The translations under genes and the position numbers were made by a program. Below are positions 1 to 64,000 of a DNA stretch of 64,000 nucleotides, in pieces. The notes beneath the pieces were generated by a model. That model was given only the letters and a program-made list of their open reading frames with translations. It ran no database searches and was not told the origin of the DNA. Every line of letters begins with the position of its first letter. Within the stretch, counting starts at the first letter, position 1. Origin of the DNA: Fundicoccus culcitae (lineage in GTDB: Bacteria > Bacillota > Bacilli > Lactobacillales > Aerococcaceae); NCBI RefSeq assembly GCF_024661895.1, contig NZ_CP102453.1:1116001-1180000 (forward strand), read 5' to 3'.

Positions 1-2
1 GT

Positions 3-962
3 AGTCCTTGGGGTGGCGTACGCTTGTATAACTGGAAGATGTTTAGCTCCGATGTCCAAGGAATTGAAAATCTTGCTTTATCACAGGTGAAACGTTTGAA
101 TAATTATCTGTTATTTATGGGCTTACCTAAAGGCATCACCATTCAATTGTATAAAGATTTAACAGATGCTAAGCCGTTATTAATTCATCCAACGGATGGC
201 GCTCCATTTGCTTTAATTCCATTTAAAGATAAAAATGTGTATTATGAAATCGTTGATGTCAATGGGTCAGTTAGTAATCGCGTGAAAGTAACTGAGTCTT
301 TGAATGATTTTGACATAGAACTTGTCCCACCAAAGTATCCTGTCATGCCATTTGAAGATGGGGCTTTAATCGTACGATTCAACGATTTATCCTTAGGGGA
401 ATTACAGCTCCCCTTAAATCACCCGTCGGTGGAAATTCATACACTTAAAACCAACCATGCTTCAATTTATTGGCTAGGTAGATTAGTTGATGAGCGTTTT
501 ACCATCTTTGAAACAGATGCTGTGGAAAAGATAGATGTTAAACGTGACCCACGAAGACATTACTATGTAGGAGAAACATTCGATGCGATGGATGGTTCAC
601 TCGATGTAGGCTTCGGTGAAGTAGCCTTAACTCGGCCAGATGTGACAGTGGAAGGCTTCGCTACTACTGAAAGTGGCGAACATGAAATGACAGTACATTT
701 TATGGGTAAACAACTTGCGATTACTTATTGGGTTTATGACCACAAAATGACAGTAAACAAGGAAAAACTAGAACAGAAAATTTCTGAGATTCATGCCTTT
801 TTATTGAGAATTGATGCAGAAAATGACGTTGTTACTGAGTTGCGACAAGCGGTTGAACGCACGCACAATCAAATTTCCAATGCCCAGTTTAGTCAACAAG
901 AAATTGATGGTTTTTGGTTACGTTTGAATGATTTATTGGAAAAAGTAAAAGATAAGGATTAA
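3..962 (+). CDS. Unknown protein, 5' end cut by window edge
   Basis: I do not recognise this protein. The reading frame is open to the left edge of the window, so the TTG at 24 is probably internal and the gene starts upstream. About 320 residues are visible. The first two thirds look like mixed alpha/beta and beta-rich sequence with no membrane segment. The last 70 residues are charged and helical (from about VNKEKLEQKISEI to the end), compatible with a coiled coil. It ends 13 bases before the glycosylasparaginase start, and the AAAGGAG for that gene overlaps its 3' end, so the two are very likely co-transcribed with the following M20 peptidase. A role in amino-sugar or peptide use is suggested only by these neighbours. 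Confidence 0.6.
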   Translation, partial: SPWGGVRLYNWKMFSSDVQGIENLALSQVKRLNNYLLFMGLPKGITIQLYKDLTDAKPLLIHPTDGAPFALIPFKDKNVYYEIVDVNGSVSNRVKVTESLNDFDIELVPPKYPVMPFEDGALIVRFNDLSLGELQLPLNHPSVEIHTLKTNHASIYWLGRLVDERFTIFETDAVEKIDVKRDPRRHYYVGETFDAMDGSLDVGFGEVALTRPDVTVEGFATTESGEHEMTVHFMGKQLAITYWVYDHKMTVNKEKLEQKISEIHAFLLRIDAENDVVTELRQAVERTHNQISNAQFSQQEIDGFWLRLNDLLEKVKDKD

Positions 963-975
963 AGGAGCAAAGAAA

Positions 976-1944
976 ATGTGGGGAATGATAGCAACGTGGA
1001 CGATGGCATTGGATGGTGTGACTTTAGGTGCAGAGCAACTTAAGTCTAACGGTTTTGCTGGCGATGCCATCGAAGCAGCTATTAAGGATGTTGAAGACGG
1101 AGAGTATTATAAATCTGTCGGTTATGGTGGCTTGCCCAATGAAGAAATGATTGTTGAGTTGGACGCAGCCTATATGGACGGCGATACCTTGAATTTTGGA
1201 GCCATTGGTGCAGTGAAAGATTTTGCTAATCCGATCTCGATTGCACGGTCATTGAGTGCTAATGATTTTAATAATTTTTTGGTCGGGGCTGGGGCTGAAG
1301 CCTATGCGAGCAAAGCCGGTTTTGAGCGTAAAACCATGTTAACTGACCGAGCAAAGATTTTTTATAAAAATCGGGTTGGAGATGATCGGCAAAAAGAGTT
1401 GGCGCCTTATGCTGGTCATGATACGGTTGGTATGGTCGCTTTGGATGCTGAAGGGCAGTTAGTAGGAGGCACTTCAACAAGCGGCTTGTTTATGAAAAAA
1501 GCTGGCCGAGTGGGAGATTCGCCTATTATCGGTAGTGGTTTGTACTGTGATCGTGCGGTCGGTGGGGCTACGGCCACTGGTTTAGGCGAAGATTTGATGA
1601 AAGGTGTCACTTCTTTCCAAATTGTGCAAATGATGAAAGCCGGCTTGTCACCTCAAGAAGCTTGTGAAAAAGTGGTGTTCGAACTGGATGCGGATTTGAC
1701 CGCGCGACGTGGCAAAAGTGGTGATTTGTCGGTGGTTGCGATGAACACAGCCGGCGAATGGGGTTGTGCATCCAATATAGTTAATTTTTCGTTTGTGGTT
1801 GCGACTGCTGACGCCAGTGAGCCAACGGTTTACCTGACTAATCGCGTCGGTGACCACATGGAACACAAAGTGGCTAATCAAGAGTGGATTACCGCCTACT
1901 TCGCTAAACGCCAACAAGAAGTGGAAATCCGCTATGATAAATAA
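976..1944 (+). CDS. N4-(beta-N-acetylglucosaminyl)-L-asparaginase (glycosylasparaginase)
   Basis: Ntn-hydrolase of the aspartylglucosaminidase/isoaspartyl peptidase family, 322 aa, with no signal peptide, so cytoplasmic. The family removes asparagine from GlcNAc-Asn or cleaves isoaspartyl bonds, and matures by autoproteolysis before a threonine. The expected HDTVG motif places that Thr at residue 150, with GGTSTSG and GDSPIIGSGLY downstream forming the usual active-site and substrate loops. The split would give chains of about 149 and 173 residues. The ATG is preceded by AAAGGAG at good spacing. The 3' end overlaps the next gene (ATGATAAATAA), indicating translational coupling. With the M20 dipeptidase it looks like a degradation module for glycosylated asparagine or modified peptides. 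The family assignment is firm; the exact substrate is inferred. Confidence 0.88.
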   Translation: MWGMIATWTMALDGVTLGAEQLKSNGFAGDAIEAAIKDVEDGEYYKSVGYGGLPNEEMIVELDAAYMDGDTLNFGAIGAVKDFANPISIARSLSANDFNNFLVGAGAEAYASKAGFERKTMLTDRAKIFYKNRVGDDRQKELAPYAGHDTVGMVALDAEGQLVGGTSTSGLFMKKAGRVGDSPIIGSGLYCDRAVGGATATGLGEDLMKGVTSFQIVQMMKAGLSPQEACEKVVFELDADLTARRGKSGDLSVVAMNTAGEWGCASNIVNFSFVVATADASEPTVYLTNRVGDHMEHKVANQEWITAYFAKRQQEVEIRYDK

Positions 1945-3073
1945 ATACCTCTGCGACAAGCTGAATGAGTCGATTGATGCATTGGAAAAGCCATTGATTG
2001 ATGCTATTGGTGAGTTAGTTAATGTCAATAGTGTGCAAGGTACTGCGATGCCTGGAGCGCCTTTTGGTCTAGGACCTCGAAAGGCGTTAGATGTGGCTTT
2101 GGCGATTGCGGATAAATTAGGCTTTAAAACAGTCAATTTGGATAATAAGATTGGTTATGCTGAGTTTGGTGATAGTCCTGGTTTAGATGATGCGAATTAC
2201 ATTGGTATTTTTGGCCATGTCGATATTGTTGAAGCTGGCAAAGGTTGGACTAGTGATCCATTTGTTCTGCGGCGTGATGGGGATTATTTATTTGGTCGGG
2301 GTGTCTTGGATAATAAAGGGCCGATTTTAAGTAATTTGTTTGCTTTGTATGCTTTGAAAGAATTAGGAGTGACCTTTAAACGTCCGGTTCGCTTGGTGTT
2401 TGGTTGCAATGAAGAATCTGGATTTGAATGTGTGAAGCATTATAATCAGGTTGCCAAACCACCTACTTTTGGATGGACGCCTGATTGTAAATGGCCAGTG
2501 GTAGTCGGTGAAAAAGGCCGATTGAATCTGCGTGTGATAAATCATGGTAATCGTGAGGTATTTTATCGATGGATTAATGATTATGTCTTTGCAAGTTTAT
2601 CTGACGGAAAAGCCTTGGGGATTTTTAGAAAGTCTGACCGTTTCGGTGAAACATTGATGCGTGGGTATCGATTGGAGATGGTTGAGAATTGTGAAAGTTT
2701 ACGCTGGTCCATTTCTTATCCTGAGACTATTTCTGGTGACGAGATACTGGACTTAGTGGGTGGTTTGCTACCTGAGTCAATTGCCTTAGAATGTATTTCT
2801 AAGCATGATTCTGTCAACTATGTAGATGCTGATGCCGAATTTGTAAGGGTTTTGGCCGATGTTTATGGTGAATTTGTTGATGTGGATGAGGCTATTGTCA
2901 CCACAAGCGGCGGGACCTATGCTCGCGCTATCGATAATATTGTCGCCTTTGGCCCAAGCTTTCCAGACCAGAAAAATATCGCTCATTTACCCGATGAATG
3001 GATTAAAGTTTCGGATTTGATGCTGAATACCAAGATTTATGCCCATGCTTTGTTAGCGTTGAAGGATATGTAG
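1934..3073 (+). CDS. M20 family dipeptidase (PepV-like)
   Basis: Zinc metallopeptidase of family M20, 379 aa from the ATG at 1934. I chose this start because it gives the sequence MINKYLCDKL and a short overlap with the upstream stop; an in-frame ATG at 1850 would run deep into the previous gene. The metal and catalytic motifs are visible: GHVD (His95), GRGVLDNKG (Asp126), NEESG (Glu160/Glu161), WTPD and, near the end, AHLPDEW. These are the PepV/carnosinase pattern. The protein is shorter than classical PepV (about 470 aa), which suggests a reduced lid domain. It is cytoplasmic and co-transcribed with the glycosylasparaginase. The AATAAATACC form of the dispersed 10-mer lies within its first codons. 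Confidence 0.85.
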   Translation: MINKYLCDKLNESIDALEKPLIDAIGELVNVNSVQGTAMPGAPFGLGPRKALDVALAIADKLGFKTVNLDNKIGYAEFGDSPGLDDANYIGIFGHVDIVEAGKGWTSDPFVLRRDGDYLFGRGVLDNKGPILSNLFALYALKELGVTFKRPVRLVFGCNEESGFECVKHYNQVAKPPTFGWTPDCKWPVVVGEKGRLNLRVINHGNREVFYRWINDYVFASLSDGKALGIFRKSDRFGETLMRGYRLEMVENCESLRWSISYPETISGDEILDLVGGLLPESIALECISKHDSVNYVDADAEFVRVLADVYGEFVDVDEAIVTTSGGTYARAIDNIVAFGPSFPDQKNIAHLPDEWIKVSDLMLNTKIYAHALLALKDM

Positions 3074-3086
3074 GCTAAAATTTAAG

Positions 3087-3126
3087 CCGGTGCACTCATT
3101 GCGATAGTGAGCGCACCGGTGTTTTT
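3087..3126 (+). terminator. Rho-independent terminator
   Basis: GC-rich hairpin with CCGGTGC and GCACCGG arms extended by CTCA/TGAG around a short loop, then a TTTTT run. It lies directly after the M20 peptidase stop and ends the upstream operon. Confidence 0.85.
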
Positions 3127-3130
3127 GATT

Positions 3131-3345
3131 AGATAAGTGGACAATCTGTCTTTTGCTTGTAGAGCAGATGACAGATTAAAGATATATTACGGAAAATTAG
3201 GTTAGCAATATGGTTTTCTGCTTAATATTAGCAAAATGGCGGAAGTGAGATAAAAAGAGGAATGCAAATTCGTTGCGCTCAATTTACTAGGTCACCAAAT
3301 CTCTCATTTCATGACCGATAAGCAATAAACCCAATATTTGCTTTC
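3131..3345. repeat. Small hairpin-repeat patch
   Basis: Between the terminator and the 3' end of the Gfo/Idh/MocA gene. It holds one copy of the CTGTC...GACAG hairpin family (about 3147-3176, in inverse orientation to the copies near 23.1 and 43 kb) and one copy of the GGTCA...TGACC family (about 3291-3321). No coding potential is evident. Confidence 0.6.
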
Positions 3346-3363
3346 TAATAATCCCCTAACCAC

Positions 3364-4365
3364 CTACAACTCCACCCGCCGTCCTTCCTCTGCTGACCGA
3401 TAAGCTGCCAAACCCACTTCCATGGCTTTCAATCCATCATACCCAGTAATCGAAGGTTGACGGCCTTCACGCACACATTCAACAAAATCTCTCATCAACG
3501 CCAAATCCGTATTATTTCCAAACCCATTAAAATGCAATGTCCGTGGGCAACCATCAGAAACAGGGGCAAACTCTATCACATTATCTAAGGTATTAGACAC
3601 TTTAGCCGTACCCTCAGTTCCAATAACCTCAATCTGAACATCACCCCATACTGGATATTCCTCATAACGCGACCACGACGCATCGTGACTCGCAATGACC
3701 CCATTATCAAACACCAAGGTCATCACACCCGCATCATCAATCGCATCCTCCACTCCATCGCCGTAGTAAAAATTATCCACTTGACTCCTAACTGACACCA
3801 CTTCAGCCCCCATCAACCATCGCATAATATCCACCATATGCACCGTATGATCAAAGACAGCACCGCCACCAGATTGCTCAACATCCACAAACCAACCACC
3901 AGGATTTTGTCCGCGATTTGTCGACCGCATCGCCACAATGTCACCTAGCTGACCAGTTTCAACCACCTTTTTCAAAGCCACTATCGAATCCGTAAACCGA
4001 ACCGGAAACGCCGTCTGCAAAATCACACCAGCATCATCACACGCCTGAATCATCCGCCTAGCATCTTCCACACTAGTTGCAATCGGCTTTTCGCATAAAA
4101 CATGCTTACCATACTCCGCTGCCGCTACCGTCATCCAAGCATGCTGATTATTTTCACTGCAAATAACCACCGCTTCAAAATCCTGCTCAAAAAATGCATC
4201 CACATCCGCATAAAAAACCATGTCAAAGGTATCAGCAGCTGCCTGTCCCCGCTCCAAATCCGCATCAAACACCGCAACCAACTCGACTCCCGCAATCACT
4301 CGCGCTGCCTCCGCATACGAATAAGCGTGCATATGGGCAAAACTCATAAATCCTAAACGTACCAT
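3364..4365 (-). CDS. Gfo/Idh/MocA family NAD(P)-dependent oxidoreductase
   Basis: 333 aa, the family's usual length. The N-terminal Rossmann fold begins MVRLGFMSFAHMHAYSY, in which the usual GxGxxG is degenerate. The dinucleotide-binding core continues to the hallmark CEKPIATS at about residues 91-98, whose lysine is the conserved catalytic and cofactor residue. The C-terminal half carries the GGGAVFDHTVHMVDIMRW segment typical of sugar and inositol dehydrogenases. Its ATG directly follows the stop of the 161-aa gene (TAAATGG), so it is the third gene of a tightly coupled three-gene operon. Likely substrate: a sugar, cyclitol or amino-sugar; the exact one cannot be read from sequence. Confidence 0.85.
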   Translation of the reverse strand: MVRLGFMSFAHMHAYSYAEAARVIAGVELVAVFDADLERGQAAADTFDMVFYADVDAFFEQDFEAVVICSENNQHAWMTVAAAEYGKHVLCEKPIATSVEDARRMIQACDDAGVILQTAFPVRFTDSIVALKKVVETGQLGDIVAMRSTNRGQNPGGWFVDVEQSGGGAVFDHTVHMVDIMRWLMGAEVVSVRSQVDNFYYGDGVEDAIDDAGVMTLVFDNGVIASHDASWSRYEEYPVWGDVQIEVIGTEGTAKVSNTLDNVIEFAPVSDGCPRTLHFNGFGNNTDLALMRDFVECVREGRQPSITGYDGLKAMEVGLAAYRSAEEGRRVEL

Positions 4366-4851
4366 TTACTCATCCTCCCCAAATAAATACCCCTGCCACC
4401 GTCGAAAATCGGCTTCAATCGCTTCCCGTTCACAAAAAACTTTAGGCACTACCCGCAAAGCATAATTTTCACCACCAGACACCTTGAAGCCTTGTTGCAA
4501 CTCACTATCAAACACCAACAACTGATGCACACCGTTCCATTCGACATTGACCGCCTCCACATCGCCCGCGCAAAATTCCAAGTGAGCAATCGTTCGATCA
4601 GCAAACCGCAACAACACAATCCAATAGGTCGCCCGCCGAGCTACATCAACCGCGACAACTTCGCCAAACAACCGTTCAAACACCAAACAATCTTCCACAA
4701 ATAAATACCGCTGCGTTTCACTCGCAACTTTTCTTTGATATCGCAAAATACCAACCGTTCTTGCTTCAAGCAATCGACGTTTCAATGCGCTAAAACCAGC
4801 CAAATTCTCTAACTGCAAATAAAGGCGTTCATGGGGATATTTATTTATCAT
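4366..4851 (-). CDS. Unknown 161-aa protein between two Gfo/Idh/MocA genes
   Basis: I do not recognise this protein. It starts MINKYPHERL and appears soluble, with no signal peptide or membrane segment and two charged ends around a central beta-rich stretch. Its ATG overlaps the stop of the upstream dehydrogenase (ATGA), and its own stop abuts the start of the downstream dehydrogenase, so expression is translationally coupled to both. That arrangement suggests it serves the same pathway, perhaps as a subunit or substrate-binding partner. It may also represent an additional domain of the dehydrogenase system that is fused elsewhere. The dispersed 10-mer GATATTTATT (4836-4845) covers its first codons. 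Confidence 0.65.
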   Translation of the reverse strand: MINKYPHERLYLQLENLAGFSALKRRLLEARTVGILRYQRKVASETQRYLFVEDCLVFERLFGEVVAVDVARRATYWIVLLRFADRTIAHLEFCAGDVEAVNVEWNGVHQLLVFDSELQQGFKVSGGENYALRVVPKVFCEREAIEADFRRWQGYLFGEDE

Positions 4852-5900
4852 AGTCTTAACTCCTGTTTCTGGCCAGCGGATTGATAAATGGCATCCAGCA
4901 TCGAAAGCACCGTCAAACCATCCGCAATCGGCGTTTCATTAGCCGTGCCCTCTACACAAGCATTGATAAAAGCATCAATTTCACGGCTGTAAGCATGCTC
5001 ATGAAAACCCGGATAATCCATTTGCGGCTCAGCATTCAAAATCACACCATTCGCTTCCGTTATCAACTTTAAAGACGGCTCCAAAACCGCACCACCCTTT
5101 GAACCCGCCAATTGAATCAACAACTCATCTTGCGGCGTATGCATAGCATAGGAAGTCTCAATATATAAAGACGCCCCATTCTCAAAACGAATCAAGGCAT
5201 TAGCAAAATCCTCCACATCCGAAGGTTCATCCAACTGATCCGCCGCCTTGTATGCCGACAAATAACCAATATGATCACGTCCACCTAAATAATTCGTCGT
5301 ATTCGCACTAACCGTTACCGGCCGCGGTTTCCCCATTAAATACCAAGTGATATCCAACAAATGCACGCCCAAATCCACCATCGGACCCCCACCAGAAATA
5401 CTTTGCTTGCCAAACCAACCCCCAGGATGCCCCAATCGCCGCAGCAAACTAGCCTTCCCATAATAAATATCCCCCATATTGCCCTGATCAATCCATTGTT
5501 TCAATACACGAGCATTATCCGCATAACGACGTACCATACCGACACTAGCAATTTTATCGGTCGTTTTGGCTAAATCACCAAGTTTTCTAGCTTCATCCGT
5601 CATTTGACGACTCAACGGTTTCTCAACAAACACATGTTTGCCCGCTTCTAGAGCAGCCGTTGCAATTTCCACATGGCTATCATTCCAAGTGCATATAATG
5701 ACGGCATCTATCGCATCATTAGCAAGCAAATCCTTGTAATCAACATACAATTGCGTTACACCATAGTTTGCACCTTTTTCTTTAAGTCTAGCTTCATTAA
5801 TATCGCAAAAAGCGACTAATTCCGCTTTAGCATTAGCCTGTACCGCCTCTATATGCATGGACGAAATTGACCCTACCCCAATAACACTTATCTTTAACAT
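4848..5900 (-). CDS. Gfo/Idh/MocA family NAD(P)-dependent oxidoreductase
   Basis: 350 aa. The N-terminal Rossmann motif is clear (MLKISVIGVGSISSMH, with GxGxxxxxH), followed by VFVEKPLSR with the conserved lysine and GGGPMVDLGVHLLDITWYLM with the substrate-domain histidine. It is the first gene of a three-gene minus-strand operon with the 161-aa protein and a second dehydrogenase. Two paralogous dehydrogenases in one operon usually act in successive or reverse steps, such as epimerisation through a keto intermediate; this is inference. An AGGAGG-like site lies just upstream of the ATG. One dispersed 10-mer (5462-5471) lies within the coding region. Confidence 0.86.
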   Translation of the reverse strand: MLKISVIGVGSISSMHIEAVQANAKAELVAFCDINEARLKEKGANYGVTQLYVDYKDLLANDAIDAVIICTWNDSHVEIATAALEAGKHVFVEKPLSRQMTDEARKLGDLAKTTDKIASVGMVRRYADNARVLKQWIDQGNMGDIYYGKASLLRRLGHPGGWFGKQSISGGGPMVDLGVHLLDITWYLMGKPRPVTVSANTTNYLGGRDHIGYLSAYKAADQLDEPSDVEDFANALIRFENGASLYIETSYAMHTPQDELLIQLAGSKGGAVLEPSLKLITEANGVILNAEPQMDYPGFHEHAYSREIDAFINACVEGTANETPIADGLTVLSMLDAIYQSAGQKQELRL

Positions 5901-5995
5901 TTAACCAGCCTCCTATGAATCGATGTCCTCATAAGTATAGCTTTCTTAGAATATCCCTACCAATAAAATCACTTGTATTCTATGTTGATTTTTAA

Positions 5996-6070
5996 GCGCA
6001 TGCCTTCGAAAATCCGGGATGGCCTGCGCTCCTGTGGCGCATGCCTTCGAAAATTCAGGATGGCCTGCGG
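5996..6070. repeat. Two direct copies of a 41-bp unit
   Basis: The segment beginning GCGCATGCCTTCGAAAAT and ending in GATGGCCTGCG occurs at 5996 and again at 6037, a 41-base period. No gene is visible between 5901 and 6946. The rest of that interval holds the repeats listed next plus unremarkable AT-rich sequence. Confidence 0.8.
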
Positions 6071-6204
6071 ATAATTAATAAGAATCGATAGGACACGACA
6101 ACTTCAGACAAATTTGCCTCGTGGTCAAAAAAATACGTTATCGGATTGGTTTCATAAGAGATTGCGCGTAAGTGTAAAGAGAAAAAGTTGCTTAATTTAG
6201 GAGA

Positions 6205-6350
6205 CAATAATGCACTAAACAACAGCTTCTCACTTTGGTGGCGGTGCCTACAAGCTTCCTCGCCGTAAGTGGGAAGTGAGCGAACGTTAAATAAAGCTAT
6301 TCGGTCACCAAATACCTAGTTTCATGACCGAATAGCCTATTTTGTAGTTA
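6205..6350. repeat. Dispersed repeat: AAGTGGGAAGTGAGCG unit and GGTCA hairpin
   Basis: Contains a TAAGTGGGAAGTGAGCGAAC-type unit followed by GTTAAATAAAGCTA and then a hairpin with CGGTCA and TGACCG arms (about 6302-6328). Close relatives lie near 23.06, 42.9, 43.4, 43.88 and (inverted) 49.0 kb. Non-coding. Confidence 0.75.
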
Positions 6351-6374
6351 TTTAATGATCACACATTTTCCACT

Positions 6375-6497
6375 TAGGTTCACGCTCACAACAACTGCTC
6401 GAATATGTGTGCGCTCCTCATCACGCTCACATCAACTGCTCGAATATGTGTGCGCTCCTCACCACGCTCACAACAACTGCCCGAATATGTGTGCGCC
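6375..6497. repeat. Three tandem GCTCACA...TGTGTGCGC hairpin units
   Basis: Three head-to-tail copies of a unit of about 44 bases whose ends (CACGCTCACA and TGTGTGCGC) pair to form a stem around AACTGCTCGAATA. The same family, inverted and with a 41-base period, forms the array at 43165-43409, and a two-copy version lies near 44.0 kb. Confidence 0.8.
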
Positions 6498-6540
6498 CAT
6501 GTAAGTGAGAAATAACGGTTCTTCACTTCCCACTTTCAAT

Positions 6541-6732
6541 GAAGCGCCGTTTGGCGGGGGATTGAGGATTCGTCATTTCACTTCCAACTGCTCAACCCAC
6601 TTGCCGGCTTTCTTTTCCCATCGACGTCCGCCAAAATCATTTGCCGGCTTTCAGTTGAAATCGAAAGCCGGCAAATCAAAATATAAGATGCGACTTATCA
6701 AATCACCGGTCTTTTACTTCCCACTAACCCTC
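6541..6732. repeat. About 190-bp dispersed element, inverted copy at 48.5 kb
   Basis: Read against the reverse complement of 48479-48670, this stretch matches almost continuously by eye: GCCGTTTGGCGGGGGATTG, then GCTCAACCCACTTGC, then GACGTCCGCCAA, then a TTTGCCGGCTTTC/GAAAGCCGGCAAA hairpin, then CGACTTATCAAATCACCGGT. It has no coding potential and no transposase. Its size and internal hairpin suggest a non-autonomous mobile or structural repeat. Confidence 0.8.
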
Positions 6733-6741
6733 GCAATCAAT

Positions 6742-6868
6742 CTAATTAGCTGGCGAAGACCATACACCTCTTCACCATCAATCTAATTAGACGGCGAAGA
6801 ACACATGCCTCTTCGCCACCAACCTAATTAACTGGCGAGGAACACATACCTCTTCGCCACCAATCAAT
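6742..6868. repeat. Three TGGCGAAGA...CTTCGCCA hairpin units
   Basis: Tandem units in which GGCGA(A/G)GA and CTTCGCCA arms flank a short variable loop, separated by an ACCAAYCTAATTA linker. The same family recurs at 43690-43801 with loops such as TATTTGTG. Non-coding, just downstream of dapL. Confidence 0.78.
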
Positions 6869-6946
6869 TTTTGACCCTATCAGTCGGACTTATCTTCGTC
6901 CATTTGTCGACCTATCTTAGGCTTTTCAATGCTTGTTCAACGCCAC

Positions 6947-8182
6947 TCACCCCAAACCGACTGCTAAGAAGCTTTGGATGCGTTCGACGGCAGCAAGCGT
7001 TTGTTCGTGAATGTTAAAGGCAGTGAGGCGGAAATAGCCTTCGCCGCTTGGACCAAAACCAACCCCGGGAGTGCCAACCACTTGAGCTCGGGTTAGGAGT
7101 TGGTCAAAAAATTCCCAAGAAGATAGGCCATTGGGTACCTTCATCCATAAATAAGGAGCATTGACACCACCAAAAACGGTAATTCCGCTAGCTTCAAGTC
7201 CTTCACGGATGATGCGAGCATTTTCCATATAGTATTGGATGTTGTCAGCAATCTGGCTCTTAGCAGGCTCTTGCAATGTTGCTGCACCAGCTTTTTGCAC
7301 AATATAAGGTGCCCCATTAAACTTGGTTGACTGGCGACGCAACCACATTTTATTTAAGGATTGACCATTGATTTGTAGCGCTTTTGGAATAACTGTATAT
7401 CCTAAACGCAAACCAGTAAAACCAGCTTTTTTAGAAAAACTTCGCATTTCGATAGCGCAGGTTTGGGCACCCGAACACTCATAAATAGAATGCGGGATAC
7501 CATCTTCTTGGATGTAAGCTTCATAAGCTGCATCAAAAATAATCACATTACCTTGATCATTGGCGTAATCTACCCAAAGTTGCAATTGGTCTTTGGTTAA
7601 TGTCATTCCCGTCGGATTGTTTGGGTAGCACAAGTAGATTAAATCGGCTTTTTTAGCTGGTAATTCAGGAACAAAACGATTAGTTTCATTACCTACTAAA
7701 TAAATCGCTTCGCTCCACTTCCCTGTCACTGCCTCAAAATCACCAAGACGACCGGATAAAACATTGCTATCGATGTACACAGGATAAACCGGGTCGCCAA
7801 TCGCGACGCTAATTTTTTGACCAAATAATTCCTGGATATTAGCAACATCAGATTTTGACCCATCCGAAATAAATACCTCATCCAATTGTATGTTAATCCC
7901 ATTAGTTTGAAATTCAACCTCTGCAATCGCCTGGCGTAAAAAATCATAACCACCTTCAGGACCATAACCTCGAAAAGTTTCTCTTACCGCTTGTTCGTCA
8001 ACCGCTTCATGCAAAGCCTCAATCACTCCTGGAACTAATGGTAAAACCACATCCCCAATCCCTAAGCGAATAATATCCGCTTTCGGATATTCTTTTTGAA
8101 AACTAGCTATCTTTTTATTAATCGTTGAGAATAAGTAAGAATCCGGCAACTTTGCATAATTTTGATTCAATTCAATCGTCAT
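6947..8182 (-). CDS. dapL: LL-diaminopimelate aminotransferase
   Basis: PLP-dependent class I/II aminotransferase, 411 aa, the DapL length. DapL converts tetrahydrodipicolinate directly to LL-diaminopimelate with glutamate as amino donor, bypassing the acyl intermediates. Visible features are the N-terminal LPDSYLFSTI and the family motif IRLGIGDVVLPL, YPNNPTG in the large domain, FDAAYEAYI, and the cofactor lysine in SFSKKAGFTGLRLGY. It is the second gene after dapF, ten bases apart, and both lie downstream of a lysine riboswitch. With DapF it supplies meso-DAP for lysine and peptidoglycan. DapL is typical of plants, chlamydiae, clostridia and some other Bacillota, and is not the usual route in Lactobacillales. 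Confidence 0.9.
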   Translation of the reverse strand: MTIELNQNYAKLPDSYLFSTINKKIASFQKEYPKADIIRLGIGDVVLPLVPGVIEALHEAVDEQAVRETFRGYGPEGGYDFLRQAIAEVEFQTNGINIQLDEVFISDGSKSDVANIQELFGQKISVAIGDPVYPVYIDSNVLSGRLGDFEAVTGKWSEAIYLVGNETNRFVPELPAKKADLIYLCYPNNPTGMTLTKDQLQLWVDYANDQGNVIIFDAAYEAYIQEDGIPHSIYECSGAQTCAIEMRSFSKKAGFTGLRLGYTVIPKALQINGQSLNKMWLRRQSTKFNGAPYIVQKAGAATLQEPAKSQIADNIQYYMENARIIREGLEASGITVFGGVNAPYLWMKVPNGLSSWEFFDQLLTRAQVVGTPGVGFGPSGEGYFRLTAFNIHEQTLAAVERIQSFLAVGLG

Positions 8183-8191
8183 AATTTCTCC

Positions 8192-9064
8192 TTAACTATT
8201 TTGACTAAAATATTCACCAGTAAATATCGTTCTAACAGCACCTTCCATAAACACATTCCCTGTGTTCTCACGATCCCATTCGATATTCAGCTGACCACCT
8301 TTTAAATGTACAACAACTTTTGTAGCCGTTAAGCCATTTAAAACACTCGCTACCGCTACCGCACAAGCACCCGTCCCGCAGGCTAAAGTCTCTCCGCTAC
8401 CGCGTTCCCAAACACGCATTCTTACTTCATTTGGCGAAATAACTTCAACAAATTCAGTATTCATTTTTTCAGGAAATAGTGGATGATTTTCAAAAAATGG
8501 TCCGACTTCGGGTAAGTCTAACTCATCAATCCCCTCTTGATAAATTACCAGATGAGGATTTCCCATTGAAACAGCAGTAACCTGATAGGTTTCATCATTA
8601 ACCACAAAGTCTTGATTAAGCCACTGAGTAGCAGAGGTATTTATTGGGATTAGTTGGGTGTTTAATATCGGTTTTCCCATATCGACACGAGCTGCAATAA
8701 TATTATCAGTAGAATTCATCATTAACTGAACGGTTTTAACCCCACTGAGCGTTTCGATAGTCAAATTCGTTTTATCAGTCAAACTATTTTCATAGGCAAA
8801 AGCTGCCAAACAACGAATCCCGTTACCACACATACGGCCTTCACTACCGTCAGCATTAAACATGCGCATTTTAAAATCAGCCTCAGATGAGGGTTGCAAG
8901 GCAATTAAACCATCACTACCAACACCAAAATGTGGTCGACTCATTTCAATAGCTAATTCGGATAGATTAGGGATGGTTCCATCTAAATCATTAATATAAA
9001 CATAATCATTGCCCGCACCTTCCATTTTTGTAAAAGGAATAGAGCGCCTACTTGTTTCTGTCAT
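8192..9064 (-). CDS. dapF: Diaminopimelate epimerase
   Basis: Converts LL-DAP to meso-DAP with two cysteines and no cofactor; 290 aa. Both catalytic cysteines are present: Cys79 in GRMCGNGIRC and Cys229 in ETLACGTGACA. The family start FTKMEGAGNDYV is clear, and residues 1-9 are a short extension. It lies first behind the lysine riboswitch and is followed after 9 bases by dapL, so the pair forms a minimal two-step tetrahydrodipicolinate to meso-DAP module. The ATG at 9064 has a GGAGATGATG-type ribosome site immediately upstream. Confidence 0.93.
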   Translation of the reverse strand: MTETSRRSIPFTKMEGAGNDYVYINDLDGTIPNLSELAIEMSRPHFGVGSDGLIALQPSSEADFKMRMFNADGSEGRMCGNGIRCLAAFAYENSLTDKTNLTIETLSGVKTVQLMMNSTDNIIAARVDMGKPILNTQLIPINTSATQWLNQDFVVNDETYQVTAVSMGNPHLVIYQEGIDELDLPEVGPFFENHPLFPEKMNTEFVEVISPNEVRMRVWERGSGETLACGTGACAVAVASVLNGLTATKVVVHLKGGQLNIEWDRENTGNVFMEGAVRTIFTGEYFSQNS

Positions 9065-9090
9065 TTCTCATCATCTCCTTGAAAATAAAT

Positions 9091-9126
9091 AAAAAAGAGG
9101 ACCACGAACAAAAGTCCACGATCCTC
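9091..9126 (-). terminator. Terminator of the lysine riboswitch
   Basis: On the minus strand GAGGATCGTGGAC and its partner GTGGTCCTC form a stem followed by TTTTTT. It sits between the lysine aptamer and dapF, so it is the premature terminator expected to form when lysine is bound. Confidence 0.88.
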
Positions 9127-9144
9127 GATGTATGAGAAAACATT

Positions 9145-9320
9145 TATTTTGCCGGGTAATGTTTGCACAATCGACTTAACTGGCAGTTAAGTCAAACAGT
9201 AAGTCGCCTCTTATGGCTACCTACCAACAAGTCAATTTCCTATCGACTCATTTCGGCGACATTCCCTTTCCAAAAATAATATTTCTGTACTCTTGTTTGC
9301 CGCGCCTCGCACAATACCTT
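9145..9320 (-). ncRNA. Lysine riboswitch (L-box)
   Basis: The reverse complement contains the conserved L-box core in order: GAGGCGCGGC, then AGAGTACAG, GGAAAGGGAATG, GCCGAAATGAGT, TGTTGGTAGGTAGCC and GAGGCGACTTACTG, followed by a long TTAACTGCCAGTTAA hairpin and a closing P1 strand. A terminator follows before dapF. High lysine should stop transcription of dapF-dapL. Exact aptamer borders are approximate. Confidence 0.93.
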
Positions 9321-9333
9321 TTTTATTTGTTTT

Positions 9334-9362
9334 AGGATAACACTAGAAATAAAAGCTGTCAA
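9334..9362 (-). promoter_or_regulatory. Sigma-A promoter of the dapF-dapL operon
   Basis: TTGACA, a 17-base spacer and TATCCT on the minus strand, placed just upstream of the lysine riboswitch. Confidence 0.82.
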
Positions 9363-9500
9363 TTAATTGACGTCGATTAATTGGGGGAATTAATTCACTG
9401 ATAATGACACTGTTAGACTAGTCGTAATTTCAAGTGATATTTTATTCTGATGTTAAAAAAATTCTTTTAATTCTAAGATTTATCGCACAATAATAGTAAC

Positions 9501-9531
9501 TTGACTTAATTAGAAACATTTAGTATATTTA
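9501..9531 (+). promoter_or_regulatory. Promoter and probable operator of the GntR/LacI-type regulator
   Basis: TTGACT (9501-9506), a 17-base spacer and TATATT (9524-9529). The 14-mer ATTTAGTATATTTA (9518-9531) overlaps the -10 box. It recurs exactly at 15578-15591 just downstream of the promoter of the first transport operon, which makes it a good candidate for the binding site of the regulator encoded next to it. Confidence 0.65.
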
Positions 9532-9563
9532 ATATATATTAATAATAAGAATGGAGAAAATCA

Positions 9564-10670
9564 ATGTCTTTACCATTATACAAATCAATTTATAATGATA
9601 TTAAAGAGAAGATAGTGAATAACATTTATAAAGTTGGAGATAAATTACCTTCAGACTCCGAATTATCTGAACATTATAATGTTAGTGCTATTACAATTAA
9701 AAAAGCTATGGATTTATTAAAAGAAGATTCTCTTATATCAAGAAAACCTCGTAAAGGGACCATTGTTATAAGCAATGAGATACAAAATCACCAAATACAG
9801 GCAAATAACAGCAAATTGCCGGTTATTGGTTTTATCATAACAAATTTTGATGATATATTTGGCACTGATATTCTTCGTAACTTATTAATTCAAAGCCAAG
9901 GCCGTGCACAAATTATTATGAAAATAACATTAGGTGATTCAGAATTAGAAGCTGAATTATTAGACGAACTAGTTTCACTTGGTGTTGATGGTATCATACT
10001 ATTACCGGCATCTTCTGAATTTATTTCCCCCAAATTATTGGAGTTAGTTTCAAAGAATTTCCCATTAGTTTTAATTGATAGGCAAATGGATAAATTACCC
10101 ACATGTAGTGTTGGTATTAATAATTCTCAAGCTGCACAATTATTAACGGAATATCTATTTGACAACGGTCACGAAAAAATTGGAATTGTAACGGCTACTC
10201 CACAAGTTTCGACTATTCAGGAAAGAATAGATGGCGTAATTGCTGCGCATATTAAAAACCATAAAACTATTAATCAAAATCAAATATTATCAAACTTAGA
10301 ATCCATGATACCTAATAGTAAATCCACCAAAGAAGATGATATTGAAAAAATAAAAGCTTTTTTGAAATCTTCCAATAATATAACAGCAATCTTCACTGGA
10401 GAATTTACAATTGCTGTCTTAGTCGTACAAGCTCTTAAAGAATTAAATCAAGAAATAAAAAAGGATTTCTCATTAGTTTGTTTTGATCACACTAAGTATA
10501 ATATGTTGAACAATCAGGAATTTACATTCACTCATATTGTACAAGATCAATATGAGATAGGTAAAAAAGCACTTGACTTAATTTTGAGAAAAATTGAACA
10601 GCCAACTTTAATTGAAAAAAATAATGCTCCGTACTATCTGGTTGAAGGACAATCAGTGAAAAAAATATGA
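9564..10670 (+). CDS. GntR-type winged-helix regulator with LacI-like sugar-binding domain (AraR-like)
   Basis: 368 aa. Residues 1-70 are a GntR winged helix (LYKSIYNDIKEKIVNN, KVGDKLPSDSELSEHYNVS, and ARKGT-like PRKGTIV). Residues from about 85 to the end form a periplasmic-binding-protein fold as in LacI/AraR, with GIILLPASS, PLVLIDRQ, VGINNSQAAQLLTEYL and TAIFTGEF. Repressors of this architecture leave DNA when a sugar binds. It is transcribed in the opposite direction to the large sugar locus and shares a 14-base motif with that locus's promoter, so it probably represses both itself and the first importer operon. Effector sugar unknown; the neighbours suggest a mannose- or fucose-containing glycan. 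Confidence 0.86.
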   Translation: MSLPLYKSIYNDIKEKIVNNIYKVGDKLPSDSELSEHYNVSAITIKKAMDLLKEDSLISRKPRKGTIVISNEIQNHQIQANNSKLPVIGFIITNFDDIFGTDILRNLLIQSQGRAQIIMKITLGDSELEAELLDELVSLGVDGIILLPASSEFISPKLLELVSKNFPLVLIDRQMDKLPTCSVGINNSQAAQLLTEYLFDNGHEKIGIVTATPQVSTIQERIDGVIAAHIKNHKTINQNQILSNLESMIPNSKSTKEDDIEKIKAFLKSSNNITAIFTGEFTIAVLVVQALKELNQEIKKDFSLVCFDHTKYNMLNNQEFTFTHIVQDQYEIGKKALDLILRKIEQPTLIEKNNAPYYLVEGQSVKKI

Positions 10671-10686
10671 ATCTCAGTAAAAAAAT

Positions 10687-10722
10687 GGAGCCTAGAATCA
10701 ACCATAATAATTCTAGGCTCCT
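10687..10722. terminator. Bidirectional terminator
   Basis: GGAGCCTAGAAT and ATTCTAGGCTCC arms with AAAAA on one side and a T-rich tract on the other, between convergent genes (regulator and GH76). Confidence 0.85.
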
Positions 10723-10727
10723 TAAAT

Positions 10728-11786
10728 TTATATAATATTTAATTCTTCCAATTTCGCCATAGACTCTGTCAAAAATAAACCGCTTAACTGCACACTCAGA
10801 CTAATCCCTTTTTTAATTTCAGGTGCTTTCCCCCAATTATCGTTAAAGAGTATATGAGGTTTTTCAATACCTTCATTCCATAATCCCTCAGCATTTTTTC
10901 TAATAAAGTCTGTGATAAATTTGGTTTCCTGAGGTAGTAAACATACAAGTTCAGTTAAGTACCTTATTAGAATACCTTTAAATAATCCCCCATCACCAAC
11001 ACCTTCACTGACCAATAAACCTGTTTCTGTATGTGTAAATTTTTCAATTGTAGTTTCTGCAGTCAAAAGTGCTTTTTCAATATATTCTCTATTTTTTGAG
11101 ATTTTAAATAGCTCAGTACATGCTCCTATATAGACACCTTGACAATAAGTATACGCTGACGTATCTATTGCACCATCTTTTTGACTATTTTTTCCATCAT
11201 TAACAAATCCGGTGTTTTGATTAACTAATTGAGTATCTTGCCATTTGAAGATTTTATTTGCCCAGTCTAAATCATTTTCGTCATCAAATAATTGATATAA
11301 TCTAGATGCTAAAATTATAGCTGGTGCATTTGCAGGTGTATTTTTATAGTGCATTATTTCTTTATGCCAAGCAAACCCTCCCCCAGCTTCATCAGTCCAT
11401 CCTTTTTTAATATCTGTCCATAGTACTTTTACTTCATTCAAATAAAATGGATCGTTGGTAATTTTATAAACTCTTAGTAAAGTTAATGCAAGCCACTCCA
11501 TATCATCATAAAGTAGATTTAAGGGTTGACCCCCATTCCTTAAAACAATTCCTAAATATTTTTCTCTAATTATTTCTAATATTTGATGATTCCTTGTTCG
11601 TTCAAATGCGTCAACTAGACTATCAATTGAGTGAGCATACCACCAATAATGGAATGTTAAGTTAGAATAATTATCAATATTAGGATACTGATTATTGAAC
11701 ATACCTATATTATCATTCCAAAAATTATCCAATAGGCCCTTGAATGCCCTATCAGCTTTATCTGACCAAGATGATGTTTCTTTCAT
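10728..11786 (-). CDS. Glycoside hydrolase family 76-like (alpha-1,6-mannan type)
   Basis: 352 aa from the ATG at 11786. I prefer this start because GAAAGAG lies upstream; the in-frame ATG at 11831 adds 15 unlikely residues. The (alpha/alpha)6 family GH76 pattern is visible: the catalytic Asp pair in LLYDDMEWLAL (Asp94, Asp95), GGGFAWHKE and YKNTPANAPAIILASRLY. GH76 enzymes cut alpha-1,6-mannan backbones. There is no signal peptide, so it should act on imported oligosaccharide in the cytoplasm. It is the last gene after the first importer (two permeases and a binding protein), consistent with import of manno-oligosaccharides. Related (alpha/alpha)6 families such as GH88/GH105 are possible but the DD motif fits GH76 best. 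Confidence 0.78.
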   Translation of the reverse strand: MKETSSWSDKADRAFKGLLDNFWNDNIGMFNNQYPNIDNYSNLTFHYWWYAHSIDSLVDAFERTRNHQILEIIREKYLGIVLRNGGQPLNLLYDDMEWLALTLLRVYKITNDPFYLNEVKVLWTDIKKGWTDEAGGGFAWHKEIMHYKNTPANAPAIILASRLYQLFDDENDLDWANKIFKWQDTQLVNQNTGFVNDGKNSQKDGAIDTSAYTYCQGVYIGACTELFKISKNREYIEKALLTAETTIEKFTHTETGLLVSEGVGDGGLFKGILIRYLTELVCLLPQETKFITDFIRKNAEGLWNEGIEKPHILFNDNWGKAPEIKKGISLSVQLSGLFLTESMAKLEELNII

Positions 11787-11826
11787 AAAATCAACTCTTT
11801 CGTTTATGATTATCATTACTAATAAT

Positions 11827-11859
11827 GCCATATGAACATTTCATACAGTTCATATGGCA
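11827..11859 (-). promoter_or_regulatory. Intercistronic hairpin
   Basis: Perfect arms ATGCCATATGAAC and GTTCATATGGCAT around a 7-base loop, between the binding-protein gene and GH76. It has no T-run, so it looks like a processing or mRNA-stability stem rather than a terminator. It would allow more binding protein than hydrolase to be made. Confidence 0.6.
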
Positions 11860-11890
11860 TATAAATATACAAAACATAATTGAATTTCAA

Positions 11891-13492
11891 TTATTCAGTT
11901 TCTTGATACTGATTAAAGCCAGCTTGATAAATATTAATTAGTTCCTCAATATTCATCTGTTCAATCGTTTGCAAATAATTTTCCCATTCTGCATCAGATA
12001 ATTCTCTATCTCCTGAAACAAACTCTGCACGCATTCTAGTAACATACGTACTTAAATCACGTTCTATTCGTTCAATTTGCCGTAAATCGTCATCTGAAAA
12101 GTATACACTTGGATATCGCGGAACTTGATATGGAACTAATTTTTCTTGTTCTTCTTGACGTAACCAATCATTATACGGATCATCAAAACTCCATTCATAG
12201 TCATCGCTAGCAAATCTTCTAATCGGAACTCCAATGCCCCAATCGGGTGAAATTGATGAACGGTAATCTTCAGGTGAATCATAACCTTCTGGTGGATCAT
12301 TTATTACGCGAGTTGTTTGCGCATCGTCTGCCCAAGACCAATAGAATCCTTCCAAACCATTATGCAATAAATCAGCGCCTTCTTTAGTGTAAGAATAGTC
12401 AATCCATTTTATTGTTTCAATAGGATATTCATTTTCTTTAGTAATAGCAAAAGTTCCTCCACCAATACCAGTTGACTCCAATACTCTTGGTTCATCTATT
12501 AATGAACTAGTGATTGGATGAAAAACAGGATTACTAGTATCTTGTGGATCAGCTCCTAGCATAAATACTGGACTTGCATCAGCAAATACTCCAACAAGAT
12601 TTTGCTTCCCTTTTGCTTGTTTTTGTGGATTAGTTTGAGAAAATGACTCATGGTCTAATAACTCTTCTTCCCATAGACGATGCATATACTCTAAGTATTC
12701 ACGATAACCAGGTTGAATTGGACCAAAGCCTACTTGATCAAAATTTTCTCCATATAAGCCCATACCCATTCCTTGAACACCAAAGGCCATCATTAAGTAA
12801 TCATCAAATTCTGATAAACCACCATGATTACTAATAGGTATCTCATCTGCTTCACCATTTCCATTTGGATCTTCATTTTTAAAACGTACTAATAAATCAT
12901 AAAGTTCATCGGTTGTTCTAGGTAATTCTTCAATCCCTAAGTTTTCTAACCAATCACCGTTGTACCACATACGCCAAAATGAAGGTTCTTCAGTAACAGA
13001 TGGCAATGCATAGATATGTCCATCAGGAGTAGTTATTGCTTTTCTAACTTCTGGCCGTTCATCTAACATTTTTTTAATATTTGGAGCATGTTCTTCAATC
13101 AAATCTTCTAAAGGAATTAAAAATCCATAGCTACCATATTCCATTTGTTCTTGATGTGTAATATCGGATGCATAAAAGATATCTGGTAAATCATCACTGG
13201 CCAATAATAATTGTTTACTAGTTGCAAAATCATCTCTTGGGGGCGTATTGAATTCAAACGCTATATTTGTCAGTCGTTCCATTTCTTGAAAATATTGTCT
13301 TTCAGACCATTGGCCTCTACCAACTTGAGGTCCAACCATAGTTAGTGTGATTTTTTCTTCTACAATTGGAAACGCTACATTACTATCATCATTAACTTCA
13401 GTTGCACTAACTGATAAATTAGCGACATTAGATAATAGAATACCACTGGTGATAATCAAATTTATTAGTTTTAATATTCTTTTCTTCGACAT
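11891..13492 (-). CDS. Extracellular sugar-binding protein (LplA-like), no lipobox
   Basis: 533 aa from the ATG at 13492, which has AAAGGAG eight bases upstream; a longer in-frame start at 13525 lacks a ribosome site. Family 1 solute-binding protein of the large LplA/YtcQ type that works with LplB/LplC permeases. It has a typical Sec signal (KKRILKLINLIITSGILL) ending SVSA before TEVNDDS. Unlike the usual Gram-positive binding proteins there is no cysteine lipobox, so lipid anchoring is not predicted. The DPNGNGEADEIP segment resembles a calcium-binding loop and recurs in the paralogue at 16592. Likely ligand: complex oligosaccharide. Confidence 0.85.
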   Translation of the reverse strand: MSKKRILKLINLIITSGILLSNVANLSVSATEVNDDSNVAFPIVEEKITLTMVGPQVGRGQWSERQYFQEMERLTNIAFEFNTPPRDDFATSKQLLLASDDLPDIFYASDITHQEQMEYGSYGFLIPLEDLIEEHAPNIKKMLDERPEVRKAITTPDGHIYALPSVTEEPSFWRMWYNGDWLENLGIEELPRTTDELYDLLVRFKNEDPNGNGEADEIPISNHGGLSEFDDYLMMAFGVQGMGMGLYGENFDQVGFGPIQPGYREYLEYMHRLWEEELLDHESFSQTNPQKQAKGKQNLVGVFADASPVFMLGADPQDTSNPVFHPITSSLIDEPRVLESTGIGGGTFAITKENEYPIETIKWIDYSYTKEGADLLHNGLEGFYWSWADDAQTTRVINDPPEGYDSPEDYRSSISPDWGIGVPIRRFASDDYEWSFDDPYNDWLRQEEQEKLVPYQVPRYPSVYFSDDDLRQIERIERDLSTYVTRMRAEFVSGDRELSDAEWENYLQTIEQMNIEELINIYQAGFNQYQETE

Positions 13493-13571
13493 CAAATAAG
13501 CTCCTTTAATCTTTTTTTCAAACATACTTTACAAGCAATTTTGTACAGTTCAACCCTCACTTCCTAAATTT

Positions 13572-14480
13572 TTAACCTTTAAGCGACCCAACCATAACAC
13601 CTTTTACAAAATACTTTTGTGCAAACGGATAAACAATCAGCATTGGTAAAGTTGAAACAATAATTACAGAGTAACGCAATATTGCACTCATATCTGCTTG
13701 ATAATTAGACATTTGAGCTTGTCTCAATACTGCTTCAGGATCAGATGTTGATGTACTTAATTCTTGAACTACTAAAATTTGTCTTAAAACCATTTGTAAA
13801 GGATACATTTTTTCATTATTCAAATAAATCAACGCGCTAAAATATTCATTCCAATGTCCTACTCCATAAAATAAAGCCATTACCGCTACTATAGGTAAAG
13901 ATAAAGGCATTACTATTTTTGTAAATAATTGAAAAGAAGTTGCCCCATCGATAATCGCAGCCTCTTCAAGTTCAGTAGGAATGGTTGATTGGAAAAAAGT
14001 TCTTGTCAAAACTATATTCCAAACGGATGCTCCACCCGGTAAAACCATTGCCCAAATAGTATTTAATAGCCCCAAATTTTTCACTAACATATAAGTCGGA
14101 ATTAAACCTCCACCAATAAACATCGTTACAAGTAGCATATTTGTTATAAATTTCCTACCTACTAATCTTTTCCTTGATAAAGCGTATGCAGCAGGAATTG
14201 TTAAAACTAAGTTAATTAGTACGCCAAGAGAAGTATACAGAATTGTATTAGCATACCCACGCCAAATCGCTTCATTTTCCAAAATCAAACGATATCCATC
14301 TAAAGTAAAACCTTTTGGAAATAACCACATTTGTCCCGAATTGACCATCGTTGGATCACTGAAAGATGCACTCAGAATATAGATTAATGGATAAATGATA
14401 ATAATTAACACAATAAACAGAATCAGATGAACAAAAAAATTAATTATTTTATCTTCTTTGGTTTCTTTAATTGATGACAT
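13572..14480 (-). CDS. Sugar ABC transporter permease (LplC/MalG type)
   Basis: 302 aa, six predicted membrane segments. The EAA loop that docks the ATPase is visible as EEAAIIDGATSFQLFTKIVMP. The C-terminal end YFVKGVMVGSLKG is characteristic of LplC/YtcP permeases. It lies between the partner permease and the binding protein in the same operon. No ATPase gene is in the window, so a shared MsmX-type ATPase encoded elsewhere is expected to energise it. Confidence 0.9.
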   Translation of the reverse strand: MSSIKETKEDKIINFFVHLILFIVLIIIIYPLIYILSASFSDPTMVNSGQMWLFPKGFTLDGYRLILENEAIWRGYANTILYTSLGVLINLVLTIPAAYALSRKRLVGRKFITNMLLVTMFIGGGLIPTYMLVKNLGLLNTIWAMVLPGGASVWNIVLTRTFFQSTIPTELEEAAIIDGATSFQLFTKIVMPLSLPIVAVMALFYGVGHWNEYFSALIYLNNEKMYPLQMVLRQILVVQELSTSTSDPEAVLRQAQMSNYQADMSAILRYSVIIVSTLPMLIVYPFAQKYFVKGVMVGSLKG

Positions 14481-14496
14481 TTTATCACTCCTTTTT

Positions 14497-15498
14497 CTAC
14501 CACAAACCGATTTGCGTTATTTTTTTTGATATTTGGTTTACTGTTAATAATAATGTGGCATTAATTACTGAATCAAATAAACCTACTGCCGTTGAATAAC
14601 TATACTGAGCATCTAACAATCCCGTTCGATAAACAAATGTTGATATTACATCTGAGGAAGACATATTCAACTCATTCTGCATTAGTAATACTTTTTGGAA
14701 CCCAACGGACATAATACCGCCCATTTCTAATATAAACATAACAACGATAATAGGAACAATAGCTGGTATGTTTATATGTCGAATCCTTTGTAATCTAGAA
14801 GCGCCATCCATAATAGCTGCTTCATGGAGTTGCGGATCAACTCCTGATAATGCTGCAATATAAATAATTGCTCCCCATCCAGTACTTTGCCAGACCCCTG
14901 AAAATACATAAATTGTTTTAAACCATTTGGGTTGAATCATAAACGGTATTGGACCTATTCCAAATAAACCTAAGATATTGTTAATTAAACCTGTGGTAGG
15001 AGATAAAAACGCAATGATAATCCCGACCATTACAACTAATGAAATAAAATGTGGAGCATATGTAATTGTTTGTAAGCCTCTTTTATATAATCCGTCTTTA
15101 ACTTCATTCATCAGTAACGCTAATATAATTGGAGCAGGAAAACCAACTATAATTTGATATATACTTATACCTAATGTATTTTTTAATAAATCAGTGAAAT
15201 AATATGAATTAAAGAAATCTTCAAACCACATAAATCCTACCCATGGACTTTTCCAAATTCCTAATGCAGGTGAATAATCTTTAAAAGCCATCAATATTCC
15301 ATACATAGGGGCATAATGAAATATGACAAAATACAAAAGAGTTGGAAATAAAAATAGATAAAGCTGCCAGTTTTGCTTAATAAATTTTACTTTGGTTTTT
15401 CTTTCTTTTGCACGAAATTCTTTTTTCTCCTTATTACTAGTTATTAAATTAAAATTGAATGATCTCGTAGACGAATTGGTTTTAACATTCACATTCAT
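14497..15498 (-). CDS. Sugar ABC transporter permease (LplB/MalF type)
   Basis: About 333 aa with six membrane segments after a roughly 45-residue basic cytoplasmic lead. The EAA loop reads HEAAIMDGASRLQRIRHINIP. Start choice is uncertain: an AGGAG sits directly against the ATG at 15498, while the GTG two codons later (15492) has better spacing. First gene of the operon controlled by the promoter and cre site near 15.6 kb, followed 16 bases later by the MalG-type permease. Confidence 0.88.
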   Translation of the reverse strand: MNVNVKTNSSTRSFNFNLITSNKEKKEFRAKERKTKVKFIKQNWQLYLFLFPTLLYFVIFHYAPMYGILMAFKDYSPALGIWKSPWVGFMWFEDFFNSYYFTDLLKNTLGISIYQIIVGFPAPIILALLMNEVKDGLYKRGLQTITYAPHFISLVVMVGIIIAFLSPTTGLINNILGLFGIGPIPFMIQPKWFKTIYVFSGVWQSTGWGAIIYIAALSGVDPQLHEAAIMDGASRLQRIRHINIPAIVPIIVVMFILEMGGIMSVGFQKVLLMQNELNMSSSDVISTFVYRTGLLDAQYSYSTAVGLFDSVINATLLLTVNQISKKITQIGLW

Positions 15499-15577
15499 TC
15501 TCCTCACTAATTAACTTTTAACTATAGGTCGCTATAACAGTTCATATTTTTATTATACTTAATATACATTATCATAT

Positions 15578-15635
15578 ATTTAGTATATTTATATATAATA
15601 TATTACCATAAAAATTTCGGATGTCAACGTTTACA
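15578..15635 (-). promoter_or_regulatory. Promoter with cre site and shared 14-base motif
   Basis: On the minus strand TTGACA (15622-15627) and TAATAT form a promoter with a 16-base spacer. The sequence TGTCAACGTTTACA (15622-15635) matches the CcpA cre consensus at every defined position and overlaps the -35 box, predicting catabolite repression. ATTTAGTATATTTA (15578-15591), downstream of the -10, is identical to the motif over the -10 of the regulator gene at 9564. Confidence 0.78.
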
Positions 15636-15697
15636 TTCTCTTTTTTTATCTTTATTCAATATTTTAAATATTGAATATTTAAATGTTATAAACGACT

Positions 15698-16333
15698 TCA
15701 AAATGTTTTATTTTCAATTTTTCTTTCTACCTTTAAACATGCATGATATGCTAATCCTATAATTGGATAACTCGACAAAGAAATTCCCATAAAAAATAAC
15801 AAAATAGGAATGTAAGAATATAAGATTGCGAGTAAAAAAATCGTCAATATGATACCGATGGATTCCATTGGTCTCCCAATAGAAAATAGCAAGGCTTGTT
15901 TAAAATATTGTGAAAATTTAAGTTCATATCTACAAAAAATAACCATTAAATAACTAACAAAAACAGTAAAAGCCCCTATTATCAGGACTATTATTGCATG
16001 AAATAACGCAGATCTAATAAAATTTTCTGAAATGTACAAATCGAACCATAAAAAAATAGCAAACAAAATAACTATCAGCCCTATTTTATTCGCTTTAATA
16101 AAGTTATTAAAATAAAATTTTACGAAAATTTTCACAAAATTAATATCGTATCCTACACTAAACCACTTATATATGACATTTGCCATTGCTAAACTAGCTG
16201 GAGCAATTCCAAATAAAAAAATCCCCAATACCGAAAAAATTATCCATAAGAAATTTAAAATGATTAGTCTCACTATCCACATGACTATTTCAAATAGATA
16301 TCCAAAAACTCCTTCAAATTGAATAATATTCAC
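15698..16333 (-). CDS. YesL-like (DUF624) membrane protein
   Basis: 211 aa with about five or six hydrophobic segments. The N-terminal pattern (GYLFEIVMWIVRLIILNFLW, then FGIAPASLAMANVIYKW) is that of the YesL/DUF624 family, commonly found beside LplABC-type sugar importers. Its biochemical role is unknown; a helper of transporter or binding-protein function is a guess from context. It stands alone between the two importer operons. A second family member is at 20972. Confidence 0.82.
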   Translation of the reverse strand: MNIIQFEGVFGYLFEIVMWIVRLIILNFLWIIFSVLGIFLFGIAPASLAMANVIYKWFSVGYDINFVKIFVKFYFNNFIKANKIGLIVILFAIFLWFDLYISENFIRSALFHAIIVLIIGAFTVFVSYLMVIFCRYELKFSQYFKQALLFSIGRPMESIGIILTIFLLAILYSYIPILLFFMGISLSSYPIIGLAYHACLKVERKIENKTF

Positions 16334-16544
16334 CTGCCTTTCTAATCCAGTCCTATTAAATTATTGTAGCTTAAATATTAACTTTTCCATCAGAGAAATA
16401 TGTTGATGTATAAATAACCATTCTGTAATCGCTTGCATTTTCTCATAATTTTTTTTGTTTGTCAAATTATAAATCTATTAAATATATTTAATTTTCATTT
16501 TAATATATTAATATTGTTCACCTCCGTTTTATAAGCATTTTAAA

Positions 16545-16580
16545 AGCATCTAAGTCAGGATTTCTCCCAATTTAGATGCT
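16545..16580 (-). terminator. Terminator after the second binding-protein gene
   Basis: AGCATCTAA and TTAGATGCT arms; on the minus strand TTTT follows. Just downstream of the solute-binding gene at 16592. The remaining intergenic sequence to 16334 is AT-rich with no gene. Confidence 0.75.
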
Positions 16581-16591
16581 CTAATTAATTT

Positions 16592-18235
16592 CTATTCGCC
16601 AGCTTGAACCCAACGGTCATAGGCTTGTTGATGTACCATTACGTAATCATCAATTCCCATAGAGTTAATTGTATTGACATATTGTGCCCAAGTATCATCA
16701 TTGATTTCTTGAACACCAGTGATAAAGCGAGCTTCTTGTTCAACGATAAATGTATTTAAATCTGTTTGCATTGTAACAATAATATCTTGTTCATCAGTAG
16801 TTAAATAAGTAACTGGGAACGGAACTTCTGCATAAGGTTGCATTTTCGCTTCTGTTTCATCTCGAATAAAGTCACTAAATGCAGATGCATCTGTTTCATT
16901 TGGATCAACATGGACACCAGCAACATTAAATGTACCTTTTGGAACTGGAATTCCATAATCTGGAGTAATTTGTCCACGATATTCTTCAGTATTTGTGATA
17001 TCTACATTTTCTGTATTAAATACTTTAACTGGTTCACCAGCTTCGTTTTCTGACCAAATCCACATAGCTCCTTCAGGACCTTGGTTTAAAAACGCAGCCC
17101 CGTCTGGTGAGTAGAAGTAGTCAACCCATTGAACAGCAAGTTCAGGATTTTCTGCTTGATTCGTAATAGCAAACACACCCGTTTGTAATTGAGGTGATGC
17201 AGGTGAAATAGGTTCAGGTGCCCATTCACTAGTTAATGGATGGAACATTGGATTGTTCACTGCCTCATCTTCAGTTCCGCCTAAAGTAAAGAATGAGAAC
17301 CAGTCTTGGAATAAACCAATTTGGTTGTTTTGTCCTTTAGCTTTTTTCTGTTCGTTTGCTTGAATAAATGTTTCTTGGTCTAACAATCCTTCACTATATA
17401 ATTTAGCCATGAACTCTAAATAAGCACGGTAGTTATCAGTCACAGGAGCATAACGTACTACGCCGTCAACTTCTTCAATACCAAAGGCTTTCATACCAAA
17501 AGCAGTTAATATATAAGGTCTAGAATACTCAAGCGCAACATCCGTAAATGGAATCTCATCTGCTTGTCCATTTCCATTTGGATCTTCATCACGCATTCTT
17601 ACTAGCAAATCATAGAAATCATCAACAGTTGTTGGTACTTCTTCCACTCCAAGGGCATCTAACCATGCGCCATTATACCAAAGCGGACCTGTTGGCCAAA
17701 TTCCAGTAGGACCTCCTGAAAGAAATGGTAAACTATAAATATGTCCATCAGGGGCAGTTATTGAACGAAGAATATCTGGGTTTTCTTCTGTTAAGGCTGT
17801 AAAGTTTGGTGCGTATTCTGCTAAGTATCCTTCAAGAGGGATTAAAATTCCTTGACGACCATAGTCAACTTCCATTCCACGTGTTAAGGTACCTGACCCA
17901 GCCCCGTAAATTATATCTGGTAAATCGCCAGAAGCAAACGCTAAATTCATACGTGTACCAAAATCACTCATTGGAGGAGTAATATATTCCCACGAAATGT
18001 TTGTCATTTCTTCGTAAACTTGCAAAGTAGGCATATCGGCCCATTCTGCCATACCAGTCCCTGGAGCCATTAATGACATATGAACAGTTTCCTCTGTCAG
18101 TGGAAATTCAGTCAATGTGCCCGTTTCAAATTCTTCATCTTCTTGAGCTGAAACAAATACTGAAGTAGCCAAAGACCCAGTCGCTAACAAAGTAGCCATG
18201 GTAACTGTACTAAATTTTCTTAACCATTTTTTCAA
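16592..18235 (-). CDS. Extracellular sugar-binding protein (LplA-like), TTG start, no lipobox
   Basis: 547 aa from a TTG at 18235, chosen because a perfect AGGAGG lies seven bases upstream and the product then begins with the basic signal-peptide region LKKWLRKFSTVTMATLL. An earlier in-frame ATG at 18271 has no ribosome site. It is a close paralogue of the protein at 11891. The signal ends SVFVSA before QEDEE, again without the lipobox cysteine. It shares the DPNGNGQADEIP loop and the FAITNQAENPELAVQWVDY family motif. Last gene of the second importer operon, followed by a terminator. Confidence 0.88.
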   Translation of the reverse strand: MKKWLRKFSTVTMATLLATGSLATSVFVSAQEDEEFETGTLTEFPLTEETVHMSLMAPGTGMAEWADMPTLQVYEEMTNISWEYITPPMSDFGTRMNLAFASGDLPDIIYGAGSGTLTRGMEVDYGRQGILIPLEGYLAEYAPNFTALTEENPDILRSITAPDGHIYSLPFLSGGPTGIWPTGPLWYNGAWLDALGVEEVPTTVDDFYDLLVRMRDEDPNGNGQADEIPFTDVALEYSRPYILTAFGMKAFGIEEVDGVVRYAPVTDNYRAYLEFMAKLYSEGLLDQETFIQANEQKKAKGQNNQIGLFQDWFSFFTLGGTEDEAVNNPMFHPLTSEWAPEPISPASPQLQTGVFAITNQAENPELAVQWVDYFYSPDGAAFLNQGPEGAMWIWSENEAGEPVKVFNTENVDITNTEEYRGQITPDYGIPVPKGTFNVAGVHVDPNETDASAFSDFIRDETEAKMQPYAEVPFPVTYLTTDEQDIIVTMQTDLNTFIVEQEARFITGVQEINDDTWAQYVNTINSMGIDDYVMVHQQAYDRWVQAGE

Positions 18236-18280
18236 AGTTGTTCCTCCTAAATTATATAACCCAAGCAACATTGCAACAAA

Positions 18281-19189
18281 CTAACCTTTCAATGAGCCAA
18301 TCATCACTCCTTTAACAAAATACTTTTGTAAGAATGGATAAACCATAATAACTGGTGCTGAGGAAACAATCATCACTCCATATTTGATTACTTCAGATAG
18401 CTGTTGTCGAGAATACGCCAATTCAGCCATCGATGTTGTCATTGTTTCTGGAGTTCCTGTTGACGATAAGTCATTTAATACTAAGATCTCACGAAGTACC
18501 ATTTGCAAAGGATATTTAGACCGATCGGACAGATAAATTAAAGCATTAAAGAAACCATTCCAATGTCCAACACCATAGTACAGCGCCATAACAGCAATAA
18601 TTGGTGTAGATAAAGGTAAAATGATTTTAAAGAACAAAGTAATATCACTGGCTCCATCTATAATGGCTGCTTCTTCTAACTCTCGGGGAATGGACGATTG
18701 GAAAAAGGTTCTAGTTACAATGATATTATAAACGGATGCTGCACCAGGTATAATCATTGCCCAAATGGTATCCAAAAAACCTAGATTTTTCATTAATAAG
18801 TATGTAGGAATCAATCCACCACTTACAAACATGGTAACTAACATAAAGTTCGTTAAAAAAGTACGTCCATAAAAGTCTTTTCTAGATAATGCATAAGCCA
18901 CTGGCAATGTTACGGCTAAGTTAATCAAAGTACCTAATACGGTATAAACGATTGTATTCCAATAACCACGCCAAATTTGTTGGTTCTCAAAAATAGCTTC
19001 ATAGCCTATCCATGTAATTCCTTTAGGAAAGAGCCACATTTCCCCAGAGTTTACAGCTTGGGGATCACTAATAGAAGCACTCACTATATATGCCATTGGA
19101 TATATCACTAGTATCAATGCGATGAATAAAAATAAATATACAAAAAACATATAGATTCGATCAGTTAATAACATTTTTTTACCAAACAA
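18281..19189 (-). CDS. Sugar ABC transporter permease (LplC/MalG type)
   Basis: 302 aa, six membrane segments, EAA loop EEAAIIDGASDITLFFKIILP and the C-terminal end YFVKGVMIGSLKG. It is a clear paralogue of the permease at 13572. The likely start is TTG at 19189 with AAAGGAG nine bases upstream. It lies 45 bases upstream of the binding-protein start and 18 bases after the partner permease. Confidence 0.88.
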   Translation of the reverse strand: MFGKKMLLTDRIYMFFVYLFLFIALILVIYPMAYIVSASISDPQAVNSGEMWLFPKGITWIGYEAIFENQQIWRGYWNTIVYTVLGTLINLAVTLPVAYALSRKDFYGRTFLTNFMLVTMFVSGGLIPTYLLMKNLGFLDTIWAMIIPGAASVYNIIVTRTFFQSSIPRELEEAAIIDGASDITLFFKIILPLSTPIIAVMALYYGVGHWNGFFNALIYLSDRSKYPLQMVLREILVLNDLSSTGTPETMTTSMAELAYSRQQLSEVIKYGVMIVSSAPVIMVYPFLQKYFVKGVMIGSLKG

Positions 19190-19207
19190 TGTGATACGCT
19201 CCTTTCA

Positions 19208-20164
19208 TTAAAACAGTGACGTTTCGCCGACACGCCGTGCGATAAAGTTTACAATAAGTAATAGAGCTGCATTAATGACTGATTGGAACAAACCAACCGC
19301 TGCAGCAAAACTATATTGCGCATCTAGCAAACCTGATTGATAAACGAAAGTCGCAATAACATTGGATGACTCCATATTCAATGGATTTTGTAAAAGTAGG
19401 ATTTTTTCAAATCCACCAGCCATCAATGATCCGAAGTTCATAATTAAAATAATAATCATCGTTGGAGCAATCGTCGGTATGTTAATGTACCAATTGCGTT
19501 GTAAGCGGGTTGCTCCATCAATTGTCGCCGCCTCATGTAGTTGTTCATCTACCCCAGACAATGTCGCAAAATAAATAACTGACGACCAACCAGTACCCTG
19601 CCAAACACCTGACAACACATAAATTGTTTTGAACCAGCGCGGGTCTTGCATAAAGGCAATTCTTTCAAAGCCAAGAAAATCCAATAAGTGGTTAATAATA
19701 CCAGTAGATGGTGATAAGAAAGAAATTATCATCCCAGAAATAACAACAACGGAAATAAAGTTTGGTGCATAGGTTGCCGTTTGAGTGAATTTCTTGAAAA
19801 ACCCGTCTTTAACTTCATTTAGGGCTAAAGCTAAGATAATAGGTAACGGGAAACCAACAATTAATGAGTAAACATTTATTCCTAGCGTATTTCTAATTAA
19901 GTCCCAGAAATAATAAGAGTTAAAAAAACGTTCGAAATGTTTAAAACCTACCCAAGGACTACCTAATATACCTAATGATGGCATATAGTCTTTAAAGGCA
20001 ATAATTACTCCATACATTGGAAAGTATGCAAAAACTAAAAAGTACAAAAATGCAGGAAAAGCAAATAGGTAAAGATACCTACTATCTTTAATTTTTTGCC
20101 ACCTAGATTTATGATAGACTTCATCGTTTTGTCGAACTTGATTTGAACTAGCTACCTGAGCCAT
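19208..20164 (-). CDS. Sugar ABC transporter permease (LplB/MalF type)
   Basis: 318 aa with six membrane segments and EAA loop HEAATIDGATRLQRNWYINIP. It is the first gene of the second importer operon and a paralogue of the gene at 14497. The whole order (MalF-type, MalG-type, binding protein) is the same as in the first operon apart from the GH76 gene, so the two sets probably arose by duplication and now serve different chain lengths or sugars. Confidence 0.9.
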   Translation of the reverse strand: MAQVASSNQVRQNDEVYHKSRWQKIKDSRYLYLFAFPAFLYFLVFAYFPMYGVIIAFKDYMPSLGILGSPWVGFKHFERFFNSYYFWDLIRNTLGINVYSLIVGFPLPIILALALNEVKDGFFKKFTQTATYAPNFISVVVISGMIISFLSPSTGIINHLLDFLGFERIAFMQDPRWFKTIYVLSGVWQGTGWSSVIYFATLSGVDEQLHEAATIDGATRLQRNWYINIPTIAPTMIIILIMNFGSLMAGGFEKILLLQNPLNMESSNVIATFVYQSGLLDAQYSFAAAVGLFQSVINAALLLIVNFIARRVGETSLF

Positions 20165-20490
20165 ATGTCTAACTCCCCCATTCCTATAATTATTTTGATA
20201 TAGCTAAATAATAAATTCTCAATTCATTTGCTAGCTTACATTTTTCATTATAGTTAGACGCAAATAATAAATCAAGCGTTTACAGTATGCTTAGGATAAG
20301 TCTATTTAAATGTTATTATATGATATTAAGATTTTACAACTTTTATTCATTGACTTTTACAATCTAATTTGCTTCTCATTTTTATATTTTTTTCAGCGAT
20401 ATTTTAAATTTTTTTTATTATTTTATCTCGTTGTACTTATCCGCTTTCTTCTATATAATGACTACAAAAGTAAAGTTAAAGGTGTGACAA
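20165..20490. promoter_or_regulatory. Divergent intergenic region with probable cre site
   Basis: About 325 bases of very AT-rich DNA between divergent genes. AAGCGTTTACA at 20274-20284 is the conserved half of a cre site (two mismatches in the other half), suggesting CcpA control of the second importer. An open frame at 20310-20552 is low-complexity and has no ribosome site, so I do not call it. Confidence 0.5.
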
Positions 20491-20958
20491 ATGAAAAAAA
20501 TATTTTTAATTATTCTACTCATTTTACTCTTAATGTTACCAAATCTATATAATATTTTCTTAGTACCTACCACTGAGATTAATGGTTATGAAGTTAAAGG
20601 AAATTTATCTAACGAATCAGCCATAGCAGAAGTTGTTGCTGTTATTGAAAACAATATTCAAGCAACCAATGAAGAAAATATCGATTTATATGTTTCAACA
20701 CTTGTACCGTCAGCCCGCGTTGAAACACAACGTGAAATGCAACAAGTTTTTGATGAATTTGATATTCGGATTGTCCTTGAATCCATAGAGGTACTAGAAC
20801 AGACAAATGATATGGTGAAATTAAGAGTTCAACAAAGAGCTACAAGTGATGATGAAACCTATCGTGATCATGTTGCCACAGTTGGTATTACATTAATATA
20901 TGAAAACGAAGAGTGGTTAATTGTCGAATCAATGATGGAAAACACGGAGTTTATATAG
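20491..20958 (+). CDS. Small membrane-anchored protein with NTF2-like domain
   Basis: 155 aa. Residues 1-25 are one hydrophobic segment (MKKIFLIILLILLLMLPNLY) without a lipobox cysteine, acting as signal anchor. The rest resembles the NTF2/SnoaL-like fold (NESAIAEVVAVIENNIQATNEE at the start, then beta strands ending EEWLIVESMME). No catalytic residues can be named. It begins the plus-strand operon with a YesL-like protein and the fucosidase; spacing of 13 bases to the next gene. Function unknown. Confidence 0.7.
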   Translation: MKKIFLIILLILLLMLPNLYNIFLVPTTEINGYEVKGNLSNESAIAEVVAVIENNIQATNEENIDLYVSTLVPSARVETQREMQQVFDEFDIRIVLESIEVLEQTNDMVKLRVQQRATSDDETYRDHVATVGITLIYENEEWLIVESMMENTEFI

Positions 20959-20971
20959 GAAAGAGGATATT

Positions 20972-21637
20972 ATGACTAGTAACAAATTTGTTAATGGTAT
21001 TTATAGTTTAGGTTCATTCATGATAGAAATGATTAAATTACAATTTTGGGGAATTGTCTATAGCTTTAAGGGGTTCATAGTCTTAGGAATTTTCCCTTCA
21101 ATTTCAGCTATTTTCGGTTTGATAATGTACAATTTACGCCGTGAAGATGAATCATTAACACACATTTATAATGCTGATCGCTTCAAAAAATACTACGCTG
21201 AAAACTTTAAACAAAGTAATATCTTAGGATACCTCTCTCTTGCTGCAATTGTATTTATTTATGTGGATCTGAGAGTTTCTCAATACTTTATTGGCAATCG
21301 ATATCTACACTTTTTCTTGATTCTTATCATGGTATTTGTCCTGAGTATTGTTTGTTATATCTTCCCTAGTATTGTCAGCTTTGATTTAAGTGTCAAGGAT
21401 CATATTAAACAAGCATTCTTTTTAGCATTATGTTCTATTAAAGAAACGATTGCTGCACTACTCGGTATAGGAGTAGCGATATTTATTATGACGATTTTCC
21501 CTATTATGTATTTGTTATTATTTGTGCCAATGTATATTTTCCCAATAGCCTGGTTCGGTGATATTGCCATTAAGAATTTAATGAAACGAAACGAAGAAGG
21601 AATATCTAATAAAAAAGGAAGTGTTTCACGTTCATGA
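20972..21637 (+). CDS. YesL-like (DUF624) membrane protein
   Basis: 221 aa with about five membrane segments and the family opening GSFMIEMIKLQFWGIVYSFK. Its short basic tail (MKRNEEGISNKKGSVSRS) overlaps the fucosidase start by four bases (ATGA), so the two are translationally coupled. It is a paralogue of the gene at 15698. One exact dispersed 10-mer (21479-21488) lies in the coding region, read here as Ala-Ile-Phe-Ile. Confidence 0.82.
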   Translation: MTSNKFVNGIYSLGSFMIEMIKLQFWGIVYSFKGFIVLGIFPSISAIFGLIMYNLRREDESLTHIYNADRFKKYYAENFKQSNILGYLSLAAIVFIYVDLRVSQYFIGNRYLHFFLILIMVFVLSIVCYIFPSIVSFDLSVKDHIKQAFFLALCSIKETIAALLGIGVAIFIMTIFPIMYLLLFVPMYIFPIAWFGDIAIKNLMKRNEEGISNKKGSVSRS

Positions 21638-22941
21638 AACAAAAAATTCATCCAAATAAACAATGGTTTATTGATTCACGCTTTGGTATGTTTATCCATT
21701 TTGGTTTATATTCATCGATAGGACGAGGAGAATGGGTACGAAGTAGTGAGTTGATGACGATTGAAGCGTATCAGCCTTATTTTGATTCTTTTAACCCAAG
21801 AGCTTTCGATGCTGAACAATGGGCAAAAGCAGCCAGTGAAGCTGGTATGAAATATATAATTTTAACCGCCAAGCATCATGATGGCTTCTGCTTATATGAT
21901 TCAAAATACACAGATTACAAAATCACTAATACCCCCTTTGGTCGTGATTTAGTGGCGGAATATTTAGAGGCAGCACGCAAATATAATCTGAAAGTAGGTT
22001 TATACTTTTCGTTAATCGATTGGTATCATCCTGATTTTCCAAAGTATGCCGACCGACACCACCCAATGCGTGGGAATGAAGCGTATCGTGATGAAGATAT
22101 TGATTGGGAAAATTATCTAACCTTTATGCACAACCAAGTAGAAGAATTAGTCACGCAATATGGTGAACTGGATATCATGTGGTTTGATTTTTCTTACGAT
22201 GATATGAGTGGTGAGAAATGGGATGCTGAGAAGCTTATGAATATGGTTAGTCAACACCAACCAAATATCGTGATAGACAATCGGTTGGAAACTTCTGGTG
22301 AGGGATTCGGTTCGATTGTTGATGCAGAACCAACTTCTTACGCTGGAGATTACATCAGTCCTGAGCATATCATTCCACCTTACCCAATTAAAGATGTGAA
22401 TGGTAACCTTGTCCCTTGGGAATTGTGTACTTCCATCAACAACTCGTGGGGTTATGATCCGACAGACTGTAGTTATAAATCTGCGAAATTTATTATCCGT
22501 AAACTCGTTGAATGCATTAGTAAAAACGGCAATATTTTACTAAATATCCCTCCTGACGGCACGGGTAAATTTAATACTCAGAGCCTAGAGGTGTTAAGTG
22601 AAATCGGCGATTGGATGTCCTTGAATGGCGATGCAATTTACGAAAACGGCCCTGCCATTGGTTTGGAAAAACCTGAATGGGGTTATTACACACAAAAAGA
22701 TGACCAAACCATTTACGCCCATATTTTCGACGGCCCTCTTGGCGTCTTACCTCTACCAGGTCTTGCTAGTTCACAAATCACCTCCGTGAAACGCGTGATG
22801 GATAACTCCGTCGTCAAAATATCAGACAGTTGGACCGCCCTAGCATTTCCCGACACAACCTTTGTTGAGTTGCATAATAATCACGCAACCGAAGCCTTAG
22901 CTGACGACATCGACATGGTTTTGGAAATTAAATTGAAGTAA
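21634..22941 (+). CDS. Alpha-L-fucosidase, glycoside hydrolase family 29
   Basis: 435 aa, cytoplasmic (no signal peptide). The GH29 signature is complete: FGMFIHFGLYS near the N-terminus, TAKHHDGFCLYDS at about 78-90, LKVGLYFSLIDWYHPD at about 119-134, and the nucleophile Asp185 in GELDIMWFDFS. It retains alpha-L-fucose from fucosylated glycans by a double-displacement mechanism and releases the free sugar. It is the last gene of its operon. Together with GH76 and the two importers it suggests import followed by intracellular trimming of fucose- and mannose-containing oligosaccharides such as host or plant glycans. Confidence 0.92.
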   Translation: MKQKIHPNKQWFIDSRFGMFIHFGLYSSIGRGEWVRSSELMTIEAYQPYFDSFNPRAFDAEQWAKAASEAGMKYIILTAKHHDGFCLYDSKYTDYKITNTPFGRDLVAEYLEAARKYNLKVGLYFSLIDWYHPDFPKYADRHHPMRGNEAYRDEDIDWENYLTFMHNQVEELVTQYGELDIMWFDFSYDDMSGEKWDAEKLMNMVSQHQPNIVIDNRLETSGEGFGSIVDAEPTSYAGDYISPEHIIPPYPIKDVNGNLVPWELCTSINNSWGYDPTDCSYKSAKFIIRKLVECISKNGNILLNIPPDGTGKFNTQSLEVLSEIGDWMSLNGDAIYENGPAIGLEKPEWGYYTQKDDQTIYAHIFDGPLGVLPLPGLASSQITSVKRVMDNSVVKISDSWTALAFPDTTFVELHNNHATEALADDIDMVLEIKLK

Positions 22942-22957
22942 TTCTAGCCAAATAAAT

Positions 22958-22999
22958 AACGCCTTGACTTCCACGAAAATAGAAGTCAAGGCGTTTTTT
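22958..22999 (+). terminator. Terminator after the fucosidase
   Basis: AACGCCTTGACTTC and GAAGTCAAGGCGTT arms around a 9-base loop, followed by TTTTT. Confidence 0.92.
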
Positions 23000-23041
23000 G
23001 TTTTGCAGTACTTGTGATGTTACAGAAATTAAGGTGATTTA

Positions 23042-23285
23042 CAAACAAACGCTACATGGTAAGCAGAAAGTGAGCAAACGTTAAATAAAGCTAATCTGTC
23101 ATCTGCTCGAGTAGCAAAAGACAGAGTAGCTTGATTAAGTCCAAAATCTAGGTAAAAAGTAAGTGGGTAATGGGTAATGACGGACGGTTCTTCACTTCCC
23201 GCATACCTCCAATTTGTGTGTACCCACGTAAGTGAGAAATGACGGTTCGTCACTTCCCACTTGTCATAAAAGGAAATCACAATTC
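23042..23285. repeat. Dispersed hairpin-repeat patch
   Basis: Holds GAGCAAACGTTAAATAAAGC, the CTGTCATCTGCTCGAG hairpin with GACAG (23098-23125), and AAGTGAGAAATGACGGTTC-type units shared with 6.5 and 44.1 kb. A minus-strand open frame over 23029-23280 is explained by these repeats and is not called. Confidence 0.7.
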
Positions 23286-23363
23286 GTTGAGCTCATTTAA
23301 CACCACCCCATACCAACAGTTAAAGCAAGCAGAAACTTTACCAAATTAACAAAAAAAAGCGCA

Positions 23364-23518
23364 GAAAATCCGACCGTTTTTTTAATGATAGTGTCAAGGA
23401 CGGACTGGCACACCTACAGTCCCTAACTCGATAGAGCGTAGGGACTGTGTAGCCAGCCGAGTCCCAAGACTACAGGCTTGGGACGGTCCCACTATCATTA
23501 AAAAACGGTCGGATTTTC
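23364..23518. repeat. 155-bp inverted element with branched inner stems
   Basis: Outer arms of about 29-30 bases (GAAAATCCGACCG...AATGATAGTG and its complement at 23490-23518, one base slip in the T run) enclose two further strong stems: CTACAGTCCCTA with TAGGGACTGTGTAG, and GTCCCAAG with CTTGGGAC. A GGACTGGC/GCCAG..CC pairing may add a third. The folded form is a multi-branched cruciform. It lies between convergent operons, 16 bases from the bglH stop. It may be a MITE-like element, a structured RNA or a strong bidirectional terminator. No protein is encoded. Confidence 0.82.
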
Positions 23519-23534
23519 GGAGCATGCATTAAAC

Positions 23535-25055
<1,521 letters not shown>

Positions 25056-25056
<1 letters not shown>

Positions 25057-26966
25057 TAATTGATGATCTTAATAATATCTTCACCGACTTGAATTTGTTT
25101 GTTGGATACCATCAAGACATCTTTTAAATCGTTTGTATTGGTAACGACTACTGGTGTAATGGTTGAATACCCATGATCTTTGATTTTTTCAAGGTTAAAG
25201 GTTAATAAAGGTTGCCCCACCTCAATTGTTTGATCACGTTCAACTAAATAATTAAAGCCTTCACCATTCATTTGGACGGTGTCAATACCTACGTGGATTA
25301 ATAATTCAACCCCATCATCGCTCGTTAAACCAATGGCATGTTTGCTATCGAACAAGGCAGTTACAGTACCATTAAAGGGTGCATAAACGGTTTCGTCCGT
25401 TGGTAGAATCGCTACCCCTTGTCCTAAAATCCCTTGCGAAAAGACTTCATCGGGAACATCAGATAACTGTCTTAAATGACCGGTTAATGGTGAAACAACT
25501 TCCAGCGTCGCTCCAGCTTCGGCAGTGGCTGTAGTCGTTGAATCTGTCCCTTCATCAATGGTTTCAGCCATTTCTTGAATTTCTTCGGCCGCATCTTCAT
25601 CTTTATAAATAATCATGGTAATCACAAAGGTAACCACCGCCGCAATAGCAGCCCCTGCAATCGCAAACCAGAAGTGGCGTAACGTATCTTCACCAATATA
25701 TGAAGGTAATGTTAAGAGACCCGGTGAACCACCTGAATAGTTACGAACACCATTAAGACCCATAAACAAACCACCGACACCCCCACCAATCATGGCAGCA
25801 TATAAAGGTGTTTTGAAACGCAAGTTAATCCCATAAAGTACGGGTTCAGTAATACCTAAAACAGCGGTTAAACCGGATGAAAAGGCTAATGACTTAACTT
25901 CAGTATTCTTCGTTTTTATACCAACCGCAAATGCAGCGACACCTTGCGAAATATTTGAAGCGAGGTTGGCTGGGTAAACCATCGTATCATAACCAATGGT
26001 TAAACGGTTATTAATTCCAATTGGGATAATACCATAGTGCGTTCCGGTTGAAACTAATAGTGGGAACAGCGCACCAATAATGGTTGGTACTAACCAAGGG
26101 GCAATATTTTCAAGCGATAAAATAGCGCGCGAAATCAAATCAGAAATATAATGTCCGATAGGTCCGATAACCACCAAACTTAAAATCCCCACAACCGTAA
26201 CGGATATCAATGGTTTAGTAAAGAATTTGACTGATTTGTGGGAAATGCGATCTGCAATCGGCTCAACGTATGATAATACCCACACGGATAAAATAATGGG
26301 AATAACCGTTGATGAATAAGTCACTGAAGCAATTGGCAAGCCGAATAAGTTAATAGAACCGCCTGTTGCATTGGCTTGTTGGACCATCTCTACAAAAGTG
26401 GGATGTTGATAAATCCCAGCAATCATTAAGGCTAAATATTGATTGGTTTTGAATTTATTGGCTGCCGATACAGCTAGTAAAAATGGCAAGAAGTAAAAGG
26501 CTGAATCCGCCATAAAGTTAATAATTTGATAATTCATCGACTCATTATCGACCCAATTGAAGACAACTAATAAGGATAGTACGGCTTTCATCATCCCTGA
26601 AGCTGTAATCGCTGGAAGGATAGGGGTAAAGATACCCGTTAAGGTGTCAATCATCGTATTTAAGAACGATTTTTTCTCTTCTTCTTTCTCTGGTTCGCTA
26701 TCAGAACCGCCTTCAACATTAATATCATATTGATTGTTGATTTCTTTAAAAACATTACCGACATCACTACCAACGATAACTTGATATTGACCGCCTTTTT
26801 CGACCGCTCCCATAACACCTGGTATCTTTTTAACGGCTTCCGTATCAGCTTTGGAAGAATCCTTTAAATTAAAACGTAAACGCGTGGCACAGTGATAAAG
26901 GTAAGAGACATTATCTTCTCCACCGATATTCTCAATAATCGACTTGGCTGTGTCTTTGTAATCCAT
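25056..26966 (-). CDS. bglP: PTS beta-glucoside-specific EIIBCA component
   Basis: 636 aa, all three PTS domains in one chain. EIIB is at about 1-90 with the phospho-cysteine in YHCATRLRF (Cys26). A charged linker, then EIIC at about 105-460 with roughly ten membrane segments. EIIA is C-terminal with the phospho-histidine in LLIHVGIDTVQMNG. It takes up and phosphorylates aryl- or alkyl-beta-glucosides. The gene is preceded by a RAT antiterminator and terminator, so its transcription beyond licT depends on LicT. Confidence 0.94.
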
Positions 26967-27009
26967 ATTTACCGCTCCTTTTATCTCTATTTTTTCTTAT
27001 TTCAATAAC

Positions 27010-27055
27010 AAAAAAAGACCCATAATACCCACACTAAATAAAGGTACTAAGGTCT
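27010..27055 (-). terminator. LicT-controlled terminator upstream of bglP
   Basis: On the minus strand AGACC...GGTCT arms followed by TTTTTTT. Its 5' arm shares bases with the 3' end of the RAT, so the two structures exclude each other. Confidence 0.88.
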
Positions 27056-27079
27056 AGCCTGATTTAACAGTAACAATCC
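27050..27079 (-). promoter_or_regulatory. RAT antiterminator for LicT
   Basis: GGATTGTTACTGTTAAATCA followed by GGCTAGACCT, very close to the BglG/LicT-family RAT consensus. LicT binding here blocks the adjacent terminator and lets bglP-bglH be transcribed. Confidence 0.92.
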
Positions 27080-27082
27080 TGA

Positions 27083-27916
27083 TTATTTTGTTATTCGATT
27101 AATATGAATGGTTAAATACATTAATTCATCTGACTCGAGTCGACGATTAAAGTCATTTTCAATGTATTCCGATATTTTTAAGGCCGTCTGATACTCTTTA
27201 CGATATTTTTCTTTTAAAATAAAGATAAAATCAGAGGCGTCTTTGGATTCTAATTTTTGTCCTACAAAGAGTCGTTGCACGAAAAATTTTAAATGGGTAA
27301 TAAATCGTTCATAATCCAAGGAATATTCATCCAGTGATATATTAAATTCATAAGTAACAATTTTCAAAATATTCTGAATAATTTTGGTCATTTCCGTGAT
27401 TTGTTCCACATTAGAATTTTTCAATTTTGCATTGACGATATGTAAAGCAATAAATCCCGCTTCATCTTCAGGTAGTTGGTAGCCTAGTTTTTGATGAATC
27501 ATCACTAAGGCTTCTTTCCCAATAAGAAACTCATGATTATAAAATCGTTTGATTTCCCATAATAAAGCGTTTTGAATCGGTACGCCATTCTCAAAACGTT
27601 CGATCGCAAAATTAATATGATCAGTGAGTGTTATATATAAATTCTCATTTAAATCTTGGCCGAGTGAAGTCTTAGCATAATTGATAATATCATTAGCAAT
27701 TTGAACATGTTCAATGGGTATATTTCTTAATAGCTTTAGTAATCGATTACTATTTTCTGCATCCGTATTAACAAATGTTTTTTCAATCGCGTCTGGTTGG
27801 ATAAGATCTCCTTTTTTCTTTTGGAATCCGATACCCTTACCGATGGCAATCGTTTCTTGCCCTTGTGCATCTTTTGCAATCACAATATTATTATTAATGA
27901 CTTTTTCTATATTCAT
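27083..27916 (-). CDS. licT: BglG/LicT family transcription antiterminator
   Basis: 277 aa from the ATG at 27916 giving MNIEKVINNNIV, the standard start of the family; a longer frame to 27979 would translate the RAT-like leader. An RNA-binding CAT domain (about 1-55, with GKGIGFQKKKGDLI) is followed by two PRD domains carrying the phospho-histidines (LTDHINFA and GFIALHIVNA in PRD1, LKFFVQR and YLTIHINRI in PRD2). Unphosphorylated or HPr-activated LicT binds RAT RNA and stops termination. Confidence 0.93.
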   Translation of the reverse strand: MNIEKVINNNIVIAKDAQGQETIAIGKGIGFQKKKGDLIQPDAIEKTFVNTDAENSNRLLKLLRNIPIEHVQIANDIINYAKTSLGQDLNENLYITLTDHINFAIERFENGVPIQNALLWEIKRFYNHEFLIGKEALVMIHQKLGYQLPEDEAGFIALHIVNAKLKNSNVEQITEMTKIIQNILKIVTYEFNISLDEYSLDYERFITHLKFFVQRLFVGQKLESKDASDFIFILKEKYRKEYQTALKISEYIENDFNRRLESDELMYLTIHINRITK

Positions 27917-27950
27917 ACTCACAACTCTTCTTTTTACGACCTCTCTTTTA

Positions 27951-27982
27951 AGGTTTTGCCCTTTTTCCAAAGGTAACAATCC
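27951..27982 (-). promoter_or_regulatory. RAT-like sequence upstream of licT
   Basis: GGATTGTTACC followed by a variable centre and GGGCAAAACC. Both ends match RAT, but the centre departs from the consensus and I see no terminator with a T-run after it. It may allow LicT autoregulation or be a decayed copy. Confidence 0.6.
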
Positions 27983-28057
27983 TTAAGTAAAGATTAACAT
28001 TTATTTATTATAAATGCAAACGCCTAAGGTTTTATTTAAACTTTTCTTTAGGCGATG

Positions 28058-28133
28058 CTAAAAACACCAAAAGCAGCTAATAAGTGCTGGGCACCGTTAT
28101 GCCCACGCCTCGTTTTCTGCTTTTGGTGTTTAG
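28058..28133 (-). terminator. Terminator of the lysis cassette
   Basis: Long arms CTAAAAACACCAAAAGCAG and CTGCTTTTGGTGTTTAG; the inner GGGCA/TGCCC pair makes a second small stem. It directly follows the endolysin stop. A further imperfect hairpin (CGCCTAA...TTTAGGCG) lies at 28021-28054. Confidence 0.78.
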
Positions 28134-29390
28134 TCATCCCAGTAACAACTGATTCACCCGACCTTGTACAAGCTCATACGAATAACCTGCTTGCGTCAAT
28201 GCTTTTTGTCTGGCTTCACCATTAAACCACTTGCCTTGAATCACTTCTTTTGCGATTTCCTCCACCGTTAGCCTTAATGAAATTTGTTGATCAATTAAGG
28301 CTAATTTACCTGGATTAGCTTGCTCGATGGCTTGTTTTCGATTTGACATCCCTTGTAAATACCGCTGATAACCACTAGCGGCATAGTCATACTTAGCACC
28401 GCCTACTTTAAATAAGCCTTTTATACACTGGTAGAAATCCACATGGTCGGCAACCTTATAGCTATGATTGGGTCGCAATAAATAAACCCAATCCTGCAAG
28501 AAATCATTACTCGATTGATAATGAATATACTGCCCACCTTCATCTACTGGGCGACTTAAGCCAGGCGTTTTTAACACCGCCGGATGACCCTTGTAATTAG
28601 CTGACCACGTCATCCCCGCCCAATTATTATCCAAACGCCCTACTTCTGAATTCCCCCACATAGACTCATAATGCAACATCACAATCAGAAAACTGGGTAA
28701 AATCTGATAGGCTTGTGCAAGTGATACAATCACTTGAATAGTTGCTTCAGAAAGACTGACACCTTGACAAACAAGCCCTTTATCGCTTGTTGCCAATTTT
28801 GCATTCACCGATGCTTGGACGGCATCCGCATTAAAACCAGCTTCCAATAATCGTTGCCGCCTTTCCAAGCCACTTCCCCATAACCCCCGAATTACTTCCT
28901 CCACTACATCAACCAAGTTAATTACTTGTCCATAACGCGGCCTGGCATAACCCACAATACGCCCATCATCCCATTGAAAATTATTTTTAGCAACACAGCG
29001 GTTGGAATTGCCTTCAATCGTTGTGATCCGATTACCGCTCACCTCAGCCACCAAACCAATATGATCAGCAAAACCACCCCCATCCCAATCAAAACACACG
29101 ATATCACCTACTACAGCTTTTGTCCGACCCTTCCAAATGCCCATTTCTTTAAATAAATATATATGCCTCTGAACGCCACATTCACGTCCAATCAACTGAC
29201 TGGCACCACACTCATCACCCACAACCGTTAGAAAAGCATCACACCACGGATCGTCATACGTCATCTGATACCCCATAGGTCGTGGCGTAACGCGATTATA
29301 GCTATCAATCAACCCCCGATGCACTAAACTCCCTTGAACAACCCCAAGATATTTTTCTGCCACCGCCAATAAATATCTGGCTGATACCAT
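28134..29390 (-). CDS. Modular endolysin: CHAP, CW_7, glucosaminidase-like, CW_7
   Basis: 418 aa, no signal peptide, so release needs the holin. Domains: a CHAP amidase/endopeptidase at about 1-150 (Cys50 in DDPWCDAF, His110 in FADHIGLV, Glu126 in TIEGNSN); a Cpl-7-type wall-binding repeat at about 165-202 (IRGLWGSGLERRQRLLEAGF); a GH73/lysozyme-like domain at about 205-370 with the candidate catalytic Glu in MLHYESMWGNSEVG; and a second CW_7 repeat at about 380-418 (IQGKWFNGEARQKALTQAGY). AAGGAGG precedes the ATG, whose first base overlaps the holin stop. Two lytic activities in one chain with two wall binders is typical of phage lysins, but no capsid, tail or replication gene is near. Confidence 0.88.
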   Translation of the reverse strand: MVSARYLLAVAEKYLGVVQGSLVHRGLIDSYNRVTPRPMGYQMTYDDPWCDAFLTVVGDECGASQLIGRECGVQRHIYLFKEMGIWKGRTKAVVGDIVCFDWDGGGFADHIGLVAEVSGNRITTIEGNSNRCVAKNNFQWDDGRIVGYARPRYGQVINLVDVVEEVIRGLWGSGLERRQRLLEAGFNADAVQASVNAKLATSDKGLVCQGVSLSEATIQVIVSLAQAYQILPSFLIVMLHYESMWGNSEVGRLDNNWAGMTWSANYKGHPAVLKTPGLSRPVDEGGQYIHYQSSNDFLQDWVYLLRPNHSYKVADHVDFYQCIKGLFKVGGAKYDYAASGYQRYLQGMSNRKQAIEQANPGKLALIDQQISLRLTVEEIAKEVIQGKWFNGEARQKALTQAGYSYELVQGRVNQLLLG

Positions 29391-29605
29391 TAGTCTGCCT
29401 CCTCCTTATCCTTGTAATAGTTATGACTAGAAAGTTGCATAATAGAACCTAGAAAAACAGCCAACAAATTAAGTGTTGACACATATACGTCGACTTGTTG
29501 CCATTCAAAAACATCCCCTAATTGAGCTAACAAGACCGCCAAAGCTGGCATAAAGACTAAAACTAACCATTTAGCCCTATCATACATGCGATTATTTAAT
29601 TGCAA
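29390..29605 (-). CDS. Phage-type holin, two membrane segments
   Basis: 71 aa with two hydrophobic helices (WLVLVFMPALAVLLAQLG and STLNLLAVFLGSIMQL) and a charged tail (YYKDKEEAD), matching small class II holins of the LLH/r1t type. It overlaps the XhlA-like gene at its start and the endolysin ATG at its stop, so all three are translationally coupled. It would open the membrane for the signal-less lysin. Confidence 0.82.
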   Translation of the reverse strand: MQLNNRMYDRAKWLVLVFMPALAVLLAQLGDVFEWQQVDVYVSTLNLLAVFLGSIMQLSSHNYYKDKEEAD

Positions 29606-29879
29606 GGCGCATCATCTCCTTTATATCCCCTTTTATCTCACTCACATCCTTATGTATTTCCTGCATCGTAATTTCGATCATTTGGATTCGCCGTTCATGT
29701 TCATTCATCCGATTGAGCAGAAATTGTTGTTCTTTCTTACTGTCTTCAACCGATGTTTGCAGAATCTCTAAACGATGAACCAAGTTTTGAATCGAGGTGA
29801 TTAATCCAACGATTTTGCTAATCAACCCAATCACCGCGACGATAGCCCCGGCAAACGCTCCTACTTCAATCACAGACAT
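29592..29879 (-). CDS. XhlA-like membrane/coiled-coil protein
   Basis: 95 aa from the ATG at 29879 (MSVIEVGAF). One N-terminal membrane segment (AFAGAIVAVIGLISKIVGLI) is followed by a long amphipathic coiled coil (HRLEILQTSVEDSKKEQQFL onward). XhlA-type haemolysins of PBSX-like elements have a similar coiled coil and assist holin-lysin lysis, though their membrane segment is C-terminal. The order here is inverted, so the match is by composition and context. Confidence 0.68.
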   Translation of the reverse strand: MSVIEVGAFAGAIVAVIGLISKIVGLITSIQNLVHRLEILQTSVEDSKKEQQFLLNRMNEHERRIQMIEITMQEIHKDVSEIKGDIKEMMRLAIK

Positions 29880-29944
29880 ACCTTGCCTCCTTCCTAAAAA
29901 ATCGTCCATCCAGTTCTATGACTGAATGGACGCCCACCATTAAA

Positions 29945-30175
29945 TTAATCAACCATATAAATATCTTCGACCGTACGTCTTACATAACGTGCACCCGTTG
30001 GGGTCGCATATAAATCAAGGCCATCTTTAACGAAAATATCCGAATTAACGAGTGTATTAACTAAATTTTCAACCGTTTCACGATCTAAAGCCTCTTGAGC
30101 ATTGCGGATATTTACTTTTTTGCTTGCGCCCTTAGTATCTTTGAAAAGCAATTCTAAAGTTAATGTTCCTTCCAT
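29945..30175 (-). CDS. DUF2922 family small protein
   Basis: 76 aa. The pattern (LTLELLFKDTKGASKKVNIR, then EALDRETVENLVNTLVNSDIF, then a C-terminal RTVEDIYMVD) fits DUF2922, a small cytoplasmic family of unknown function that often sits next to DUF1659. A ribosome site AAAGGAGG precedes it. Its position between a sigma factor and lysis genes suggests a regulatory or structural part in that cassette; this is inference. Confidence 0.8.
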   Translation of the reverse strand: MEGTLTLELLFKDTKGASKKVNIRNAQEALDRETVENLVNTLVNSDIFVKDGLDLYATPTGARYVRRTVEDIYMVD

Positions 30176-30210
30176 TATATTCCTCCTTTCTATTTAATAA
30201 ATCCTGCCCA

Positions 30211-30417
30211 CTAATAAATGGCATATACTTCAACAGCAATTGTTTCAGCAATGGCATCTGTAAAAACGGACTGCAAAGCGTCTCGAACCGCAATCATCTG
30301 ACTATGATCGGCTTGATTGGCTAAGTTGGGTAAGGTTAAAGCTAACTTTACTTTTTCATCCACCCCAACGGTCTTAAACTGCAGACTGCTACTAACAAAC
30401 TCTTTTTCACCCGGCAT
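30211..30417 (-). CDS. DUF1659 family small protein
   Basis: 68 aa from the ATG at 30417 (MPGEKEFV), seven bases after AAAGGAGG; the ATG two codons upstream lies too close to the ribosome site. The sequence (SSSLQFKTVG, then VRDALQSVFTDAIAETIAVE) fits DUF1659, which is usually paired with DUF2922 as here. Function unknown. Confidence 0.78.
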   Translation of the reverse strand: MPGEKEFVSSSLQFKTVGVDEKVKLALTLPNLANQADHSQMIAVRDALQSVFTDAIAETIAVEVYAIY

Positions 30418-30442
30418 CTTCATCCCTCCTTTTGCATCGATT

Positions 30443-30463
30443 TGTAAGATATATGACCTTACA
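30443..30463. promoter_or_regulatory. Dyad upstream of the DUF1659-lysis genes
   Basis: TGTAAG and CTTACA separated by nine bases, just upstream of the ribosome site of the first gene after the sigma factor. It may be an operator or a mark of an internal promoter read by the sigma factor itself. Confidence 0.45.
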
Positions 30464-30496
30464 CCCTATAAAAGAAAGGTAGTGGGATTTATTTAA

Positions 30497-31030
30497 CTAG
30501 TTTTTGAGAATATTTTTATAAGGAGATAGTTTTGCTTGAAGTTTAGCTTTACGCTTGTGGATAGCAGGAATGCTAAGATCGTAGTAATTTGCAATTTCTC
30601 TTAAGGTGAGGGAGTCATCATTTAAAAGCCAAAACAAACCTTGTTCTTCGAGGGTTAATACATTTTGCATGGAGGATATAAAAGCCAGTAGATTGACTTG
30701 ACTCTGGAAAGGAGCTTCTTGAATGGAAGAGTGAATCAGTGCATCGAGGTCGATGGATGGGAGCGAAACCGTAGGCCTTTCTTTTTTTAATAAATCTAAT
30801 AAATACCAGTACAAACCTTTGGAAGCATAAGCGATAAATTGATAGCGTTCATTATCGATTGGATTACCTTCAAAGCGTTCATATAACGCAATCATCTTGA
30901 TGCGTAATTCTTGTGCGTAATCTTCATAAAATAAATGCGTCGAGCGAATTCCCATTCGATTCAACGTTTTATGGACAATTGGATCGAACTGCAATAAGAT
31001 TGACTCTTTTTCAACTATACTCTTTCTCAT
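30497..31030 (-). CDS. Sigma-70 family factor, ComX/SigH-like
   Basis: 177 aa with region 2 at about 12-85 (YEDYAQELRIKMIALYERFE, then QFIAYASKGLYWYLLDLLKK) and region 4 at about 120-172 with a clear helix-turn-helix (LTLREIANYYDLSIPAIHKR). Size and region 2 resemble the SigH/ComX sigma factors of Lactobacillales rather than ECF factors. It has its own sigma-A promoter, and the DUF1659-DUF2922-XhlA-holin-lysin genes follow in the same direction, so it probably drives them. Comparable sigma plus holin pairs are known (TcdR/TcdE, UviA/UviB). Confidence 0.8.
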   Translation of the reverse strand: MRKSIVEKESILLQFDPIVHKTLNRMGIRSTHLFYEDYAQELRIKMIALYERFEGNPIDNERYQFIAYASKGLYWYLLDLLKKERPTVSLPSIDLDALIHSSIQEAPFQSQVNLLAFISSMQNVLTLEEQGLFWLLNDDSLTLREIANYYDLSIPAIHKRKAKLQAKLSPYKNILKN

Positions 31031-31071
31031 GTAAACCCCCTTGTTTTTTCTTGAATTTTATAATTGATTTA

Positions 31072-31100
31072 AATATATTCGTTACTGGATTTATTGTCAA
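31072..31100 (-). promoter_or_regulatory. Sigma-A promoter of the sigma-factor gene
   Basis: TTGACA, a 17-base spacer and TATATT on the minus strand, about 40 bases before the AAGGGGG ribosome site and ATG. Confidence 0.82.
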
Positions 31101-31453
31101 TATCAAGAAAAACGTGATTTTTAGCCTTAAATCCCAAAAAATTGAAGGAGCTAATTAATTTTTCCTTAATTATTCGCATGAGAACAATCTTTTTTGATTT
31201 TTGAATAAATATTATCTATAATTAAAGTATCAAGTTATCATTTATTCATCTGTAAAAATGATACATGATACAATCATCAAAAAGCTTGTTAAATACCTCT
31301 AATACACCTTTTTCTCACTGTAAACTCCTAATAAGATTACCCTAAAAAGACGATAAAACTTTTCTAGTTTAGAATGATTTTAATTAACTTGACTCTTATT
31401 TTGATTTTGAATAAACTATAATTATCAAATTAAATATAGAAAGGGACTTATTT
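31101..31453. promoter_or_regulatory. Upstream region of the metal ATPase
   Basis: About 350 AT-rich bases with no gene. TATAATTAT at 31417-31425 matches the centre of a PerR-type box, notable because the related ZosA of Bacillus is PerR-controlled. An ATGATACATGATAC direct repeat lies at 31257-31270. AAAGGGAC precedes the ATG. Regulator assignment is tentative. Confidence 0.4.
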
Positions 31454-33325
31454 ATGATACAATTTCTGCTTAAAGAGCGTGAAGGTCAATTCCTTTTGTT
31501 AGGAACGCTTTTTCTTATCTTAGGATTTGCCTTCGGCTTTAACCCATTACTTAGCCGTATTTGCTTTTATATTGCCATTTTCTTTTTAGGTTTCTTTGCA
31601 GCTAAAAATGCCATTGTCGAAACCGTTAAAGACCGTTCACCAAATGTCGATTTATTAATGATTTTAGCCGCTTTAGGAGCTGTGTTAATCAATTATGAAT
31701 CAGAAGGAGCTATGCTCTTATTCATCTTTGCGGGTGCAGAAGTCCTCGAAGACTATGCGACGAATAAATCAACAAACGCTATCGAAGCCTTACTCGAACA
31801 TGTACCTGATACGGCTTTGCTACTCTTAGATAACGGCGAAACTGTAAAGGTTTCAACCTCCGAATTAAAGATTGGTCAAACGGTTGTTGTTGCTAAAGGC
31901 GCCCAAGTTCCGATTGATGGTGTGATCGATCGACACACTATTATTAACGAAGCTGCTTTAACGGGTGAGTCAGTGCCAGTTGAAAAACATCCAAGCAACG
32001 AAGTCTATGCCGGTACAATTAATGAAGGTAATGCTTTTCATTTAACGGTAAATAAAACGAGTGACCAAACCGTTTTCTCTAACATTATCCGTATGGTTGA
32101 AGAAGCTCAAGGCCGCCCTTCAAAAATTGCTTCCTTTATTGATCGGATTGAATCCCGCTACGTTATTATCGTTTTGATTGCAGTACCAATATTTATTATT
32201 GCATTAATGGTATTCAATCAAATGCCATTCTCAGATGCCTTTTATCGCGGCATGGTTTTATTAACCGTTGCTAGTCCTTGTGCATTAGTTGCTTCAGCGA
32301 CACCTGCTACCTTATCAGCTATCTCTAATGGAGCCAATAATGGGGTTCTCTTTAAAGGTGGAGCCGCCATGGAAGCTTTAAGTACGATGGATATTTTATT
32401 TAGTGATAAAACGGGAACCTTAACCAAAGGTGAATTCGAAGTAATCAATTATCAAATCGAAGAAGACTATTTAGCTGAAGTTATTTATATGGAACAACAA
32501 TCTAGCCATCCAATTGCTGAAGCCATTACGCATTCGTTCCCTGAAGTCGATTTATCAAACGTCAACATGACAGAGCCAGTTGAAGAAGTTGCTGGGACGG
32601 GTGTTAAAAAAGGGTCTTTAATTGTAGGAAAACCTTCCTATTTTGAAAATTATGCAAACCCCAATAACTACCAACCCGATGATGGTGAAACAGTTATTTT
32701 CGTAGGTAAAGACAATACCATTATTGGTTACTTCTCTTTAGCTGATCAAATTCGTCAAGAAGCTAAACGTGCTGTTACAAACTTCAAAAATAGTGGTGTC
32801 GATGTCCAATTAATTACGGGTGACAATGAAAAAACGGCTAAAATAGTTGCCAATGAACTTGGTATAGAACATTACCATGCCAACTGTTTACCAGAAGATA
32901 AAATCAATTTTGTCATTGACTACCAAAGTAACGATCAAGTCGTTGGGATGATCGGTGATGGGATTAATGACGCCCCTGCTTTAGCCAATGCCGAAATTGG
33001 GATTGCCATGGGTTCAGGTTCATCCGTTGCCATGGAATCCGCTGATGTCGTTATCGTAAAAAATGATTTAAATAAATTGTATTACAGCTATGAGTTAAGC
33101 AATCGTCTTAACCGGATTATCAAACAAAACGTTACTTTTGCTGTTGGAGTCATTATTATCTTAATCGCCTTAAATCTTTTAGGATGGTTAGATTTACCAA
33201 CTGGCGTTATTTTCCATGAAGGTTCTACTATTTTAGTTATATTGAATGGTCTCCGCTTATTAAGTAATAAAGATGAAGGTGAAAAAGTTACCCCTTCTGG
33301 TTCACCAGAACATGCCTTGAATTAA
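31454..33325 (+). CDS. P1B-type heavy-metal ATPase (ZosA-like)
   Basis: 623 aa, membrane metal pump. There is no N-terminal metal-binding domain. Membrane helices at about 8-45 and 62-95; actuator domain with TGES (LTGESVPVEKH); the metal site in the membrane reads SPC (Ser274-Pro-Cys276) instead of the common CPC; phosphorylated Asp318 in SDKTGTLTKG; the HP dipeptide in SSHPIAEA; and GDGINDAP. The last helix bears HEGSTILVILNGLRLL. The SPC and HEGST motifs point to Zn/Co/Fe-type pumps such as ZosA/CtpD rather than copper pumps. Direction of transport cannot be read from sequence. Confidence 0.9.
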   Translation: MIQFLLKEREGQFLLLGTLFLILGFAFGFNPLLSRICFYIAIFFLGFFAAKNAIVETVKDRSPNVDLLMILAALGAVLINYESEGAMLLFIFAGAEVLEDYATNKSTNAIEALLEHVPDTALLLLDNGETVKVSTSELKIGQTVVVAKGAQVPIDGVIDRHTIINEAALTGESVPVEKHPSNEVYAGTINEGNAFHLTVNKTSDQTVFSNIIRMVEEAQGRPSKIASFIDRIESRYVIIVLIAVPIFIIALMVFNQMPFSDAFYRGMVLLTVASPCALVASATPATLSAISNGANNGVLFKGGAAMEALSTMDILFSDKTGTLTKGEFEVINYQIEEDYLAEVIYMEQQSSHPIAEAITHSFPEVDLSNVNMTEPVEEVAGTGVKKGSLIVGKPSYFENYANPNNYQPDDGETVIFVGKDNTIIGYFSLADQIRQEAKRAVTNFKNSGVDVQLITGDNEKTAKIVANELGIEHYHANCLPEDKINFVIDYQSNDQVVGMIGDGINDAPALANAEIGIAMGSGSSVAMESADVVIVKNDLNKLYYSYELSNRLNRIIKQNVTFAVGVIIILIALNLLGWLDLPTGVIFHEGSTILVILNGLRLLSNKDEGEKVTPSGSPEHALN

Positions 33326-33359
33326 TTTGTTGTCACATTTAAATAACGTTAGGAAAGAA

Positions 33360-33404
33360 AATAACGCTAGTCTCCACTGCTTCAAGGTGAGGATTAGCGT
33401 TATT
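33360..33404. terminator. Bidirectional terminator
   Basis: AATAACGCTA and TAGCGTTATT arms with a partly paired centre, A-rich on one side and TTATTT on the other, between the ATPase and the convergent SipW operon. Confidence 0.8.
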
Positions 33405-33423
33405 TATTTAAAGGAGTTAGGTT

Positions 33424-33921
33424 TTAGTTCTCTTCCAAGTGACGATTGCTCAAGTAAATGCCTAGCAGATAAATCGCAAGGATAAAAATGAGAGTGATAA
33501 AGGCTATCGGCTGACTCAACCCGATGAGAAGTTGCCCTAAGTAAGGAATATGAAACCGATATTGGGCAATATAAGCCTCTTTGGTGACCGGCATGTCATC
33601 GGCAAATTCATTGGCATCGCCTTGGGTAACAAATCCGTCACTCGTCTCAGCCGTAATGCGGTGGGTGACGATGATGCCATTGTCTAAGAGGTAGGTAATC
33701 ACATCCCCTTCCTTTAAATCTTCATATGCCGTTTGATAATCTATCAGATAATCACCCGCTGAAAATGTCGGTTGCATACTGTTACTCAAGACACTATAAC
33801 CTTTCAAACCGAACAAACCGGAACTAGAAGGATTCGACATAAAATTTAATACCATTAAAAATATTAACAAAAACACGCTAATATTAAGCAAGATATTGAT
33901 TAATTGTTTGATGACTTTCAT
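33424..33921 (-). CDS. sipW: SipW-type (ER-type) signal peptidase I
   Basis: 165 aa from the ATG at 33921 with AAAGGAG seven bases upstream; a longer frame to 33963 lies inside the previous gene. One N-terminal and one C-terminal membrane segment flank an extracytoplasmic catalytic domain. Ser48 (SNSMQP) and His87 (VTHRI) form the Ser-His pair of ER-type peptidases instead of the bacterial Ser-Lys pair; QGDAN follows. SipW-type enzymes process TasA-like fibre proteins. It is the last gene of the TasA-like operon. Confidence 0.9.
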   Translation of the reverse strand: MKVIKQLINILLNISVFLLIFLMVLNFMSNPSSSGLFGLKGYSVLSNSMQPTFSAGDYLIDYQTAYEDLKEGDVITYLLDNGIIVTHRITAETSDGFVTQGDANEFADDMPVTKEAYIAQYRFHIPYLGQLLIGLSQPIAFITLIFILAIYLLGIYLSNRHLEEN

Positions 33922-33925
33922 TAGC

Positions 33926-35926
33926 TTACTCCTTTTCGACTTCCGGGCTTTCCGCTTCAACACCTACTTCAGATGGCGTTTCATCAGCTATAACATCCGC
34001 GTTTTCAGACACTGATTCAGTGGGTAATTGGCTGTCTACCGATTCAATGTTTGGATCAGCAACAGATTCCACCGGAATTGACGCGCTTTCCAAATGTTCG
34101 CTGTCAGATTCACTCGATTCACTTTCAACGTCTGACGACATGATACTTTCCTCAATCACTTCAAGCTGTTCTTCAACCGCAAAATAAACCGTTAACCACT
34201 GCGAGGCATTCGTCAGGCTATGCGTCAGTTTCAATGACATGCTAGGTTGAGCTACCGTTTGAAGACTAGCACTCGTAGCAACCCTTTGCGTTTGGGGTGT
34301 ACTTGCTTCAACAACTACTTCTTCAAATGACACCGCAAAGGTGGCTTTAATATAATGATTGTTTTCATGACGAACCGCATCAATTAACTGATAACCTTTT
34401 GGTAGTTGTTCAAAGGTAAATTCAGTCAAAGGCGATAGAGCTTCTTCAAATTTAATATAAACCTCGATGGTTTGTTCTTGCGCGACCCGCATGGTTTCGA
34501 CACGATTAGTTGCTACCGTTTGACTAGCTTCAACTTTTACCGGAGTCGTATAAACCGATGTATTGGCATCAAGTGGGGTAAACATTTCGGTCGGAATCGC
34601 AAAGTTACTGGTTCGAATCGAAACTAGCGGTCGCGTTAAAACAATTTGCCCGGTTAACTTTGAGCGTAAAATAACATTCCCTGTTTGATTGGCGACATTT
34701 GTTGTTTGTCGAATGGCTAATTGATTATTAGTCAAACTAGCTGTAAACGGTCCTGAAACTTCAACACTAAGATAAGTAGACAAATCTTGCGTTACTGCCG
34801 TGGCATAGGTATTCCAATTTCGCTTGGCTAAATAATACAACTGATGCACCGAATCAACTTGTGACGTTGTTATCGTTCGATTCGAAGCCAGGCTAACATA
34901 ATCTGGGCCTGAATGACTAATATCCGTATTTAAAATTAACGGTCTGGCAAAATCCGCAATTTGCATCCAAGGAATATGGGTCGTCGCATCATAGCGTCCC
35001 GAAGCTAACAAGATATCGGTGGTTTGGATTAACATCGCTTCACTATCTAACCCATTCAAATTATTTTTTAAATAAATATCTACTTCAAAACCAAGATTTT
35101 TGTAATAGGTCACTTCCACACTATAATGAGCTGAAAAACTTTTGATAACATGATTAACTAGCTGCTTATCACTATAGGTAATCGTCGCATTCTCTGGTAA
35201 TTTAATAAAGATCTTCCCTGGTTCAATGGTAGACAACTTCCCACTACCACCGTGGGCTTGGTTTGAACCAAATAATAAATAATTAAACACATAAAATAAC
35301 TTATTCGATTCAAGTTGTTCCGCTTGGGCAAATTCAGCTTCAGTCGGCCAACCTGCCGGTGTTGAACTATCACTGTTGGCTACTAATTTAACATCCATTG
35401 TTTGTGAATCATTAAAACCATAGGTCACTTGCTGACTGCTTTCTATTTGATCGATTAAATTGGTCTGAATTAAGCCGACCGTTAAGTGATAAACTTCGTC
35501 TATGCGTATATCCATGGGATAATCCGCCTTGATGGTTAGGCTTAATTGTTCACCTGGTTCTACTATCACAGGATGCCCATTTGTTTCTAATAGATTCATT
35601 TGATTTAACTGGCTAACCGCTTGTTGATTTAAGGTCAGCTTCGAATAAAATTGGCTATTGGTAATCGCTTGGGCAGTCACTTTAAAGTATACCGCTCCCG
35701 CTAATGTGCCATTATTACGGATAACAATGGATTGTTCGTTTTTTTCCACCGAAAGATCCAGCTGACTATTAGAAATAGTCGCCAAATCTAAATAACCCGT
35801 TTCTAAGCGCACCGTTTCAGATTGAAGATTGTCATCCTTAAAAAATCCTTGCGCTTGTTTAATTGCCACTGTATTCAACACGAGAAACATCACCAAAAGA
35901 CCTAATACGCGCAATTTTTTAAGCAT
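33926..35926 (-). CDS. Large exported protein of the TasA/SipW operon
   Basis: 666 aa. The N-terminus (MLKKLRVLGLLVMFLVLNTV, then GFFKDDNLQSETVRLETGYL) has the layout of SipW-processed proteins, including the xTGxLDL motif after the signal. Beta-rich domains follow, with an RNNGTLAGAVYFKV segment like the NxGSL strand of TasA. The last 70 residues are acidic, rich in Glu/Ser/Val, without LPxTG or membrane anchor. It may be an accessory fibre, anchor or adhesion protein, comparable in place (not sequence) to TapA. The stop overlaps the sipW ribosome site. Start at 35926 is preceded by GAAAGAAGGATTG. Confidence 0.75.
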   Translation of the reverse strand: MLKKLRVLGLLVMFLVLNTVAIKQAQGFFKDDNLQSETVRLETGYLDLATISNSQLDLSVEKNEQSIVIRNNGTLAGAVYFKVTAQAITNSQFYSKLTLNQQAVSQLNQMNLLETNGHPVIVEPGEQLSLTIKADYPMDIRIDEVYHLTVGLIQTNLIDQIESSQQVTYGFNDSQTMDVKLVANSDSSTPAGWPTEAEFAQAEQLESNKLFYVFNYLLFGSNQAHGGSGKLSTIEPGKIFIKLPENATITYSDKQLVNHVIKSFSAHYSVEVTYYKNLGFEVDIYLKNNLNGLDSEAMLIQTTDILLASGRYDATTHIPWMQIADFARPLILNTDISHSGPDYVSLASNRTITTSQVDSVHQLYYLAKRNWNTYATAVTQDLSTYLSVEVSGPFTASLTNNQLAIRQTTNVANQTGNVILRSKLTGQIVLTRPLVSIRTSNFAIPTEMFTPLDANTSVYTTPVKVEASQTVATNRVETMRVAQEQTIEVYIKFEEALSPLTEFTFEQLPKGYQLIDAVRHENNHYIKATFAVSFEEVVVEASTPQTQRVATSASLQTVAQPSMSLKLTHSLTNASQWLTVYFAVEEQLEVIEESIMSSDVESESSESDSEHLESASIPVESVADPNIESVDSQLPTESVSENADVIADETPSEVGVEAESPEVEKE

Positions 35927-35996
35927 GTCAATCCTTCTTTCAATCTAAAACCCCTAAAATAAATATCTCTTCTATTCCGGGTTTGTTGCTTTTTTA

Positions 35997-36646
35997 CTAA
36001 GGTTTAACCGTCCCATTCGCAATTGTTTCCGTCGAATGATCAACGACATTATTTTGAATCGCTGTAATCGTGAAAGCATCTGTTAAAGTCGACATTTTCC
36101 CACCGGTTACATTACGACCACTACCAAATGTTTCATTGACAGAAGATTGAATCGGCACACCCACTCGGATAGTTACTAGAAAGCTTGTATTAGGTTGAAC
36201 TTCCGTAAAGGTTTGTGTTGCATTGGCGGCGACACCATCAATCGTTGCGGTAATTTCAAAATCAGACATATTAGATAAGGTGCTATAATCAAACGTTACA
36301 TCGGCAACGAGTGACCCATCATAGTTAACTTCGAAGACTTTTTCAAAGTAATCCCCTGGACGTAAGTTAGAAAAATTAGCCCCTGAAACATAATCGCCTG
36401 CAGCGACTGCCACAGTTCCCGAACCATTACGCATAACAGTATTAACATGATCATTCAGTGGCATATAACGCCATTGGTTGGTTGCATTATTATCATCTGA
36501 AAGACTTACCGTCCCAGTCGATAGGCTAATATCTCCCATGGTTGTTGAATCAGTGAAGTATGAAAAAGTTCCATAGGTTCCAACAACTAATAATAAGATG
36601 GCTAAGAGTAAAATGTGATTTTGTTGCTTTTTATTTGTTTTTTCAT
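35997..36646 (-). pseudogene. TasA/camelysin-like fibre protein, frameshifted in the signal peptide
   Basis: The mature part (from the ATG at 36539) is TasA/CalY-like: FSNLRPGDYFEKVFEVNYDG corresponds to the NLKPGD and NxGSL blocks of TasA. Upstream, the same frame encodes a perfect hydrophobic signal (ILLLAILLLVVGTYGTFSYF) but has no start. A good start with GAGGG seven bases upstream is at 36646, followed by AAAAAAC (36638-36643). One more A would join it in frame as MKKTNKKQQNHILLL. As written, translation from 36646 stops after 14 codons. The interruption may be a real mutation, a phase-variable or slippage-prone A tract, or a sequencing error. First gene of the operon. Confidence 0.78.
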
Positions 36647-37275
36647 GGTAAATCCCTCATTTTCTTTTTCTGTTTAAAAGCACTATGTTAGGCTTATTTA
36701 TAGATATCTAACGTGCATTGGATCGAATTAACGTAGCAATATTTGATGAAGTATTTACAACCTCCGATTTTGTTTGATGATACCGATTCTTAACGAAGCG
36801 ATGAGAGATACATACTTTTCTATGTATTCCATTGAAATAAATGACGGTTTATTAATGAATCCCTTTAATAACCGCAAATTTCCAAAAACAACTATAACAT
36901 ACTCTAATAATTTAGGCAATCGTTTTGTATAGTTTTTTTAAAATTATTTTTAGTGGAGTTTTCAATGTATATCCCTATTTATCGTCTTTATTAGCAAATT
37001 TTAATATAGGCAATTTAATCCTAATTATTTAAACGATTCTATATTATTTATTAATACTTCAGACCCACACTCTGCTTCTTCCCGATTTTCCAGCTGTTTA
37101 AAATAGATCTCTTTAGTCGACTGAGGAATATTCTAATACTCACTTGAACAGATTGCAATAGCTTTCGTTAAATTTATTTCGAATTCTACATAATTTAATC
37201 TTTTCTTTAGAATTCGAAATACTTTTTAGTTAAAAATGGCTTATTCAGCGATATTTACTTAAGGTCTTTAGAACT
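36647..37275. promoter_or_regulatory. Upstream region of the TasA-like operon
   Basis: About 630 bases with no supported gene. It holds a perfect 10-base palindrome TAGATATCTA near 36702 and long AT-rich stretches. The fibre-operon promoter must lie here. The adjacent Mga-like regulator gene reads towards this region, so its target site may be here too; no consensus is available to me. Confidence 0.45.
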
Positions 37276-37316
37276 TAAAAGAGACTGTGCGCATGTAAAA
37301 ATGCATACAGTCTCTG
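37276..37316 (-). terminator. Terminator of the Mga-like regulator
   Basis: AGAGACTGT and ACAGTCTCT arms with an inner GCAT/ATGC pairing, followed on the minus strand by TTTT. Confidence 0.85.
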
Positions 37317-37325
37317 ATAGATTCA

Positions 37326-38816
37326 TTAGCTATTCTTCAAATTTGCACGAACATCAAAAAGGGCTTTTTGCACTTTAATGATTACCTCGTTCGTAATTAG
37401 ATCATCGTAAAAAATGATTTGCTTGTTTTTGATTTGCTCAATATGTACATTGGTGGCGATGATATGGTATTTGGATTGTTCCAAGTTATTTATGTCGATG
37501 GTTAAATCTTGAAAGGCTTCAACGATCACATTTTGTGAGGTGTAATAGTTAGCGAGATCACAGATCGCCTTCACATGAAAATCATCCAAATCACTGATAA
37601 CTAAAATATAAATCTTCGGTTCAATTTCATTCAATTGAACCACTAGTTGATCCCAATGATTAAAAATAATATAAATCAAATAGTTTTGTAAGGTCGTGGT
37701 ACATTTTGAATTATAGTGCTTCACCAAATAAATCGCAGCCTGCTCAACTTCTTGGTAAAAATCAGGATACTTTTTCTTAAGTTTATGACAAAAATTACCG
37801 ATTCGATCCACCAGCAAGAAACTCGAGGTCGTATTTTGACGATCAATTAAAACCGTATTATACAGCGTAAATATATAAGCTTCTGGATTAGTTAATTCCA
37901 AGCCAAAGGTCTTTTTTAAATGGCTGACCATTGCTTCTATATCTGACAAAAGAGCCTTCACTTTGGCATCTGTTTGACTGGCTTCGACCAGTTCAGCATA
38001 ATTAAAGTAATGGTTTGTATGATTAAAATTGACAAACAAATCAAAAATTTGGTCATAATCAAGGGGTTTGCCAAACGTTGTTTGAAAATACTCCGCTTGC
38101 TGCAAAAATTTAGGGTTTTTCTGTTTTTGGTCATAATACTCACGAATGGAATCATCAATATTTTCAATGTTATGACCCGCTAACCCCCGCAATAGATTGA
38201 CCGCCGTCATAAGCTTCATCGATCTAAAGCTGGCAAACTTCATCGGTAAATTGTTACTCTTGGTAAAATATAAAATTAATTCTTCAAATGGCTTTTCGTC
38301 TATTGTTGGAAAAGGCCATTCCATTATACAATAGCGTTCCGTGAAGTACTGATAATAGAAAAACCGTATATCCACCTCATTGCCTTCAAAATAATAGGGC
38401 CGTCCTTTAATTTCAATATTATATTGCTTGCGCAAAAACTGATTGAACTCGGCTAATAAGCGATACATGGTCGGTTCGCTTGAATTAGTTGCTTCAGCCA
38501 CTTCGTTTAAGTGATTAATTGGCTTATACAGCATGTCTTCAACCATTTTTAGCATCGGTATTTCCGCTAAAAAATATTTCATAATTTGTTGGATATCCGA
38601 ATCGTTTTCTAATTCAAGTCGATATAGTTTTTGAATATTATTTATTTTTATTGTTGGGAATATCGCTTCGAGTTCTGCAATATCTTTTAAGAAAGTTTTT
38701 TCAGAACAACCAACGGCTTGCACGATAGAATCAAGCGTTACCCAATCATTTTCATCATATAAAAATTGAATTAAATCCATACGCCTAACATTCGTTCTAC
38801 TCATTATCTGGCGCAT
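37326..38816 (-). CDS. Mga-family transcriptional regulator
   Basis: 496 aa. Two N-terminal helix-turn-helix blocks (about 10-60 with VTLDSIVQAVGCSEKTFLKD; about 95-135 with NEVAEATNSSEPTMYRLLAE), then a PRD-like middle and a C-terminal EIIB-like domain (KIYILVISDLDDFHV onwards). This is the Mga/AtxA architecture used for surface and virulence genes. GGAGGG lies five bases before the ATG. It stands immediately upstream of the TasA-like operon on the same strand, with a terminator between, and is the obvious candidate regulator of that operon. Confidence 0.86.
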   Translation of the reverse strand: MRQIMSRTNVRRMDLIQFLYDENDWVTLDSIVQAVGCSEKTFLKDIAELEAIFPTIKINNIQKLYRLELENDSDIQQIMKYFLAEIPMLKMVEDMLYKPINHLNEVAEATNSSEPTMYRLLAEFNQFLRKQYNIEIKGRPYYFEGNEVDIRFFYYQYFTERYCIMEWPFPTIDEKPFEELILYFTKSNNLPMKFASFRSMKLMTAVNLLRGLAGHNIENIDDSIREYYDQKQKNPKFLQQAEYFQTTFGKPLDYDQIFDLFVNFNHTNHYFNYAELVEASQTDAKVKALLSDIEAMVSHLKKTFGLELTNPEAYIFTLYNTVLIDRQNTTSSFLLVDRIGNFCHKLKKKYPDFYQEVEQAAIYLVKHYNSKCTTTLQNYLIYIIFNHWDQLVVQLNEIEPKIYILVISDLDDFHVKAICDLANYYTSQNVIVEAFQDLTIDINNLEQSKYHIIATNVHIEQIKNKQIIFYDDLITNEVIIKVQKALFDVRANLKNS

Positions 38817-38836
38817 AACATCCCTCCATATAATAA

Positions 38837-38867
38837 CAGTAAAGGTTCAATATTAAGATATTTACTG
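38837..38867. promoter_or_regulatory. Inverted repeat before the Mga-like gene
   Basis: CAGTAAA and TTTACTG are exact inverted arms separated by 17 bases, 21 bases upstream of the ATG. It may be an autoregulatory site. Confidence 0.5.
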
Positions 38868-39011
38868 TGTCAGACTTTAGGGATTATTATATCAAATTTA
38901 TTATAAGAAAAAAATAATAACTTTGATTTTTAATAAATTATTTTAATTTAATCGATAGTTTATAGAGATAAATTTTATCATTAAAGTTACATTAAATTTA
39001 AATTAGCTACT

Positions 39012-40520
39012 TTAATCTCTATCAAGCTGTTGATCTAGCTTTACTAAATCAAGTGCATCATAGGTCCTAAAAAAGGTATATAGTTGCTGAAAGACTTTTT
39101 GGTTAGCTCCGGCTTCATCATTTTCGACTTGTAAGACTAACAGGGGTTCATGCAAACTTAAACGTAACAAGTACCAGCCGCTCCCAAAGGGCTCTGTAAC
39201 ATTCACACGAATCCCTTCGTGATTATCCGTTTCAATATCAAAGCCATCCGTCTTTTCAACAAACCCGGCCATATCATCAATGACTTGTTGCCCATAGGCT
39301 TTAAAGTTGTCAACCTTAATAGGAAAGCGTACTTCTTGGGTTTCAGCGGGTTGTTGCAATTCTTGAATCAAATCACTTAATTGACGGCCTTGTGACTGTA
39401 GTTTTGGCAACAACATCAAAATTTTCGCCACCACATACGCCCCATCATCGAGAAAATAATTTTCTCTAAAGGCAGCATGCCCACTGGTTTCAATGGCTAA
39501 AGGCGTCGAAATCCCAGCAGCATTTAATTCAATGGCTTTGTTAATCACGTTACGATAACCCGAAATATGTCGGTATTGCTTACCACCTAATTGATTAATA
39601 AAAGTTTTTAAATGTGAAGAAGTAGGTGAATTTGTTACAATCGTAGCCCCCTTCTCTTCCTCTAACACAATATGCGCTAGGACGGCAATTAAATTGTTCC
39701 GATTGATAACCTCGCCATTGGAAGCCACAACCGCAGCCCGGTCGACATCTGTATCAAAAATAATTCCTAGGTCTGCTTGATTATCCAAAACCGCTTGGCG
39801 AATACTTGCCATCGCTTCTTTATTATCCGGGTTAGGCACATGATTTGGAAAATTGCCATCAGGATCTAAAAATTGACTACCACGGGTATCAGCGCCTAAA
39901 ACGGCTAATACTTGACTGGCAAAGAAGCCGCCCGCACCATTACCCGCATCTAATACAATCCGCATGCCGGCCAATGGTTCGCTACTGTCCGTTCCTTTTT
40001 GAATCCGTTCAACTAAATCTTGGGCATAACGCGGAATTAAAGCGATTTTGCTGACAGAACCTTTAGTTGGGGCTTCAATTGGGTTATCGGCTAGCTTTAT
40101 AAGGGTATCCATATCTTCATGTTCCGCTCCACCGGTTTTCGTAAAAAATTTCAAGCCATTATACATATACGGCAAATGACTAGCGGTCACCATAATACTG
40201 CCATCGGCATCAAATTCTGCATATTGCGTTGCCATAAACATAGCCGGTGTCGTCGCCATCTCGGCATCCAAAACTTCAACACCCACTTCAATAAATGTCT
40301 CAATTAAACTGTTTTTTATTGCGGGTCCACTCAAGCGACTATCCACACCCACCGCAATCTTTAACGGACGGCGTTCAATCTGTTTTTCTTCGCTTAAAAA
40401 ATGCACAAAACCATGGGCGATTTTACGGATGGCTTCCTCTGTGAGGTTAACGTCATGGTCGTCCGTTTTAATCGCAATACCGCGGATATCGGATCCGTTA
40501 ATTAATTTTTCTAATGTCAT
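39012..40520 (-). CDS. Phosphohexomutase (phosphomannomutase/phosphoglucomutase)
   Basis: 502 aa from the ATG at 40520, six bases after AAAGGTG (a GTG nine bases earlier is part of that site). Alpha-D-phosphohexomutase fold: phosphoserine 114 in MVTASHLPY, metal loop DTDVDR, sugar loop ETSGHAAFRE and a C-terminal phosphate-binding domain. TASHL instead of TASHN is a small departure. It interconverts mannose or glucose 1- and 6-phosphates for polysaccharide precursors. Followed on the same strand upstream by a membrane protein gene (27 bases apart), with which it probably forms an operon. Confidence 0.88.
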   Translation of the reverse strand: MTLEKLINGSDIRGIAIKTDDHDVNLTEEAIRKIAHGFVHFLSEEKQIERRPLKIAVGVDSRLSGPAIKNSLIETFIEVGVEVLDAEMATTPAMFMATQYAEFDADGSIMVTASHLPYMYNGLKFFTKTGGAEHEDMDTLIKLADNPIEAPTKGSVSKIALIPRYAQDLVERIQKGTDSSEPLAGMRIVLDAGNGAGGFFASQVLAVLGADTRGSQFLDPDGNFPNHVPNPDNKEAMASIRQAVLDNQADLGIIFDTDVDRAAVVASNGEVINRNNLIAVLAHIVLEEEKGATIVTNSPTSSHLKTFINQLGGKQYRHISGYRNVINKAIELNAAGISTPLAIETSGHAAFRENYFLDDGAYVVAKILMLLPKLQSQGRQLSDLIQELQQPAETQEVRFPIKVDNFKAYGQQVIDDMAGFVEKTDGFDIETDNHEGIRVNVTEPFGSGWYLLRLSLHEPLLVLQVENDEAGANQKVFQQLYTFFRTYDALDLVKLDQQLDRD

Positions 40521-40549
40521 TTTTATCACCTTTCGCAGAGATATTTAGT

Positions 40550-41722
40550 TTAAGGGGCATGGTTGTGAACTTTAACTTGAAAAACGGGCACGGGAGGTTC
40601 GGTTTTACCAATGAGAACTTGTAAAAGTAGCATCAGCCATGTGAGGGCCAGTAAAAAACAAATGATTTCAAAACCTGTCAACGTCATATAAATACCGTTG
40701 ACATACAAAAGGGTAATAACGAGCAGTGTCGCACCAATTGCGTAGGAAATGATTAGAAATTCGCGCGAAATATTGGGGACAAACCATTTAATACCAACAA
40801 TCATTGCGATAACCATATATACGAGCATCCCCGCGGCTTGGTTGTGATACTCGGGCATTCTACCGGGGCCATCAGCGGGGAAATAGCCCACCAGACCTAA
40901 GCTGATGGCCATGACCGTCAACAAAATGCGTAAAATAAATAAGCCTTTGTGTTTAGGGAAGTATTCGGCTAGCGTAACGAACAAGTAATCAATCAAAGCA
41001 ATCAGTAAAAACGCCGCTAAAATGAGTGTTAAATTGAATTGCCAGCTATTGGCAGCATCGCCCGTCCCAAGAAACGATAAATTATCTTGCCACCATTGCG
41101 CTTCGCCATTTGTGATCATCGCAATCACGACACCCGTTAAAATCACAGATATCAAGAGTTTTATCATTAGTGAGAACGACAAAATTAGGACAAAATTCAA
41201 AGCCGAATATTGAATCACAGCGATAAAAATAAAAGCAAATAAAGTCGCTAAATAAATATCTAAATACAAACCCACGAACAACCGCCCTAAAACCCAAAAG
41301 GCAAACAGTAAAATAATGGCGACAATAATAGCGAAGGAAATCATGATAGTAGGAAAATTCCGCCAATAAATCTTTTCTAAATTAGGCTGTCGGCGTCGTT
41401 TTTGTTTGATAAAGAAGACCGCGAATGTGATTAAACCACTAATGACACCCAGGAGAATCGTCATGGAGGCGACCGAAACTGTTCCAGATAATGGAATTAA
41501 ACGGTCACCACGAATAGCAAAAAAAGCATAGAAAATGATGGCGACGATGATTGAAGGAATTAAAAACAAACGCAAAGCCACGCGTTGTTCTTCTGGCTGT
41601 GTTTGATCAGCTTGTAGGATATAGGTTTTCCCACTAATTTCGAGTTGAATTTTATTTTTTTGGGCTATATCTAAGGGATATTCCGAATAGACATTTAGTT
41701 CTAATTCATGTTTAGGTTCCAT
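40550..41722 (-). CDS. Polytopic membrane protein, unknown function
   Basis: 390 aa. Residues 1-60 are soluble and beta-rich; about ten hydrophobic segments follow to residue 370, then a short polar tail. I recognise no transporter motif. AGGAGG precedes the ATG. Its operon partner is a phosphohexomutase, so a role in envelope polysaccharide is possible but unproven. One dispersed 10-mer (41251-41260) lies in the coding region, read as Asp-Ile-Tyr-Leu. Confidence 0.75.
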   Translation of the reverse strand: MEPKHELELNVYSEYPLDIAQKNKIQLEISGKTYILQADQTQPEEQRVALRLFLIPSIIVAIIFYAFFAIRGDRLIPLSGTVSVASMTILLGVISGLITFAVFFIKQKRRRQPNLEKIYWRNFPTIMISFAIIVAIILLFAFWVLGRLFVGLYLDIYLATLFAFIFIAVIQYSALNFVLILSFSLMIKLLISVILTGVVIAMITNGEAQWWQDNLSFLGTGDAANSWQFNLTLILAAFLLIALIDYLFVTLAEYFPKHKGLFILRILLTVMAISLGLVGYFPADGPGRMPEYHNQAAGMLVYMVIAMIVGIKWFVPNISREFLIISYAIGATLLVITLLYVNGIYMTLTGFEIICFLLALTWLMLLLQVLIGKTEPPVPVFQVKVHNHAP

Positions 41723-41942
41723 GATAATACCTCCTACTAGTATACGCTTTCTAATTTGAGTATAACCTAGAAAGCCTTGGAGGGCAATTTGTAAATATTA
41801 TTTGTGAAATGAATAATGGGGTTGCTTGTCGTGGGGAGGATGATGATTGGGGAGCTTTTACGGAGGCTTGAAACACTTTTTTTGGAATTAAATGCGGTGA
41901 ATGATAGAATTAAAGTAGAATAATTTTAGGAGGAGCAAGAAA

Positions 41943-42593
41943 ATGAAGGTATTATTTATAGGCGCTAATGGTAAAGTGGGACGTCAATTTGCTGATATCA
42001 TGAAAGACCATCCAACAATTAATGAAAGAGCCATGATTCGCAATCCTGAACAACAAGCTTTTTTCGATGAGCGTGGGATTGAAACTGTGTTGTTGGATTT
42101 GAGTAAGGTCAGTGTTGACGATTTGGCCGCTGTTGCAGCTGGCATGGACGCAGTCATTTTCAGTGCCGGCGCTGGGGGTAAAGGCCTAGATAAAATTTTC
42201 ACCGTCGACTTAGATGGCGCTGTCAAAGCAATGGAAGCTGCTGAAAAAGCTGGCGTGAAACGTTTTGTCATGGTAAGTACATTTAGAACAGGCCGCCAAG
42301 AAATGGATAAGCAAAATGATTTACGCTACTATACGATTGGCAAGCATTATGCCGACGAATGGTTGAAGACACGCACGGACTTGGATTGGACGATTGTTCA
42401 CCCAGGTATCTTAACCGATGAAGCTGGCACGGGTCAGGTTAAGGTGGGGATGGGTAATGAAATTGCTGAAATTTCCCGCCAAGATGTTGCGCGCGTCCTA
42501 GTTGCTGTATTAGAGCATGATTCAACCATCGGGAAAGAATTTGAAGTCTTGGCCGGTGATGTCGCTGTGGATGAGGCCGTTCAATCGGTGTAG
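41943..42593 (+). CDS. NAD(P)-binding atypical SDR protein
   Basis: 216 aa, single Rossmann domain with GANGKVGRQ at residues 8-16, FSAGAGG at the second turn and FVMVSTFRTG. This is the NmrA/YwnB-like atypical short-chain dehydrogenase group, often acting as redox sensors or quinone/flavin reductases. The ATG has AGGAGGAGC upstream. It is a single gene flanked downstream by a strong terminator. Confidence 0.82.
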   Translation: MKVLFIGANGKVGRQFADIMKDHPTINERAMIRNPEQQAFFDERGIETVLLDLSKVSVDDLAAVAAGMDAVIFSAGAGGKGLDKIFTVDLDGAVKAMEAAEKAGVKRFVMVSTFRTGRQEMDKQNDLRYYTIGKHYADEWLKTRTDLDWTIVHPGILTDEAGTGQVKVGMGNEIAEISRQDVARVLVAVLEHDSTIGKEFEVLAGDVAVDEAVQSV

Positions 42594-42630
42594 AGTTGCA
42601 GAAGGTTTCTGTAAATACGTTGCTAAATTT

Positions 42631-42676
42631 AAAACCCTAGGAATCTATTCGATTTGTACAGATTCCTAGGGTTTTT
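42631..42676 (+). terminator. Terminator after the NAD(P)-binding protein
   Basis: AAAACCCTAGGAATC and GATTCCTAGGGTTTT arms around a 15-base loop, ending in TTTTT. Confidence 0.92.
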
Positions 42677-42821
42677 GGGTGTTTGGGTTCTTGGGTGTTA
42701 GGGGGAAGTAAGCGGGCCGGTCGTCACCTAATGATAGATTCATAATTTTAATTGGTGGCGAGGGGGGGTTTCCTGTATGACATTAAACTTGTTCATTGTC
42801 ACTCAGTTGTAAGTGAGTCGT

Positions 42822-43143
42822 TTAAATGGACGTGGAATAAAGCTAATCGTAATTAGGAAATAAGTGATTGACCACCTACCTAAGGTGGGTCCGGAAAATT
42901 TTGATTGGTGGCGAGTAAGCGGGAAGTGAGCGGATGTTAAGTAAAGCTAATCGGTCAACAAATAACTCATTTTTGTGACCAAATAATGCTAATCGGTCAT
43001 CTGCTCGAGTAGCAAAAGACAGAATAGCCTATTTTGTCCATAATCCGGGTAAAAAAGTAAGTGGTAAATCAGAAAATGTTATTATCACTCAGATATTTCC
43101 ATGTGACAATAACTTAGTTGAACATTGAGAGACGGCCTATCAC
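42822..43143. repeat. Hairpin-repeat island, first part
   Basis: Contains AAGCGGGAAGTGAGCGGATG, GGTCA...TGACC and CTGTC/GACAG-type hairpins (the latter imperfect) and GTTATTATCACTCAGATATT with its partner GTGACAATAAC. The same order of units is repeated at 43409-43690 and, inverted, at 48810-49045. Non-coding. Confidence 0.75.
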
Positions 43144-43164
43144 TTCCCGCTTACCGTGAACTGA

Positions 43165-43409
43165 GCGCTCACATATTCAGGCGCTTGTTGTGTGCGCGAA
43201 CTGAAGCGCTCACATATTCGGATGCTTGTTGTGTGCGCGAACCGAGGCGCTCACATATTCAGGCGCTTGTTGTGTGCGCGAACTGGAGCGCTCACATATT
43301 CGGATGCTTGTTGTGTGCGCGAACCAGAGCGCTCACATATTCGGATGCTTGTTGTGTGCGCGAACTGGAGCGCTCACATATTCGAGCAATTGTTGTGTGC
43401 GCGAACGTA
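43165..43409. repeat. Six tandem copies of a 41-bp hairpin unit
   Basis: GCGCTCACATATTC begins at 43165, 43206, 43247, 43288, 43329 and 43370, an exact 41-base period. Each unit has GCGCTCACA and TGTGTGCGC arms and a variable loop centre (for example CGGATGC or CAGGCGC). Because 41 is not a multiple of three, the array is open in several frames without encoding a repeated protein. Confidence 0.92.
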
Positions 43410-43690
43410 AGCGGGAAGTGAGCGGATGTTAAGTAAAGCTAATCGGTCAACAAATGACTGATTTCGTGACTGAGTAAAGCTAATCGGTCAACAAATAACT
43501 CATTTTTGTAACCAAATAAAGCTAATCTGTCATCTGCTCGAGTAGCAAAAGACAGATTAGCCTATTCTATCCAAAATCTGGATAAAAAAGTAAGTGGGAA
43601 ATCAGAAAACGTTATTATCACTCAGATATTTCCATGTGACAATAACTTAGTTGAGCATTGAGAGACGGCCTATCACTTCCCGCTTACATG
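43409..43690. repeat. Hairpin-repeat island, second copy of the block
   Basis: A second copy of the 42.9-43.14 kb block: AAGCGGGAAGTGAGCGGATG, three GGTCA-type hairpins, CTGTCATCTGCTCGAG with GACAG at 43528-43556, then GTTATTATCACTCAGATATT and GAGACGGCCTATCACTTCCC. The two copies flank the 41-bp array directly. Confidence 0.8.
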
Positions 43691-43801
43691 GCGAGGAGAT
43701 ATTTGTGATTCGCCACCTAATTTGATTGATGGCGAGGACGTATTTGTGCTTCGCCATCCAATTTGATTGATGGCGAAGAGATATAAGGGCTTCGCCACCC
43801 A
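43690..43801. repeat. Three GGCGA...TTCGCCA hairpin units
   Basis: Three tandem units with GGCGA(G/A)GA and TTCGCCA arms separated by TTTGATTGAT linkers, the same family as 6742-6868. Confidence 0.78.
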
Positions 43802-43864
43802 ATTGAGAATAAGTTGTCTAGCATGACACTGTGTCCGAAATCAACCTGTTCCTATACTTCCCAC

Positions 43865-44130
43865 TTACCTCAACGTAAGCGGGAAGTGAGCGAACGTTAA
43901 ATAAAGCTAATCGGTCACCAACTACCTAGTTTGATGACCGAATAGCCTAATTTGTAGTTTATTAAATGATCACACATTTCTCGCTTAGTTTCACGCTCAC
44001 AACAACGGCTCCAATATGTGTGCGCCTATCATCACGCTCACAACAACTGCTCCAATGTGTGTGCGCTGGTACAGCAGAAGTGGGAAATGACGGTTCTTCA
44101 CTTCCCACTTACTCTCATCAAGTTGAATGG
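43865..44130. repeat. Hairpin-repeat island, last part
   Basis: Carries AAGCGGGAAGTGAGCGAACG, GGTCACCAACTACC with TGACCG, two GCTCACAACAAC...TGTGTGCGC units and an AAGTGGGAAATGACGGTTC unit. It resembles 6205-6520 in content and order. Nothing coding is seen between 42594 and 44252. Confidence 0.75.
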
Positions 44131-44252
44131 CGGATGGAAACCAGGAAGTGAAAGGTGGTTATTTTTACTTAGATTTTCTGATATGACTTTAGTGGAAAAG
44201 GTCATACCAGCTTAAGTTTCATTTAGCGAGTAATCATCCTCTACACTTTTCC

Positions 44253-44969
44253 CTACTCATTCCCTTTCACCTTATACCGCAGCCACACCGCATCATGTTC
44301 CAAAGCTTGCACATCGATTAACTCAAACGCAATGGGTTTAATCTCCGACAAACCAGCTTTAGCGGTGAATAATGCCGGCATGTCAGGGTCTCCGTTAGCA
44401 AAAGCTCCCATCAAAATACTCACTTCATCAACCAAGCCTTCCGATAAGAAGGACCAGTTAATGACACCGCCAATCATCATGCGTTGAATATTAAATAACT
44501 CTGCTAATTTCCGTAAAGCCAAAGGCTTGTCAATCGCATTTTCCCCCGCAATAATATAGGAGATATTTAGTTGACGTAAAAAAGCTTTATAGGCGTTTGA
44601 CACTTGATCGGTCAGGATTTCAATCACATGGGCATGGACCTTGCCGTAAAAGACGTCATTGGTTTCCCAACCCAATCGACCCCATGGATCCATCGAAATG
44701 TAATACATCGTCGCATCGTCAACCGCCACAAAATCACCTTCTGGCACTGGGGCAGCCTTTTCATTCACCGCCGGTGTACGATAGTGGGTAATGTTATCAT
44801 CGGTCGAGGTCCGGCCGTTTAAATACCCATCAATATCAAAAACTTGCTGGTCAGGATATAAAGCCAAGGCTTGATACAACTCGCTGGTTCCTGTGAAACG
44901 CGGCACATCAACCGAATTAATTTTGCCATCTAAAGTCATTAAAGTATGGATTAATACATAAGGTTTCAT
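44253..44969 (-). CDS. RibD C-terminal/dihydrofolate-reductase-fold reductase
   Basis: 238 aa, single domain of the RibD_C family (NADPH-dependent pyrimidine deaminase-reductase fold). PYVLIHTLMTLDGKI opens the Rossmann-like fold, and MIGGVINWSFLSEGLVDEVS is the conserved C-terminal cofactor motif with GG. As a stand-alone gene outside a rib operon it is more likely a general reductase or flavin-related enzyme than RibD itself. One AAAGGGC lies upstream of the ATG. Confidence 0.82.
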   Translation of the reverse strand: MKPYVLIHTLMTLDGKINSVDVPRFTGTSELYQALALYPDQQVFDIDGYLNGRTSTDDNITHYRTPAVNEKAAPVPEGDFVAVDDATMYYISMDPWGRLGWETNDVFYGKVHAHVIEILTDQVSNAYKAFLRQLNISYIIAGENAIDKPLALRKLAELFNIQRMMIGGVINWSFLSEGLVDEVSILMGAFANGDPDMPALFTAKAGLSEIKPIAFELIDVQALEHDAVWLRYKVKGNE

Positions 44970-44994
44970 TTAACACACAGCCCTTTCTTCTTTT

Positions 44995-45028
44995 AATAAA
45001 TATCCCTGTAATATAAGGGATATTTATT
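44995..45028. terminator. Stem made of two inverted 10-mers
   Basis: AATAAATATCCCT and AGGGATATTTATT are exact inverted arms separated by eight bases. This stem lies just downstream of the SDR gene stop and is built from two copies of the dispersed 10-mer, so it probably also acts as a transcription terminator. Confidence 0.75.
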
Positions 45029-45032
45029 GGGG

Positions 45033-45767
45033 TTAAACGGATTGTTTTGAAGCGCGAATAATCATGTCGCTAATCGTCACTTCGGCCGGGGTGTCGATGG
45101 CGTAAACAACGGCTTTAGCAATGTCTTGCGGTTTGATGCCGATTTCTTTTTGCATCTTATAAATCATTTGCGAATCTTCGGCATCGTTGATAGTTTGGTA
45201 AAGTTCGGTGTCTGTCGTTCCGGGCGAGATGATGGTTGACTTGATATTATTATCCTTTTGTTCTTGACGCAAACCTTCCATAATGGCACGCACCGCAAAT
45301 TTCGTCCCGCAATAAACGGCTGAATTGGGATAGACCACATGACCTGCCACCGAGTCCGTCGCGATAATGTGACCCGATTGCTGTTCGACCATGGTTGGTA
45401 AAACGGCAGCGATACCGTGTAAAACCCCCATAATATTGGTGTCTAACATTTGTTGCCATTCATCAAGTTTGCGGTCAACCAGGGGCGCTGTTGGCATAAT
45501 ACCCGCATTGTTGAATAAAACATCAACGCGACCAAAGCGCTCTTTAGCTAGTTGAACAAGGTCTTCAAGATCTTCAAACTTGGTAACGTCGGTTTGTTGA
45601 TAAACAACGTTAGCATCGGGGTATTTATTGGCGAGGTCGGCTAATTTATCCACACGTCTTGCCCCTAAAACAAGACGAGCGCCTTTTTCAATTAATAATT
45701 CAGCAGTCGCTGCTCCAATTCCACTGGAAGCACCTGTAATAATAACAACTTTATCGTTTAATTCCAT
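45033..45767 (-). CDS. Short-chain dehydrogenase/reductase
   Basis: 244 aa classical SDR. Cofactor motif GASSGIGA at 12-19, NNAG at about 89-92, catalytic Ser in ATDSVAGHVV and the YxxxK motif as Y-C-G-T-K. The preference for NADP is suggested by ARRVDK after the second strand. Its ATG follows the stop of the acetyltransferase without a gap (TAAATGG), so the two are an operon divergent from a LysR-type regulator, its likely controller. Confidence 0.92.
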   Translation of the reverse strand: MELNDKVVIITGASSGIGAATAELLIEKGARLVLGARRVDKLADLANKYPDANVVYQQTDVTKFEDLEDLVQLAKERFGRVDVLFNNAGIMPTAPLVDRKLDEWQQMLDTNIMGVLHGIAAVLPTMVEQQSGHIIATDSVAGHVVYPNSAVYCGTKFAVRAIMEGLRQEQKDNNIKSTIISPGTTDTELYQTINDAEDSQMIYKMQKEIGIKPQDIAKAVVYAIDTPAEVTISDMIIRASKQSV

Positions 45768-46343
45768 TTATTTTTCCTCCACTGTAAGGTTTTTAATAAC
45801 TCTGGCCGGGATACCACCGACGACCGAATAAGGTGGGACATCCTTATTGACGACACAACCAGCCGCAACGACCGACCCTTTGCCAATGGTTACACCTTTC
45901 AGAATCGTTGCATTGGCCCCAATCCACACATCCTCTTCAATGACAATAGGCGCCGGATGTAAATTCCCTCGTTTTGAGGGCTCAAGGTCATGGTCCAGAG
46001 TGGCTAACACAACTTGGTGCCCAATCAGAGCATTATTGCCAATTTTGATGCCACCTTGATCTTGCATATGCACACTGGCATTAATAAAAACATTTTCACC
46101 AAATTGAATGTTTTTACCAAAATCCATATAAAACGGTTGTCGAATTCGTGTGGACTCAGGGATGCTATAACCTAATATCCTCTCAACTTTTGCGCGCATT
46201 TCCTCATCGGTATGATAGCTGTTGTTCATTTCGGCTAATCGTTCTTGTGTTTGGATACTAACGGACTGCATCGTCGCTTCAAATTCATTACCGGCAATCA
46301 GTGCTTTTCCTGCATTGAGATGTTCTAATAATTCTTCTAACAA
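45768..46343 (-). CDS. Maltose/galactoside O-acetyltransferase family protein
   Basis: 191 aa with a left-handed beta-helix of hexapeptide repeats (FGENVFINASVHMQDQGGIK, then IGNNALIGHQVVLATLDHD). The catalytic histidine is in LDHD and the CoA-binding part is IGANATILKGVTIGKGSVV. It acetylates sugar hydroxyls with acetyl-CoA. First gene of the two-gene operon with the SDR, divergent from the LysR gene with about 110 bases between. Confidence 0.9.
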   Translation of the reverse strand: MLEELLEHLNAGKALIAGNEFEATMQSVSIQTQERLAEMNNSYHTDEEMRAKVERILGYSIPESTRIRQPFYMDFGKNIQFGENVFINASVHMQDQGGIKIGNNALIGHQVVLATLDHDLEPSKRGNLHPAPIVIEEDVWIGANATILKGVTIGKGSVVAAGCVVNKDVPPYSVVGGIPARVIKNLTVEEK

Positions 46344-46455
46344 ATCATCGCCTCCTTGTGATACTTTTATTGTAAAGGATGCGACGTATTATTTGAAATG
46401 GTTATATTGAATACATTATAATGACTAAAAGGAATAATACAAAAGAGGTGTTTTG

Positions 46456-47334
46456 ATGGATACACGACTATTACGTTATTTTTTAGCCATTGCCCAAGAA
46501 GGAAACATGACCCGCGCCGCTCAAATCCTCCACGTGACACAGCCAACCCTTTCAAAACAAATCAATAAGCTGGAAGAAATTGTTGACGCAGAGTTATTTA
46601 TTCGCTCGAGCCGCCAAATGACCTTAACCGAAGCCGGCCTGCAATTGCGCGATCGCGCCAAAGAAATTGTCGAGCTGACCGACAAAACCATTGCCGATTT
46701 GCGCCAAGACAAGCAAGAAATGAACGGGAAAGTCATTTTTGGATGTGCTGAAACCCAAGGCTTTCGCCAGTTGATCAAAACCTTTAGCCGTTTGAAGGCG
46801 ACTCACCCCAAAATCACCTACGAAATCAACAGTGGTAACGCCATTGACATGCTCGCCCGCCTGGATAAAGGCCTGCTGGATTTTGTGCTCGTCGTTGGCA
46901 GCCCCAACCTCGAAAAATACCACACCCTTCAACTGAACTATACCGACCAATGGGGCATTTTACTCCGAAAAGACGACCCCTTAAATAAATATCACAGCAT
47001 CACGCCCGAGATTTTGCGTGACCTCCCCTTAATCGTCTCTCAGCAAGCCTACTCTGCCAACGAGTTGTCCGGTTGGTTAGGGGACGACTTTGAAAATTGC
47101 GATGTTGTCGCTTCGTATAACCTAATTAACAACGCCGCCTTAATGGCCGCCGAAGGCTTTGGTTACGTCATGACACTCGCCAACATTGTTAACACAACGG
47201 GTGATAGCGATGTCGCTTTCTTACCCTTGAAACCAAACTTGCCCGCCAACTTATATCTAGTTTGGAAGAAAAACGCCTACCTCTCCCCCGCAGCCGAATT
47301 GTATTTGAAGACATTCCGTGAGATGGTGGGTTAG
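46456..47334 (+). CDS. LysR-type transcriptional regulator
   Basis: 292 aa. Winged helix at 1-60 (LLRYFLAIAQEGNMTRAAQI, then VTQPTLSKQINKLEE), then a type 2 periplasmic-binding effector domain from about 88. I take the ATG at 46456; a TTG one codon earlier belongs to the leader. AAAGAGGTG is the ribosome site. Divergent orientation to the acetyltransferase-SDR operon is the classical LysR layout, so it probably activates that operon. The 10-mer AATAAATATC (46984-46993) lies in its coding region, read as Asn-Lys-Tyr-His. Confidence 0.9.
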   Translation: MDTRLLRYFLAIAQEGNMTRAAQILHVTQPTLSKQINKLEEIVDAELFIRSSRQMTLTEAGLQLRDRAKEIVELTDKTIADLRQDKQEMNGKVIFGCAETQGFRQLIKTFSRLKATHPKITYEINSGNAIDMLARLDKGLLDFVLVVGSPNLEKYHTLQLNYTDQWGILLRKDDPLNKYHSITPEILRDLPLIVSQQAYSANELSGWLGDDFENCDVVASYNLINNAALMAAEGFGYVMTLANIVNTTGDSDVAFLPLKPNLPANLYLVWKKNAYLSPAAELYLKTFREMVG

Positions 47335-47497
47335 TGGTGTCGGGGGGTGGGGGGTTAGGAGGCTGGCCGTTGTCATTTAACACGCCTTTTAGCACAAATA
47401 ATAAGTTTAAAGGCAATAAAGCGGGAAGTGAAGGCTCACTTCCCGCTTACTTTTGCTAAATATCTTTGGTAAAGGAAGATTGTATTGTTTTTTTGGG

Positions 47498-48226
47498 ATC
47501 GCTTTAACTTCTGGGGGGTTAGAAGTACAAGTGTTTTCGCATCGCTTTAACTTCTGAGGACTTAGAAGTTAAAGTGTTTCTACATCGCTTTAACTTCTGA
47601 GGAGTTAGAAGTTAAAGTGTTTCTACATCGCTTTAACTTCTGAGGACTTAGAAGTACAAGTGTTTTCGCATCGCTTTAACTTCTGGGGGGTTAGAAGTTA
47701 AAGTGTTTCTACATCGCTTTAACTTCTGAGGGCCCAGAAGTACAAGTGCTTCCGCATCGATTTAACTTCTGGGGGGTTAGAAGTTAAAGTGTTTCTACAT
47801 CGCTTTAACTTCTGAGGAGTTAGAAGTACCAGTGTTTCCGCATCGCTTTAACTTCTGGGGGGTTAGAAGTACAAGTGTTTCCGCATCGCTTTAACTTCTG
47901 AGGAGTTAGAAGTACCAGTGTTTCCGCATCGCTTTAACTTCTGGGGGGTTAGAAGTACAAGTGTTTCTACATCGCTTTAACTTCTGGGGGGTTAGAAGTT
48001 AAAGTGTTTGTACATCGCTTTAACTTCTGGGTAGTTAGAAGTACAAGTGTTTTCGCATCGCTTTAACTTCTGAAGAGTTAGAAGTACAAGTGTTGCCGCA
48101 TCACTTTAACTTCTGAGGAGTTAGAAGTACATGTGTTGCCGCATCGCTTTAACTTCTAGGTAGTCAGAAGTACAAGTGCTTCCGCATCGCTTTAACTTCT
48201 GAGGAGTTAGAAGTACATGTGTACAT
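47498..48226. repeat. 17-copy tandem array of a 43-bp hairpin repeat
   Basis: ATCGCTTTAACTTCT recurs at 47498 and then every 43 bases to 48186, 17 times. In its most symmetric form each unit contains CTTTAACTTCT and AGAAGTTAAAG, perfect 11-base arms around GAGGAGTT-like loops, joined by TGTTTCTACATCG-type linkers. Some units carry AGAAGTACAAG in place of the second arm. The linker is conserved between copies. 43 is not a multiple of three and no protein is encoded. Nothing else is seen between 47335 and 47497 except a short AAGCGGGAAGTGA unit with its inverse near 47420. Confidence 0.93.
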
Positions 48227-48478
48227 TTTAAACTCAAACTATACTAATAGCCAATGCTGTATCCTTGCATACCTAGAAAGCTGAATGTCCAACCAAATAC
48301 ATATTGCTTACACACCGACAGGTCTGAGTCTGGGTGTGCAACCTAACTCAATTTGACTGCTACTTTAAGTAAATGTGAAGTGAACAGCTATTGAATACCT
48401 GAGGATAGAAAACAATTCTTATAGAGTTCAGTCATTTAGAACTCCATTTAACCTCTTTTCTTATCTGCTCACCTCATT

Positions 48479-48670
48479 TACCGTAAGCGGAAGTAAATGA
48501 CCGGTGATTTGATAAGTCGTATCTTACAGTTTGATTTGCCGGCTTTCGATTTCTACTGAAAGCCGGCAACTGATATTGGCGGACGTCGATTGGTAAAGAA
48601 AGCCAGCAAGTGGGTTGAGCAAATGGAAGAGTGAATGACGAGCCCCCAATCCCCCGCCAAACAGCGTTTC
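48479..48670. repeat. About 190-bp dispersed element, inverted copy of 6541-6732
   Basis: Matches the reverse complement of 6541-6732, including the GATTTGCCGGCTTTCGAT hairpin and GACGTCGAT block. See the entry at 6541. The copies are about 42 kb apart in opposite orientation. Confidence 0.8.
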
Positions 48671-48775
48671 ATTTGGCGTTCACCCGTTAATCCCCCGCCA
48701 AACAGCGACTCATTTGGCGTTCGTCCCCGAACCCCCCGCCAAACAGCGACTCATTTGGCGTTCGCCCCGGTGGCA
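48650..48775. repeat. Three CCGCCAAACAGCG...TTTGGCG hairpins
   Basis: Three tandem units of about 47 bases with CGCCAAA and TTTGGCG arms around CAGCG(A/T)(C/T)TCA, starting within the end of the 190-bp element. Confidence 0.82.
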
Positions 48776-48809
48776 AGGAAGAACATAAGCTTCGCTGCCG
48801 TCAGCAGGA

Positions 48810-49060
48810 AGTGATAAGCCGTCTTTCAATGCTCATCTAAGCTATTGTCACAAGGAAATATCTGAGTGACAATAACGTTTTCTCATTTACCACTTACTTT
48901 TTGATCCAGATTTTGGACAGAGCAGAATAGGCTATTCTGTCTTTTCCTACTTGAAAAGACGACAGATTAGCTTTATTCAGTCACGAAAATGTGTCATTTG
49001 ATGACCCATTAGCATTACTTAACGTCCGCTCACTTCCCGCTTACCATTTACCCGACTCAT
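48810..49060. repeat. Inverted block of the 42.9-43.7 kb repeats
   Basis: In reverse order and orientation: AAGTGATAAGCCGTC, CTATTGTCAC...GTGACAATAACG, the CTGTCTTTTC hairpin with GACAG, CAGTCACG..TGACC and GCTCACTTCCCGCTTAC. 48227-48478 holds no recognisable repeat or gene. Confidence 0.72.
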
Positions 49061-49078
49061 AAATCATTCACACAACAA

Positions 49079-49121
49079 AAAACCCCTGCGGCTTTCTCGC
49101 AAAAAGAAAGCCGCAGGGGTT
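49079..49121 (-). terminator. Strong terminator after the 172-aa protein gene
   Basis: AACCCCTGCGGCTTTCT and AGAAAGCCGCAGGGGTT arms, followed on the minus strand by TTTTTTG. Confidence 0.92.
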
Positions 49122-49141
49122 CATAAATTAATTATTAGTTA

Positions 49142-49651
49142 TTAGTTTTCTTGGGTGTTGTCAGTTTCAGTCTGGGTGTCAGTTTCTTTGTCAGTATTGT
49201 TTAAACGTTGACGAGTTCCAAAACCTAACATTCTACGTGGTGGTAAATCGAATAAGCTGTTGAAACGATCATTAAAGCGTTGGTGCATATCATTAAATTG
49301 ATTCAACATACTATTATATTGTTCTTCATTTTCTTCAGTAACATCTACCCAACCGGTATCTTGACCATTAATGTTCATACGCATTTTGCGTGTCACGCGA
49401 GGTGTTGAACTACCGTTTTGAATATCAGCATTGGTAGCAGAAGCTACTTTATATTCAGCAATATCTTTATCCTCTAATGCATTAACATCTACTTGGAAAG
49501 ATGCTCCATGTTTTTTCAAATATTCTAGACGATCCTTGTCCGTTAAATTGGCATATTCGACAATTTCCTCTTCATTCAAATGAGCCACTAATTGACCTTT
49601 TCCAAACTTTTCACTATTGACCTCAGCCTTTACAGTATAAGTGTTCATCAT
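49142..49651 (-). CDS. Unknown acidic protein
   Basis: 169 aa from the ATG at 49651, nine bases after AAAGGG (the next ATG at 49648 is also possible). I do not recognise it. Residues 1-60 look like a small alpha/beta region; residues 85-140 contain a beta strand pair and an amphipathic helix (YNSMLNQFNDMHQRFNDRFN); the last 20 residues are Thr/Asp/Glu rich and likely disordered. No signal peptide or cysteine. Single gene with its own strong terminator. Confidence 0.68.
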   Translation of the reverse strand: MMNTYTVKAEVNSEKFGKGQLVAHLNEEEIVEYANLTDKDRLEYLKKHGASFQVDVNALEDKDIAEYKVASATNADIQNGSSTPRVTRKMRMNINGQDTGWVDVTEENEEQYNSMLNQFNDMHQRFNDRFNSLFDLPPRRMLGFGTRQRLNNTDKETDTQTETDNTQEN

Positions 49652-49765
49652 AAAAATCATCCCTTTAAAATTATCACCCTCATCGGGCTACATATATATA
49701 ATAAACCATTAGTCAGAGAATGTCAAACCTTTTTTTGACTATTTTTGACTTTTATTTTATTTTCT

Positions 49766-49830
49766 CAATAAATACCTCTTTTGAAACACAAAAACAGCCT
49801 CTCTAACATAAAGAGGCTGCGATATTTATT
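49766..49830. terminator. Terminator flanked by inverted 10-mer copies
   Basis: CAGCCTCT and AGAGGCTG arms with TTTTT on the minus strand form the terminator of the GT39-like gene (49789-49820). It is bracketed by AATAAATACC (49766) and GATATTTATT (49821-49830), another inverted pair of the dispersed 10-mer. Confidence 0.82.
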
Positions 49831-51370
49831 CGTGTATTAATTTATATAAAATTTCATCTTGTTCAACAAGGGTTTCTTCAACCACTGTCATCTGATATTT
49901 ATTGGCAATATTAGCAATGACTTTTGGAACGTCATTATTCTCATTGGGCATCATTAGAACATATAGTTGTTCCTTATCAACAGTATCCGGCAAATTAGTC
50001 AAACTATTGGTGATGATCGAAGGATAGATTTGATCAAAATAAGCCAAATCGTCGACCTCACGGGCGACTTTCCAATATTCATCCCCTAAAACCATGATGG
50101 CTTGGTCCTGACTATCTTCAACCAAGGATACTAAAGGCGGTTTATATAGAAATAAATACTCCGGCAAGGTCGTCATTAAACTATAGATTGAACCTGTCGC
50201 TAAGAGAAGCATCACACAGGAAGTTACTATTTTCTGATTCCTAATTAACCCGCGTAACCCGTAATACAGAATCACAACTAGACTTGCCACCAATATCGGA
50301 TAAACTGAATAAATATAGCGCGGTGTCTGATAGTGCGATAATTGTTGAACCAAAAAAACGTAAGTAACTGCTGGAAAAGCTACAAGTACTAAGGAAGTCA
50401 AAAGACTGTGATATTTATTTTTATGAATAAATATCAGTAAAAAAGCACTTAAAATAATGGCAAAGAGCAGAACATACCGTAGGCGGATGTCTAAAAACAA
50501 ATCGTGTTTGATAAAAACGACAAAGAGATTTTGGCGCGTGAGCTCAAGATTCTCCGCATTTTCAAGCACTTCAGTGCCACGGTTGGAATCAAAAAGATGC
50601 GTGAAAACGGCTGGAAAGGTCGCAAAAGCTGCTAAGACACCTGCTACGGCACTCATACCATAGGCAAACAAATCTTTGAATCGTTTTTGGAATAAGAAAA
50701 TAAGACAGACGGTGGCTACCAGGAGAAAGGCGTAAACATAAAAATAATAATGTGTTAATCCGCCTAAATAAACTAATAGCGCAACACCCAGTAAAGCCCA
50801 CTTTATATTTACCGATTTGTTCAAAAAATTAACTAATAAGTACAATAACGCTAATTGCCACAAAGTCACTAATTGGTACATCCTAATAAAAACAGCGCTC
50901 GAAAGTGCGCCTACACTCAAAGCCCAAAAAGCTGATCCAGCAAGGGATATCCACGGTTTTTTAGTTATCGTTTTTAATAGAAAGTATAAAAGCACGAAAA
51001 TTAATATGTGCAAAACACCATTAATGGATAACCCAATCCATTTTGTAAATACACCAGGGAAGATTGACGAAACCGTATGAACAATAAAATAATACAAGGG
51101 AGGATGAACATCCTGCACTTGATTATAATAGACCGAATCATAAGCAAAGCGTGTTTCAATCGTCGGGCTCAAGTAATTCAAGTAATAGGATCCATCAAGC
51201 CATTGGTTATGGTCAAAGGGCATCGGTTGGTAATAAGAATTGGACAACCCATAAGTATAAAGTTCGTCAATATGATAGCCTTGTTTTAAATTAAAATAAT
51301 AGAATAGTGTGGCGACGATTATGATAATAGTTCCTACAAAAGCTATTGGGAACCATCGTTTTGCGTGCAT
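49826..51370 (-). CDS. Polytopic glycosyltransferase of the GT39/ArnT-like type
   Basis: 514 aa with about eleven membrane segments. The first extracytoplasmic loop carries GYHIDELYTYGLSN with the acidic DE pair typical of GT-C enzymes, and VQDVHPPLYYFIVH, the DxHPPLYY motif of GT39-related transferases that use lipid-linked sugars. It may decorate wall teichoic acid or surface polysaccharide or protein. Single gene. It contains the exact inverted pair of the dispersed 10-mer (50410-50435), one copy read as Asn-Lys-Tyr-His. Confidence 0.84.
   Translation of the reverse strand: MHAKRWFPIAFVGTIIIIVATLFYYFNLKQGYHIDELYTYGLSNSYYQPMPFDHNQWLDGSYYLNYLSPTIETRFAYDSVYYNQVQDVHPPLYYFIVHTVSSIFPGVFTKWIGLSINGVLHILIFVLLYFLLKTITKKPWISLAGSAFWALSVGALSSAVFIRMYQLVTLWQLALLYLLVNFLNKSVNIKWALLGVALLVYLGGLTHYYFYVYAFLLVATVCLIFLFQKRFKDLFAYGMSAVAGVLAAFATFPAVFTHLFDSNRGTEVLENAENLELTRQNLFVVFIKHDLFLDIRLRYVLLFAIILSAFLLIFIHKNKYHSLLTSLVLVAFPAVTYVFLVQQLSHYQTPRYIYSVYPILVASLVVILYYGLRGLIRNQKIVTSCVMLLLATGSIYSLMTTLPEYLFLYKPPLVSLVEDSQDQAIMVLGDEYWKVAREVDDLAYFDQIYPSIITNSLTNLPDTVDKEQLYVLMMPNENNDVPKVIANIANKYQMTVVEETLVEQDEILYKLIHE
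50410..50435. repeat. Inverted pair of the 10-mer inside a coding region
   Basis: GATATTTATT and AATAAATATC separated by six bases form a perfect 10-base-pair stem inside the GT39-like gene. Confidence 0.85.
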
Positions 51371-51449
51371 AAATATCCTTCTTTCAAGTAAAGTCTATTT
51401 ATTATACACCTTTTTTGGGGGGATGGGTGTGGAAATAACCTAAAAAGCA

Positions 51450-51475
51450 ACCCGCTAAGGAGCTGCTTTTCCCAA
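51450..51475 (-). terminator. Weak terminator after EthD-like copy 1
   Basis: AAAAGCA and TGCTTTT arms with mismatched centre between the GT39-like gene promoter region and the EthD-like gene. Confidence 0.5.
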
Positions 51476-51478
51476 AAA

Positions 51479-51895
51479 TTAAGCTTTTCTATATGGATTT
51501 TCTACTTCTGTAATTGCATGAACCTCGTCTACGGATAAGCCTTTTATCTCTTCAGATGTCACATACTTAGTAATGGGTTCAAATGTGCCATCCCAATAAG
51601 CCATGTCAAAAGCTGGAATAAATTGAGTCCGACCATCTTTCATTCTGGCTGCAATATCTTCTTTAACAGCTTGGAAATCTTCCGTTTCAAAGTCCCAAAT
51701 AACCAAATATTGGTATTTATGCGGTTCTGATCCTAATTGGATATCTGATAATTTATAGTAGCGGCCACCTACATACCCAGGGATTCTTAATAAATCATGG
51801 AAATGTTGACCTACATACCAATCGATATACTCTTCTTCTTGACCTTCAGTGGGGTTACTTAATACCAACATGGAATATTTTTTCTTTTCTGCCAT
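51479..51895 (-). CDS. EthD-like dimeric alpha-beta barrel protein, copy 1
   Basis: 138 aa, small cytoplasmic protein of the dimeric ferredoxin-like (EthD/DUF4286-type) superfamily: KYSMLVLSNPTEGQEEEYID, then WYVGQHFHDLLRIPGYVGGR. The conserved WYVGQHFHD histidines are the best active-site candidates. Members occur with CoA-linked aromatic or steroid catabolic genes as isomerases, monooxygenases or unknown helpers. It is virtually identical to the protein at 56979 and ends the minus-strand operon after the sodium symporter. No assigned reaction. Confidence 0.75.
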   Translation of the reverse strand: MAEKKKYSMLVLSNPTEGQEEEYIDWYVGQHFHDLLRIPGYVGGRYYKLSDIQLGSEPHKYQYLVIWDFETEDFQAVKEDIAARMKDGRTQFIPAFDMAYWDGTFEPITKYVTSEEIKGLSVDEVHAITEVENPYRKA

Positions 51896-51939
51896 TTTTT
51901 ACATTCTCCTTTATTTTCAATATCACTTTAAAAGCATTG

Positions 51940-53442
51940 TTATATGTTTAATGCTCTAATATTCTTTTCTGCAGGTGCATCTCTGACTTCATCGTAGGTT
52001 AGATAAGAAACATACACGCCTACAAAAGTTGTAATTGCCATCAAGTAAACTGACCAAGGTAACCCAAATGGCCATTGTATGTCTACAAACAACGGTAATA
52101 GCATACCTATAATATTACCTACTAAAGCAATAATCGCTGCAGCTAACATACCTGTTTTATTGGCTTTTTTCCATATTAATCCAATTAGAATTAGTGGAAT
52201 ATAGAGTGTCATAAACGTTGCCCAGCCTAATGAACCTAGAAGAGCAACCGTGTCACTACTAAACGCAGCTAATAGAATTGAAGCAACCCCAACGAATACA
52301 ATCGCAACTCTCGATACTTTGATTTGTTTCTTTTCATCAAATTTAAAACCTAAGCATTGGAGTACATCTTTTGATAGTGCAGAAGCACCAATGGAAAGAT
52401 ACATACTTGCTGACGAGATAATCGCTGCTACCGCTGCTGTATACAAGAGAACTTGAATGAAGAATCCTAATTCTTCTCCTAAAACCCAAGTTGCGGTACT
52501 TGGATCAGCTAAAGGATCAATCCGACCTGACAGAACGAAAATAATGACTAGCCAACCCATTGCAATACCAAAGAACGATACAATCGCTTGCGTAACACCC
52601 GTTTGGATAGCTAATTTAGGCAAATCACGCGGATTTTTCAAAGCAAACATACGTGTAAGGATAGCCGGCTGACATACAGTACCTAACCATGCTAATAAGA
52701 AGTAGTTCATAGAAGCAGCGGGTGTTGCTGTCCCAAATGCACTAAACATAATAGGTTCAAAGGTATGCGTCACACCATTTGATCCGGTTACTGTATTATT
52801 CTCTGCAACCAGATTAGATAATTCGGCGAAACCACCTTGACCAAAGAATATTCCAATGATAATCGCTCCAACCACAACCATAATCGCTCCTTGGAACGCT
52901 TGCGAAACAATACCAGCTGACTCACCACCAATTGCCACATATAAAATTACAACACCAAACATAATGACTGAACCTGTCAATGTATCCCAACCAAACATAT
53001 AGGTGAAAAGCGAAGCTCCCGCGGAAATTTGTGCAGCTAAATATGCGAAACAACCTAAGAAAAGTACAAGCGATGCGACTAATCGAAGCGACGTACTCTT
53101 ATATCTCGCTTGGATTAAATCACCTAATGTAGCTATATCATTCACTTCAGCTAAAGCACGTACTTTTTTCCCAATAAAGATATACGATAAGGCAAAGGCT
53201 CCGGCCATTAAGGCGTTAGAAGTCATATAGTTTCCACTAGTATAAATATTCGCTGGAAAACCAACAATCATCCATCCAGAAGCAACTGCTGCTGTACCCG
53301 ATAAAGCAACCATCAAGGGGCCAAAACTTTTCGAACTACCTAAAAAGCCTGATGAAGTATCATCATTTTTTGATTTAATCCCCACTAAAAAAGATAAAGC
53401 TAGCAAGAGAATAACTGATCCTAAAATAATAAAATTTTCCAT
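51940..53442 (-). CDS. Sodium:solute symporter family transporter
   Basis: 500 aa with about thirteen membrane segments, SSS (PutP/PanF-like) family. FLGSSKSFGPLMVALSGTAA at the first helices and GWMIVGFPANIYTSGNY fit the family; the sodium site lies in helices 1 and 8. The substrate is unknown; the catabolic neighbours suggest a carboxylate. It follows the 169-aa membrane protein by one base and precedes EthD-like copy 1, so the three form an operon. Confidence 0.88.
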   Translation of the reverse strand: MENFIILGSVILLLALSFLVGIKSKNDDTSSGFLGSSKSFGPLMVALSGTAAVASGWMIVGFPANIYTSGNYMTSNALMAGAFALSYIFIGKKVRALAEVNDIATLGDLIQARYKSTSLRLVASLVLFLGCFAYLAAQISAGASLFTYMFGWDTLTGSVIMFGVVILYVAIGGESAGIVSQAFQGAIMVVVGAIIIGIFFGQGGFAELSNLVAENNTVTGSNGVTHTFEPIMFSAFGTATPAASMNYFLLAWLGTVCQPAILTRMFALKNPRDLPKLAIQTGVTQAIVSFFGIAMGWLVIIFVLSGRIDPLADPSTATWVLGEELGFFIQVLLYTAAVAAIISSASMYLSIGASALSKDVLQCLGFKFDEKKQIKVSRVAIVFVGVASILLAAFSSDTVALLGSLGWATFMTLYIPLILIGLIWKKANKTGMLAAAIIALVGNIIGMLLPLFVDIQWPFGLPWSVYLMAITTFVGVYVSYLTYDEVRDAPAEKNIRALNI

Positions 53443-53443
53443 T

Positions 53444-53953
53444 CTAATTATCCTCCTCTATTGTTTCAGATGTTTGACTTTGACTATCAGCATCATTATT
53501 TAATGAAGCCGCATAGTCAACAAAATCATTCCATTTCTTCTCTGGTAACCAAGTATCTTTAAAAATGTAAAGAAATCCTCCTAGATAAACTAGATTTCCA
53601 ATCCAACAAATAGCATAGAAATAAAATGCTGAAGGATGCATCCCCATTATGGTAAAGCTAGGAATATTATTACCAAAATAATAATAGTAGTAGATCATTC
53701 CCGTAATAGCTACAAACATTAAAATGCCCCAACCCACTACAAAAATCCAACTCAGTTTTTTATTAATTTTTTCACCTTCGGCTAACCCTAAAATAACATT
53801 AATCATTCCGTGAATGATTGTTAAATACATGCCAACAAAGCCTAAATCCATATAGACAAATACAATCATAGCAATCCATAAAACAGGTAGAAACAGTACT
53901 AATTTGTCTTTAAGAGAGTTAGAAATATGATATACACTCTTATCGTTATCCAA
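53444..53953 (-). CDS. Small membrane protein paired with the sodium symporter
   Basis: 169 aa with four hydrophobic segments (for example VLFLPVLWIAMIVFVYMDLG) and an acidic tail of Asp/Glu/Ser/Thr. SSS transporters such as PanF are often encoded after small DUF997/YhdT-like membrane proteins; this one is about twice that size. I do not recognise the family with confidence. It starts the symporter operon. Confidence 0.68.
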   Translation of the reverse strand: MDNDKSVYHISNSLKDKLVLFLPVLWIAMIVFVYMDLGFVGMYLTIIHGMINVILGLAEGEKINKKLSWIFVVGWGILMFVAITGMIYYYYYFGNNIPSFTIMGMHPSAFYFYAICWIGNLVYLGGFLYIFKDTWLPEKKWNDFVDYAASLNNDADSQSQTSETIEEDN

Positions 53954-54313
53954 AAAAATAACCTCCTTTATATGTCTTCTTGCCGAAAGAAATTAATTGA
54001 CAATAATTACTGGCGTTTTATATAAACTCTCGCGTTAACAACCTCCTTCATAAAAAGTTGACCTACAAGATATAAAGCAATCATCCTAAAGTAAATTCAA
54101 TGCGAAAATGGTAAGAACCGTTTTGATTTATTGATGGTAGCGATATTTATTTAAAAATCATTCTTTATATTTTTGTACGGCAAATGTCATCTTATCAATC
54201 AATGATTACGGTTTCATTATAGTGATAAATACATAAAAGTAATATGCTAAATATAAGCTAAATTTATAACCAAATTTCCTATTTAAATAGGATAAACTGA
54301 ATTAATACATACA
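53954..54313. promoter_or_regulatory. AT-rich upstream region of the symporter operon
   Basis: About 360 bases with no gene. It holds one dispersed 10-mer (54142-54151). A TATAAT-like run occurs but I cannot fix the promoter. Confidence 0.4.
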
Positions 54314-54362
54314 AAAACTGACTATAAAGCATGAATTGAGACATCCTTTATAGTCAGTTTAA
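54314..54362. terminator. Terminator after the two-domain hydrolase
   Basis: AAAACTGACTATAAAG and CTTTATAGTCAGTTT arms with A-rich and T-rich flanks. Confidence 0.85.
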
Positions 54363-54381
54363 AAAAAATCTATAAACTTAA

Positions 54382-55665
54382 TTAACCTACATAGCCGTCA
54401 TCGAGTGACTCAATTAAATCTTCAATAATAGGGGCTACTTTTTCAGGACTTTCGACTGCAATGAAGTGTCCATAGCCATCGATAACATGTAACTCTTTAT
54501 CATCTGTTCCTGTTAAGCGTTCCATTGTACCTTTAGCCATCTCAACCGTGTAAATAGTATCGTCAGTCCCCTCAATAATTCTTACCGGGCATTTCACTTC
54601 GTGAACTCTATCTTTTATGTCAAAGAAGAAACAAATATCAAAGTCACCCCGTTTAAGGACAGACGTTTCAGTAGCAACGCCCCAACGGATGAAATCGAAA
54701 CGGTCTTGTGACGTTTTACGACCTACCATTGAATCTGAGAATTCACGTTGAGTAACACCAACGTTGTTGGCAGGGTGTGTTAATAATGGAATCATACCGC
54801 TCGTATCTTCAACAGATGTATCATCATTTCCTTGCATACACACAACAGCTCTTACTTCATCTGGGTGTTCGATTGCCATGTGATAAACAATCCCACCTGA
54901 CATAGAGCATCCTACATAGATGGGACGATCAACTCCTAGAGCTTTTGTAATATCCCAAATCCAATTACCATATTCATTATAGTCATTAACAACCGTGTTC
55001 CCTTGTAAGGGCATTGATTTACCATGGCCTGGTTGATCAGGCGCATAAATACGGTACTTATCTTTGAAAATATTCATTAAATCATGGTATTGGCGATTTT
55101 CACGACCAGCTGTATGCAGAGCGATAATAACACCTTTATCGGTTGGGCCATCATTGGTTTCTACATAAATTTTCACACCATTAACAGTGATATAGAATCC
55201 ACGAACATAATCATGGTTATCTAAAACGGGTTGATTTGCTTCACGTATAGGGCGATCTGAATAAATTTCTTCGTTATCACGGATATATGAGTAAATACGG
55301 GCAATATGGGCTAAAGTCGTATTGAACTGACGATTTAATAGTTTAGGACCGTAAACTTTCCAACCTTCGTCATCCGCAAAATCGGTATTGATATATTGGA
55401 TACTCCGTTGATAATTATCTTTTAAATGATCCCAAATACGCCCTTCGCCACCAACTCCAATATAGGTATTTTCATCAGCGTCAGGTTTGCCTACAGTAAT
55501 TTCATCAATATGTCCATTAGTTAGATGTAGCGTGGCTACTTCATCATCTTCAATAATCATTATAGGTCCTGTATAATGTTCTGCCGCATAGTAACCTAAA
55601 AACTCTTCGCTACCATTACCATTTAAGAAATCTTGAACTTTTTCTAAGTTATCAATTAATTTCAA
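54382..55665 (-). CDS. Two-domain alpha/beta hydrolase
   Basis: 427 aa from TTG at 55665, six bases after AGAGGG; the ATG at 55683 lacks a ribosome site. The N-terminal part (about 1-140) is an unrecognised domain with strands such as GPIMIIEDDEVATLHLTNGH, loosely like SCP2-type ligand domains. The C-terminal part is an alpha/beta hydrolase: the nucleophile elbow GCSMSGG, oxyanion region LHTAGRENRQ, DQPGHGKS, and the last histidine in DGYGHFIAVE. It probably cleaves an ester, thioester or C-C bond of the compound handled by this island. Confidence 0.82.
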   Translation of the reverse strand: MKLIDNLEKVQDFLNGNGSEEFLGYYAAEHYTGPIMIIEDDEVATLHLTNGHIDEITVGKPDADENTYIGVGGEGRIWDHLKDNYQRSIQYINTDFADDEGWKVYGPKLLNRQFNTTLAHIARIYSYIRDNEEIYSDRPIREANQPVLDNHDYVRGFYITVNGVKIYVETNDGPTDKGVIIALHTAGRENRQYHDLMNIFKDKYRIYAPDQPGHGKSMPLQGNTVVNDYNEYGNWIWDITKALGVDRPIYVGCSMSGGIVYHMAIEHPDEVRAVVCMQGNDDTSVEDTSGMIPLLTHPANNVGVTQREFSDSMVGRKTSQDRFDFIRWGVATETSVLKRGDFDICFFFDIKDRVHEVKCPVRIIEGTDDTIYTVEMAKGTMERLTGTDDKELHVIDGYGHFIAVESPEKVAPIIEDLIESLDDGYVG

Positions 55666-56022
55666 ATTTTTCCCTCTTTTCATAATAATTACTTTATTCA
55701 GCCATAATATAATATACAGGCTGAATCTGCTTTACATATCTATTATAAACGCTTCCATTGGAAGAATTAATACTCTTTATATGCAAAAAAAACGCCCTAT
55801 TATCCTTCTTTAATAGGAAAAATATTTCCATTTCAGAACCTTTTACACTATAAACAGCGATATATCAACTTTTTCAGTCTTTTTTTACACATAGATGCCT
55901 TTCTATGCCTAATAGTAAAGACTATACTTTTATGCTATATTTATAGAATAGTTATTAAATAAGTACATAATAAATATCACAACATTTATAGAGATATTTA
56001 TTATAAGAAAGAAGGAGATGAA
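55666..56022. promoter_or_regulatory. Divergent region with an inverted 10-mer pair
   Basis: About 355 bases between the divergent hydrolase and BKACE genes. TTCAGCC/GGCTGAA forms a hairpin at about 55696-55724. AATAAATATC (55969-55978) and GATATTTATT (55993-56002) form an inverted pair 21 bases before the BKACE ATG. A regulator gene is not present nearby. Confidence 0.65.
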
Positions 56023-56892
56023 ATGGGTATTTCTAGGAATAAGCCAACAATAATCACAGTAGCTCTTTCTGGATCCTTAGGGTCAAAAACACGTAATCCT
56101 AACACACCCGTGACCAATGATGAAATGATTGAAGATGCTTATCAATGTTATTTGAATGGTGCTTCAATTGCCCATATTCATGTTAAAGCAGACGATAAAG
56201 AAACCTATGAAATCAATCGCTCATCAATTAAATATATTATTGATGGTTTAGCTAAAAAATGTGATATGATTGTTAACGTTTCTACTTCAGGTGAAGAGGC
56301 TACTTATCAAGGCTTAAAAATAAAAGGCGAAATTGATCCTCTTCAAAAAAAGCGACTCAGTATATTAGATGAAAGACCCGAAATGGTTTCATATGATATC
56401 CCAACCATGAATTTAGGCGAGCAAGTTTTTATTAATCCTCGTCCCTTTTTAAGACAAGCTGGACTAAGAATGCAAGAATTATCCATTTTACCTGAAATTG
56501 AAATTTTCAATTTAAGTGATATCCATCAAGCCTCCCAATTAATTCAACAAGGTTATTTAGCTTCTAATGCTAACTTTCAACTTTGTTTAGGCGTTGAAGG
56601 AGGGACACCCGCAACGGTTAAAAACTTAGTCTTTTTACAGGATGCTTTGCCTTCAGGCGTAAATTGGAGCGCTTTTGGAATAGGTAGTATGCATTTGCCA
56701 ATTATGTTTACAACGCTTGCTCTAGGAGGTAATATTCGCGTAGGCTTAGAAGATAATCTGTATTATTCTTATGGTCAATTAACTTCAAATGTTGAGCTAG
56801 TTCAAAGAGCTGCTAGAGTAGTTAAGGAGTTCGGAAATGGTGTTGCAACTCCTAATGAAGCGAGAGAATTGTTAGGCATTCGACAGAGTTAA
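56023..56892 (+). CDS. Beta-keto acid cleavage enzyme (BKACE, DUF849)
   Basis: 289 aa. BKACEs are zinc TIM barrels that condense a beta-keto acid with acetyl-CoA to give acetoacetate and a new acyl-CoA. IIVTVALSG-like start (PTIITVALSGSLG), metal histidines His51 and His53 in IAHIHV, and GGNIRVGLEDN near the C-terminus define the family. It is the only plus-strand gene of the island and has GAAGGAG before the ATG. Related members act in lysine fermentation (Kce), carnitine and phloroglucinol (triacetate) breakdown; the substrate here is open. Confidence 0.88.
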   Translation: MGISRNKPTIITVALSGSLGSKTRNPNTPVTNDEMIEDAYQCYLNGASIAHIHVKADDKETYEINRSSIKYIIDGLAKKCDMIVNVSTSGEEATYQGLKIKGEIDPLQKKRLSILDERPEMVSYDIPTMNLGEQVFINPRPFLRQAGLRMQELSILPEIEIFNLSDIHQASQLIQQGYLASNANFQLCLGVEGGTPATVKNLVFLQDALPSGVNWSAFGIGSMHLPIMFTTLALGGNIRVGLEDNLYYSYGQLTSNVELVQRAARVVKEFGNGVATPNEARELLGIRQS

Positions 56893-56910
56893 TTAAAATA
56901 TTTATAGAAC

Positions 56911-56973
56911 AAAAAACTGGCTAACACAGCGATTAAACTTCATTTTACAGTTTAATCATTGTGTTAGCCAGTG
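56911..56973. terminator. Bidirectional terminator
   Basis: ACTGGCTAACACA and TGTGTTAGCCAGT arms with a second inner stem (GATTAAACT/AGTTTAATC), between convergent BKACE and EthD-like copy 2. Confidence 0.9.
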
Positions 56974-56978
56974 CTCTA

Positions 56979-57392
56979 TTATTTTCTATAAGGGTTTTCT
57001 ACTTCTGTAATTGCATGTACTTCGTCTACGGATAAGCCTTTTATCTCTTCAGATGTCACATACTTAGTAATGGGTTCAAATGTGCCATCCCAATAAGCCA
57101 TGTCAAAAGCTGGAATAAATTGAGTCCGACCATCTTTCATTCTGGCTGCAATATCTTCTTTAACAGCTTGGAAATCTTCCGTTTCAAAATCCCAAATAAC
57201 CAAATATTGGTATTTATGCGGTTCTGATCCTAATTGGATATCTGATAATTTATAGTAGCGGCCACCTACATACCCAGGGATTCTTAATAAATCATGAAAA
57301 TGTTGACCTACATACCAATCGATATATTCTTCTTCTTGACCTTCCGTAGGGTTACTTAATACCAACATGGAATATTTTTTCTTTTCTGCCAT
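56979..57392 (-). CDS. EthD-like dimeric alpha-beta barrel protein, copy 2
   Basis: 137 aa, differing from copy 1 (51479) only in lacking the last alanine at protein level. At DNA level the two genes plus about 10 upstream bases are almost identical, with a few synonymous changes. It follows the DMT transporter gene in the same direction. It would act as a small cytoplasmic dimer; function as for copy 1. Confidence 0.75.
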   Translation of the reverse strand: MAEKKKYSMLVLSNPTEGQEEEYIDWYVGQHFHDLLRIPGYVGGRYYKLSDIQLGSEPHKYQYLVIWDFETEDFQAVKEDIAARMKDGRTQFIPAFDMAYWDGTFEPITKYVTSEEIKGLSVDEVHAITEVENPYRK

Positions 57393-57444
57393 TTTTTACA
57401 TTCTCCTTTTTTATTTTTAATTATTTTGATTACCTTGTTTATGC

Positions 57445-58464
57445 TTAGTTCCCTAGGCTAGCATCACTGTTAGCTCTACGTTCAGCAAAGATTTGTTTCA
57501 ATCCAGGATATAGTACAACGATTGAACCAATTGATGTGATAACCATACCTATAGCCAAGTTTAATGTAATTGTTTCTCCAATAAAGATGGAAGAAATGAT
57601 TGGTCCTAACGTTATTTTTAATAAGAAACAAACAGAAGCTTCAGTTGCACTTGTCAGTTCCATCCCTTTAAAGTAGCATAAGAATCCAATCCCAGTTTGT
57701 ACAACCCAAATCCAAATTACCCAAGGCATAGATTCTAAAGTATACCCACCAAATAAATTGATGTATGATAATACTGGAAAACCATTAGCAGCAAAGAAAT
57801 CGCCAATTGCAGGGATATTTGTTGCAAAAATAAAGACGAAAGTAACAAGGCCACCAATGATAGAAGTGAAACTGTTTGCTGCTAAACCACCCAATTTCTG
57901 AGTCGTACGCTTACCAATTACACTATATAAAGAGAAAGTGATAACAGTAATTAACATATAAAACAACCCGGTCATATTTAAAGGTTGTCCAAAAGGATTT
58001 ACAATAATAAATACACCAATTAACGAAAGAACAATCATCCACAATTTATTTTTTGTTAATGGTTCTTTGAATAACCAACGCGAGAATAATGCCGTTGTAA
58101 CTGGATTAGTACATAGTAGAACTGCAGCAACGGACGCGGGAATTAATGCTAACGCCATTTGATAGAAAGTCATTGAAATAGTAACATTTAAAATACCACA
58201 TAATACGATGTCAAAAATATCTCTACTTGTTAGTTGAATTTTATTCGTACTTTTAGTTCCTATATCATTTTTCTTCAAATGTTTTATAGCGAATGGTAAT
58301 AATACTAAACCCCCAAAAAAGAAACGTGTAGCAACAAATTGCACAGCATTAAATTGACCCCCTACTGTTTTGAAAATAGGCTCAGCCATACTAAAAATGA
58401 TTGTTGTTAAAAGAATGTAAAAATATCCTAGTTTGATATTTTGTGTTGACTTAACACTAGTCAT
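57445..58464 (-). CDS. EamA/DMT family transporter
   Basis: 339 aa with ten membrane segments in two EamA repeats (the first about 15-150, the second about 165-315; SRWLFKEPLT and GPIISSIFIGETITLN mark the ends of each). The family moves metabolites such as amino acids, nucleobases or carboxylates, mainly outward. In this island it may export an intermediate or import a substrate. Operon with EthD-like copy 2 after about 50 bases. Confidence 0.88.
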   Translation of the reverse strand: MTSVKSTQNIKLGYFYILLTTIIFSMAEPIFKTVGGQFNAVQFVATRFFFGGLVLLPFAIKHLKKNDIGTKSTNKIQLTSRDIFDIVLCGILNVTISMTFYQMALALIPASVAAVLLCTNPVTTALFSRWLFKEPLTKNKLWMIVLSLIGVFIIVNPFGQPLNMTGLFYMLITVITFSLYSVIGKRTTQKLGGLAANSFTSIIGGLVTFVFIFATNIPAIGDFFAANGFPVLSYINLFGGYTLESMPWVIWIWVVQTGIGFLCYFKGMELTSATEASVCFLLKITLGPIISSIFIGETITLNLAIGMVITSIGSIVVLYPGLKQIFAERRANSDASLGN

Positions 58465-58898
58465 GCTTTTTTCCTCCTAGACATAAGACTTTGCAATCTT
58501 ACGTATTAATTTTTTTGAATTCGGTAATACTAAAATCTTATAATGCCATGATTTTACGATGTATGAAGATGTTTAAACTTGAATGATCACCTATCTTCTA
58601 CTGTTAAAAGCGTAATTATATATCGATTTGAGATAAGTACCTCCTTTTTAAATAGTAATCTGTGAAATTACTATTAATAAATTTCTTTTTTTGTCTTAAA
58701 TAACAATTTATTCCTTATGCAACAGATTCCAAGTTTTAAATCATTATTTCTGTTTGCGGTTTCATTATAATAATTACCTATCAAAACTAAAATACGATAA
58801 TTGAATGAATATTCTACTGTTTTTTACTACTTTTGTAGGTGTAGAAGCACTTAAAAGCTTTTATTAAACCATACTTTCATATTTTTATACTAAACAAC
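58465..58898. promoter_or_regulatory. AT-rich intergenic region
   Basis: About 430 bases with no gene. It should hold the promoter for the DMT gene. I see no clear dyad or repeat. Confidence 0.4.
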
Positions 58899-58940
58899 AA
58901 AGCACGGTTGAATGAGCGTCGCTCCTTCAACCGTGCTTTT
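58899..58940 (-). terminator. Terminator of the catabolic operon
   Basis: AAAGCACGGTTGAA and TTCAACCGTGCTTT arms; the T-run on the minus strand is short. It ends the operon running from the DUF35 gene to the hydrolase at 58944. Confidence 0.85.
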
Positions 58941-58943
58941 CAA

Positions 58944-59729
58944 TTATTTAATAAATAACCACTTTCCATAAGTAACTAATGCTGCAACAACTGCCTCAGG
59001 TTGTTCTGGAATCAATGAATGGCTAGCATTTGGAATTTCTACGGTTAATACTCTCTCTCCAAATAAATCACGCATTTCATTTGCTCTTTCTTTCGGTGCA
59101 AATGGATCTAATTCAGCTCTCACTTCAAAGATAGGAACTTGACCACCAGCATCCCACCATTCATCTTGCGGAGATAATTTTGTTGCTTCTGTGTGAAGTA
59201 CTTTAGTTTCCTGGTACCACCCACTTAACCATTTTGTAGCATCGCCATTTGGACCAAAGAAAGCCATTTTAATAAATTCAACTCTTTCATCGTCTGGTAA
59301 TGTTAAATCACTGCTTTTAGCTAAAGCTTGGCTTATTTCGGGCAAGAACTCACCTTTAGCAGCTGCAGCTAACACACAAATTCCTTTAACTAAATCAGGT
59401 CTAGTTACTGCTACAATACGAGCAATCCAGTTACCGAATGCATGACCAACAATAAATGAAGATTTAATATTTTCTGTGTCTAAAACAAGACTGACTTCTG
59501 CAGCTAAATCATATAATGAAACATCAGTCATTGGTCCAGTAGAGTTATTTATTCCACGATATTCCGGCCTGATAACCTTAAATCCTTGACTTGCAATTGA
59601 AGGAACAATTTCATCAAAATCAGATTGACTCCTACCTTTTGAAGGTAATAAAACGAGAGGCAATCCTTCACCATCAACATAATATTCAACAGTAACATCA
59701 TCCAAATGAGCTAATTTTATCTCTGTCAA
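58944..59729 (-). CDS. Alpha/beta-hydrolase-fold protein lacking the nucleophile serine
   Basis: 261 aa, fold as in 3-oxoadipate enol-lactonase and ring-cleavage hydrolases (LPLVLLPSKGRSQSDFDEIV, then RPEYRGINNS, with the final His in IPNASHSLIP). At the nucleophile elbow the sequence reads VGHAFGNW, so Ala97 replaces the usual Ser of GHSxG. The codon is a clear GCA. It may be a non-hydrolytic member (lyase- or cofactor-free oxygenase-like) or use another residue. Last gene of the thiolase/CaiB operon. Confidence 0.82.
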   Translation of the reverse strand: MTEIKLAHLDDVTVEYYVDGEGLPLVLLPSKGRSQSDFDEIVPSIASQGFKVIRPEYRGINNSTGPMTDVSLYDLAAEVSLVLDTENIKSSFIVGHAFGNWIARIVAVTRPDLVKGICVLAAAAKGEFLPEISQALAKSSDLTLPDDERVEFIKMAFFGPNGDATKWLSGWYQETKVLHTEATKLSPQDEWWDAGGQVPIFEVRAELDPFAPKERANEMRDLFGERVLTVEIPNASHSLIPEQPEAVVAALVTYGKWLFIK

Positions 59730-59757
59730 CTTTACTCCTCCTCGTAATAAATATCTC

Positions 59758-61221
59758 TTAAAAAACGATTGGCATCCAGTAATAAACAGTTAAAACTATC
59801 ATAAATAAACTTACGACGACTTGTGGTAAACCAAGTTTTAGCATTTCACCCATAGTAAAGTTATTTGTAGAGTAAAGTACACCCATTGCTGGTGTACCAC
59901 TAGGAAATGTAAATGCAAAACCTGCTCCAAGTGCGGCTACAGTCATAAGTGGCAGCGGATCTGCGCCGATTGAGTTTGCTAAAGTTGCTGCTATTGGAAT
60001 TAAAATTGTACCAGTTGCAGTATTTGGTGCCATTTGTGTCACTAGAATTGCTAATAAAGCAACCATGAACATAACAACTATTAATGAACTGTTTTCGAAA
60101 ACCAATAATTGGTTACCAATCCATTGAGCTAGATCAGTACCTGAGAATCCGGCTGCCAAAGCCATTCCTCCACCAATCATTAATAAAACGTCCCAAGAAA
60201 TATTTTTAATATCGCCTTTACCAAGTAATTTTTGACTACTTTTTTCTTTTGATGGCACAGAGAATAATACAATCGTTGCAACCATTGCAATCATACCGTC
60301 GTTAATTCCAGGAATTAAATCGGACCACAAGAAAGTTCTTGTTACCCAGAAAAATACTGTTACGATAAATGTAATTCCAACAACTTTTTGCTCAAAGGTT
60401 AAACCTTGGCTTTTTGCCTGTTCCTCTTTAATAAATTCAGCAGCACCTTCTGAAGTATCTACATCAATTTTGTACATAACTTTTAAAGTTACGAAGTAAC
60501 TTACAACCAATTGTACTAATGCAATTGGAAACTCAAATAACATAAATGATCCAAAGGGAACATCGATGCCATATAATTCGTTCGCAAAACCTGCTAAAGA
60601 TGTATTAGTAGGTGTCCCAATTAGAGTCATACTTCCCCCGATAATGGCACCAAAGACAACAGCTACCATTAAGATTTTTTACAATTTAATTGAGTTATCT
60701 TCTGTATATGAACCCTGTTTTTTCATTAATTCTGTAACTTTTAAATGAATAGCGCTTGCAATTGGTAATAACATTAAAGCTGTAGCAACATTTGAAACCC
60801 ACATTGAAATAAATGTTGCTGTTAAAAGTAAACCAATATACAATTTATTCGTACTTGTACCTACTAAACTAATTACTTTTAATGCAATAACATTATGTAA
60901 TCCCCATTTTTCGATTGCAATACCTATAACAAAACCTCCTAATAATAGGAAAACAGTTGAGTTACCATAAGCACTTGCAACAGCTCCGGCTGATAAGGAA
61001 TTAAAGATTGGTAATAATACTAAAGGTAATAAACCAGTAATCCCTGAAGGGATGAATTCAACCATCCACCAGATACCCATCCAAGTTAAACTTGCTAGGA
61101 CGTTTTTGCCTTCAAATGTAAGCCCTTCTAGTGGTATGAGCAAGATAATTAAGTAAAATAGTGGACCTGCCAAAAATTTGATTAAATCTTTTGTCTGAAA
61201 GCTTAATTTTGTATTAGACAC
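59758..61221 (-). pseudogene. DASS/SLC13-type anion transporter interrupted by an in-frame stop
   Basis: Two consecutive pieces in one frame together make a DASS carrier of about 487 residues: 61221-60679 (first 180 residues, ending EDNSIKL) and 60678-59758. The TAA at 60679-60681 is where the family has a residue before KILMVAVVFGAIIGGSMTLI. The two halves carry the matching helix-turn signatures VSNVATALMLLPIA and TPTNTSL, then the second SNT-like MAPNTATGTILIPIA. Known substrates are di- and tricarboxylates or sulfate. A restart at ATG 60669 is possible but would yield a split protein. It lies in the thiolase operon, so loss would remove one uptake route. Confidence 0.8.
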
Positions 61222-61388
61222 GTTGTCTCCTCCTCAAACATAAATTTTATATGAGTGATTTTTATTTTTAAAGCATTGAATTGTTTTCCATTTGTATACT
61301 TTTACAAAAAAAGACATATTGATACTTTCACTATTTAAGAACTAAAATTAGAATCCTTAAATAGTGAAAATTAATTTGTTACTATATA

Positions 61389-62582
61389 CTAAATCACTCC
61401 TTCAGCACGGAAAGTAGCAATTTCATCATCTGAATATCCCAAATCTTTTAAGATTTCATCTGTATGTTCGCCTAATAATGGAGATGAACCTCTAACATAC
61501 GGAGATGTTTTGGACATTTTAATCCCTTGATTAGTAATCTCGACATCGCCAATAGTTGGATGATTAACCGTTGTAAACATTTCACGAACATTCACATGTT
61601 CATTTTCATACATTTGGGGAACTGTCAATGCTGCTCCGGCAGGTAACCCATTACTTAGTAATAAAGATTCTAGTTCATGAACTTCAAAATTGCGTGTCCA
61701 CTCATTCACAATATCATCTAAAGCAGGATAATTAGCTACACGTAATTGGTTCGTTTCAAAACGTGGATCCGTTAATAATTCTTTTTGATCCATTACTTCA
61801 ACTAGCTTATTCCACGCACGATCACCCAATGCCATTAAAACCAGATTGCCATCTTTGCATTCATACAATCCCCCAGGTGCACCAGCTAAATAGCCGTTAC
61901 CACGACGAGTTGGAATATAACTTTTGTCGGTTAAATAACCTTGAACGACTGAAGACATACTTACAATAGTTGCATCTAATAATGAAACGTCAATGTATTG
62001 ACCTTCACCTGTCTTATTACGATATTCTAAAGCTGCTAACACACCGATTACAGCATTTTGTGCAGCCATGACATCAGCAATGGAGGCACCTGCTCGAACT
62101 GGTGGGTTTTCTGGATATCCCGTGATATCCATCATACCACTCATAGCTTGTGCTAACGGATCATAACCCGCTCTTTGTGAGTAAGGACCTGTTTGGCCAA
62201 ATCCAGAAACGGAGGCCATGATAATTTGAGGATTAATTTTACGCAATTCTTCATAACCAAAACCAAGTTTTTCCATAACACCCGGACGGAAGTTTTCTAA
62301 AACAACATCCGCTTTTTCAACTAATTTAACTAAGATGTCACGACCTTTTTTCATATCAAGCGTCATACCACGTTTGCTTCGATTAAATTGAATAAAATAA
62401 GTCGATTCGCCATCTTTCATTGGCAAATTGTCTCGAGCATTGTCTCCACCTTGAGGCATTTCAATTTTAATAACGTCAGCACCTAAATCAGCTAACATGG
62501 CCGCGGCAAAAGGGGCAGCAATAACACGTCCTAAGTCAAGCACTTTTAACCCCTCTAAGGCTGAACCTTTAGTGTATTCCAT
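61389..62582 (-). CDS. CaiB/BaiF family III CoA-transferase
   Basis: 397 aa, the family length. LKVLDLGRVIAAPFAAAMLA starts the fold, with DVIKIEMPQGGD, NRSKRGMTLDMK, the catalytic Asp170 in SIADVMAAQ and GAPGGLYECKDG. These enzymes move CoA between carboxylic acids through a mixed anhydride. It most likely activates the substrate of the island with CoA from acetyl-, succinyl- or product-CoA. Its ATG directly follows the thiolase stop (TAGATG). Confidence 0.92.
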   Translation of the reverse strand: MEYTKGSALEGLKVLDLGRVIAAPFAAAMLADLGADVIKIEMPQGGDNARDNLPMKDGESTYFIQFNRSKRGMTLDMKKGRDILVKLVEKADVVLENFRPGVMEKLGFGYEELRKINPQIIMASVSGFGQTGPYSQRAGYDPLAQAMSGMMDITGYPENPPVRAGASIADVMAAQNAVIGVLAALEYRNKTGEGQYIDVSLLDATIVSMSSVVQGYLTDKSYIPTRRGNGYLAGAPGGLYECKDGNLVLMALGDRAWNKLVEVMDQKELLTDPRFETNQLRVANYPALDDIVNEWTRNFEVHELESLLLSNGLPAGAALTVPQMYENEHVNVREMFTTVNHPTIGDVEITNQGIKMSKTSPYVRGSSPLLGEHTDEILKDLGYSDDEIATFRAEGVI

Positions 62583-63779
62583 CTATTCATTCCCTCCCAA
62601 ATTGTCTTTTTCATTTCCTAAGATTAAAACGGCACTCATTTGTGGTGGGCCACCAAATGTATGGCTTAACCCTAAGTTAGCTTTACCTAATTGACGTTTT
62701 GGATTATCAACTTCATGTAAAATTTGTTTATATACTTCATATGTCATACGAATTCCTGAAGCACCAACTGGGTGACCAAATGATTTTAAGCCTCCATCCG
62801 AGTTAACCGGAAGTCCACCATCTAATTCAAAAAATCCATTGTCAATATCAATTTTTGCTTTCCCAGGCTCACTAAATCCAAAGTCTTCATAAATTAGCAT
62901 TTCGGTAATGGAGAAACAGTCATGAACCTCAGCAAGATCTAATTCTTCACGTGGATTAGTTATACCAGCCATTTTGTATGCTTCGCTGGAAGATTTTTTT
63001 AATGAATTAAAGCTTGTCCAAGAAAAGCCCGGACGGTTATGAGGGAATACGGCATCCGTTGAAACCGCAAACCCTTTAACATAAGCAAATTTATCTTTGA
63101 TTGTTTTTGCCACTTCTTCAGTCGTAATAATTGCACAGGCTGAACCATCTGAATTACCAGCACAGTCATACAAACCTAAAGGATCAGCAATAATGGGCGC
63201 ATTTAATACTTTCTCTAGAGACACTTCACTTTGGAAATGAGCTCTTTTCGATAAAGTCCCATTTTTATGGTTTTTAACGGCAATTTTACCAATAGTTTCT
63301 CGGCCTTCTTGATGAGTGAGACCATACTGGTGGAAATAACGCGTTCCGATTAAAGCAAATGATCCTGGTGCCGTTCTTCTAGCTTCTAAAACGGGACTTT
63401 GTCCACGGCCCACGCCTAAACCTGGGTAACCTGTATCTTTAAGCTTTTCAGCTCCTAAAGCCATGACTACTTTATGACGACCAGAAGCAACATCTTGAAT
63501 TGCTTCGATTAACGCAATATGACCGGATGTACAATAGTTTTCATTACGTACAATGGGAATATCTTGAACTTTTAAAGTATCCGCAACAGCCGTTGCAGCA
63601 ATATTATTCTCCATTCCATTCCCATAATAGATAGCTTCAATCGCTTCAATTGGAACTTTTGAATCTTCTAAAGCTTCGGTTGTTGATTCAATAATTAAAT
63701 CGGAAATGGATGCGTCCCATCTCTCACCGAATTTAGAGCAACCCATACCTAAAATAACGACATTATCTTTAATTTTCAA
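62583..63779 (-). CDS. SCP2-type thiolase
   Basis: 398 aa, thiolase of the non-specific lipid-transfer type. The nucleophilic Cys83 is in NENYCTSG (one residue from the usual CSSG), the HDCFS motif gives the second cysteine, and GLKSFGHPVGASG the histidine; LSHTFGG ends the fold. Such thiolases act with a DUF35 OB-fold partner, which is encoded immediately upstream here. Expected reaction: CoA-dependent cleavage of a beta-ketoacyl-CoA, or in DUF35-partnered forms an aldolase-type cut. Confidence 0.88.
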   Translation of the reverse strand: MKIKDNVVILGMGCSKFGERWDASISDLIIESTTEALEDSKVPIEAIEAIYYGNGMENNIAATAVADTLKVQDIPIVRNENYCTSGHIALIEAIQDVASGRHKVVMALGAEKLKDTGYPGLGVGRGQSPVLEARRTAPGSFALIGTRYFHQYGLTHQEGRETIGKIAVKNHKNGTLSKRAHFQSEVSLEKVLNAPIIADPLGLYDCAGNSDGSACAIITTEEVAKTIKDKFAYVKGFAVSTDAVFPHNRPGFSWTSFNSLKKSSSEAYKMAGITNPREELDLAEVHDCFSITEMLIYEDFGFSEPGKAKIDIDNGFFELDGGLPVNSDGGLKSFGHPVGASGIRMTYEVYKQILHEVDNPKRQLGKANLGLSHTFGGPPQMSAVLILGNEKDNLGGNE

Positions 63780-63781
63780 TC

Positions 63782-64000
63782 TTAATCAACCTTTCTTCTT
63801 AGTGGTCTAACTTTCCAGTAATAATTAGGGAAGTTGGCTAAATTATGAATTTTTCTAAGAGTAAATTCTAATTCCATATCAATTCCAACTTCATTAACAT
63901 CAAAGTCAGTCATGTTCATATAGAATCTAGTACCATGTTGATCTTCTACCACCGATTGAACAACAACTGGATCATCAGAACGTCCTGCCAGATTATCAAT
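63782..64000 (-). CDS. DUF35 OB-fold protein, thiolase partner (partial)
   Basis: The last 72 codons of a minus-strand gene cut by the right edge; the TAA is at 63782-63784. The visible part reads SVVEDQHGTRFYMNMTDF, then VGIDMELEFTLRKIHN, ending YYWKVRPLRRKVD. The beta-barrel pattern with terminal YYWKxRP is the C-terminus of DUF35 proteins, which bind acyl-CoA and form complexes with SCP2-type thiolases. The zinc ribbon expected at the N-terminus lies outside the window. Two bases separate it from the thiolase. Confidence 0.8.
   Translation of the reverse strand: MDNLAGRSDDPVVVQSVVEDQHGTRFYMNMTDFDVNEVGIDMELEFTLRKIHNLANFPNYYWKVRPLRRKVD

Follow-up and report, generated by a model that had tools for sequence, protein, structure and literature searches.

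A two-module catabolic island in Fundicoccus culcitae with a predicted lower beta-ketoadipate pathway

What would a lactic-type fermenter do with a set of genes for CoA-linked acid breakdown? The window analysed here, 64,000 nt of the F. culcitae contig NZ_CP102453.1 (1,116,001-1,180,000, forward strand; all coordinates are positions in the window), ends in such a set, which the initial annotation described as a catabolic island within 12.5 kb. Its gene families are borne out by profile matches: a BKACE, a CaiB-type CoA-transferase, an SCP2-type thiolase, two alpha/beta hydrolases and transporters of the SSS, EamA and DASS families. Its limits are not: the island spans about 26 kb, of which the window holds about half, and extends right of the window to about 77491. 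It is made of two linked modules, the left at 51.5-65.2 kb and the right at about 65.3-77.5 kb. The gene content supports a CoA-linked catabolic island with a BKACE, thiolysis and acid uptake. We lean towards a reading in which F. culcitae imports muconate and converts it without O2 to 3-oxoadipate, then to succinate and acetyl-CoA, and in which the left module would act on a second acid.

The left module

The left module contains the following features, named by family.

51479-51895, minus: EthD/DUF4286-like small protein, copy A, 138 aa (an ORF whose relatives are annotated DUF4286)
51940-53442, minus: SSS-family sodium:solute symporter (PF00474, 126.2 bits)
53444-53953, minus: membrane-type ORF of 169 aa adjoining the symporter, no family match
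54382-55683, minus: alpha/beta hydrolase, 433 aa (PF00561, 66 bits at residues 204-293)
56023-56892, plus: BKACE 1 (PF05853, 276.2 bits; cut-off 24.8)
56979-57392, minus: EthD/DUF4286-like small protein, copy B (same as copy A over all of 137 aa)
57445-58464, minus: EamA-family transporter (PF00892, 128.5 bits)
58735-58839, no strand: repeat of about 105 bp of the fusion/PucR intergenic region at 65235-65339 (85% identity)
58944-59729, minus: alpha/beta hydrolase, 261 aa (PF00561, 43.9 bits)
59758-61221, minus: DASS anion symporter gene, both parts of which match the island's second DASS (DASS2)
61389-62582, minus: CaiB-type (family III) CoA-transferase (PF02515, 412.9 bits)
62583-63779, minus: SCP2/PhlC-type thiolase (NF004810, 470.1 bits; cut-off 403)
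63782-65221 (63782-64000 inside the window), minus: 479-aa fusion of an N-terminal PhlA/HMG-CoA-synthase-like part and a C-terminal DUF35

The DUF35 partner initially noted for the thiolase is present, as the C-terminal part of a fusion with an HMG-CoA-synthase/PhlA-like N-terminus; inspection of the DNA right of the window placed the start of this gene at 65221 and revealed a PucR-type regulator. PhlA-like, DUF35 and PhlC-like parts are thus encoded by adjacent genes (62583-65221), and the thiolase keeps the Cys nucleophile position in PDB alignments. All three transporter genes exist, the DASS gene being interrupted by an in-frame TAA (60681-60679), so that two DASS ORFs are one gene. The 433-aa hydrolase carries about 160 additional N-terminal residues of no family, and most of its matches in the phylum lie at residue numbers of at least 160. 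For the 261-aa hydrolase, PcaD-type NCBIfam models are among the best scoring, yet below cut-off; the CaiB-type enzyme has no NCBIfam subgroup model above cut-off.

The two EthD-like barrels proposed initially are indeed two genes, and they are near-identical copies (97.7% identity over 432 DNA columns, 100% over 137 aa) to which Pfam gives no match, for copy A not even at E up to 10. A Cupriavidus relative (35% identity) gives below-threshold hits to DUF4286 (E 6.4e-4) and EthD (E 0.0033). A low-confidence fold from the single sequence (pLDDT 57.1) resembles dimeric alpha+beta barrels, and 4-methylmuconolactone methylisomerase (3hds) is its Foldseek match at rank 5 (E 2.7e-3). Searches with the protein hit 1 of 120 relatives and, across the class, 1 of 398 genomes, in both cases its own genome only.

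Is the left half a conserved unit? Besides F. culcitae, 20 genomes of the phylum match the fusion at 1e-25, and we took one stretch from each of the 14 whose match covers both fusion domains. In these clostridial loci the SCP2-type thiolase adjoins the fusion in 14/14 and CaiB lies in the stretch in 4/14; BKACE, EthD-like and cycloisomerase genes occur in 0/14. We therefore rejected the left half as a conserved unit, since the clostridial loci share the fusion and thiolase without the BKACE and EthD-like genes. In other relatives all matches of the fusion are at 20-29% identity, as would be expected of ordinary HMG-CoA synthases. Unrelated contexts and decay, which would speak against a single island, thus appear in part in the left half (the clostridial loci, the DASS stop codon) and are not seen in the right.

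Following the initial annotation, both halves could instead belong to a single route for the breakdown of an aromatic, alicyclic, terpenoid or steroid acid, whose core would be the left half and whose lower part the right. On plasmids of Variovorax and Sphingomonas, the pair of fusion and SCP2-type thiolase is surrounded by catabolic genes, for example for an SDR, a dehydratase or hydratase and a CoA-transferase, and ring-hydroxylating dioxygenase genes are nearby, and a CaiB gene of S. paeninsulae (36%) lies directly 5' of an EthD-like gene. However, breakdown of such acids requires acyl-CoA dehydrogenase, enoyl-CoA hydratase and ring hydroxylase, and the proteins encoded in the 26 kb include none of these; we give a single pathway only a slim chance. 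Rather, the left half looks like a second acid-degrading module, judged by its gene families.

The right module and a predicted route for muconate

According to the initial annotation, the substrate could not be deduced and no regulator was present. Both statements are correct inside the window, and only because it ends too early. Beyond it, at 65349-77491, lie genes for the PucR-type regulator, a muconate cycloisomerase, a CMD-family protein, a DUF3870 protein, an alpha/beta hydrolase, 3-oxoacid CoA-transferase A/B, a thiolase, DASS and AtoE transporters and a second BKACE (BKACE 2). By predicted function, this module encodes most of the lower beta-ketoadipate pathway. The cycloisomerase exceeds the cut-off of the curated muconate/chloromuconate cycloisomerase model TIGR02534 (423.8 vs 334.95 bits) and aligns to P. 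putida MLE with 337 bits; its K164, K166, D195, E221, D246 and K270 align with Lys, Asp and Glu positions of that enzyme which we take to be catalytic. CoA-transferase A/B and thiolase are over cut-off for TIGR02428, TIGR02429 and TIGR01930, the thiolase staying below the PcaF model TIGR02430 (428.7 vs 597). Reading frames in the right half are uninterrupted and match their relatives in length.

The genome, a single contig that is 99.13% complete, has 0 matches to intradiol dioxygenase PF00775 (controls positive in 4/14 genomes) and 0 to CatC-type muconolactone isomerase PF02426 (controls positive in 2/14). DUF3870 was considered as a CatC replacement, and its fold gave nothing decisive: the model of a relative, built with 14 sequences (pLDDT 89.6), had no Foldseek match at E 0.001 and no muconolactone isomerase among the matches listed, and its best VIA Z, 8.0, was to the lipoylation protein 3r07_C (rmsd 2.6, 79 aligned). 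DUF3870 is also widespread, in 55/398 genomes of the phylum, and 9 further DUF3870 stretches had no close muconate set, one having a 26% cycloisomerase-superfamily match (L075).

The imported compound might be a substituted muconate, a lactone or another unsaturated dicarboxylate instead of muconate, given that TIGR02534 also covers chloromuconate enzymes and that the low-confidence EthD-like model matches 3hds. This we hold to be unlikely: the cycloisomerase is 54-66% identical to those of Bacillales loci that mostly include a dioxygenase, and the 26 kb contain no dehalogenase-like or other tailoring gene.

The BKACE pair bears on the last steps. BKACE 2 scores 279 bits against PF05853, both proteins have the HxH and GLEDN motifs, and the BKACE 2 positions align with Kce. 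Placing BKACE 1 in a substrate subgroup, as suggested at the outset, did not succeed, no NCBIfam subgroup model being above its cut-off: it reaches 190.5 bits with the 3-oxoadipate:acetyl-CoA acetyltransferase model NF053568 (cut-off 350) and a higher score, 249.2, with the Kce model, a point against the muconate reading. At the position of Kce Glu14, BKACE 1 has Leu and BKACE 2 Gln; the phloroglucinol-pathway enzyme has Trp16 there, according to PMC10470551. Anaerobic degradation of a phloroglucinol-type compound as in Clostridium scatologenes, one of the substrates first considered, would share BKACE, CoA-transferase and thiolase with the island, according to the same source. With Leu or Gln in place of Trp, and neither a reductase nor a cyclase-family gene in the 26 kb, we regard it as extremely improbable.

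We return to muconate as the preferred substrate. The substrate, step order, transport direction and energy yield that follow, and all that concerns the left substrate, are proposed from predicted functions. Muconate or a close relative would enter through DASS, and the cycloisomerase would form muconolactone, which a candidate isomerase (CMD-family, DUF3870 or EthD-like) may convert to the enol-lactone and the alpha/beta hydrolase to 3-oxoadipate. From there, the 3-oxoacid CoA-transferase could load CoA for cleavage by the thiolase; alternatively, BKACE and acetyl-CoA could cleave 3-oxoadipate to succinyl-CoA and acetoacetate, which CoA-transferase and thiolase would return to acetyl-CoA. The net reaction, written by hand, would be muconate(2-) + 2 H2O -> succinate(2-) + acetate(-) + H+, which is redox-neutral, and acetyl-CoA would be the likely ATP source. 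In the left module, the EthD-like protein and hydrolases may open the second acid, CaiB may load CoA, and the PhlC-like thiolase with the PhlA/DUF35-like fusion may cleave it.

The beta-ketoadipate pathway is familiar as an aerobic way to degrade aromatics. If our reading is true, F. culcitae lives on muconate, a ring-opened aromatic leftover, from oxygen-using neighbours. Should the lower half of the pathway function by itself, both in fermenters and in some transporter-bearing, dioxygenase-free Bacillales, muconate would be an intermediate traded between cells, the breakdown of aromatic carbon could be completed where O2 is gone, and a cycloisomerase in a genome annotation should not count as proof of ring cleavage. 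It is tempting to go further, with some hesitation, and speculate that lactic-type fermenters ferment muconate independently of O2 and redox-neutrally to succinate and acetate, finishing their neighbours' aromatics, with BKACE as an alternative to CoA loading and the left module adding methyl-branched muconolactones by way of the EthD-like protein and SCP2-type thiolase. A literature search that covered few subscription journals brought up no work on Firmicutes that use muconate without a dioxygenase.

Related operons and the origin of the right module

On a Priestia plasmid and on a Peribacillus plasmid, a single operon encodes counterparts of seven right-half proteins (38-71% identity), in both cases together with annotated dioxygenases. 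The closest operon is that of 'Sedimentibacter sp. SX930' (MUZD01000005.1, L102), with identities of 72% for MLE, 74% for AtoE, 78-82% for the CoA-transferase, 81% for the thiolase and 65% for BKACE. No dioxygenase occurs in its 21-kb operon stretch, nor in its genome by PF00775. We dropped SX930 as proof of the operon in a strict-anaerobe clostridium after finding a GC of 45.7% and an RpoB that, in a comparison of 996 residues, is identical to that of a genome of F. culcitae's own family (G004) and is 79.5% identical to that of F. culcitae. RpoB places SX930 in that family, and the two findings show that its name is wrong or the assembly is mixed; 16S gave no match in the assembly.

The cycloisomerase (MLE) tree joins F. 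culcitae and SX930 as sisters (100/100) within a clade of 8 rows (100/99), to which 6 of the 7 rows from genomes without PF00775 belong. The exceptions are L107, which lies inside this 'scavenger' clade and has a dioxygenase, and the dioxygenase-free L136 outside it; L139, whose frame is truncated at 94 aa, was left out. Within 3 kb of MLE, 7/8 loci without a nearby dioxygenase carry a DASS or MFS gene vs 15/33 with one, in a contig search covering genomes that match one of two peptide patterns, among which F. culcitae itself may be missing. BKACE near MLE, and likewise AtoE within 3 kb, was seen in 1/41 loci (SX930), so that the case for their role comes from two genomes of a single family.

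The island could also be the decaying remnant of an ordinary aerobic cluster for catechol ortho-cleavage, left after loss of the dioxygenase, since a dioxygenase is found in the examined stretch of 33/40 loci of Bacillales orthologues and one DASS copy is already interrupted. Open right-half frames of the usual length argue against it, as does a second genome having a dioxygenase-free operon with the same additional genes; DASS, BKACE and AtoE seem gained, not lost. We put the odds of a remnant low.

Comparison with known systems

The SX930 operon shares the same ten gene families with the island, including BKACE, AtoE, DASS, CMD, DUF3870 and the hydrolase, and differs in being ordered differently, on a single strand, with a second DUF3870 gene; its 21-kb stretch is without the left-module CaiB, SCP2-thiolase, fusion and EthD-like genes. 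The left module has the same three parts as the PhlACB acetyltransferase and the archaeal thiolase-HMG-CoA synthase-DUF35 complexes (5m3k, 6esq), and its PhlA-like part, like PhlA, is without the Cys found in 6esq. Unlike in those systems, the PhlA-like and DUF35 parts are fused, and they stand in a catabolic context alongside CaiB, BKACE and transporters. As in the BKACE pathways of lysine fermentation (Kce) and phloroglucinol breakdown (TAL; PMC10470551), CoA-transferase and thiolase would recover acetoacetate as acetyl-CoA, whereas the island joins BKACE to a muconate cycloisomerase and has Leu or Gln at the position of Glu14.

Among known systems, the right module is also close to the Bacillaceae form of the catechol branch of the beta-ketoadipate pathway (catB, catC, pcaD, pcaIJ, pcaF), in which orthologous cycloisomerase, CMD-family, hydrolase, CoA-transferase A/B, thiolase and DUF3870 genes form one operon. 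The F. culcitae genome, in contrast, is without a PF00775 or PF02426 match, and DASS, AtoE and BKACE are added.

The island and its two modules

The CoA-linked catabolic island is real and is unusual within its family. The window spans positions 1116001-1180000 of a single contig of 3,224,940 bases (contig coordinate = window coordinate + 1116000). With the sequence to the right of the window included, the island runs from ~51.5 kb to ~77.5 kb in window coordinates, at a GC content of 34.1%, compared to 38.2% and 39.9% in the left and right flanks. All of its genes are oriented leftward except both BKACEs and a PucR-type regulator. Profile searches bore out every gene family listed in the initial annotation, with corrections: the DUF35 partner belongs to a fusion gene, the two EthD-like genes are near-identical copies, the two DASS ORFs are one interrupted gene, and the island extends past the window. 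It combines a version of the lower beta-ketoadipate pathway that is equipped with transporters but lacks a dioxygenase with a second CoA-dependent acid module.

Genes reaching beyond the window (window coordinates; model scores in bits)
63782-65221, minus, fusion gene (in-window portion 63782-64000)
65349-66968, plus, PucR-type regulator (PF07905 84.7)
67202-68410, minus, thiolase (TIGR01930 473.6, cut-off 240.55)
68426-69088, minus, 3-oxoacid CoA-transferase B (TIGR02428 274.4, cut-off 243.55)
69085-69771, minus, 3-oxoacid CoA-transferase A (TIGR02429 253.8, cut-off 128.5)
69788-71173, minus, AtoE-type transporter (PF02667 406.8; TIGR00366 under cut-off)
71259-72377, minus, muconate cycloisomerase (TIGR02534 423.8, cut-off 334.95)
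72400-73107, minus, CMD-family protein (PF02627 30.1, cut-off 23)
73126-74580, minus, DASS, intact copy, DASS2 (TIGR00785 234.6, cut-off 198.6)
74590-74916, minus, DUF3870 (PF12986 69)
75197-76042, minus, alpha/beta hydrolase (PF00561 85.4)
76622-77491, plus, BKACE 2 (PF05853 279)

BKACE 2 is 78% identical to BKACE 1 of the left module. Nearly the full length of the cycloisomerase aligns with P. putida MLE. Both CoA-transferase subunits and the thiolase score above the cut-offs of their subfamily models; assignment of AtoE, the CMD protein and the right-module hydrolase reaches family level only. A second DUF3870 gene lies in a different context of the same genome (G000:C1:2595643-2595924).

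In the left module, the PhlA/HMG-CoA-synthase-like domain of the fusion protein has Met at the position of the catalytic Cys of archaeal HMG-CoA synthase 6esq; PhlA has Gly there. The SCP2-type partner thiolase keeps its Cys. Fusion and thiolase genes are neighbours in 14 of the 14 clostridial-type loci taken, and the pair also occurs on proteobacterial plasmids, with ring-hydroxylating dioxygenase genes in the same stretch; this conserved neighbourhood and plasmid occurrence make an acyl-cleaving role beside CaiB likely. The EthD-like protein is present in two near-identical copies. Its low-confidence model (pLDDT 57.1) matched dimeric alpha+beta barrels in Foldseek, including 4-methylmuconolactone methylisomerase, and may serve as a lead toward a lactone substrate, no more. 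As the left DASS gene is interrupted, this module may be decaying, or may use DASS2 or the SSS symporter instead. A membrane-type ORF of 169 aa (53444-53953), without a family match at E 0.001 in profile searches, lies directly upstream of the symporter gene and is possibly its small partner subunit. In the 433-aa hydrolase, the first ~160 residues (about 55204-55683) matched no Pfam family.

The PucR gene diverges from the fusion gene across a common intergenic region. About 105 bp of that region (65235-65339) is repeated at 58735-58839 with 85% identity, between the 261-aa hydrolase and EamA genes, a hint that both modules once had the same control.

Right of the island, at 77630-85292, visual inspection points to an operon for sugar use, with ORFs resembling alpha-galactosidase, an ABC transporter and sucrose phosphorylase, beside an AraC regulator. 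Further right, at 87918-97527, it likewise points to a possible pilus cluster, with three sortase-like ORFs and several others whose ends resemble LPxTG.

A proposed route for muconate

Each step of the route proposed for the right module is inferred from family membership. Muconate would be taken up via DASS and lactonised by the cycloisomerase; isomerisation would follow, with the CMD-family, DUF3870 and EthD-like proteins as candidates for this step, and hydrolysis would yield 3-oxoadipate, to be split into succinate and acetyl units. Cleavage could proceed through CoA loading by the CoA-transferase and then thiolysis, or through BKACE and then acetoacetate recovery, both giving the same net reaction: muconate(2-) + 2 H2O -> succinate(2-) + acetate(-) + H+. 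Such a pathway, without O2 or a net redox step, would suit a fermenter.

Related operons and the SX930 record

Scanning a cycloisomerase alignment against the genome_contigs collection gave 41 loci, of which 40 belong to Bacillales and the last to 'Sedimentibacter sp. SX930' (L102). We rejected a clostridial identity for SX930: over 996 residues its RpoB is identical to the one in G004, a member of the window's family, while a comparison set of three named Bacillales, two other class members and eleven phylum genomes gave 66-76%. The public record seems misnamed or mixed. SX930 is the one locus of the 41 with BKACE near the cycloisomerase, so this arrangement, shared with our genome, is so far confined to two members of one family. 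AtoE within 3 kb is likewise found only in SX930 and our genome; L116 has an AtoE match of 36% at 8.8 kb.

Identity between our genome and SX930 is 72-82% for cycloisomerase, AtoE, CoA-transferase and thiolase, 62-65% for BKACE, and 39-50% for CMD, DASS, DUF3870 and hydrolase. RpoB identity, at 79.5%, falls within the range of the first group, and these identities therefore do not separate vertical from horizontal descent. Direct repeats flank the SX930 operon (L102 7693-8101 and 19523-19931; 411 columns, 90%) and overlap HTH_36/DnaD_N-type genes, which suggests that the operon arrived or moved by recombination.

Dioxygenases, transporters and the cycloisomerase tree

One plasmid from Priestia and one from Peribacillus have a single operon that encodes hydrolase, cyclase, CMD protein, CoA-transferase A/B, cycloisomerase, DUF3870 and thiolase, accompanied by annotated dioxygenases; the seven proteins common to it and the island share 38-71% identity. 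An intradiol dioxygenase lies near the cycloisomerase in 33 of the 41 loci, and none was found in the stretch examined around L102, L103, L109, L110, L120, L125, L128 and L136. Searched genome-wide with PF00775, six of these eight genomes had no match, L109 matched weakly (41.8 bits) and L120 clearly; both positive controls with a dioxygenase nearby (L105, L121) matched. The same search of our own genome found no match. L103, L110, L125, L128 and L136, Bacillales with a transporter near the cycloisomerase and no PF00775 match in the genome, are candidates for aerobic muconate scavenging.

Of the eight loci without a nearby dioxygenase, seven have a DASS or MFS gene within 3 kb of their cycloisomerase gene, versus 15 of the 33 loci where a dioxygenase is nearby. 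The type is DASS in L102, L109 and L125 and MFS in L103, L110, L128 and L136, with none in L120. The four MFS proteins are best matched by TIGR00895, the aromatic acid/H+ symport family, at 319.7-334.6 bits, under its cut-off of 418.55.

In a cycloisomerase tree of 41 rows (our own and 40 loci, L139 left out), our sequence and SX930 are sisters (support 100/100) within an eight-row clade (100/99) that adds L103, L107, L109, L110, L125 and L128. Seven rows come from genomes without PF00775, and six of them fall in this clade; L107, inside it, has a dioxygenase, and dioxygenase-free L136 lies outside. Given these two placements, importing muconate in place of making it is a trend with exceptions among these relatives, rather than a rule.
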